From assembly GCA_022730455.1 (NCBI GenBank), contig DZDI01000010.1, positions 1 to 40,454 of the forward strand: a stretch of DNA of 40,454 nt, given 5' to 3'. Positions 1-40,454 of this stretch are shown piece by piece. A program made the position numbers and the translations under genes. Each line of letters begins with the position of its first letter. Position 1 is the stretch's first letter. This stretch comes from Phycisphaera mikurensis. Lineage in GTDB: Bacteria > Planctomycetota > Phycisphaerae > WQYP01. The notes beneath the pieces are model-generated. The model saw only the letters and a program-made list of their open reading frames with translations, made no database searches and was not told where the DNA came from.

Positions 1-102
1 AAAAAAAGTTGCCGCCTGATAAGCTTCATCCACAATATTTGACGGTAGCCCCGGGAACATACAATGACGACGAGCGACAAAGACCACGGCCCCTTAGCCC
101 CC

Positions 103-241
103 GCCCCGCAGGGTGTGCCGCAAACCCCACGTCTGCGGCGTTCTCGGACTCATCTTCACCAGAGTCGCCCTCGGCCCGTCGCCTTGTATCCGGGGCGTTT
201 CCGCCACATCGCTGTCTTGCTATTACTTGGACAGACTCCTA
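103..241 (-). repeat. Dispersed intergenic repeat, copy A (long architecture)
   Basis: Reverse complement reads AGGAGTCTGTCCAAGTAATAGCAAGACAGCGATGTGGCGGAAACGC...GGCGACTCTGGTGAAGATGAGTCCGAGAACGCCGCAGACG...TTTGCGGC, collinear with the copy at 26401-26539. Confidence 0.85.
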
Positions 242-261
242 TATCCTCCGGTTTGAACGCT

Positions 262-708
262 TCAGCGAGTTTTCAAATTAGCATTGAGTCTTGCCCGCAT
301 CTTCCGGGCATTATTAATGAGTTGCTGCTTCGGCAGCATTTTGACCGGCGGCACCACGAATGCCCATATTTTATGATCCTTAAATTCAACCGGCAGCAGC
401 GCCGCAAATAAATCCAGACCGTAGTATTGGAACCAAGGCCGGGCAGTCGTGCGGTGTGTGTGCAAATAATAATACTGGTATTTTGGGTCCGTTGCCGTGC
501 CGATATTTTTTTTACCGCGAATCCGGATGCCGTACGTCCCGTACCATTCAAAAGAGGTGGTCAGCGGAGTGGTACCCTTTTCAACATCATTAAGGTAAAC
601 CACAGATCCGGGTGGATCGGTCACAATGGTGATTGACCGCTCGACGCAGCCAGAGAGGCTCGATAAAGCAATTAAGGCGACCGGCAACAGGGCAAAACGC
701 TTATTCAT
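262..708 (-). CDS. PEGA-domain-like lipoprotein
   Basis: Signal peptide with lipobox-like LSSLSGC; 'ITIVTDPPGSVVYLNDVEKGTTPLTTSFEWYGTYGIRI' resembles a PEGA domain. Confidence 0.8.
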   Translation of the reverse strand: MNKRFALLPVALIALSSLSGCVERSITIVTDPPGSVVYLNDVEKGTTPLTTSFEWYGTYGIRIRGKKNIGTATDPKYQYYYLHTHRTTARPWFQYYGLDLFAALLPVEFKDHKIWAFVVPPVKMLPKQQLINNARKMRARLNANLKTR

Positions 709-804
709 CAGACGGATTTAACCATGAGCGTTGGTTTTACACAAATCAGCCCTGCGGCAACGCTCCACCGTCCGTCTCTCAACGAGTCCGGGAATGGCGG
801 TTGA

Positions 805-3800
805 CTATTCAAGCTCAATCAGCAAGTCGCCGGAGGCGACAATCGTGCCGGGGGGCGTCATGATTTTGGATATTTTGCCGTCCATAGGGCAATACGCGCT
901 TGTCTCCATCTTCATTGCCTCGATCGAGAGCAGCTTTTCCCCCTTGGCGATGGTCTGTCCCAGGCTAACGGCCATGGTTGAAATCTTGCCTGGCATGGGA
1001 GCACCGACATGCCGGGGATTGTCACGATCTGCTTTGGGCAGCGTGGTGCGTGATTTGCCGCTCAGTGATCGATCTTGAATCTTCGCTTCACGCGGTTGGC
1101 CGTTAAGTTCGAAGAAGATCGTTCGCATTCCGTCCGGATCTGCATCGCCGGATGTGATAAACTTAATCAGCATGGTTTTGCCCGGCTCTAATTCAACCGG
1201 CACTTCCACAAATGGCTGCAGCGGATAAAAGAAAGCCGTGGTCGGTAGCACGCTGACGTCATCAAACTGGCGGCGGAATTTTTCGAAGGCCGCAAAAACC
1301 TCGGGATACATCAGAAAGCCGGCCAGATCGGCATCGGCAGCCTCGCGATGAATTTTCTTTGACAGCTCCAGTCTCGCCTTTTCTAGATTAATCGGCCGCA
1401 GCCTGCTGCCGGGGCGTGTCGTAAATGGCTTGTCGCCGCGGAGAATAATTTTTTGCAATTTTCTGGGCCACCCACCGGGCGGTTGACCTAGGTCGCCGCG
1501 GAACATCTCAACCACACTTTTGGGGAAGTCAATATGGCGGGATTCATCGAGAATATCCGCCGGTTTGAGATTGTTGGTCACCATAAACAACGCCATGTCG
1601 CCCACGACCTTGCTTGAGGGTGTGACTTTGACAATATCACCAAACAACTGGTTGACATCGGCGTACATCCTGGTGATTTCGTTCCAGCGGTCGCCTAGTC
1701 CCAAACTGCGAGCCTGCACACGCAAATTGGTGTACTGGCCGCCCGGCATTTCATGCTGATACACCGACGCGGTGGTCGCAAGCATGCCTTCCTCAAAGGG
1801 CTGATAGAATCGCCGCACGGCCTCCCAATAATCGGACAGATCGGCCAGCACGGCGGAATCCAGGCCCGTGTCGCGGCTGGTATTGGTCAAGGCCGCCGCA
1901 AACGAATTCAGATTGGGTTGGCTGGTCATGCCACTCATGGGGCCAAAAGCACAATCGACAATCTGCACGCCCGCCTCCGCCGCCATTAACAGTGTCGCCG
2001 ACTGTACACCTGCCGTATCGTGGGTATGCAAAGCGATGGGCAGACCAATTTCTTGTCGCAGGACTTTGACCAAAACTTTAGCCGCGGGTGGTTTCAGCAG
2101 GCCGGCCATGTCTTTAATGGCCAGTATATGGGCACCCATTTTTTCTAACTCTTTTGCCATTTTAACGTAGTAGGCGAGCGAGTATTTTTTGCGGCTTGGA
2201 TTGAGGATGTCGCCGGTGTAGCACACGGCCGCTTCACAAATGGCCCCGGCTTCATTGACGGCATCCATCGCCACTCGCATGTTGCGTGCCCAATTTAACG
2301 AATCAAAAATGCGGAAAATATCAATCCCGTGGGCGGCCGCGGTTTTAACAAAAAATTTTACGACATTGTCGGGATAATTGGTATAACCTACGGCATTGCT
2401 GGCCCGCAGCAACATCTGGAATAATATGTTAGGTGCCGCCTGTCGCAATTGAGCCAGCCGCTCCCATGGGTCTTCATGCAGAAATCGCATGGCGCTGTCA
2501 AAGGTGGCACCACCCCACATTTCAAGGCTGAAAATGCCCGGCGCTCGCCGTGCCATGGCCGCCGCCGCGGGCAGCATATCAATGGTGCGCATCCGCGTGG
2601 CCAGCAGACTTTGATGGGCGTCGCGCATGGTGGTGTCCGTTACCAACACGGCCTTGGACGCCATCAGTGACTGGCAATAGGTTCTGGCACCAAGTCTCCT
2701 GAATTCATCGCGCGATCCTGTCGGCAGCGGCTGGCTGCTTGCCGATACCAGCGGCGGCGGGGGCGTCATCAGCGACAAATCAGGGATCTTTTTTACCTCC
2801 GGGGCGCCATTGACAATGACCTCACCGAGATAGGTGAGTAATTTGGAAGCCCGATCACGTCGTGTAGAAAAGCGGAACAGGGACGGTGTGGTATCGATCA
2901 GGGTGGTGACGGCTCGGCCTGCGGCAAAATCGGGGTGCCTGACCACGTTTTCCAAAAAGGGAATGTTGGTCTTTACACCGCGCACCCGGAATTCTGATAG
3001 TGCCCGCAGCGACCGGCTGATAGACTCTTCCAGCGTAGGGGCAAAACAGGTCAGTTTCACCAGCAGCGAATCAAAGTAAGGCGTAATCACCGCTCCGGCA
3101 TACGCTGTGCCGCCGTCCAGCCGCACACCAAAGCCTGCAGGAGAGCGGTAACTCGATATACGGCCGTAGTCCGGGGTAAATTGGTTCGCGGCATCTTCCG
3201 TCGTGATCCGGCACTGCAAAGCCACACCACGGTACGTCATATCCGGCTGCCGGGGAATATCCAGCGGCGGTTCATGCAGATGACAGCCCTGGGCCACGAG
3301 AATCTGTGATCGCACCAGATCAATGCCGGTGATGATTTCCGTAACAGTGTGCTCCACTTGGATGCGCGGATTGACTTCAATAAAGAAAAATTCATTTGTG
3401 TCGATGTCCACCAGAAATTCCACGGTTCCGGCGTTGCAGTAATTCACTTCGCGTCCGATGCGGACGGCAGTATCGCATATCTGTTGTCGCAGCGCTGGAT
3501 CAAGCCCGACACTGGGGGCGAGTTCCACCACTTTTTGATGCCGCCGCTGCACGCTGCAATCACGTTCAAAGAGATGCACCAAATTGCCATGGCTGTCGCC
3601 GAGCAATTGCACTTCAATGTGCTTGGCGCGGGTGATGTAGCGCTCCAGAAACACTTCTGACTTGCCAAACGCGCCGCCGGCTTCACGCTGTGCCTCATCC
3701 AACTTAGCCGCGAGCTCGACAGGCTTATGCACGACGCGCATGCCGCGGCCACCACCACCGAAGCTGGCTTTTATGATCAGTGGAAAACCAATCTCGCGGG

Positions 3801-4248
3801 CCATTTTTTTTATGACCGCAGGATCACTTATACCGTCCTGCGTGCCGGGAAGCACCGGAGCACCGGCCCGCTTGGCAATTCTCCGTGCAGCGGTTTTGTC
3901 GCCAAAGCTCTTGAGCATCTCCGGCGTCGGGCCTATGAATGTGATGCCGGCGTCGCCGCACGCCTGCGCAAAATCGGCGTTCTCTGACAAAAACCCATAG
4001 CCTGGATGGATGGCATCGACCTCGTGCGCTTTAGCCAATTCAATGATCGACGGGATATCGAGATAATTTTTTACCGGAGCATCGGGCCCTCCAATCTGGT
4101 AACTCTCATCCGCTTTAAACCGGTGGAGAGAATAGCGATCTTCATGCGAATAAATGGCGACCGTCCGCAATCCCAATTCTGTCGCTGCCCGCATGACACG
4201 GATGGCTATTTCGCTTCGATTGGCGACGAGCAACTTATGCATAATCAA
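805..4248 (-). CDS. pyc: Pyruvate carboxylase, single polypeptide (BC-CT-BCCP)
   Basis: 1147 aa; biotin carboxylase N-terminus (HPGYGFLSENADFAQ), carboxyltransferase (TTMRDAHQSLLATRMRT), C-terminal biotinyl motif EAMKMET. Confidence 0.96.
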   Translation of the reverse strand: MIMHKLLVANRSEIAIRVMRAATELGLRTVAIYSHEDRYSLHRFKADESYQIGGPDAPVKNYLDIPSIIELAKAHEVDAIHPGYGFLSENADFAQACGDAGITFIGPTPEMLKSFGDKTAARRIAKRAGAPVLPGTQDGISDPAVIKKMAREIGFPLIIKASFGGGGRGMRVVHKPVELAAKLDEAQREAGGAFGKSEVFLERYITRAKHIEVQLLGDSHGNLVHLFERDCSVQRRHQKVVELAPSVGLDPALRQQICDTAVRIGREVNYCNAGTVEFLVDIDTNEFFFIEVNPRIQVEHTVTEIITGIDLVRSQILVAQGCHLHEPPLDIPRQPDMTYRGVALQCRITTEDAANQFTPDYGRISSYRSPAGFGVRLDGGTAYAGAVITPYFDSLLVKLTCFAPTLEESISRSLRALSEFRVRGVKTNIPFLENVVRHPDFAAGRAVTTLIDTTPSLFRFSTRRDRASKLLTYLGEVIVNGAPEVKKIPDLSLMTPPPPLVSASSQPLPTGSRDEFRRLGARTYCQSLMASKAVLVTDTTMRDAHQSLLATRMRTIDMLPAAAAMARRAPGIFSLEMWGGATFDSAMRFLHEDPWERLAQLRQAAPNILFQMLLRASNAVGYTNYPDNVVKFFVKTAAAHGIDIFRIFDSLNWARNMRVAMDAVNEAGAICEAAVCYTGDILNPSRKKYSLAYYVKMAKELEKMGAHILAIKDMAGLLKPPAAKVLVKVLRQEIGLPIALHTHDTAGVQSATLLMAAEAGVQIVDCAFGPMSGMTSQPNLNSFAAALTNTSRDTGLDSAVLADLSDYWEAVRRFYQPFEEGMLATTASVYQHEMPGGQYTNLRVQARSLGLGDRWNEITRMYADVNQLFGDIVKVTPSSKVVGDMALFMVTNNLKPADILDESRHIDFPKSVVEMFRGDLGQPPGGWPRKLQKIILRGDKPFTTRPGSRLRPINLEKARLELSKKIHREAADADLAGFLMYPEVFAAFEKFRRQFDDVSVLPTTAFFYPLQPFVEVPVELEPGKTMLIKFITSGDADPDGMRTIFFELNGQPREAKIQDRSLSGKSRTTLPKADRDNPRHVGAPMPGKISTMAVSLGQTIAKGEKLLSIEAMKMETSAYCPMDGKISKIMTPPGTIVASGDLLIELE

Positions 4249-4305
4249 AAATTCCTTTTTTCAACCCAATCACGAAATTCATCCCGGCCATATACCCGAA
4301 TGACG

Positions 4306-4320
4306 CTTGGACAGACTCCC
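4306..4320 (-). repeat. Terminal fragment of dispersed repeat (copy F)
   Basis: CTTGGACAGACTCCC; 14 bp identical to the repeat terminus CTTGGACAGACTCC. Confidence 0.5.
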
Positions 4321-4740
4321 AGGCGGCGATCCACCGGGTGAGAGGTCTCAAGCCTCCCGCCTGCCCCGTTGTCGCTTCGCGCTTGCACCCATACACCCCT
4401 CTCACTATCCATCTTTTGGAGCACCACCTCGCCGTTAATGTAATCGATTTGGCCTGCTGCGCAAATAGCGTGCATGTGAAAATATTAACTGTAGACTGCC
4501 GTGCCCCACGGCGATGGAAACGGGGCTTTGGCGGAGGACGGCGCGCTATCGGTTGTGACACCGTACGCCTTGCGCCGCACAGACACAGACTGGCCCGATT
4601 TAATTTTGCGAAACTGCGAGTGTTTGGGGGTATCGGGATACTATTTTTAGACGTAGCAAAGAATTCAGCCTATACTGCCGATAAGTCTGGCCGAAGGAGT
4701 AAACGGATGGGGATTTTTGTTTACGCCAAAAGGAGTTGCT

Positions 4741-7293
4741 ATGTCCACTGTTCATCAGTTTGTGGTAGTACCGGCCGTACCTGAAAGCCTTTCTGCATTA
4801 CATGACCTGGCTTACAACATCTGGTCGTTGTGGAAATATGACGCCGTTAGTCTTTTCAATCGGCTGGATCCAGATTTATGGGAGAAGACCGACCATAATC
4901 CCGTCGCTTTGCTTAATTTGGTTGGCCAGGAAAAGCTGCAGGCGGCCGCACTGGATGACGGCTTCCTGGCTCACTACAACCGCGTGGTGACGGATTTTCG
5001 TTATTACATGCAGGTGCCTACTTGGTTCAGCCTCAATCATCCGGGAAGCAAGGCCCAAATAGCCTATTTCTCGGCTGAATATGGCCTCCATGAATCTTTG
5101 CCCATTTATTCGGGCGGCTTGGGCGTCCTGTCCGGCGATCATATGAAAAGTGCCAGCGAACTCGGACTTCCTCTGGTTGGCGTGGGGCTTCTCTATCGGG
5201 ATGGGTATTTTCACCAGCGTCTGAATCCTGACGGTTGGCAACAGGAACTTAATCCTCAAAATAATTTCTTTTCCATGCCTCTGAAACTCTGTGTCGGCCC
5301 CGATCAGCAACCGGTTCGCACTTTCGTGGACTTGCCCGGTTCGCGCGTCAATATTCAGGTTTGGAAGATCATGGTGGGGCGCGTCACCATCTACGCCATG
5401 GACACTAATGTGCCCGATAACCGCCCAGAAGATCGTGAGATTACGGCTCGACTCTACGGCGGCGATCAAGAAATGCGTATGCGCCAGGAAATCGTGCTTG
5501 GCATCGGCGGCATCCGGACCCTCGCTGCGCTGGGCATCAAGCCGACGGTTTGCCATATGAACGAAGGGCATTCAGCCTTCCTCGCGCTGGAGCGGTGCCG
5601 GGTGCTGATGGAAGAGGGCAAAATGTCATTTGCGGAAGCCCGCGAACTTGTCGCCGCCAGCAACGCCTTTACAACGCACACGCCGGTACCAGCGGGCAAC
5701 GATCATTTCCCGCGTGAAATGATTGAGCATTATTTCGCTGGTTATTACTCAAAGCTGGGCATCTCAATGGATGAACTGCTGGACCTGGGGCGCATCAATC
5801 CCGCCGACACGCATGAGGGGTTTGGCATGACGACGCTTGCACTCCGCATGGCATGGCACTGCAATGGTGTGAGCAAACTCCACGGTGAAGTGTCGCGGCA
5901 TATGTGGCAGCGAATCTGGCCTGAGGTACCGCCGCAGGAAATTCCTATCACTCACATTACCAATGGTGTCCACACCCAATCGTGGATTTCGGAAGGGTCT
6001 GCCCGGTTGTACCAGGAATACCTAGGTGCCAACTGGCTTGAACGCCCGGCTGACCACAGCGTGTGGATACGAACCGACAAAATTCCCGATTCTGAACTCT
6101 GGCGCGTGCATGAGCGGCGCAAAGAACGCCTCATCGGTTTCGTTCGTCAGCGCTTCGGGGACCAAATGAGACGCAGCGGTGCCGTGGCGGTGGAAATCGG
6201 GCGAATTGACGAATTGCTCAATCCTCGAATACTCTTGATTGGCTTCGCTCGGCGGTTCGCGACCTACAAACGTGCCACGCTTCTGCTTCGTAACATTGAC
6301 CGACTGCTGAAATTATTGCGCGATACCGAACGCCCGGTGAATTTTCTTTTTGCGGGCAAGGCCCATCCGCGCGATGATGGCGGCAAGCACTTTATTCAGG
6401 ATATTTATCGTTTTTCGCAGCGTGAAGATGTGCGCGGACGCATCTTCTTCCTTGAAGATTATAATATTGATATCGCCCGCCACATGACTCAGGGTGTCGA
6501 TGTGTGGATGAACACGCCGCGCCGACCCATGGAAGCTTCCGGTACCAGCGGTATGAAAGCGGCAATTAACGGCGTGCTCAATTTGAGCATTCTCGATGGC
6601 TGGTGGTGCGAGGCCTACGACGGTGAAAACGGCTGGGCTATCGGCAGTGGTGAAGATTACGGTAACGATGACTATCAGGATGACATTGAATCGCGGCGTC
6701 TCTTTGATATCATCGAAAAGTCGGTCGTACCGCTCTACTACGATCGCAGCCTTGACGGCCTGCCTCGCGGTTGGATCAAACGGATGAAAAACTCCATCCG
6801 CACCATTTGCCCGGTCTTTAATACCAACCGCATGGTGCAGGAATACACGGATAAATTCTATACCCCTGCCGATGCGGCCTTCTGGCAGCTTGGCCAAGGG
6901 CACGGGGCCGGTGCTTCGGCATTGGCGGATTGGCGTCGGAAGATGCGCGACAATTGGAGCGGTGTGCAAGTTCGTGACATTCAGGCGCACATCGATGGTG
7001 TGGTTAAGGCCGGTGAAAGCGTCAAGGTGTACGCAACTGCTGTTTTGGGTGATATCCCGCCGGACCATGTTCGCGTTGAACTTTACTACGGGCCTATCGG
7101 CGCTTCCGGCACCATCCAAAAAGCCAGCGTGCAGGGAATGGCAATGGGAGCCGCCATTGAGAACGGCGTTTATCAGTACGTCGGTGCAATCCGTGCAGCG
7201 GATTGCGGGCAACAGGGCTATGCGGTGCGTATTGTGCCTGAAAACCCCAATATTGACCTGCGTTTAGAGCCGCAGCTTATTCGTTGGGGCTAA
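4741..7293 (+). CDS. glgP: Alpha-glucan (glycogen/starch) phosphorylase with DUF3417-type N-terminus
   Basis: ORF 4717-7293; ATG at 4741 preceded by AAAAGGAG; motifs AYFSAEYGLHESLPIYSGGLGVLSGDH, EASGTSGMKAAINGVLNLSILDGWWCEAYDGENGWAIG. Confidence 0.95.
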   Translation: MSTVHQFVVVPAVPESLSALHDLAYNIWSLWKYDAVSLFNRLDPDLWEKTDHNPVALLNLVGQEKLQAAALDDGFLAHYNRVVTDFRYYMQVPTWFSLNHPGSKAQIAYFSAEYGLHESLPIYSGGLGVLSGDHMKSASELGLPLVGVGLLYRDGYFHQRLNPDGWQQELNPQNNFFSMPLKLCVGPDQQPVRTFVDLPGSRVNIQVWKIMVGRVTIYAMDTNVPDNRPEDREITARLYGGDQEMRMRQEIVLGIGGIRTLAALGIKPTVCHMNEGHSAFLALERCRVLMEEGKMSFAEARELVAASNAFTTHTPVPAGNDHFPREMIEHYFAGYYSKLGISMDELLDLGRINPADTHEGFGMTTLALRMAWHCNGVSKLHGEVSRHMWQRIWPEVPPQEIPITHITNGVHTQSWISEGSARLYQEYLGANWLERPADHSVWIRTDKIPDSELWRVHERRKERLIGFVRQRFGDQMRRSGAVAVEIGRIDELLNPRILLIGFARRFATYKRATLLLRNIDRLLKLLRDTERPVNFLFAGKAHPRDDGGKHFIQDIYRFSQREDVRGRIFFLEDYNIDIARHMTQGVDVWMNTPRRPMEASGTSGMKAAINGVLNLSILDGWWCEAYDGENGWAIGSGEDYGNDDYQDDIESRRLFDIIEKSVVPLYYDRSLDGLPRGWIKRMKNSIRTICPVFNTNRMVQEYTDKFYTPADAAFWQLGQGHGAGASALADWRRKMRDNWSGVQVRDIQAHIDGVVKAGESVKVYATAVLGDIPPDHVRVELYYGPIGASGTIQKASVQGMAMGAAIENGVYQYVGAIRAADCGQQGYAVRIVPENPNIDLRLEPQLIRWG

Positions 7294-7400
7294 GAGTCTG
7301 TCCAAGTAATAACAGAGCTGCGATGTGCAGCAAACACCTCGTCTGCGGCGTTCTCGGGCCTCGACGACTCATCTTCACCAGGAGTCTGTCCAAGTAAGGG
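7293..7400. repeat. Dispersed repeat, copy B (compact architecture)
   Basis: Left end GAGTCTGTCCAAGTAATAACAGAGCTGCGATGTGC, an inverted right-part segment CGTCTGCGGCGTTCTCGG...GACTCATCTTCACCAG, then a second direct copy of GAGTCTGTCCAAGTAA (7294-7309 and 7382-7397). Confidence 0.85.
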
Positions 7401-7494
7401 ACCGTCGATGGACTGCGAGCATGCCCAATATGCAGCGAATGTGTGTGGCGATAGTGCCCATAATTTTTGATTTCATATTGGAGGACTAAACCTG

Positions 7495-8829
7495 ATGCCC
7501 CGAGTGTGTGTGGTTGTGGTGGCGGGATTTGATCTCAAAATGCAGGCGCAGATTGGGCCGCGGCTTAGATCGCTGGCATATCAAGCATCGCTCGAACCTG
7601 TTTTTCCGTCGGTTACCTCAACTTTTCAGGCCAGTTTGACAACGGGTCGTTCCGTTGCGGACCACGGCATCATCTGCAACGGACTCTATACCCGGCGCGA
7701 ACCGAATGTGCACCACCTGCTGGATCAGGATAGTTATCCGGAGTTCAGGCGCGAAGTAAGTTTTTGGGAGCAGTCGAGCCAGCTTGTCAATGTACCCAGG
7801 TTTTGGTCGACGTGGGGTATTAAAACCTCAATGCTTTTTTTTCAGCAATCCATTGGCGACACCGCCGACATCGTGCTGACGCCCAAGCCCACCCATACAC
7901 CTGATGGCCGAACCGTCAGTTCGTGCTGGGCCAGGCCTGACGCTCTGTACCAGACCCTGGTCGGTGATATCGGCCCGTTTCCATTGCATCATTACTGGGG
8001 GCCGATAGCAGGGCTGCCCGCGTCGCAGTGGATCGGCAATGCTGCTGCCCGCATCTGGGAACTTGAAAGGCCTGACCTGCAGTTCGTCTATATACCGCAT
8101 CTGGATTACAACTTGCAGCGGCTTGGGCCCGGTGCTCCATCCATAGGCCAGGACGTTCGCCAACTCGATGCCATTCTTGAACCTCTCATCAGCACGGTGT
8201 GGAAAAGCGAAGGCAAAATGCTGGTCATCGGAGATTACGGTTTGTGCGATGTACAAGCCGCGGCAGCTCCCAATTTGGCGCTTCGTCGGGCCGGTTTATT
8301 AAAAACCATCCGCGACGGTGACGGAAAATTGCTTGTCGATCATGCCACCAGCCAGGCTTTCGTCATGGTGGATCATCAGGTGGGATTTCTCTACGCTGCT
8401 CCATCTGCATTGGAATCCGCCATCAGCGTATTGCGCTCCCTGACGGGCGTGAATCAGATTGTTGAGAAAGGCGGTCTTGCCGCACTTGGTGTGGATACGC
8501 CGCGGGCTGGCGATGCGGTTCTTCTTTCTGAACCGGATCAATGGTTTATGCACGATTGGTGGGAAAGTGATGACGAAAAGCCGGCGTGGCAATTTTCTGT
8601 CGATATTCACCGCAAGCCCGGCTACGATCCACGGGAGCTTTTCTTCGCGGGCGGCAAACCCGGAAAAGCGATCGCGCAGGATTCTCTGCAAGTGCGAGGA
8701 TCGCACGGCTTGGCTGGTGCTCACCCGGCCCAATCGCCGGCGGTTTGTTCCGACATCTATCTATATCCTCGACGATACCGCGTAGCCGATCTGCCGGGCG
8801 TTATTCGCAGCGCGTTAGCCGTCAAATAG
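7495..8829 (+). CDS. Alkaline phosphatase / type I phosphodiesterase-nucleotide pyrophosphatase family protein
   Basis: 'CVVVVAGFDLKM...FPSVTSTFQASLTTGRSVADHGIICNGLY', later 'VIGDYGLCDV' and 'GSHG'. Confidence 0.85.
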   Translation: MPRVCVVVVAGFDLKMQAQIGPRLRSLAYQASLEPVFPSVTSTFQASLTTGRSVADHGIICNGLYTRREPNVHHLLDQDSYPEFRREVSFWEQSSQLVNVPRFWSTWGIKTSMLFFQQSIGDTADIVLTPKPTHTPDGRTVSSCWARPDALYQTLVGDIGPFPLHHYWGPIAGLPASQWIGNAAARIWELERPDLQFVYIPHLDYNLQRLGPGAPSIGQDVRQLDAILEPLISTVWKSEGKMLVIGDYGLCDVQAAAAPNLALRRAGLLKTIRDGDGKLLVDHATSQAFVMVDHQVGFLYAAPSALESAISVLRSLTGVNQIVEKGGLAALGVDTPRAGDAVLLSEPDQWFMHDWWESDDEKPAWQFSVDIHRKPGYDPRELFFAGGKPGKAIAQDSLQVRGSHGLAGAHPAQSPAVCSDIYLYPRRYRVADLPGVIRSALAVK

Positions 8830-9057
8830 GTTCCGATGCCATGCTGAGCCGTCGGAAGAAATTTTCGAAAGCCTAGTTCAGCCGTGTCAAACCTGGAGGG
8901 CCTTGGGCCTGTTGATGTATTGACTCTCTCCAGCGGCCATTTATACTGCACCGTTCGGTTTGGCCCGGTGGATTGTGCTACCGGTTATGGCGGCTTTGCG
9001 TCCAGTCGCCAGCGCTTAAGTACTTTTTTTGTATTGGGATGCAGCGGAGGTTTTTCT

Positions 9058-11724
9058 GTGGCTGACAAGCTGGTCTATTTTTTCGGTAATGGTAAAGCGG
9101 AAGGAACTGCCAAGGATAAGGTTTTGCTTGGTGGCAAGGGGGCAAATCTCGCCGAAATGACCAATATTGGTCTGCCCGTCCCTCCCGGTTTTACCATCAC
9201 CACCGAGTGCTGCGCGGCGTATTACAAAAGCGGCCAGAAGTTCCCCGCCGGTCTTGAAGCTCAAATTGATGATAACATTGCCAAGCTTGAGAAAGCACTT
9301 GGCAAAAAGCTCGGTGATGCAGCTAATCCTTTGCTGGTCTCCTGCCGCAGCGGTGCAGCCGTGTCCATGCCGGGAATGATGGACACCGTCCTGAACATCG
9401 GCCTGACCGCCCATATGATCGAACCACTTGCAGAATCCAGCGGTAACGCGCGCTTCGTCTGGGACGCATGGCGGCGTTTAATTAATATGTTCGGCGACAC
9501 TGTCATGGGCGTAGCGCATGAACATTTTGAACACGAAATGGACGCCGTTAAAAAGAGCCGCAAAATTCGGCTTGACACCGATCTCACGGTTGCCGATCTC
9601 AAGGAAGTCTGTCAACGCTACCTGAAGGTTTATGAAAAGCACACCAGACAAAAATTTCCCACCGATCCACGCGAACAGATTCTCAAGTCCGTGCTGGCGG
9701 TATTTCAGTCCTGGAACAGCCCCCGCGCCATCAAATACCGGGCTATTAATGAAATATCCGGACTGGCCGGAACGGCCGTCAATGTGCAGGCCATGGTCTT
9801 TGGCAACATGGGTGATGACTGTGCCACGGGAGTATGTTTTACACGCGATCCGTCCACCGGCGAAAATGTGTTCTACGGCGAATTTCTCATCAACGCCCAG
9901 GGAGAAGATGTGGTGGCCGGTATCCGTACTCCTCAGGAAATTGTCCGCATGGGCAACTACCTGCCGGATGCCTACGCCGAACTTCTCCGCGTTAAGGATA
10001 TTCTTGAAAAGCATTTCAAAGATGTGCAGGACATGGAATTTACCGTCGAGCACAACAAGTTTTACATGCTCCAGACACGTAATGGCAAGCGCACCGGACC
10101 AGCGGCCGTCCGCATCGCTGTTGAAATGGTGAAAGAAAAGCTCATTGATCAAAAGACCGCCATTCTCCGCGTTGATCCGATGAGTCTCGACCAGTTGCTT
10201 CATCCTTCTTTCGACCCCAAAGCCAAAAAAGATCAATTCGCCAAGGGCCTGCCCGCATCGCCCGGAGCGGCGGTAGGTAAGCCGGCGTTTACCGCAGAAG
10301 AGGCCGAACAACGCCATGCCCAGGGCGAAAAAGTCGTCCTGGTGCGTAAAGAAACATCGCCGGAGGACATCGGCGGCATGCAGACCGCCACTGGCATCCT
10401 TACCAGTACGGGTGGTATGACATCGCACGCGGCGGTCGTCGCCCGTGGTATGGGTAAGCCGTGCGTGGCGGGCTGCGGGGAGTTGCACATCGATGCCAAA
10501 GCCGGCGTGCTGTCGGTTAAAACAGCCGGCGGCAAGACGCGTAAATTCACCCGCAAAGACACCATCTCCATTGATGGCTCGACTGGTCAGGTCTACGCTG
10601 GTGAGGTGCCAACCGTAAAACCGGGTGTGTCTGGTGATTTTGGCACATTAATGAAATGGGCCGACGCCACCCGCAAGCTGCTGGTACGCACCAATGCAGA
10701 TACGCCGCTGGATGCGAAAGTGGCACGTGAATTTGGCGCTCAGGGCATTGGGCTCTGCCGCACTGAGCATATGTTCTTTGAAGGCGACCGAATCATTGCC
10801 GTGCGTGAAATGATTCTTTCTGATAATGAAGCCGATCGGCGTAAGGCCCTTAAAAAAATTCTGCCTTACCAGAAAAAAGATTTTGTTGGGATCTTTAAAG
10901 CGATGGATGGCTTACCCGTCACCATCCGCCTGCTTGATCCGCCATTGCACGAATTCCTTCCTCATGAGGAAAAAAATCAGCGTGAAATGGCACAGCAATT
11001 AAAGGTACCCCTCGATAAAGTTAAGCGTCGTGTGAGTGAACTCCACGAGGCCAATCCGATGCTTGGATTCCGTGGCTGCCGTCTGGCCGTCATTTACCCT
11101 GAAATTCAGGAAATGCAGGTTCGGGCGATTTTCCAGGCTGCAGTTGAGGTGGCGAAAAAGGGCATCAAAGTTCTGCCGGAAATTATGATTCCAATTGTCA
11201 GTACGGTTAAAGAGCTTGAATTTCTCCTGCCTAAAGTGCACGCCGTCGCTGAGGAAACGTTTGCCAAGGCCGGGAAAAAGGTCAATTACAAGGTGGGCAC
11301 CATGATTGAACTGCCCCGTGCCGCCATGACGGCTGATCAAATCGCGACGCAGGCTGAATTTTTCAGCTTTGGCACGAACGACTTGACGCAAATGACTTTC
11401 GGATTCTCACGCGATGATGTTGGAACATTCGTGCCGAAGTACGTTGAGATGGAGATACTTCCGCGCGATCCGTTCAACGCTCTCGATCAGGACGGTGTTG
11501 GTCAGCTTATCAAGATTGCGATTGAGAAAGGCCGTGGAACTAGGCCTGATCTGAAAGTTGGTATCTGTGGTGAGCATGGTGGCGATCCGTCCAGTGTGGA
11601 GTTTTGCCACCGCGTCGGTCTCAATTACGTGAGTTGCTCGCCTTATCGGGTGCCCATTGCCCGGTTGGCTGCCGCCCAAGCCGCCGTCAAAGAGGCGACC
11701 GGTGCGAGTTATTCCACCAAGTAA
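9058..11724 (+). CDS. ppdK: Pyruvate, phosphate dikinase
   Basis: RSGAAVSMPGMMDTVLNIGL, GGMTSHAAVVARGMGKPCVAGC (catalytic His), FGTNDLTQMTFGFSRDD; GTG start at 9058 (VADKLVYFFGNG) preceded by GCGGAGG. Confidence 0.96.
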   Translation: MADKLVYFFGNGKAEGTAKDKVLLGGKGANLAEMTNIGLPVPPGFTITTECCAAYYKSGQKFPAGLEAQIDDNIAKLEKALGKKLGDAANPLLVSCRSGAAVSMPGMMDTVLNIGLTAHMIEPLAESSGNARFVWDAWRRLINMFGDTVMGVAHEHFEHEMDAVKKSRKIRLDTDLTVADLKEVCQRYLKVYEKHTRQKFPTDPREQILKSVLAVFQSWNSPRAIKYRAINEISGLAGTAVNVQAMVFGNMGDDCATGVCFTRDPSTGENVFYGEFLINAQGEDVVAGIRTPQEIVRMGNYLPDAYAELLRVKDILEKHFKDVQDMEFTVEHNKFYMLQTRNGKRTGPAAVRIAVEMVKEKLIDQKTAILRVDPMSLDQLLHPSFDPKAKKDQFAKGLPASPGAAVGKPAFTAEEAEQRHAQGEKVVLVRKETSPEDIGGMQTATGILTSTGGMTSHAAVVARGMGKPCVAGCGELHIDAKAGVLSVKTAGGKTRKFTRKDTISIDGSTGQVYAGEVPTVKPGVSGDFGTLMKWADATRKLLVRTNADTPLDAKVAREFGAQGIGLCRTEHMFFEGDRIIAVREMILSDNEADRRKALKKILPYQKKDFVGIFKAMDGLPVTIRLLDPPLHEFLPHEEKNQREMAQQLKVPLDKVKRRVSELHEANPMLGFRGCRLAVIYPEIQEMQVRAIFQAAVEVAKKGIKVLPEIMIPIVSTVKELEFLLPKVHAVAEETFAKAGKKVNYKVGTMIELPRAAMTADQIATQAEFFSFGTNDLTQMTFGFSRDDVGTFVPKYVEMEILPRDPFNALDQDGVGQLIKIAIEKGRGTRPDLKVGICGEHGGDPSSVEFCHRVGLNYVSCSPYRVPIARLAAAQAAVKEATGASYSTK

Positions 11725-11755
11725 ATGTTGCCATCGATTCAAAGTAAAATTGCCC

Positions 11756-11790
11756 GACGCCCGCGTTTTTTACGCGGGCGTCTTTTATTT
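11756..11790 (+). terminator. Rho-independent terminator after ppdK
   Basis: GACGCCCGCG-TTTTTTTA-type loop-CGCGGGCGTC followed by TTTTATTTTT. Confidence 0.85.
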
Positions 11791-11853
11791 TTGCCCGCGT
11801 CTGGGCGTAAACCTTAACCCGCTGACGGCGGCTGTTATTCCGGCCGCTGGGCC

Positions 11854-11908
11854 CGAGAACGCGTTTCCGGTGCATCGCAGCCTTGCTATTACCTGGACAG
11901 ACTCCTAT
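11854..11908 (-). repeat. Dispersed repeat, copy C (compact architecture)
   Basis: CCGAGAACGCGTTTCCGGTGCATCGCAGCCTTGCTATTACCTGGACAGACTCCTAT. Confidence 0.8.
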
Positions 11909-12010
11909 CGTGGGGCGCTCTTCTGCCGTTGGCTACCGATGACGCCGGTGTGGAGGTGCGTATAAGGCTGGCTGCTGGTGCAATCGCGTCAGACGAAAGG
12001 GGGTAAACCA

Positions 12011-12364
12011 GTGAAATCAATCCGAATCAAGCGGGTATATCTGCCTTATTCACCGGACGATGGTCAACGCATATTGGTTGAGCGCCTCTGGCCCCGTGGA
12101 ATGACCAAGGCCAAAGCGCATGTAGACGTGTGGCTCAAAGATGTGGCACCGAGCGCGGAACTGCGGAAATGGTTTGGCCATAATGTCGTCAAATGGGGGG
12201 AGTTCAAAAAGCGCTATTGGAATGAATTAAAGCAAAACGCGCCCGCGCTCGAATCCCTGCGCCATTCCATGGCTGACGGGCCCGTCACGCTGGTGTATGC
12301 CGCACACGACGAGCAACACAACAGTGCGGCTGCGCTGAAAGAATTTCTGGAAGAACCATCCTGA
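12011..12364 (+). CDS. DUF488 family protein
   Basis: IRIKRVYLPYSPDDGQRILVERLWPRGMTKAKAHVDVWLKDVAPSAELRKWFGH; GTG start with purine-rich AAAGGGGG upstream. Confidence 0.9.
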   Translation: MKSIRIKRVYLPYSPDDGQRILVERLWPRGMTKAKAHVDVWLKDVAPSAELRKWFGHNVVKWGEFKKRYWNELKQNAPALESLRHSMADGPVTLVYAAHDEQHNSAAALKEFLEEPS

Positions 12365-12606
12365 GTCTGCCCACCCCGGTGGAGTGACCACGGAGATAAA
12401 CCTTGTGGCCCGTTGGTGCCCAATGATTGCGTCATTTCGCCCCTATCGTCGAGTAAGCACTCTGCTGCAATAACGCCGCTGGATATTAGGTTGCCGCTGA
12501 ATAATGTCGCGTTCGTGAGTATACTTTCGTAAAGTGGCTTTCGCAGTATTCGCTCCGGGGGCGTCGGCCATCAAATAAATAAGGATTCCGGCGGCGAGGC
12601 GAATTG

Positions 12607-15600
12607 ATGCACACGGTGTTTGAAATAATCGCACGAAAAATTCGCCAGTTGCACACCAAACAAGTCCCGTCAACCGCATGGGTCATGTGGTGCCTCGTCG
12701 CAGCATTTTTTGTCGTGATAGGGCTGCTGCCGAGCCCGGTAGTGGCACGTGTTGAACCGCTGCGTGCGGTTCATATTACTGCGAAAATGCACCTTCAGCC
12801 CGGCCCGATGATTCCTGCCCGTGTCCCTTCTATCATCGTGCACACGCATGCAGGTGGTGGTACCGGCCATTCTACGTTCCGCGGAATCTCGGTTAGTGTC
12901 TCGTTTTCCGCCAGAGATGATATGCGCAAGGCTCGCCGCTTGATTCATAGCGGTCACCCGACAAAGGCTCTGAATATTTATCAGCGGGTACTTTCCAAAT
13001 ACGGCGATCATTTAATCCGCGTGGGGCATAGTCGATATATTTCCATTCGTGCGTATGTGTGGCGGACACTTTACCATTCGTCGGTTATCAAAAATGGCCT
13101 ATATGATGAAATTTACGGTCTCGAAGCGCACAAGGTGATAGCTGCTGCCCAAGCCACGGGCGACGCCGATGCGGTTATTTCGGCGTGTAATCGGTATCTT
13201 CTGTCATCCGTTGCCGTTAAAGCGTTGATGCAACTCTCGGACCGCTTTTTTGAGGCGGGGCATTTTTCTCAGGCATTGGATATTGACTGGCGCCTGCTGC
13301 CGAATCCGACTGCACGAAAGCGCAGGGCCGCGTTGTTGTTTCGGTCGGCCGTGGCAGCCGCAGCGGCGGGTCGCCCACAGTTGGCAGCGCGATACGCGAA
13401 AGATCTGCAGCAGCAATATGCGACCGCATCGGGAGTGGTTTCGGGCCGGCAGCAAAGTCTTGCCAAAGCCCTGGCGGAAATATTAAAACAGCCTGTCATA
13501 CGGATACACGCGCGTACCGTATATGCCGCTGATATTCCATCGCAGGCAGGGGCGATGCGGTCATTTGGATCGGCACCCAATACCGTGTTGTGGAATCGTA
13601 CGGTGAAAGGTCTCGTATTCCGCATGCCGTCCAACGCAGTCGCATCGCAGATGATGGTGAATTCCATATCCATGGCAATGGGTACGTTTGGCCTGAATGC
13701 AGGACACCTTCTGAGTGCACAACAGGCGATGCAACTTATGTACATATTTCCCCATATTAGCCATGGGGTACTGTACATCGACACACTCGGCACGATTCAG
13801 GCCCTGAATGTCAACTCGGGATACACGCGCTGGGCGTACCCGCAGGTTGCCGAGGTGTCCAACACCGAGTCCATCGCCAATCTGGTTTTTCTCGCACAGG
13901 GTGCCGATCAGATTTACTGCTCCGTGCGGCACGGCCGCGTTTTTGGTCTGATGACCAGACATCCGCCATCCAGGCAGATTGGTAGCCCATTTCCCGTTAA
14001 TCCCATGTTTGCCTACATGAACGCTTTGCCGAAATATGACGTTGTCTGTCTCAATGCTGCAGATGGCGAATTACTATGGCGGCAGTCTTCCCGGAAGTTG
14101 GATGGCGTGGCGGTAAGCTCGCCGCTGGTGACCACTCATGGAGTGTTTATCCTGATGGCGGATCGTCATGGTTCCGCCCAGCAGGCACGCCTTTCGCTGG
14201 TCAAACTCAATGAACGCACCGGCGCCGTGGAATGGAATCGTTACCTGTGTACCATTTCCGGTCAGGCATTTCAAAATCCCAATCTCAATGTCGTACCGAC
14301 CGCCGGTCATAGCCGAATTTACATCGCCACCAATGCCGGGGCCGACATGGCCGTGAGTCAACGCGGCGGGCGTATATGCTGGCTGAATCTGACGATTGAT
14401 CCAACGCCAGTATCGAATAATCCGTTTGGCTATGGTTCACCAAGTTTGCGAGTGCTCCCCTGGAGGCTCAACCCGCCGATTCTGACGCACCGGCGTCTGA
14501 TTACCGCCGTATCCGGGGCGCACCACCTATGGCGCATCAATGTATATCGCCGGCGCAGCGGCCGACGGCTATTGACGTTCGCACCCCCAGGCCAGTATGG
14601 TTCCGATATCCTCGTGGCTGTCGTAAATAATAAAATTATACTTACTGGCTCCAGCACCACTGCGTGGAGCGAGACCACGGGAAAAATGCTCTGGAAAAGC
14701 TCCGTCGGCGGGCTGCGTATGGTGGCGCGGCCAACCGTCACAGACCGGGAATTGTATCTGCCTACGCGCCACTATCTTTTCGGTGAGAGCACTCGAACCG
14801 GACGTTTGCTGCTCCGACGACCTTGGCCCACGGATCAGACCGGTCAGGCTGGTGAGCCTGGGAATCTGCTCGCTGGCCTTAATGGAGTCATTGCGGTCAA
14901 TGATTCAACGATTTACTCATACGCCCGCTGGAAGGATGCACTGGCATACCTCAACGCCCGCATCAAGCAGGCTCCCGGTAACCCGCATAATTATCTGACT
15001 CTGGCAGAAGCGGCATATGCATCTGGCCATTTGTCCCGCTGCAGAAAATCACTTAAGCAGTCTTTGGCGGTTGCCAAAAAATCAAAATCAAATGCATCAA
15101 CGTTTACCACCCTGTTTGGTGCTGCGATGAACTTCGCCAATCGCTCCGCGGCTGGCAGACCGAAAGGCAAACCCGGTTATGTAGCTTTTTTCTATTCCGT
15201 TGCGGCTGCTTCCGCCTCCACGCCTCACCAGGAGGCCGCTTGGCGGTTTGCCCAATCGAAATATCTGCTGCATCAGCATCACCCCCGGCATGCTCTGGCG
15301 TTGTGCCAGCAGATACTGTTGAACCGCACGTTGCGAAATACCCCATTAACAATCGATGGCAACGCGTTGCCTGCCAAAGCCGTTCTACCTGCTTATGTGC
15401 AGTTGCGCATCATTGACCCTTACGGGGCCGCGTTGTATCAGCCATGGGCTCATCAGGCCAACGCTCGCATTGCGTCGGCGGCAGATTCTGCGGCGCAACT
15501 CGCGGATGTCGCCTATGGATATCCCAACAGTTCGGCAGCGCCCATTGCCGCCAGGGCATTGCTGCATTTGCTGGTCAACCAGCAGCACTGGACGGTTGCG

Positions 15601-17244
15601 TATCGCACGGCCCTGCTGGCATTGGCTGGTGTACCCCACACCGTGCCGCCCCAAGATGCAAAGTTGTGCCTCGCCGATGCACTGCTGCATATGCGGTATA
15701 GCCGCCAGGCGTATGTCGTCGCGCGTAATACCCTCCAAGATGCGCACCTGACGCCTCCGCAAAGATCTGAACTATCCGCCATTGCAGCCTCCGCCCTGAA
15801 GCATTTAGCGCGGGCGGTACCCGAATTGACGTTCACCGCCCAATCTTCCTACAGCATCTCGCCGCCTGTGCGCGGCCGGTTGCTTGTTCCTGCTCAACTG
15901 CAACCGCGGAGGAGGTCCCATGAGAGTGTTCTCATAGCTACACATCACGCAGCCGTACTCCGCCAGATGCTGCCGGATGGTAGGCTCGCGCCTTGGCAAG
16001 TGCATCTCGGCGCAGGCCACGGACGTATCGCATTGTTGGGATCGCACGCCAGTCAAAGCATTTTGATTACACCGAGGTATGTTCTGGCGGTCAATACCCA
16101 ACTGGGTACCACAATCTGGCGCAGCAGCTTCACCAAGTTATCTCGCAGGACGCAGCATCTCTCGCGGCATGGTTCTTTCGTTGAGCATCATGTCATCGAA
16201 CCCTTTGTAGCCCAAAACGGCAATAACCGGGTGTACATCAATGGCATGTTGCAAAACGCCCCCGCCATAGGCAGTGCCGGGCCGTTATTATCGTTGATGA
16301 CCCGCATTGAACGCTTCACCGGCCCTGTAAAATTCACTTTCATACGGTGGACGCGGTGCGGGCTGCTGGTGGATATTAATCACCGCATCATGCTCGCCGA
16401 TCCGCGTACCGGAAAGTGGATGTGGCAGCGCCCGTTGGCCATCACCAACACCGGCAGGGTCACCAGTGCGCGGTGTGTGGGCGGATCAATTATTCTTGCC
16501 TTGGGTCGGCACTTTCATAGCCTTCTAGCCGTCAACGCCATCACCGGCCATGTGCAGGCGCGGCAATTGCTGACCTCTGCCGCTGGATACCAGCAGATGC
16601 TCACCGGGCCGGATGCGACCATCTTCCTTGTCGGCCATCGTCGAACATCGGCGTATCGCGTGCTCCACCATAGGATAAATAGGCTATGGAGCCGCAAGAC
16701 CAGCAACGCGCTGCCCCGGCTATCTGCGCTCATGTTTGTCGGTGTAGCGCAATTCCAGCGTGATGGGGTGATCTGCCTGAACGCAGCCACCGGTGCCACA
16801 CGCTGGCAAATAGCCATGCTTCCGGGTGCCATCAGCGGCATCGCCGGTAAAGACATGGATTTGCAGACCTTTGACGACACCCTTATTGCCCGAACGCCAA
16901 CTGACCTGACCGCCTATTCAGCGGAGAGTGGTCATATCCGATGGAGGGCAGATATGATGACGCGCGAAACTCCACCGCTGGTCCGCATGCAATTGGCCGA
17001 TCCTGATCTCGCACTGTTGGCGTGCGGGCCAACCAGGACTGCCAGCCGAAGTGAAAAACTTATTTTGATCAATCAGCGTGATCGCCTCGGGCGCCTTGAT
17101 AATGGCGCTATTGCCTTGAGTAAACCGCTGGTCATTTCTGCCAATGACGGCAATGGCCCGGTGATTCAGGCATGGTACGTGCTGGATCACAGTGTAGTTT
17201 TTTCTCTCCATGGAAGGTTATTCGCGTATCATGCTGGTCCGTGA
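12607..17244 (+). CDS. Large PQQ-like beta-propeller / TPR protein with N-terminal membrane anchor or signal
   Basis: Repeated PQQ-type blades (LNVNSGYTRWAYP, LNAADGELLWRQ, ETTGKMLWKSSVGGL, VNTQLGTTIWRSS, LNAATGATRWQI) flanking a TPR-like helical region (~aa 770-1070); hydrophobic N-terminal segment VMWCLVAAFFVVIGLLPSPVVA. Confidence 0.8.
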   Translation: MHTVFEIIARKIRQLHTKQVPSTAWVMWCLVAAFFVVIGLLPSPVVARVEPLRAVHITAKMHLQPGPMIPARVPSIIVHTHAGGGTGHSTFRGISVSVSFSARDDMRKARRLIHSGHPTKALNIYQRVLSKYGDHLIRVGHSRYISIRAYVWRTLYHSSVIKNGLYDEIYGLEAHKVIAAAQATGDADAVISACNRYLLSSVAVKALMQLSDRFFEAGHFSQALDIDWRLLPNPTARKRRAALLFRSAVAAAAAGRPQLAARYAKDLQQQYATASGVVSGRQQSLAKALAEILKQPVIRIHARTVYAADIPSQAGAMRSFGSAPNTVLWNRTVKGLVFRMPSNAVASQMMVNSISMAMGTFGLNAGHLLSAQQAMQLMYIFPHISHGVLYIDTLGTIQALNVNSGYTRWAYPQVAEVSNTESIANLVFLAQGADQIYCSVRHGRVFGLMTRHPPSRQIGSPFPVNPMFAYMNALPKYDVVCLNAADGELLWRQSSRKLDGVAVSSPLVTTHGVFILMADRHGSAQQARLSLVKLNERTGAVEWNRYLCTISGQAFQNPNLNVVPTAGHSRIYIATNAGADMAVSQRGGRICWLNLTIDPTPVSNNPFGYGSPSLRVLPWRLNPPILTHRRLITAVSGAHHLWRINVYRRRSGRRLLTFAPPGQYGSDILVAVVNNKIILTGSSTTAWSETTGKMLWKSSVGGLRMVARPTVTDRELYLPTRHYLFGESTRTGRLLLRRPWPTDQTGQAGEPGNLLAGLNGVIAVNDSTIYSYARWKDALAYLNARIKQAPGNPHNYLTLAEAAYASGHLSRCRKSLKQSLAVAKKSKSNASTFTTLFGAAMNFANRSAAGRPKGKPGYVAFFYSVAAASASTPHQEAAWRFAQSKYLLHQHHPRHALALCQQILLNRTLRNTPLTIDGNALPAKAVLPAYVQLRIIDPYGAALYQPWAHQANARIASAADSAAQLADVAYGYPNSSAAPIAARALLHLLVNQQHWTVAYRTALLALAGVPHTVPPQDAKLCLADALLHMRYSRQAYVVARNTLQDAHLTPPQRSELSAIAASALKHLARAVPELTFTAQSSYSISPPVRGRLLVPAQLQPRRRSHESVLIATHHAAVLRQMLPDGRLAPWQVHLGAGHGRIALLGSHASQSILITPRYVLAVNTQLGTTIWRSSFTKLSRRTQHLSRHGSFVEHHVIEPFVAQNGNNRVYINGMLQNAPAIGSAGPLLSLMTRIERFTGPVKFTFIRWTRCGLLVDINHRIMLADPRTGKWMWQRPLAITNTGRVTSARCVGGSIILALGRHFHSLLAVNAITGHVQARQLLTSAAGYQQMLTGPDATIFLVGHRRTSAYRVLHHRINRLWSRKTSNALPRLSALMFVGVAQFQRDGVICLNAATGATRWQIAMLPGAISGIAGKDMDLQTFDDTLIARTPTDLTAYSAESGHIRWRADMMTRETPPLVRMQLADPDLALLACGPTRTASRSEKLILINQRDRLGRLDNGAIALSKPLVISANDGNGPVIQAWYVLDHSVVFSLHGRLFAYHAGP

Positions 17245-17337
17245 TGTTATCCGCTTTGATGGCTTGATTGCCGGTGGATTTCGATTCTAATTGTGCAGGA
17301 AATGCCGAATTGAGCCACCGAGATAAGGATTGTTTTC

Positions 17338-18336
17338 ATGAGCACAAATTCGACTTCATTGGATGACCGAACCTCAGTACGGTATTCTCCCACAATACGG
17401 CAGTTGCGAATCGTCGTTGCCATTATTGCGTCCTCTATCATCTTTTATGTAATCGGCACGCATGTCATCGTGATGCCGGATATGGGGGGTGCATGGACGA
17501 TCGCGGTCGGGCCCTTGGATTCATGGCTAGGCCCGGCGGGCTTAGTTGCCGCCTTGCTTATCAGCATGGTCATTTCAGCCATTATCACTTGGCCCGATGG
17601 GCCGCATACCGGCTTGTTTTGCGCGGCCGTCGGCCTGTGCACGCTGGCCGTCCGCACCGGCACGATTAAATTTCTTCTTCTGACACATTACCGGGATATA
17701 TCGGCCGCCTACCTGCCGCTGGTGGGGCAGGCCGCGTTTTATCTGGCCCTGATCATGTTGGGCGCTCTGGCAGCGCGGGTGATGCAGCCGTGGTTTACCA
17801 CCAGCCGGCCCTGGCCGCTTAGTTTGGCGGTGCCATGGCCCCTGCATAGCCAAGCCGACGACACCGTGCCAGCCGGGTTTCCATCATCCACAGGCTGGCT
17901 GCTGGACAGCAATAAAAAACCCATATTTGCCTCAGCCTCTCTGGGGGTTGGGTTGCTGGCGCTGGCGATGATGGCGATCATCGCATTGATAATTGAATAC
18001 ATCACCATGCGGTCCCTGCAGCCGGGACAATTAATCTTTTCGTTGATCGTCTCATTCTACGTCGCTGGTTTTGCGACCGGGCTTACGTTTAAGAAAGCCC
18101 CTGATATTTTTTATCTCATGGCTCCGATGGTCACAGCCGCGATCAGTTATATAGTGGCGTCTCACGTGGCCGGGCCCTATCCGGGATACCCCGGCTTTCG
18201 TCCCGCCGAGGCCCTGCCCATTTACTATGCTTCAGCCGGGGTGGCCGGCGTGCTGATGGGTTACTATTCGGCCATGCGGGCCCTTCATCATGGGGCGGTT
18301 GACAGTGCACACGGAACTAAATCCAAAGCGGTTTGA
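17338..18336 (+). CDS. Polytopic membrane protein of unknown function
   Basis: 332 aa with multiple hydrophobic segments; ATG preceded by a short upstream region; ends 18 bp before the histidine kinase start. Confidence 0.75.
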   Translation: MSTNSTSLDDRTSVRYSPTIRQLRIVVAIIASSIIFYVIGTHVIVMPDMGGAWTIAVGPLDSWLGPAGLVAALLISMVISAIITWPDGPHTGLFCAAVGLCTLAVRTGTIKFLLLTHYRDISAAYLPLVGQAAFYLALIMLGALAARVMQPWFTTSRPWPLSLAVPWPLHSQADDTVPAGFPSSTGWLLDSNKKPIFASASLGVGLLALAMMAIIALIIEYITMRSLQPGQLIFSLIVSFYVAGFATGLTFKKAPDIFYLMAPMVTAAISYIVASHVAGPYPGYPGFRPAEALPIYYASAGVAGVLMGYYSAMRALHHGAVDSAHGTKSKAV

Positions 18337-18354
18337 TGGAGCCAATCAGCGTTC

Positions 18355-20025
18355 ATGGCCAAACGTGATCTATCCATCTCGCTGGCCGCCAAATGCCAGT
18401 TATTATTTGGCTTTGCTGTCATCATTATCATTACCGGCGCGCTCATGGTGCCTTGGCTGCGGATGGAACAGCTAGCGAACCGTCAGCCGGTGTATGAGGC
18501 TGAGGTGCTCACATCGCTGGCGCTGAGGCAAATCCATCATACTGTGCCAAGGCCTCATCCGGCATCCACATCTTCAATGCCGCCCCGGTCGCTGACGCAA
18601 TCGGAGGCTTTCAAGCCGGCCGTCGTCATTCCACTTGTCCATCGGCACTCGGACGCGTATAAATCTCCCCCGGTTCTGGCCAGTGCCTTGGAGTATTTCC
18701 GGCATCATCCTCACCGCCGCCACTATGGTTTTGTGGGTCGAGGGGCCAATCACAAACCAGTTTACTATCAGGTAACCGGAATCTACGCTACCCAAAGCTG
18801 TCTTGAATGCCACCAGGCATGGCGGCATTTGTTCCCGCCGCGCAGCGTAAAGATACCTTCCGCGTCTATTCCCGCCGCTGCCATCCAACCACTTACCAAA
18901 GCCCTGGTCGCTGTTGTGCAGGCGAAAGTACCGATACAGCTTGATCAGGACCAGCTCCTGCTTAATCGTGTGGTCATTATCGTTTCCGGCTTGATTGGCG
19001 GGGCACTGGCTATCATTGTGTTTTACCTCATTACCACGCGGCTTATTCTTCAACCGGTCCGTGTCTTACGAAACACGGCTGAAAAAGTATCGCGGGGCGA
19101 CCTGAGCATCCGTTCCGCCATATCTACCGGCGACGAATTTGAACAGCTTGCCGACACTTTTAATAACATGCTGGGAACTCTCCAGGCCTCGCAGACTCAA
19201 CTCGAAGCAACCAATCGCAGTTTGGATACCCGCCTTGTTGAACTATCGCGCAGCAATGTCGATCTGAATCAGGCCAACAAGGTCAAGACCGATTTTCTCA
19301 CCAACGTTACCCACGAACTGCGCACACCCCTCAATGCCATTCTGGGTTTTGCCGATCTGCTCCTGACCAGTGAATCGATATCGGCCGACTCCAAACTCAA
19401 CCGCTATACTGAAAATATACAATCCAGCGCACGGCAACTGCTGGAACTGATCAATGATCTGCTGGACCTGGCCAAAATTGAGGCAGGCAAGATGGTTTTG
19501 CGCCCGCAGCGGTTGGTGGTCCCCGATATCTGTGAATCGCTCGTTAATTTCATGAAGCCGCTGTCCAGTAAAAAAAATCTGCACATGAGCCTCACCATTA
19601 ATGGAAATATTCCCATGGTGACCACTGACGCAGCGCGGCTGCAACAGATTTTATTCAATTTCCTTTCCAACAGCATTAAATTCACGCCCTCCGATGGCTC
19701 GGTTCTTGTGACGATTGAAATGGCGGACGTAGAAGTCCTAGCCATTTCCGTGACCGATACCGGGCCGGGCATCGCGCCCGAGCAGCAGGAATCCATATTT
19801 GAAAAATTTCAACAAATTGATGCGTCGGTGACCAAACAGCACAGCGGCACCGGGCTTGGTCTGGCCATCAGTCGGGAATTGGCCACCATGATGGGGTGCA
19901 AGATTACCTTGGTCAGCGCTGTGGGGCATGGGGCCACCTTTACGCTGCTGGTTCCCGTTGAATTTCCAAGTCGTCCGCCGGCAACGTCAGCCGATCCTCT
20001 GCTGCCGCCGCCGCCTTCATCTTGA
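18355..20025 (+). CDS. Membrane sensor histidine kinase with DUF3365/Tll0287-like periplasmic domain (CxxCH) and HAMP
   Basis: N-terminal TM, CLECH motif, second TM, HAMP, H-box FLTNVTHELRTPLNAILGFADLLL, N-box LFNFLSNSIKFTPSDG, G-boxes DTGPGIAPEQQESIFEKFQ / GTGLGLAISRELA. Confidence 0.92.
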   Translation: MAKRDLSISLAAKCQLLFGFAVIIIITGALMVPWLRMEQLANRQPVYEAEVLTSLALRQIHHTVPRPHPASTSSMPPRSLTQSEAFKPAVVIPLVHRHSDAYKSPPVLASALEYFRHHPHRRHYGFVGRGANHKPVYYQVTGIYATQSCLECHQAWRHLFPPRSVKIPSASIPAAAIQPLTKALVAVVQAKVPIQLDQDQLLLNRVVIIVSGLIGGALAIIVFYLITTRLILQPVRVLRNTAEKVSRGDLSIRSAISTGDEFEQLADTFNNMLGTLQASQTQLEATNRSLDTRLVELSRSNVDLNQANKVKTDFLTNVTHELRTPLNAILGFADLLLTSESISADSKLNRYTENIQSSARQLLELINDLLDLAKIEAGKMVLRPQRLVVPDICESLVNFMKPLSSKKNLHMSLTINGNIPMVTTDAARLQQILFNFLSNSIKFTPSDGSVLVTIEMADVEVLAISVTDTGPGIAPEQQESIFEKFQQIDASVTKQHSGTGLGLAISRELATMMGCKITLVSAVGHGATFTLLVPVEFPSRPPATSADPLLPPPPSS

Positions 20026-21214
20026 TGCGGTGCTGGAACCAGATGTGCATCAGAAATGCGATGCTCATCAGCACGGCCGACAGCGAACCCAATGCCCACT
20101 GGCTGCGAAAATGATCCCACACCGCGCCTCCCAATACGGAACCTGCCGCACCTCCCATGAAATAACTCGCCATGAATATCGTATTGACCCGACTGTTGTA
20201 TGAAGGAGGCAAAACGGAATATATGCGCGTTTGGTTCGATACCAACCCCGCTTGCACACCCAAATCCAGCAGGATCAGGCTGGCAATAAGACCGACCATA
20301 CTCTCGCCAAAAATGACCAGTACAATGGATGACAACCCTACGATGAATATCGACACACCCAATGTGTACGCTGGGCCTTTTTTATCGGCCAGGCGGCCAA
20401 CGATTGGCGCTGCCGCTGAACCGGTAATACCCACCAACCCCAAAATACCGGCCACCCATGGGCCGTCGTGGAAGGGCGGCCCCGCGAGCATAAACGCCAG
20501 CGTGCTCCAGAACACACTAAATACACAAAATAAAAACGCACCGGTTACACACGCTGCTTGAATAGTGGATTGACGCCGGAAAATACCCGGTAGCGATCGC
20601 AGTACCTGCCAATAATTTAGTTGAGTCGATCGGCCTGAATGCGGCAAATATTTTGCCACCGCTAAGGCTAGGAGAACCATGAGTACCGCAGCCGCAAAGA
20701 AGATGGCACGCCACCCCAGCCAGGTTCCCACAGCCCCTGAAAGTGCTCGGGACATCAATATGCCCGCGAATATGCCCGACATCACAATGCCGATCGTGCG
20801 CCCCCGTTTGTCTGGCGGGGCGATTTGTGCGGCAAAGGGTATCGACAACTGCGGAATAACGGTAAAAACGCCCAAAAGAAAGCTCAGAGCCGCTAAGATG
20901 AGGAGGTTGGGCGCCAAGCCCACGAGAACCAGCAAACCCGCGACAATGCCCAATTTAATCAAAATCAGCCAGCGGCGGTCAATCGTGTCGCCCAGCGGCA
21001 CAAAAAGCACGATGCCCAGCCCAAACCCCAACTGCGTCAGCGACGGTATGGAGCTTGCCGTGGTGATCGACACACCAAAATTGTGGGCAATGAGCGCCAG
21101 CAACGGCTGATTGTAATAAACGTTCATCACCGTAAAACACGATATCACCGCCAACAGCAGAGTAATTCGGTCGCGTCGCTTGTCGTCTATCTCATGGGTC
21201 AGGGCCTCAGACAA
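19940..21214 (-). CDS. MFS transporter
   Basis: 424 aa, 12-TM pattern; 'LLLAVISCFTVMNVYYNQPLLALIAHNFGVS', 'LGDTIDRRWLI'. Confidence 0.9.
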   Translation of the reverse strand: MSEALTHEIDDKRRDRITLLLAVISCFTVMNVYYNQPLLALIAHNFGVSITTASSIPSLTQLGFGLGIVLFVPLGDTIDRRWLILIKLGIVAGLLVLVGLAPNLLILAALSFLLGVFTVIPQLSIPFAAQIAPPDKRGRTIGIVMSGIFAGILMSRALSGAVGTWLGWRAIFFAAAVLMVLLALAVAKYLPHSGRSTQLNYWQVLRSLPGIFRRQSTIQAACVTGAFLFCVFSVFWSTLAFMLAGPPFHDGPWVAGILGLVGITGSAAAPIVGRLADKKGPAYTLGVSIFIVGLSSIVLVIFGESMVGLIASLILLDLGVQAGLVSNQTRIYSVLPPSYNSRVNTIFMASYFMGGAAGSVLGGAVWDHFRSQWALGSLSAVLMSIAFLMHIWFQHRIKMKAAAAAEDRLTLPADDLEIQREPAA

Positions 21215-21582
21215 AGTTTAGTTCCAAAAAACCTTCGCTACAGCTTGGCTGCCGATGCTCATACACGGGCAGGCTTAATTACGTATCATATTAGCTCGTT
21301 GCAAAAGGAACTTCTATATGCGGCGCCTTGCTCGCCGCCGACCGCTTTTTCTTAACCGAGCAAGGATTCGCCCATATATCAAACATCTTTCCGTTGGTGC
21401 CGTGGTACGCTTGCCGTCGTCCATGGCCACTGACTGAGATCACATCACGGTCGCCGGGGCGTTGACCACCTTGCGAATCTGGCTGGCCATCGACGCCACC
21501 GTATGTGCCTTCATCCTGTGAAATTCGCCAGATCAGCGCGGGGCCGTTTTACGCCCTCCGCATCATCCCTTATTGTAAATGG

Positions 21583-22596
21583 ATGATGAAACCGGCGGCG
21601 GACAGCCAAGAGTTACTTTTTGACGCCCAACAGGTTGTGCGATCCGAAGCGGACGCCCTCCTGCAACTCGGTGCGCGGCTTGACGATGCGGTGCCGCAGG
21701 CTATCGAGTTAATTCTTACGCATACCGGCCCGGAGTTACCCGGTCTGCTGGTGGTAACTGGAATTGGAAAATCCGGTCTGGCGGGGCAGCGGATCAGTGC
21801 CAGTTTTGCCAGCACCGGAACGCCATCTCATTTTCTGCACCCCGTAGAAGCTTTGCACGGCGATTTGGGACGGGTGCGTCGTGGCGACGTGATGTTGATG
21901 CTTTCTTATGGCGGCGAGACCGAGGAGTTGCTCCGGCTTACAGATTCGGTCAAGCGGAGTGCCGTAGCGACCATTGCGATAACATCCAGCAGAAAAAGCT
22001 CTATCGGGCGCCTTACCGATATCACTATTGAACTCGGTATTGTTGACGAAGCGTGCCCGTTGCGGCTCGCACCCACCACCAGCATTGCCTGTATGAATGC
22101 GGTAGCCGATGCGCTGGTGCTGGGCGTCATGGCGCGGCGAAATTTTTCGGCGGCTGATTTTGCAGCCTTTCATCCTGCTGGTTCGCTGGGCCGTAAGTTG
22201 ATGCGCGTATCGGAGGTGATGAGCTTCCGGGCTGGAGAAAATCTGGTAGTGGTGGATGACAGGCAGACGCTGCGGGAGGCGCTGGTGACAGAACATTCTG
22301 CGGGGCGCCGGGCAGGAGCTTTAATCATTGTTAATGCGCAGGGGCAATTAGCGGGCATTCTTACCGATGCCGATATTAGACGGCGTATCGCCGAGCAGGA
22401 AACCATCCTGAACGTGCCTGTGGGAACATTTATGACACGCAACCCCAAGTGTATTCAACCAGATCGCCTCGCCAGCGAGGCTTTGGAATTGATGAACCGA
22501 CATCGGATCGATGAATTACCTGTGGTGGACCCATCGGCTCGGCCGGTCGGTATGATTGATGTGCAGGATTTGGTCAGTTCGCGAATCGTGGACTGA
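21583..22596 (+). CDS. kdsD: KpsF/GutQ family arabinose-5-phosphate isomerase (SIS + 2 CBS)
   Basis: VVTGIGKSGLAGQRISASFASTGTPSHFLHPVEALHGDLG; CBS-like tail; followed by kdsC. Confidence 0.93.
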   Translation: MMKPAADSQELLFDAQQVVRSEADALLQLGARLDDAVPQAIELILTHTGPELPGLLVVTGIGKSGLAGQRISASFASTGTPSHFLHPVEALHGDLGRVRRGDVMLMLSYGGETEELLRLTDSVKRSAVATIAITSSRKSSIGRLTDITIELGIVDEACPLRLAPTTSIACMNAVADALVLGVMARRNFSAADFAAFHPAGSLGRKLMRVSEVMSFRAGENLVVVDDRQTLREALVTEHSAGRRAGALIIVNAQGQLAGILTDADIRRRIAEQETILNVPVGTFMTRNPKCIQPDRLASEALELMNRHRIDELPVVDPSARPVGMIDVQDLVSSRIVD

Positions 22597-22632
22597 TTTA
22601 TTTAGTCAGATGGAAATGGAGTCAGATTTAAT

Positions 22633-23169
22633 ATGAATGAATTGGCACGACCAAGTTATGAACTCCTCACCCCCGAGGTGCAGTTGCTCATCCTTGATGT
22701 TGACGGTGTATTGACGGACGGCGGAATTATCCGTGACGATAGCGGGCAGCAGATCAAACGCTTTCACGTGCGCGACGGCTCGGGGATTGTCATCTGGCGG
22801 CGTTTGAACCGGCAAGTTGCCATCATTACCGGCAAGGAAAGTCTGGTGGTACAGCACCGGGCGGAGGAACTCGGCATCCAGTACGTATACCAAAATGTAG
22901 CCAATAAGCTGGAGATATTTGACGACCTGCTGCAACAGTTGGGTTTTGACGCCCAGCAGGTGGCCTATATCGGGGATGACCTGCCGGATTTACCCGTCAT
23001 GCGCCGTTGCGGCGTGCCCATCGCCGTGGCCGACGCCGTTGAAGAAGTCAAAGCTGAAGCCCGTTACGTTACCCGCTTTGCCGGTGGGCATGGGGCCGTG
23101 CGCGATGCCATCGAGTGGTTATGTAAATCGATGAATTTGTGGGAACAAGCACTGACCCGCTACCGCTGA
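22633..23169 (+). CDS. kdsC: 3-deoxy-D-manno-octulosonate 8-phosphate phosphatase (HAD family)
   Basis: LLILDVDGVLTDGGI...FHVRDGSGIVIWRR...ITGKES...YIGDDLPDLPVMRRCG. Confidence 0.93.
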   Translation: MNELARPSYELLTPEVQLLILDVDGVLTDGGIIRDDSGQQIKRFHVRDGSGIVIWRRLNRQVAIITGKESLVVQHRAEELGIQYVYQNVANKLEIFDDLLQQLGFDAQQVAYIGDDLPDLPVMRRCGVPIAVADAVEEVKAEARYVTRFAGGHGAVRDAIEWLCKSMNLWEQALTRYR

Positions 23170-23216
23170 TATGCATCGATCCGTGGGAATATATGGTTTT
23201 GGGATGATTGCGCCGC

Positions 23217-26200
23217 ATGCTCGTTAGACGCTTGCTTATCTATATTGTCAGCCTCGCTTTGGTGGTGGGGGTGTTTCAATGGGTTAGAACGCGGTTTTTC
23301 GTTTCGCCCATGACATCGGGCGGCCGCCGTTTGAAACCCGTCGCGATTCCATCCGGGACCGGAGGTTCCAACCTGGTCATCGTGGATCGATCCAACACCG
23401 GGCAATTGCTGTATGTATTAAGGTTTCGCCGCGCCATCCCTAAAGGCCGCGGCCAATATCATCTCATCAGGCCGCGGATGAAGTTTTACAGCGGCAAGAA
23501 TAACGCCGTGCTGGTGACCAGCGATTATGGTGATGTTTCCGTCGATCAACTCGGCGGCCCGCTTTCCAATCAAGTCTATCCGCGGAAAGGCCGTCTTTTT
23601 GGCCACGTAAAAATAACGCTTGGACCGGTGAAGAGTTTTGTAAAAGGTGCCGTTCATCGGCAAAAAGGGCAGTACCGCATCACACTGAGCCGACCCATTG
23701 ATTTCAATTATCAGCAGGGCCTCCTCACCAGCCGCGGCCAAGTGCTCGTACGGGGGGATCGGCTGGTATTTTCCGGTCGCCGATTAACCTGTGAACTCAA
23801 TATCGCCCAGAAAAAACTCGATTATTTACAAATTGCCCACGGCGATTATTTAACCATTAAGGATATCAATGCGGCCGCGGCCAATGGGTCGTCCGCCGTC
23901 AAGCCGCATGTCAGACCAAAACCATCCCCTAGTTTGCATGATACGCATGCTTCGCCAACCGCGCGGCCGGGCCAATCAGGCCATCAACCGCCACCCCCGG
24001 TACCATCTTTGCCCGCAACGCCGCGACCGCCGGTTATGGCAGCCAAACCACCTTGGGCAGGAACGGTCTACGGGCTGGTGTTTACCGAACAAGTTCGTGT
24101 GAACATCGGGGTTGAGCAACTCGCGGCTCATCGATTGCGACTCTATTTTTCATCGGCCCGCCGCCTTCGTGGAAATGCCGCAGACAATGCCAAGGCGTCA
24201 TCAGTCCAAACGGCGGCCGCGGCTGTGCCAACGCAGCCGTCGCCACCAGCTTCGCATTCGTCCACCACACCGGCCTCCGCATCACCGCCTGGTAAGCGGA
24301 CGGTCAAAGAGCAAAACTTAGTGGTGCACTGGAAGGGGCCTTTGGTACTGCGTCCTGTTCGATCACGTCGTGTGAATTTGCTCAATCCGCAGGATGTTAT
24401 CCTCCAGGCGTTTGGCCGCAGCCATGCCCCGGTCGTCATGCATGACGGCGCAGCGCGTGTGGGCTACGCCAGCATGGTGCGTTATCACGTGGCCACCCGC
24501 CGTCTGCGGATGGACGCGACGGGACTGGCGCCGGCGAAATTTGTTGATGCCCAGTTGGGCACTGTGACGTGCCGGAAATTGCTCTACCGGGCTAATTCCG
24601 ACCGCATTGTCCTGACAGGTCCGGGGCAGGCGATATATCGCGGGAAAAAGTCAATTAAAAATCAATGGAATGGTACGTGGCAGAAGCGCATGCAACTCAC
24701 CATGGCGCGATCCACCGGGGGCAAGTCGCAAATTAAGTCACTTCGCCTTTCAGGCCAATCCACTTTTTATAATGCCCTGTTCAAGATAAGGGCACAGACG
24801 ATGCACGCGCTATTTGCTGCCGCATCCAAGGGTAACACCGTGCTGCGCCAGTTTACGGCTCATGGGCATGTGCACCTGCAGTCTTCCGTCGGCCCACCGT
24901 CGGCTAAGTCTCGGCGCTATGATACGCTTGATGCCAATTCGCTTCTGCTATCGACGATCGTCAACCAGCAAACCCACACCCGTCAGCCTTCAAGCCTTTA
25001 TGCCGCCGGTGCGGTCAATGTCGTCTTTTATCAAACAGGTAAGGCGCTAACGTCCGGGATGAATACGGGTGCCCAACCGTCGGCGTCGGCCGTGGGTGCT
25101 TCGCATCGATTATACCACCTGCGGGCTCAATACCTCCGCGCGGCCATTGAAAAGTCCTCTCATTCGACTTCCCCCGGTGCCAAGGCGTCGCCAACGCAGA
25201 TTTTATCGAGCGGCCGATTCACCGTTGGCGGATTTCATGCCTGGCGGCATGTGTCGCTCACTATCTCAGGTGGGGCGCAGCGGATTCAAGCAACCTGCTC
25301 TGATCTGCGCGGTAACCGCGATACCAAACTCGCCACGCTGACAGGTAATTCTGCCGCCAAGACCCCCGCCCGCATCATGGAATCCGATAATTGGATATCC
25401 AGTGAGAAAATTCAACTCAATGGTGCCAGCCAAGACCTCAATATCCCCGGTGCTGGGCAGTTGTATCTCACCAGCGGTGGGCGGCGCCGCAAGCCGACAC
25501 ATTTGATGCTCAGTTGGAATGGGCGAATGTACTTTCGCAACCAACTGGGCGTAGCCACCTTTTTTTCGCACGTAGTCGCCAGGTTGGTGGGCCAACCGCG
25601 GCGCAAGAGCCGTCTGTCGGCACCGGTCTTGAGGGTCGTGCTGGCCGGACGGAAAAAGGGGCGATTGCATGTGAGCGAAATTTACGCCTTCACTACCGGC
25701 AAGGGGCAACACGTGCAGGCCGAGGATGCGAGTTACAATTCGGCCAAGCTTATCGATACCCGCCTGTATATTAAGTGTCACCGGCTGCGTTACAACGCCG
25801 AAAAACAACATCTTCTGGTGGCGGGCAAGGGCCGGCTCTCATTAGAAAATTATCGCCGAACGCCGGCGCCGACCGGTCGACACCAACCTGCTCGTCGCGG
25901 GCAGTCCGCATTTGCCTGGCAAAAAGCCCTTGATTATCGCGCGGCTACCGGCCGTCTGATGCTCTCCGGCGGCGTCAGGCTGGTGTATCGGCCCATGCAG
26001 CCATTTGTGCTTTCGCGCAGCATTGCGGGAGCCTATACCGGGCCGAATAAGGGTTTGATTCTGCTTGACGCGTCGAAGCTGATCGCTCAACTGCTGCGGG
26101 CCGGGAAAACACCTTCCGGTGGCGTAGCTTTGGGTATGGGCGGCCCGGCGAAGCTCAAGTCGGTGCACGCATACCATGCGGCTCTGGAGTTGTCAGGTGC

Positions 26201-26402
26201 CCGATTAACAGCCGATGCACTTGCGTTTGATGCGCAGCGGCAGATAGCCAAGGCGTACAGCGCTGCGGGTCGTGACGCGCGCATCACCACCCCCGATGGC
26301 AAAATCAATGCCGCCGCGCGTGAAATTATCTGGCGGCTGGGTAAATCGTCGCAGAGCGCCATCACCTTGATCCAGCCGCGTGCCAGTGGCTCCGTGCCAT
26401 AG
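23217..26402 (+). CDS. LptC/LptA (OstA)-like LPS export protein, unusually large
   Basis: ~1060 aa; single N-terminal TM (LLIYIVSLALVVGVFQWV); beta-rich OstA/LptC-like pattern (GDYGDVSVDQLGG..., LTSRGQVLVRGDRLVFSGRRLTCELN); Pro/Ser-rich linkers; directly downstream of kdsD-kdsC. Confidence 0.65.
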   Translation: MLVRRLLIYIVSLALVVGVFQWVRTRFFVSPMTSGGRRLKPVAIPSGTGGSNLVIVDRSNTGQLLYVLRFRRAIPKGRGQYHLIRPRMKFYSGKNNAVLVTSDYGDVSVDQLGGPLSNQVYPRKGRLFGHVKITLGPVKSFVKGAVHRQKGQYRITLSRPIDFNYQQGLLTSRGQVLVRGDRLVFSGRRLTCELNIAQKKLDYLQIAHGDYLTIKDINAAAANGSSAVKPHVRPKPSPSLHDTHASPTARPGQSGHQPPPPVPSLPATPRPPVMAAKPPWAGTVYGLVFTEQVRVNIGVEQLAAHRLRLYFSSARRLRGNAADNAKASSVQTAAAAVPTQPSPPASHSSTTPASASPPGKRTVKEQNLVVHWKGPLVLRPVRSRRVNLLNPQDVILQAFGRSHAPVVMHDGAARVGYASMVRYHVATRRLRMDATGLAPAKFVDAQLGTVTCRKLLYRANSDRIVLTGPGQAIYRGKKSIKNQWNGTWQKRMQLTMARSTGGKSQIKSLRLSGQSTFYNALFKIRAQTMHALFAAASKGNTVLRQFTAHGHVHLQSSVGPPSAKSRRYDTLDANSLLLSTIVNQQTHTRQPSSLYAAGAVNVVFYQTGKALTSGMNTGAQPSASAVGASHRLYHLRAQYLRAAIEKSSHSTSPGAKASPTQILSSGRFTVGGFHAWRHVSLTISGGAQRIQATCSDLRGNRDTKLATLTGNSAAKTPARIMESDNWISSEKIQLNGASQDLNIPGAGQLYLTSGGRRRKPTHLMLSWNGRMYFRNQLGVATFFSHVVARLVGQPRRKSRLSAPVLRVVLAGRKKGRLHVSEIYAFTTGKGQHVQAEDASYNSAKLIDTRLYIKCHRLRYNAEKQHLLVAGKGRLSLENYRRTPAPTGRHQPARRGQSAFAWQKALDYRAATGRLMLSGGVRLVYRPMQPFVLSRSIAGAYTGPNKGLILLDASKLIAQLLRAGKTPSGGVALGMGGPAKLKSVHAYHAALELSGARLTADALAFDAQRQIAKAYSAAGRDARITTPDGKINAAAREIIWRLGKSSQSAITLIQPRASGSVP

Positions 26403-26539
26403 GAGCCTGTCCAAGTAATAGCAGAGCTGCGATGTGCCGGAAACGCTCAGCTGCAAGGCGTCGGGCCGACGGCGACTCTGGTGAGGATGAGTCCGAGAAC
26501 GCCGCCGACGGGGTGTTTGCGGCTTACCCTTCGGGCAGC
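26401..26539 (+). repeat. Dispersed repeat, copy D (long architecture)
   Basis: AGGAGCCTGTCCAAGTAATAGCAGAGCTGCGATGTGCCGGAAACGC...GGCGACTCTGGTGAGGATGAGTCCGAGAACGCCGCCGACGGGGTGTTTGCGGC; starts inside the stop codon of the upstream gene. Confidence 0.85.
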
Positions 26540-26632
26540 ATGTCTTTCGTCCGGTACCGCGCTGGCGGGCATGGCCATCATGGCCCGGTCGATAAACCAA
26601 ATGAGCCTTTGGCCAGTTGCCTGATGTAATAA

Positions 26633-27193
26633 TTAAATAATAAATATGGCCGCCGCAATGACGGTTGTCCACAGCCCGTTTTTATCCCCTTCAGCCGTCT
26701 GCACGATGTTGCGTGCACGCACGGTATAACCGCTCATGCGGTAGATTTCTTTGCGCTCGTCGTAATTTTTAGCCGGGTCAAACTCAATGCCCAGATTGGT
26801 CGCCAGCATGGTAACGGCCGCATCATCCACTTCATCTCGCAGGCGTTCTTCGGTCAGGCCGTACCCTTCGTGATGGCTGATGTAACCGTACTGGTCCTTA
26901 ATCGCCTTGGCCACCGCCACCCCAGCCCCGATGAGTCGGTTCGGCTCATTGGATGCAATCTCACTGATAACGCCATAGGCTACCTGGCCGGGACTTAAAT
27001 AACTGATTCCCTCCCGCGCATTGATGAATTTACAGCGGGCCGGCACGATTCCCGATACCTTGACGAGATTGAATTTTTGAATGCCGGCGTTTCGATACGC
27101 CAACTCCAGCGATTGCGCCCGGAACCGATGTCGTCCGGAACCGCGCGTCAAAAAAAGCTTGCTGGGTATTTGAGGTAGATGCTCTGAAGCCAT
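26633..27193 (-). CDS. Pyruvoyl-dependent arginine decarboxylase family protein
   Basis: PvlArgDC-like: LFLTRGSG...ELAYRNAGIQKFNLVKVSGIVP...PGQVAYGVISEIASNEPNRLIGAGVAVA...GYISHHEGYG...AEGDKNGLWTTVIAAAIF. Confidence 0.88.
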   Translation of the reverse strand: MASEHLPQIPSKLFLTRGSGRHRFRAQSLELAYRNAGIQKFNLVKVSGIVPARCKFINAREGISYLSPGQVAYGVISEIASNEPNRLIGAGVAVAKAIKDQYGYISHHEGYGLTEERLRDEVDDAAVTMLATNLGIEFDPAKNYDERKEIYRMSGYTVRARNIVQTAEGDKNGLWTTVIAAAIFII

Positions 27194-27565
27194 GCTATTT
27201 CCCGATGTCCATCTCGATCTTCCGCGATTTATAACCGCGACTCGGAAAAATTAAAATCGGTTTGGCCACGACGGCACGCCTTTCGCCCTGATGGCGAGCG
27301 CGCCATAGCAAAGCGAGTCTCCCCATATATGCAATCAATAAGGCGCGATCCATGGCTCTGGTCGTAGCCCGCCGATGGGTCAGGGACGTGGTTGTACCAC
27401 AGCGCAAAGGCGAAAATCCGCCTCACTGGCACCCTTTGAGTTGCAGAGATTTGAAAAAGCCTTATTTTATTGGGCTGTTGAATGTCCGAGTTTGGATCCG
27501 TCCCCGGCGGCGGAACGCCGGACGAGCTCGGTCAACTGCGTCCGCCATGTATAAGGAGAAGCTTC

Positions 27566-27871
27566 ATGGCCAAATCTCTCACCAAATCCCAGATCACTGC
27601 TAAACTCGCGGAAGCCGTGGGTAAGCAGCTCGACACGGAAATCAGCAAGAAGCTTGCTGATACCTTTCTCACCTGCCTCGCCGAATTGGCATACAAGGAA
27701 GCCAAAAATAAGTTCACGCTTCCGGGCCTCGGCAAGCTGGTTGTGAGCCATCGCAAGAAACGCATGGGTCGCAATCCGGCAACTGGCGAAACCATGGAAA
27801 TTCCGGCCAAGCGAGTCGTGAAATTCCGGGTTGCCAAAGTCGCCAAGGAAAGCATCCTCGGTACCAAGTAA
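27566..27871 (+). CDS. HU family DNA-binding protein
   Basis: MAKSLTKSQITAKLAEAVGKQL...FTLPGLGKLVVSHRKKRMGRNPATGETMEIPAKRVVKFRVAK; AAGGAGAAGCTTC before ATG at 27566. Confidence 0.93.
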   Translation: MAKSLTKSQITAKLAEAVGKQLDTEISKKLADTFLTCLAELAYKEAKNKFTLPGLGKLVVSHRKKRMGRNPATGETMEIPAKRVVKFRVAKVAKESILGTK

Positions 27872-27948
27872 CGATTCAGGACGCGGCTATTGCGCCCTGT
27901 TTCGGGTAACTGGCGGTATATGGCACCGTCAGAGAGGTAACCAGACTA

Positions 27949-27985
27949 AAACGCCCTTTCGCTCCTGCGGGACGAAAGGGCGTTT
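27949..27985. terminator. Hairpin terminator between convergent HU gene and purN
   Basis: AAACGCCCTTTCG...CGAAAGGGCGTTT, 13-bp perfect inverted repeat. Confidence 0.8.
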
Positions 27986-28016
27986 GGTTTGAATACCTGC
28001 CATATGGTCCTATGCA

Positions 28017-28661
28017 TCACCGCTGGACGGGAGGGCAATGGTTGACCGCCTTTTGGGGCGCATCGGGATGATTCATGTCAAGCCACACTTTTTTAATAGC
28101 CTCGGGGTAGGCGAGAATCTCCTCAGCGAAAACCCTCGCGGCCAGGGTCTCCGGCGTGTCATCCGGATACACTGGACAGGCACGCTGCAGGATAATCGGG
28201 CCGTGATCGTATTGATTGTCGGCGAAATGCACCGTGCATCCACTGCGCGTCGCACCGGCTTTGATCACCGCCTGATGGACATGGAGTCCATGCATGCCGG
28301 GCCCGCCAAAATTGGGCAGCAGTGAGGGGTGGATGTTAAGGCTGCGGCCCATCCATTGTGGTGGAATCTGCCAGAAGCACAGGAACCCCGCCATGCAAAC
28401 CAGGTCCACGCCGACCTCATTAATGCACACTCTCAGTGCCTCGGAATACGCCTCCACGCCTGAAAATGTCTTTCGAGGCAGTACCTCGCATCTCAGACCT
28501 GCAGCTCGGGCCCGCGCTATTCCGGGGGCGTCGGAACGGCTTGCAATGACCAGTTCAATGCGCGCCGGCAAATCACCGTGCTCAATCGCCTTGACGAGGT
28601 TCTGCATAGTTGATCCAGTGCCCGATATCAGCACCGCGAGTTTGGCTTTCGGACATGTCAT
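28017..28661 (-). CDS. purN: Phosphoribosylglycinamide formyltransferase
   Basis: KLAVLISGTGSTMQNLVKAI...VCMAGFLCFW...NIHPSLLPNFGGPGMHGLHVHQAVIKAGATRSGCTVHFAD. Confidence 0.94.
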   Translation of the reverse strand: MTCPKAKLAVLISGTGSTMQNLVKAIEHGDLPARIELVIASRSDAPGIARARAAGLRCEVLPRKTFSGVEAYSEALRVCINEVGVDLVCMAGFLCFWQIPPQWMGRSLNIHPSLLPNFGGPGMHGLHVHQAVIKAGATRSGCTVHFADNQYDHGPIILQRACPVYPDDTPETLAARVFAEEILAYPEAIKKVWLDMNHPDAPQKAVNHCPPVQR

Positions 28662-29899
28662 AGCGATTGTGCTTCCTTTCGGTTGAGACGCCGTTTTAAG
28701 CGGAATGAAAGGCCCAGAAGAATGCTCAATCCCGCCACCTGCACCAGCAAGATCGTCAAGGCCTTGGGCCCCAACGCACCGGCTTCGCCGGCCATGGCCG
28801 CCAGCGCCGGGCCTATCACCGTTCCGACACCAATCACCGCCTCATGGATACCCGCATTATGGCCGGATCCGCGACTCAGGTGCATGGCGTAGTAAAGCGA
28901 TCCGGAGTAGATCATCGCCAGTGCCAAGCCGAGGACGATCTGCAACAGAATCAATTCTGTCACGCCTTGTGCTACGATGATAAAGTAAGTGCTGATCATC
29001 AGGATGCTGAAAAAAGTCAATTTCCAGCGTATCCGGTATCGCCAGCCAACCCACAACCACGCCAGCACAAAACCGATGACACGCGCCAGCATGTAGATTG
29101 ATCCGACCGCCGTGGCCACACCCGTATTAATAATTCCCAAATCCTTGGTCACCGCGGGCATCAGCGGGATCATCGCGTTGGCGCTCACGAATGCAAAGAG
29201 ATTGGCCACCCACGCCATGACCAGCAGGGTGTTCGCTTTTAATGGTTCCAGCGGTATCGCTGCATCCTCTGCATGGTCCGCCGTGTGCTCTTTGTGAAGC
29301 ATGGCCTGAGGTATGGTCCATAGTGCCGTGACTGCCAGAATGACAATCAAACAGCCACCGAGGGCGATGCACAAATTTATCCATCCCAGCAGCGCGCCGC
29401 ACATGCCCGTCAGAAAAAAAGCAATAAATGAACTGCTGGACCAGGAGAGGTTGTACAGCATCATCCGCGTACCAAGGCGCAGCGTGCCGGGTGTCCGGCA
29501 GATCGCCGATTCAATGGCTGGCCATGCCGGTGTGGCCAGTAAATTCAAGAGTAATATGGCGGCCGCCATCAGATAAAAATTTTCGTACGCGACTGCGAAT
29601 GCAGCGGTGATAAATACCAGCAGACATAACGCTGTAGATGCCAGCACCACGCGCTTGGCGCCCCAGCGATCCACCAATCGCCCTGAGAAATAGGCGGCTG
29701 CGGTGTAGACCAGTCCGCCACCGGCCGCCACCCATAACGTCCTTGACACCGGCACTTTCAATTGGTAAATGCACAGAAAGTAAATGGCATTGGATACCAT
29801 TGAATAGCAAAACACGGCGGCAAAGTGGCATGCATACCATGGCAGCAGTGTGCGGGAATCATTAATATCTCTGCGACCGGATGACGGATCGTTTGACAT
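28658..29899 (-). CDS. MFS transporter
   Basis: ~413 aa with 12-TM pattern; overlaps gdh stop and purN start. Confidence 0.85.
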   Translation of the reverse strand: MSNDPSSGRRDINDSRTLLPWYACHFAAVFCYSMVSNAIYFLCIYQLKVPVSRTLWVAAGGGLVYTAAAYFSGRLVDRWGAKRVVLASTALCLLVFITAAFAVAYENFYLMAAAILLLNLLATPAWPAIESAICRTPGTLRLGTRMMLYNLSWSSSSFIAFFLTGMCGALLGWINLCIALGGCLIVILAVTALWTIPQAMLHKEHTADHAEDAAIPLEPLKANTLLVMAWVANLFAFVSANAMIPLMPAVTKDLGIINTGVATAVGSIYMLARVIGFVLAWLWVGWRYRIRWKLTFFSILMISTYFIIVAQGVTELILLQIVLGLALAMIYSGSLYYAMHLSRGSGHNAGIHEAVIGVGTVIGPALAAMAGEAGALGPKALTILLVQVAGLSILLGLSFRLKRRLNRKEAQSL

Positions 29900-31221
29900 C
29901 AAGGAAATATCCCTCGGCGCAGATAGCTATCCGCTATGTGGTCAAGCGCTGCACCAAAGGCGGCGGTGCTTAAATCGGTATCGTGCTGATGAGCTGCCAA
30001 TCGCACCCGCCGCGCCGTCAGTACGATCGTGCGTTGCAATTCACTATCCACACGCTGCAGATCCCAGTGTACGCCCGTCTTATTTTGCACCCACTCCAGA
30101 TAACTCACCGTGACTCCTCCCGCGTTGCACAAGATAGCGGGCAAAACGGCAATACCACGCTGCCGCAATATCTCCGCACCCGCCGGTGTGGTGGGACCAT
30201 TTCCACCCTCCGCCAGCACCTTACAGTCCAACCACGACGCCTTCTGCTGGTCGATCATGCGTTCCAATGCCGCGGGTATAAATACATCGGTGGGTGTGCG
30301 ATAGAATTCCTCGGGAGAAACAGCCCGCGTTCCTGCACTTTTAAACCCGGCGATCGAACCGATCTTAACGACATGCTGGTACAAGTCGGCCGTTGGCAAT
30401 CCGTCCGGATTTCTCAATGCGGCCACATGGTCCATCACGGCGACCATCTTCCCGCCGGCAGCATTCAGAGCTTGTGCCGCAAACGCGCCAACATTGCCAA
30501 ATCCCAAAAGGCTGAACCGGAGCTTCTCCATGCGCAAATTCAGCTCGGGCAGCAACTCGGAAAGGACATAGCATATACCTTGTCCGGTGGCCTTTTCGCG
30601 TCCTTCACTGCCGCCACAACCCACTGATTTACCCGTCACCACATGTACCATACCCTGATGAGCTCCATCGGTATGGGTGTTGATGTAGGTGTCCATCATC
30701 CAATCCATAATTTGAGCATTGGTACCGACATCCGGTGCGGGAATATCATGATCGGGACCGATATGGTTACCCAGTGCCGATGTGAATCGGCGGGTCAACC
30801 GCATCAATTCATTCGACGAAAGGTCGCGAGGATTAACTTTTACGCCACCCTTGGCACCGCCGAACGGGAGCCGCATTAACGCACACTTCATGGTCATCCA
30901 TAACGCCAGGGCTTTTACATCATCCAGGCTTACTTCCGGGTGATAACGTATGCCGCCCTTGTAAGGACCAAGCGCATTATTGTGCTGTATGCGATATCCT
31001 TTGAATATCTCATAACTGCCATCATCCCGGCGCACCGGAAAGTGAACGATAAGTTCATTTTTTGGTTGGCTGAGGATCGCCCTTACATACTCGGGTGCCC
31101 CGACCACCTCGCATGCACGACTAACCGATCCCGCCGCCATGGCAAAAAGCGAATCAGGATCCGCCGCTGACAGCGGCTTGGCATTGGGCAATTCAATCGG
31201 AACCCGCTGAGTCGGAGTCAC
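29899..31221 (-). CDS. Glu/Leu/Phe/Val dehydrogenase (glutamate dehydrogenase family)
   Basis: GYRIQHNNALGPYKGGIRYHPEVSLDDVKALALWMTMKCALMRLPFGGAKGGVKVNPRDLS; GTG start preceded by GGAGGAAATGA. Confidence 0.95.
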   Translation of the reverse strand: MTPTQRVPIELPNAKPLSAADPDSLFAMAAGSVSRACEVVGAPEYVRAILSQPKNELIVHFPVRRDDGSYEIFKGYRIQHNNALGPYKGGIRYHPEVSLDDVKALALWMTMKCALMRLPFGGAKGGVKVNPRDLSSNELMRLTRRFTSALGNHIGPDHDIPAPDVGTNAQIMDWMMDTYINTHTDGAHQGMVHVVTGKSVGCGGSEGREKATGQGICYVLSELLPELNLRMEKLRFSLLGFGNVGAFAAQALNAAGGKMVAVMDHVAALRNPDGLPTADLYQHVVKIGSIAGFKSAGTRAVSPEEFYRTPTDVFIPAALERMIDQQKASWLDCKVLAEGGNGPTTPAGAEILRQRGIAVLPAILCNAGGVTVSYLEWVQNKTGVHWDLQRVDSELQRTIVLTARRVRLAAHQHDTDLSTAAFGAALDHIADSYLRRGIFP

Positions 31222-31278
31222 TCATTTCCTCCATCGCACAAAGCTCATCACTGTTAGTAACATCATAACCGCTGTCGT

Positions 31279-32202
31279 TCACGTCAACACCTCGGGTGCC
31301 GCCAGCATCCGGACTTCCGGTCCGATAGGGCTCCACCAGCGCAGGTTGCTGCGAATAAATATTGCCAATGTCGGTACGCCCATCGCTGCCGCAAGATGGG
31401 TTACGCCGCTGTCATTGCCGCAAAAAGCGATGGCCGACGCCAGACGTGCGGCCAGTTCAAACAGGTCGTGCGTAATGAGCACATCAAATTCTCCTTGCAA
31501 TTCTAATAGCTCTTTTGCCGCCATGCGTTCGCTTTCCACCGGTCCTAAAATAAACTGTGGGTGAAAGCCCCTGCTTCGCAGCCGTCGTGCGACCGCCTTG
31601 AAATGGGTTAGCGGCCAGCATTTCTCCCGGCCACCGCTGCCCGGCTGAATCACCACCGTGCAGCCCGCGGGCTTCCAATTCGACCGCAGCCGACCCAACG
31701 CGGCCGGGGAATTCCATCCGTTGGAGATGCCCAGTTGTCGACACCATTGCATGACGACATGGTCTGGACTTTCATCCTGTGGCCGTGGGTCAAAATAGGA
31801 AATTCGTCCGGCGGTTGAATGGCATTGGGCAGCCGCAGCCCAGGAATCATTGCCACTGCTCACACCGCTGATAAGCCAGTCGCAAGCGGCCCATGGTGGC
31901 GATACGCCGGAATGATCGGTACCGAACCAACAATGATGATCATAGCGATTGATATCGATAGCCGTGTCTGCCCAACCCAGGGATGCAAATAATTTCCCAA
32001 TTGCGTCTGTGGCAACCAGCGTAATGCTGCACCCCAAAGAGTACGTGCGCAATTGTTCCAGCACAGGGCGAAGCAGCAATGTATCCCCCAGTGCTCCTGC
32101 AAAAACTACGGTGATACGCGGTGCATGCTGACTGGTCGGTCCCGGGGGGCCTGAGCAGACGTCTTCTACGGGATAGGGATGCGACTGATTTTTTGAATCC
32201 AT
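31279..32202 (-). CDS. Glycosyltransferase family 9 / ADP-heptosyltransferase-like protein
   Basis: VVFAGALGDTLLLRPVLEQL...VVIQPGSGGREKCWPLTHFKAVARRL...FCGNDSGVTHLAAAMGVPTLAIF. Confidence 0.88.
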   Translation of the reverse strand: MDSKNQSHPYPVEDVCSGPPGPTSQHAPRITVVFAGALGDTLLLRPVLEQLRTYSLGCSITLVATDAIGKLFASLGWADTAIDINRYDHHCWFGTDHSGVSPPWAACDWLISGVSSGNDSWAAAAQCHSTAGRISYFDPRPQDESPDHVVMQWCRQLGISNGWNSPAALGRLRSNWKPAGCTVVIQPGSGGREKCWPLTHFKAVARRLRSRGFHPQFILGPVESERMAAKELLELQGEFDVLITHDLFELAARLASAIAFCGNDSGVTHLAAAMGVPTLAIFIRSNLRWWSPIGPEVRMLAAPEVLT

Positions 32203-33302
32203 CCTCCACCCAATACCCGGTCCCCTTCATAGCATACAACCGCCTGGCCGGGTGTGATGGCCGCCGTTGGCTGGTCAAAACAGACAGATAAATGGCCATC
32301 GGCAGTCAGGTTTGAAACGGCCGGTGCGGGTTGCGAATTGTAACGTACTTTAGCCAAACATCGCCGTTGTTGCGGCACATCATCATCCAGCCAATTGACT
32401 TCGTTGGCTTGCAGATGTTGCGATAAAAGTTCTTCCGCCGGGCCTAAATGAACGCGATTGTTTTGGCTGTCGATGGCTGTGACGTAGATCGGATATCCAA
32501 ACGCCACACCCACCCCCTTGCGCTGGCCCACTGTGAAACGCTGATGACCGGGATGTTCACCTACCACACTTCCATCTGGACCGACGAATTCACCCGGTTT
32601 GATGCTGCTGGGGCTCTTTTTTGTCAGAAGATCAAAGTAATTATTGTTCGGCACAAAACATATTTCCTGTGAATCTGGCTTGGCATGTACGGGCAAGCCT
32701 AATTCCTGTGCCATCTCGCGAACCCGGCTTTTTGGATAATCACCGATAGGCAAAAGCATACGGGCCAATTCCTCTGGCGGCACACCAAAGAGCACGTAGC
32801 TTTGATCTTTCGACAGATCGATCCCGCGCCGAATGGCCGGCTTGCCTGCAGGTGTCCGGCCCAGGCGGGCATAATGACCGGTCGCCACAAAGTCCGCTCC
32901 AATCGCCCGGGCATAGCGCGCCAACTTTCCAAATTTTAAATATTCATTGCAGCGTACGCACGGATTGGGCGTCCGGCCAGCATTGTATTCTTCTACAAAA
33001 TAATCAATGACCCGCCCGAAATCTGAGCGGAAATTTAGCGCGTAAAAATCGATTCCCAGTAACCCCGCCACATAGCGAGCATCAGCCGCATCACCCGTGG
33101 AGCAGCACCCCTTGCGATGGCCCTTCGGCGTACTGGCGTCGCATGCAGAATCGTCGTCGTCCGCCTCTCCACCTAACCGCATAAACACGCCAATACACTC
33201 ATACCCCTGCTGCTGCAAAAGAGCGGCGGCCACAGAACTGTCCACGCCCCCTGACATGGCGACAACCACTTTTTTACCATTACCGTTCGGTTCGCTGAAC
33301 AT
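32166..33302 (-). CDS. mnmA: tRNA 2-thiouridine(34) synthase
   Basis: KKVVVAMSGGVDSSVAAALLQQQGYECIGVFMRL, GRTPNPCVRCNEYLKFG, ATGHYARLG, KDQSYVLFGV, GQRKGVGVAFG. Confidence 0.95.
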   Translation of the reverse strand: MFSEPNGNGKKVVVAMSGGVDSSVAAALLQQQGYECIGVFMRLGGEADDDDSACDASTPKGHRKGCCSTGDAADARYVAGLLGIDFYALNFRSDFGRVIDYFVEEYNAGRTPNPCVRCNEYLKFGKLARYARAIGADFVATGHYARLGRTPAGKPAIRRGIDLSKDQSYVLFGVPPEELARMLLPIGDYPKSRVREMAQELGLPVHAKPDSQEICFVPNNNYFDLLTKKSPSSIKPGEFVGPDGSVVGEHPGHQRFTVGQRKGVGVAFGYPIYVTAIDSQNNRVHLGPAEELLSQHLQANEVNWLDDDVPQQRRCLAKVRYNSQPAPAVSNLTADGHLSVCFDQPTAAITPGQAVVCYEGDRVLGGGWIQKISRIPIP

Positions 33303-33721
33303 GGAGTCATTATACCTCTGTTGGCCGTCATTTTGCCACTTAACCTGAAAGTGAATCCGGGATAGGAAACCATGATTTTTGGCTACTTCCTGCCATCTAT
33401 TGGATGAAACACCGAAAAAACCGCTGGATTTTTGGGACAGGTTTCCAGTGCGTTCCGTTGTCCTCCGTCGAATACGACGACGGCATTCAAAACCGCAACT
33501 TATGGAAGTGGCGCGGTTAAGGAAGTCGATTCTCAGTCGCCGGTGAAACCGCGCTTGGTCATAGGCGTCGTCGGAAAGTTCGAAGAACTCAATTAGAAAT
33601 CCGGTTTCTGCGTGGGTTAAAACCCGGCGGGATGGAAGCGTAATAGATTCAAACGACGTTTGTGGATCAAGCCAGTACGTGGGTCCCAGATGAGAGGCGT
33701 TGGCCGTCGCATCAGCGATTT

Positions 33722-33777
33722 GGGGCCAAGAGCATTTCCGGCACATCGCAGCTCTGCTATTACTTGGACAGGCTCCT
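33722..33777 (-). repeat. Dispersed repeat, copy E (compact architecture)
   Basis: GGGGCCAAGAGCATTTCCGGCACATCGCAGCTCTGCTATTACTTGGACAGGCTCCT; reverse complement matches left end of copy D. Confidence 0.8.
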
Positions 33778-34104
33778 GGGCGCCACGGGCTGGCCCGCCC
33801 GAACTCCAAAGCAAACTTCAAGCGAGGCAAGCATAACCACAGAGCAGATATCCGTCATAGATGCAGTGGCGGGATGGTGCCGCGGAAGCGTTCCATATGC
33901 CGGCCAAGTTAGAAGTGCGAATGGAAATTGCATATCAGTTCTCGGAGGTAAGACCGGGGAATAATAGGAATTGCAACCAAGCCCGTCGTGCTGCCTTTTT
34001 GGCCCAACGGGTTTCCTTGACTTGCGCCAGAATCAACACTAGAGTTACCCAAGGGCAGGGTATGACACACGGTGATGATTCAGGCTGCGAAAAGGAGTTC
34101 TACG

Positions 34105-34464
34105 ATGCCAACCCATGCGGAAAACTATTATCAGCATAATGCCGAGGCCAGCCGTTCAGTAAAAGCCGAAATGGCCGATGCTGTCAAAGGGTTTGGGGCC
34201 CTGCATCAGGCCACGATGAAGGCCGGTACGCTGACCGAATTAGAGAAGGAATTAATCGCACTGGGCATTGGTCTGGCCATACGATGTGAAAATTGCATCA
34301 ACGCCCACGTGCAAGCTTCCGTGGCCGCGGGTGCTACCCGCGAGCAGATACTTGAAGCCGCCGCCGTGGCACTCATGATGCAGGGCGGCCCAACCTACAC
34401 TTATCTGCCGCGCGTAACCGAGGCGCTTGATGCCTTGAAAATTCCTGTGGCCCCATCAGCGTAG
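34105..34464 (+). CDS. Carboxymuconolactone decarboxylase/AhpD-like family protein
   Basis: LTELEKELIALGIGLAIRCENCINAHVQASVAAGATREQILEAAAVALMMQGGPTYTY, CxxCxxxH motif. Confidence 0.92.
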   Translation: MPTHAENYYQHNAEASRSVKAEMADAVKGFGALHQATMKAGTLTELEKELIALGIGLAIRCENCINAHVQASVAAGATREQILEAAAVALMMQGGPTYTYLPRVTEALDALKIPVAPSA

Positions 34465-34523
34465 AAGCTCGCTGGTAACCCACCGCGATCGTCTGTGGGT
34501 GCACTGAATTGAGGAATCCTCCC

Positions 34524-35072
34524 ATGGATAAGAAGGAAATCAGCGTTGGTGAATTTTATCAGCTCTACGCCGGCGGCGCGTTGCTGATTGACGTCCGTAC
34601 TTCGGCAGAATTTGACAGCCAGCATGTACCCAACGCAACGTGTATCCCCCTCGATCAAATCAACCGCGAGACCATCACGCAGCACCAGAGGCACCCCGAA
34701 GAGCCGGTATATCTCATTTGCCGCAGCGGCAACCGGTCTGGCATGGCTGTCAGGAAATTATCAGACGCTGAATTTCAAAACGCCGTCTCCGTTTCCGGGG
34801 GGATGCTCGCTTGGCAGAATGCAGGGCATCCCATTGAAGCGGGTCCGCGTAAGGTAATAGCATTGGACCGGCAGGTGAGAATTGCGGCCGGGGCGCTGGC
34901 GGCGATTGGAACTCTGCTTGGCCTGCTCGTTAGTCAATGGTTTTTTATTATACCACTGGGTGTCGGCTGCGGGCTGGCGTTTTCAGGCATTACAGATACC
35001 TGCGCAATGGGTACGGTGCTGGCCAAGATGCCGTGGAATAAGGGCTCGGACCTCAATTGCCACTGTAAATAG
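34524..35072 (+). CDS. Rhodanese-domain protein with DUF2892-like membrane C-terminus
   Basis: LLIDVRTSAEFDSQHVPNATCIPLDQI...VYLICRSGNRSGMAVRKL; TM pair; DTCAMGTVLAKMPWN. Confidence 0.9.
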   Translation: MDKKEISVGEFYQLYAGGALLIDVRTSAEFDSQHVPNATCIPLDQINRETITQHQRHPEEPVYLICRSGNRSGMAVRKLSDAEFQNAVSVSGGMLAWQNAGHPIEAGPRKVIALDRQVRIAAGALAAIGTLLGLLVSQWFFIIPLGVGCGLAFSGITDTCAMGTVLAKMPWNKGSDLNCHCK

Positions 35073-35169
35073 AGATATGGGCAAGCGATCGAAAATAGCC
35101 GCCGCTCCCGTCGGCTTGTGCGGCTGTGCACCTGCGGTTGGCTTAGCATCTGGCATCCCGGACTCCCAG

Positions 35170-36069
35170 CTACGGGAAAGCTTCAATCTTAACCATTGAG
35201 TGCGAGGTCAGGTGTCGACTTACCTGCTCCACCACGGCCTCCAGTTCGCCAGCACTCAAGGGTGATACAGAAGGCTCGGCAGGTTCTCGCGCTACCGTGT
35301 ATATCTGTATGCGATTGAGTTTTCCGCCCTTATCCAGAATGGTTGCCAGGCGCTGGCTGTACGCATCAATTTCTTCCGGCGGGGGGGATGCTCCATGGAT
35401 TTTCATGAACAGCGACTGAATAACAACAGGCCGCTGAGCGGCACATGTGGCGATGTTACTGACAATACGATCCAGTGGAATCGAAGTACGATCAACAAGT
35501 TTATAATATGCGTCCGTCCCGGCGTCGAGTTTTGCCCAGATTTCTCCATGACACGCATCCAGAAAATTCAAAGCCGCCTTCACCAGCGGGCGGTGCAGAA
35601 GAGTTGCATTGGTGATGAGTACGATTTTGACATCCTCAAGTTGCCGATCATCCAGTGCTGCTTTCGCCAGCTTCAAACAGGCAGGAAATGCGGGAGAGCT
35701 TGTCGGTTCGCCATCCCCGGAAAATGCGATGTCGTTGAAACGACGTAATTCCGGGCTTACATCAGAAAACGGATGATGAGTAAATAATTCGCCTGTAACC
35801 ACAGCGTCCAGCATCGCCGCGAGTTCGGCCGTAAGCGTCGTGGGGCTGATTGGCGATGGATCCCCGGGAGTTTTGCGGTTGACGCAGCAATAAATACAAT
35901 CAAAGTTGCAAATCTTGTCCGGGTTCAGGTTGATGCCAATGCTCAAGCCACCACTGCGGCGTGAAATAACCGGATAGACATAACGATTGGATTGCCAATC
36001 GCGGGGATGCAAGGCAAATGCCGACCGGTTATTCGGCAGGCGTAGTAAATCAATGCGGGGAGTGGTCAT
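35170..36069 (-). CDS. Radical SAM protein
   Basis: CNFDCIYC (CxxxCxxC); FSGDGEPTSSPAF; LITNATLL. Confidence 0.9.
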   Translation of the reverse strand: MTTPRIDLLRLPNNRSAFALHPRDWQSNRYVYPVISRRSGGLSIGINLNPDKICNFDCIYCCVNRKTPGDPSPISPTTLTAELAAMLDAVVTGELFTHHPFSDVSPELRRFNDIAFSGDGEPTSSPAFPACLKLAKAALDDRQLEDVKIVLITNATLLHRPLVKAALNFLDACHGEIWAKLDAGTDAYYKLVDRTSIPLDRIVSNIATCAAQRPVVIQSLFMKIHGASPPPEEIDAYSQRLATILDKGGKLNRIQIYTVAREPAEPSVSPLSAGELEAVVEQVSRHLTSHSMVKIEAFP

Positions 36070-36282
36070 CGGATCGTCCTATTCTCATACCGATTATAGT
36101 GCAGTTGACAGAGATAGTCCGGCTCTATTCTGCGCGGCTCCTAGACAAACCGGTATTTCATATTCGCTTATCCATGGTAGACTATGCAGGTCGCGTATGG
36201 CCAATTAACCGGCGTGGCAAAATGTTTCGCTGCCGCAGCAGCGGATTTTTTTGATAAAGGTTTTCTCCATGGAGGTTAATGA

Positions 36283-36588
36283 GTGATCATCACCGTAACA
36301 AGTCGACATCTCGAAGTTACCCCCGCAATTAAAAATCATGCAGAGGAAAAGGCCCGCAAACTGCTCAAATATTATGATTTGGTCAAGGAAATTGAAGTGG
36401 TTCTCGACGGCAGCAGCGGCAAAGGCGTGCGCGTTGAAATGATCGTCAGTGCCGAACACCGCAATATGTTCGTCGGCACGGTTGATGGTGAAGACCTGTA
36501 TGCTTGCATTGATATGGCCTCGCACAAGCTGGAACGCCAGTTGACAGAGCACAAAGATAAATTCCGCAACCGCAAGCACCCTTCATAG
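36283..36588 (+). CDS. hpf: Ribosome hibernation promoting factor (short HPF/RaiA family)
   Basis: MIITVTSRHLEVTPAIKNHAEEKARKLLKYYD...YACIDMASHKLERQLTEHKDKFRNRK; GTG start preceded by GGAGG. Confidence 0.92.
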   Translation: MIITVTSRHLEVTPAIKNHAEEKARKLLKYYDLVKEIEVVLDGSSGKGVRVEMIVSAEHRNMFVGTVDGEDLYACIDMASHKLERQLTEHKDKFRNRKHPS

Positions 36589-36691
36589 GCCGGTTGACGG
36601 GCTTGATTTCGATACCGCGCAGGGATGACGTGTCGAAAACACACACGTGAATGACTTGGCATGGCTGCCAAATTGTTTGAGGACGAAAACG

Positions 36692-37168
36692 ATGAAACTC
36701 ACCGATTTTATTGTAAAAGAGGCGGTCATCGCCGAACTTAAGGGAAGCACACGCGACCAGGTGATTCGTGAGCTGATAGATGCCCTCTCGTCTGTAAAAG
36801 CGATTAACTCCGCCGATGCAGACACCATCGCCAAGGCCGTAATCGACCGGGAAAAACATGGCAGTACTGGTTTTGGCAAAGGAGTTGCCGTCCCGCATGT
36901 CAAGCATCCGGCCATCAAAAAACGTGTCGGCACCATTGGGCGCAGCAGCGTCGGTGTGGATTTTGCCGCGTTGGATCAGGCCCCGGTTTACAGTGTCGTG
37001 CTGCTCCTTTCTCCACCCGATAGTCCGGACGGGCACTTGCACGCCATGGAAAATATATTTCGACATTTGCAAATGGACACCTTTCGCCGATTTTTGCGCC
37101 AGGCAACCACCGAGAAGCAGATTGTGGATTTAGTTGATGAGGCAGACCAGAACAGCATTGGGCGTTAA
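36692..37168 (+). CDS. ptsN: PTS EIIA (fructose/nitrogen type)
   Basis: EHGSTGFGKGVAVPHVKHPAIKKRVGTIGRSSVGVDFAALDQAPVYSVVLLLSPPDSPDGHLHAMENI. Confidence 0.88.
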   Translation: MKLTDFIVKEAVIAELKGSTRDQVIRELIDALSSVKAINSADADTIAKAVIDREKHGSTGFGKGVAVPHVKHPAIKKRVGTIGRSSVGVDFAALDQAPVYSVVLLLSPPDSPDGHLHAMENIFRHLQMDTFRRFLRQATTEKQIVDLVDEADQNSIGR

Positions 37169-37269
37169 GTACAGGGTAGCTATGGCCGATGGTTGGATGA
37201 TGAAGTGGTGAGCAGCGATTAAATCATTGTCCCGACTTCAGCAGACCAGATTAGTCTGATAGGTTGTAC

Positions 37270-37542
37270 ATGGCAAACATAGAAAGAAAGATTGTTATCT
37301 GCAATAGGCTGGGCTTACACGCCCGTCCGGCAATGCAGTTTGTCGATATAGCCAATCAATACCGCAGCCACATTCGCGTTTGGAAGGGTGATCAATGCGT
37401 GGATGGAAAAAGCATCATGCACATGATGATGCTGGCCGCCACTGAAGGCACGGATTTGCGGGTAGAGGCTGATGGCGAAGATGCACAAAGAGCGGTCGAC
37501 GCCTTGGAGCAACTCGTCAACAGCCGTTTTGGGGAAGAATAG
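37270..37542 (+). CDS. ptsH: Phosphocarrier protein HPr
   Basis: NRLGLHARPAMQFVDIA (His15 motif), DGKSIMHMMMLAATEG (Ser46 motif). Confidence 0.92.
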   Translation: MANIERKIVICNRLGLHARPAMQFVDIANQYRSHIRVWKGDQCVDGKSIMHMMMLAATEGTDLRVEADGEDAQRAVDALEQLVNSRFGEE

Positions 37543-37750
37543 AACCGTCAAAATCGGGCATTGTGCCGATATTTTGAGGCGTGCCACCCAATTCCATGCC
37601 ATCCATCGCCCAAGATGGGCGGATCCAAAAAATTCGGGTATGTGCCGTTGCCTTTCAGCCGGTGCCACCACCCAAAGATGTCTGATACCCAGTGAACGTC
37701 AATCGGCTCATTTTCATCGGGCAGGTTTTTGCCTGTCATTGATGACCGCA

Positions 37751-39298
37751 TTACTTGAGCCGAGCAATCAGGTGATCTCCTACCCGCAGTGCGTTGGCCA
37801 TCGCCGTCAGTGACGGATTTACAGCGCCGATGCTCGGGAAGAAACTGGTATCCACAACGTAGAGATTATCCAGATCGTGGGCCTTGCAGAGAGGATCAAG
37901 CACGGAAGCTTTGGGATCCGTGCCAAAGCGACAGGTGCCAGCCTGATGTCCGACGCCCGCAATCGGAATGGTCTTGCCCAGATAAACATTATTGGGTATT
38001 AAGTGCGGGTGCATCTGTACATGCTCCAGAACACTCTGCAATTTCTCGCGCAGCCGTTTGAATGGTTCCTGATTGTTAAATTGATAGGTCAGTTGGATAC
38101 TGCCGTCCGGGCGGACCGTAATGCGATTGTCGGGATCGGGCAAGTCTTCAGTAGTCAGCCAGAAATCCACAGCATGCAGAGCCATCTCCTCCAGCGTGAA
38201 GCCGGGGGCGAACTTGGGGGCATCGCTCTTGAACATCGGCCCCTGCGATTTGCCGATCATCTGGATATTGCCAAGGGGAAAATCAAAATCATCCGCCTTG
38301 AAATAAAAATCATTAATAGAAAGCGTCTTTTGAAATCGTGTGTGGTTCGGCTCTTTCGCCAGTGCTACGACCGCTGCTGAATTATGAAACATATAATGGC
38401 GTCCAACCATGTCGGAGCTGTTGGCTAATCCCCGCGGGTGTTTGTCGTTGGCTGATTCAAGCAGCAATTTGGCTGAATTGGCCGCACCAGCCGACACCAC
38501 CACAATGTGGCCTGAAAAAGTCTGCGCCTGGCCATTGACTATGGCCTGAACCTGCGTCACGCTGCGGCCGGAAGGATCGGTAATCAGCTTTTTCACATGC
38601 GCCATGGTGATGAGGGTCATATTGTTGCGATCCATGATCGGACGAATACAAACGACCTCTGCGTCGGATTTGGCATGCACCAGACATGGAAATCCATCGC
38701 AACTGTCGCAGCGAATGCATTTGCTCAAATGCCGCTGCGACTCGTTGAGCATGATGCCCGTCGGGGCATGGAACGGATGGTAACCCATGCGGGTCAGTTC
38801 ATCCGCCAGTTTTTGAATACGTGGTTCATGCGAAACGGGGGCGAAAGGATATGGTCCGCTGGCCGGAGGCTCGGTGGGGTCTTCACCGCGCTGCCCATGG
38901 ACTTGATAAAGATTTTCCGCCTGCAGGTAATACGGCTCAAGTTCGTCATAGCCGATGGGCCACGCCGGTGAGACGCCGCCATGGTGCTTAATTTCGCCAA
39001 AATCCTGTTTGCGCAGTCGAAACAGCGCTGCACCGAACATCTTGGTGGCGCCGCCCACAAAATAGTGTGAACCGGGCTGAAATGCCTTGCCATTTTCGTC
39101 ATACCATGCGTCTTTGGAAACGTAACGGTTTTCAACAAATACAGACGAGGCGTCCCAGTTCGCCTTTTCACGCGGCAGCCAGCCACCACGTTCCAATATC
39201 AAGATTTTCTTGCCGGCATTGGCCAGACGATGAGCCAGTGTGCCACCACCAGCGCCAGAACCAATAATAATGACGTCGAAATCAGTTTGTAAAATCAC
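37751..39298 (-). CDS. GMC-family FAD-dependent oxidoreductase
   Basis: FDVIIIGSGAGGGTLAHRLANAGKKILILERGGW; GGATKMFGAALFRLR; C-terminal VVDTSFFPSIGAVNPSLTAMANALRVGDHL; GTG start with GGAGG. Confidence 0.93.
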   Translation of the reverse strand: MILQTDFDVIIIGSGAGGGTLAHRLANAGKKILILERGGWLPREKANWDASSVFVENRYVSKDAWYDENGKAFQPGSHYFVGGATKMFGAALFRLRKQDFGEIKHHGGVSPAWPIGYDELEPYYLQAENLYQVHGQRGEDPTEPPASGPYPFAPVSHEPRIQKLADELTRMGYHPFHAPTGIMLNESQRHLSKCIRCDSCDGFPCLVHAKSDAEVVCIRPIMDRNNMTLITMAHVKKLITDPSGRSVTQVQAIVNGQAQTFSGHIVVVSAGAANSAKLLLESANDKHPRGLANSSDMVGRHYMFHNSAAVVALAKEPNHTRFQKTLSINDFYFKADDFDFPLGNIQMIGKSQGPMFKSDAPKFAPGFTLEEMALHAVDFWLTTEDLPDPDNRITVRPDGSIQLTYQFNNQEPFKRLREKLQSVLEHVQMHPHLIPNNVYLGKTIPIAGVGHQAGTCRFGTDPKASVLDPLCKAHDLDNLYVVDTSFFPSIGAVNPSLTAMANALRVGDHLIARLK

Positions 39299-40182
39299 TG
39301 AGATGCCTCCATAAAAACAGGTTTGGTTAATACCTCCAATACCCCGCAACGACAATCACAGGGTAGCACATGATGCGAAAGACTCGAATGCGTATACCGC
39401 GGGCACAGCAGATGGCGCTCACGAATCACTAAGGCGTGAAGTTCAACTGCCGCCAGCATGCCGAGGACCGGCGCCGTAAAATAAATCCAGCATTGCGTCC
39501 ATATGTCCGCTGGCAAGGCGGAGGCAACAGTTCTTGCCGGGTTCATGCTGAAGCCCGAGTACGGAGCCTCAAAGGTGACGAATAAAAATATCAATACGCC
39601 GGCAAACAGCCCGGTGAAGCGAGAAAGGGTTTGGCTGCGATTCACCAGCAGCACGGTCCCCATTAAAATGGCGGAAATAAGAAATTCTCCCAGCCACGCG
39701 GCACCCACCCCTTGCGGGCCAGGTACCGTGACAATCCACTTAATTTGATGCGACGCCAGTGCCGCTCCGAACACCAGCCGGGAAAACAGTACACCCAATA
39801 CGCCGCCGATAAATTGGCCCACCATGTAGAAAATGGCGTCCCACACGGCAATTTTCTGCAGCCAGAGAAAGCTCAGGGTGAAGGCGGGGTTCATGTGGGC
39901 GCCTGATTTCTTACCAATGGGTGAATAAATAAGTCCCACCGCCGTCGCCCCCATTGCAACCCCAATCAAGGCCCGGCGAAAAAAATCCGAATGAATGGCT
40001 GCGTACCCCGGCGCATGAGGGTATTCCAATAATATGCTGAAGCCGCAGGCCGATATCATGAAGCCGGCCAGCAGAACCCCCTCGATAATGTACAGGGGCC
40101 AATGTTGTGCTAAAGCCTGTCGCGCGGAAAATTGCGGCAAATTTGTAGCAGTTTTAGGTTGCTCATCCATTGCCATCACCAT
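39295..40182 (-). CDS. Aquaporin / MIP family channel
   Basis: Two NPA boxes: SGAHMNPAFTLSF and SGFSMNPARTVASAL; six hydrophobic segments; exact start uncertain (ORF open to 40269). Confidence 0.92.
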   Translation of the reverse strand: MVMAMDEQPKTATNLPQFSARQALAQHWPLYIIEGVLLAGFMISACGFSILLEYPHAPGYAAIHSDFFRRALIGVAMGATAVGLIYSPIGKKSGAHMNPAFTLSFLWLQKIAVWDAIFYMVGQFIGGVLGVLFSRLVFGAALASHQIKWIVTVPGPQGVGAAWLGEFLISAILMGTVLLVNRSQTLSRFTGLFAGVLIFLFVTFEAPYSGFSMNPARTVASALPADIWTQCWIYFTAPVLGMLAAVELHALVIRERHLLCPRYTHSSLSHHVLPCDCRCGVLEVLTKPVFMEASQ

Positions 40183-40338
40183 ACCGAGTGCTGTCGCCGC
40201 CCTTACGGCACGCTGAGCCGACGATTTCCGGCCGTGCTCAGAGTATAGTGGATTATCATCTCCGCGCAAGTCGGAAGGGGAGGTGGCGAAACGTGCAGTG
40301 TCAGATTATCTGCGTTTGTGTTAACATGCATAAACTCA

Positions 40339-40413
40339 CGGGGCGTAGCTCAGCCTGGCTAGAGCGCCTGGTTTGGGACCAGGAAGTCGCAGGTTCAAAT
40401 CCTGTCGCCCCGA
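40339..40413 (+). tRNA. tRNA-Pro (anticodon TGG)
   Basis: Acceptor stem CGGGGCG/CGCCCCG, anticodon stem-loop CCTGG-TTTGGGA-CCAGG, T-arm AGGTTCAAATCCT, discriminator A; CCA not encoded. Confidence 0.96.
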
Positions 40414-40437
40414 TTTTTTCGGCGAAGCCGAAAAAAT
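40413..40437. terminator. Symmetric hairpin terminator abutting the tRNA 3' end
   Basis: ATTTTTTCGGC-GAA-GCCGAAAAAAT perfect inverted repeat. Confidence 0.8.
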
Positions 40438-40454
40438 AGAGCAGGTGACTTGAG

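Follow-up and report, generated by a model that had tools for sequence, protein, structure and literature searches.

A high-copy intergenic repeat of a Planctomycetota genome is probably a decayed IS1182-type MITE whose folded core lies between exchangeable ends

The window analysed here, a 40,454-nt stretch of DNA that is contig C225 of a Planctomycetota genome (394 contigs, 3.23 Mb, 93% complete), contains a repeat dispersed between its genes, which raises the question of whether this repeat is a MITE or REP-like element, a mobile terminator or attenuator, or a structured RNA, the readings offered in the initial annotation. The end module on which that annotation was built was recovered at 26401 (+), 103–241 (−), 7293 (+), 11861–11907 (−) and 33712–33777 (−), together with the small terminal fragment that it had placed near 4306–4320, and the second tip of copy B was found beyond its list. 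A 34-bp end pattern with up to three mismatches matched three times in the window and not at all in shuffled sequences, and a 17-bp tip pattern matched seven times against 0.03 expected. The right module reported as common to copies A and D was likewise recovered (82 nt, 89% identity). Every window copy lies between called genes, as had been proposed, and copies A, B and D do start at a stop codon or 20 bp from one, in the orientation of the gene. The repeat is larger than had been described and all of the window copies are truncated (Table 1), copy B, which begins at the TAA stop of the upstream gene, being a rearranged derivative.

Table 1 Positions of repeat copies and their parts in the window, with examples of family B from the same genome (G000).
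Feature	Position	Strand	Description
Copy A	26401–26555	+	left 155 of 271 positions of the type-A MITE, without the right end; HMM model 2–155, E 9.8e-42
Stop codon at copy A	upstream gene stop at 26402	+	first G of copy A completes TAG
Hairpin module M in copy A	26433–26526	+	covariance model R1, 72.5 bits, E 9.5e-16
Copy D	53–241	−	hybrid element; HMM model 2–138, E 2.1e-38
Copy D, type-A part	241–115	−	left end and arm of type A
Copy D, family B part	114–53	−	62 nt identical to the right half of C210:34048–34322 (IS630-type family B)
Hairpin module M in copy D	114–208	−	R1, 81.3 bits, E 5.1e-18
Copy B	7292–7397	+	left end, inverted internal fragment (7324–7381 on −), second tip (7378–7397); from reading of the sequence and HMM model 2–77 (+) and 78–126 (−)
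Copy C	11861–11907	−	terminal 45 positions only; HMM model 1–45, E 5.5e-8
Copy E	33712–33777	−	terminal 64 positions only; HMM model 1–64, E 8.7e-11
End-tip fragment	4303–4319	−	17-bp tip pattern, 3 mismatches
Family B example	L208:1501–1774		
Family B example	C210:34048–34322		
Family B example	window 53–114	−	

Copies outside the window, in which both ends are seen, define an intact type-A element of ~271 bp (262–303 bp) that is bounded by GGAGYCTGTCCAAGTAATAGCA and its inverse and has TIRs of 18–21 bp reading GGAGYCTGTCCRAGTAAT... It contains no transposase gene, the longest closed ORF being 17 aa in the consensus and 17–61 aa in single copies. The repeat is not confined to the window: copy A gave 46 BLAST matches across the genome, and a 15-bp tip core with up to two mismatches marked some 200 ends (103 + 106, against 6 + 6 for the reversed pattern). 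A 687-kb sample of the genome held 52 merged element intervals, a few of which belong to a second family (family B, below), and six full-length type-A copies; most copies are cut at one side. Palindromes of 48 bp, which consist of TIRs only, and of 90 bp, as well as a copy of ~165 bp, are also present and look like template-switch or deletion products. Loose pairing of TIRs gave many false pairs and was dropped. Since many contigs end within 200 bp of an element copy, the repeat seems to limit assembly and to add to the fragmentation of the genome.

Among relatives, the element is carried by the Planctomycetota MAGs WY1.bin118 (same genus) and WY1.bin60 (same family, other genus), and the tip, at up to two mismatches, occurs in 21 of 27 relatives of the family. 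This census counted 220 ends in one congener and ~45–65 in several others, with 0–1 per genome and strand in the control.

A partner for the element was found in the relative G006, in which an IS1182-family transposase of 483 aa (NF033551, 347.9 bits; cut-off 270) lies between two type-A tips separated by 1.73 kb. Homologues of this transposase with 60–70% identity and the same tips are present in G003, G004, G015, G017, G020 and G027, and every intact tip pair of these IS1182 elements has CTAG on both sides, the element of G004 being degraded at one end. More distant homologues (26–41%) had no type-A TIRs. The TIRs of the MITE match those of the IS1182 elements of G006, G015, G017 and G027 over 17–21 bp, including 21 of 21 positions with G017, and the MITE TIRs of G002 and G016 keep the left/right asymmetry of the insertion sequences of G015 and G027. 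Comparison of the MITE and IS1182 interiors revealed nothing significant in common, and no IS1182 transposase was found in the window's own genome at its 93% completeness. The repeat has defined TIRs, which are also those of an IS1182-family parent, hundreds of copies and lineage-specific bursts; together these features bear out the MITE reading, and there is good support for a MITE whose partner is of IS1182 type.

Other candidate parents in the window's own genome were rejected: none of its DDE_Tnp_1 and DDE_3 genes bears type-A TIRs, and an element on C188 (locus L048) has only a stray type-A tip nearby and no type-A ends of its own. The transposase gene at this locus (L048:113–1411) gave a weak DDE_Tnp_1 match and appears IS701-like by eye. 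In G003 and G020, the IS1182 copy occupies one common locus with common flanks and is broken by two stops; the occurrence of the same broken copy with identical flanks (L168, G003:C74; L169, G020:C55) in MAGs of two genera suggests shared or misbinned contigs.

With genes called by a simple hexamer caller written for the analysis, the elements were found to avoid genes: called genes cover 3.1% of element bases, compared with a coding share of 84%, and contain 2 of 64 ends. Read outward from either end, the flanks begin with C-T-R-G and have a random sequence after that. At five of the 64 ends, a host TA followed by the first G or A of the element completes a stop codon exactly (~0.8 expected, P 0.0013). 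Copies therefore start at stop codons because of insertion at TA, which accounts for most of the stop-codon pattern that had been noted and does so with no need for a terminator function. The left and right flanks of long elements are CTAG-like and mostly differ, with a 4-bp match in 6 of 33 against 3.0 expected. Past 4 bp, the flanks showed no further palindromy that would point to stem-loop replacement, and no empty site was found for the MITEs nested in a shared flank in G002. Five MITE copies of G002 (L157, L159, L188, L198 and L204) have common flanks of 10–16 bp (CGCGGCCACGAG / CTATGCTGGCCGGCT) and then diverge, which would fit movement of a longer unit or targeting of a small palindromic repeat by the MITE. 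Type-A tips also surround unrelated interiors at L163, L165 and L150 (136–138 bp and 241 bp), and the two short MITEs among these (136–138 bp) are flanked by CTAG at each end, in contrast to most 276-bp elements.

The initial annotation had further pointed to hairpins in the right module. These are part of the left arm of the 271-bp element, and the cut copy in which they were described (26401–26539) folds no better than shuffles (z = +0.19). The type-A element can be aligned with its own reverse complement over its whole length, and at full length it folds as one structure (z = −6.85 as DNA and −6.70 as RNA). Alignment of 21 full-length elements from seven genomes gave a three-arm structure in which 95.8% of cells are paired, against 37–42% when slid, and 19 pairs are changed on both sides, against 4–8 for slid partners. 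The interior of the element consists of a conserved hairpin module of ~100 nt, module M, of which there are one or two per element: elements of 161–172 bp have one module, and those of 270–290 bp have two arms. The paralogy of the two arms is clear in G035, where they are inverted duplicates, weak in type A and undetectable in the others compared. Across 20 aligned modules, two-sided changes occur in 22 of 25 pairs, 87% of cells pair against 30–45% when slid, and the covariation score is 0.535 against 0.05–0.14 when slid, whereas the inner positions CTGC, GT, CC and GC hardly vary between families of the class. Judged by shuffle and slide controls, covariation is strong in both the full-length element and module M, which lends the structural reading partial support; a search of Rfam 15, however, gave no match on the element, even at E ≤ 1. 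Symmetric changes in both arms of a stem can arise without selection, by quasi-palindrome correction, and the two-sided changes seen here could also be caused by copying between stem arms. Selection on module M for an RNA or protein-binding role is possible.

Module M is not tied to one kind of end. A covariance model built from the left arm (R1) was searched in 53 genomes of the class and matched in 20, with no match in the other 33. Matches were obtained in G005, G009 and G013, all of which lack the type-A tip at up to two mismatches, and in other families of the class (G032, G035, G041 and G049). Where both ends are visible, the module lies inside an element with matched TIRs, and these TIRs differ between elements: they are of IS1182 type, of IS630 type, TCCCAAAACGTAATGACCCC (G032), AGAGCCTGTTTGGAAA (G005) and of two kinds in G009. 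One core is found with about ten kinds of ends, for which insertion-sequence parents were matched to tips A and B. Family B, a second MITE family of 275 bp with the TIR CTAGTGCTCTGTCAC..., has ~119 ends in the window's own genome against 0 in the control. An IS630-family element with matching tips lies on contig C49 (NF033545, 116 bits; cut-off 100), and its transposase is split over two reading frames. The left arms of family B and type A are homologous, with R1 matching family B at E 1e-7 to 5e-6, and A/B hybrids with mixed ends are present; copy D of the window also joins the two families. In G035, eight copies with cores that are 93–97% identical in all pairings carry four classes of ~20-bp tips (86–100% identity within classes and 45–73% between them); both tips of each copy match at 20–21 of 22 positions, and core similarity is independent of tip class. 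As read from these sequences, ends appear to have been exchanged on a conserved core, most clearly in G035. The combination of a conserved folded core with many end exchanges is unusual for MITEs.

The explanation that we favour, at a probability of roughly 0.88, is that the repeats are decayed copies of a MITE of ~271 bp. An IS1182-type transposase acting in trans would have put the MITE into CTAG-like, TA-centred sites and would then have been lost from the lineage, after which the copies would have decayed by truncation and template switching. The foldback element might gain a new tip on one side, and this tip might be copied across the foldback stem to the other side by template switching or repair, so that one core would be handed from one transposase family to another. 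We infer this tip-exchange step from its end products; the hybrids, the short palindromes and the covariation of the stems would all be in keeping with copying across the stem. In a broader and more tentative version, to which we give somewhat less than even odds, a structure-constrained module has spread through the class by changes of TIR (IS1182, IS630 and others), with tips copied via the foldback and possibly with a selected function.

Module M might instead be primarily a functional structured RNA or DNA element under selection, for which the TIRs are a changing means of dispersal. The extensive stem covariation and the near invariance of the inner words CTGC..GT and CC..GC argue for such a function, as do the retention of the core while the tips change and the existence of elements with one and with two modules. 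We nevertheless consider it doubtful, because the window's own genome has mostly truncated copies that were not maintained, a constant gene neighbourhood was not seen, Rfam offers no counterpart and the symmetric stem changes are possible without selection. It is less probable still that module M is itself mobile and inserts into the apex of existing hairpins, with the tips being target sequence. Insertion into the apex of TIR hairpins would give the same pattern as tip exchange; the ~48-bp TIR-only palindromes and the 90-bp palindrome could be such hairpins, and IS1272, of the IS1182 family, recognises and replaces stem-loops without target duplication (PMC5678879). However, tip and core travel together, since tip classes are found again with the same core at several loci, and ~200 ends of the window's own genome share one tip. 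In addition, tips A and B equal the TIRs of insertion sequences, and the short palindromes are equally well explained as deletion products.

It is very unlikely that the repeat has been selected at gene ends as a mobile terminator or attenuator of transcription. Although a gene 3′ end is no more than 30 bp away from 11 of the 64 ends, against about 6% expected, and a full-length transcript would be predicted to fold strongly, five of these 11 ends are explained by insertion at a stop-codon TA, the commonest class, with 24 of 64 ends, points to a gene 5′ end at a distance of over 100 bp, and the fold of copy A does not exceed that of shuffles. The REP-like reading, in which palindromes are spread by a tyrosine (RAYT) transposase, is scarcely credible: the repeat is intergenic, palindromic and of high copy number, and REPs have been reported in Planctomycetes (PMC3733652), but it is 271 bp long rather than 20–40 bp, its long TIRs are of DDE type, and its parent, which bears these TIRs, encodes a DDE transposase.

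An IS1182-type MITE is a kind already known. MITEPye1 of Paracoccus yeei, an IS1182-family MITE of 159 bp with 1–3 copies per chromosome and 4-bp direct repeats (PMC11578231), is like the type-A MITE short, intergenic and without an ORF, with 18-bp IS1182-type TIRs and a long stem-loop, whereas the type-A MITE is 271 bp long, has ~200 ends, shows no clear direct repeats in its long form and combines a two-arm covarying core with exchangeable TIRs. Palindromic targets or replacement of stem-loops are known for some members of the IS1182 family (PMC5678879, PMC8027508); ISPsy36 targets GGCC (PMC8027508), and IS1272 transposes by replacing inverted repeats (PMC5678879). The latter resembles the type-A parent in transposase family, in palindromic targets and in that no clear target duplication is seen, but it is autonomous and replaces its target stem-loop, whereas the autonomous relatives here, if intact, are flanked by CTAG at each end. 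MITEPsy3 of Pseudomonas syringae pv. actinidiae (102 bp, 78 copies), as far as the available part of its description goes, is likewise a high-copy bacterial MITE with a lineage-specific burst and mobilisation in trans, but it is shorter, has one TIR type and is described there with no mention of a modular core (PMC6053426). ERIC/RU-1 (127 bp), RU-2 (168 bp) and similar enterobacterial repeats are small MITE-like units found in many intergenic regions, as is the type-A MITE, while sequence and host are unrelated (PMC2759123).

No literature on Planctomycetota MITEs or on exchange of MITE ends was matched by title or abstract, and the literature covered, which lies mostly outside subscription journals, described no such modular MITE, no comparably high copy number, no conserved covarying module and no exchange of ends across unrelated transposase families. 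Among the ERIC/RU repeats, we know of no common core with several unrelated TIRs. MITEs are normally seen as derivatives bound to one transposase that fade once this transposase is lost. If confirmed, the exchange of ends would provide a way for a non-autonomous element to survive the loss of its partner transposase, and how MITEs acquire new ends would become directly testable. Module M, covarying, present in several families and absent from Rfam, is a target for RNA and protein-binding work. Separately, a bacterial small SRP RNA gene (Rfam RF00169, 76 bits) was found at L033:252–350 (−), ~110 bp from a full-length copy.
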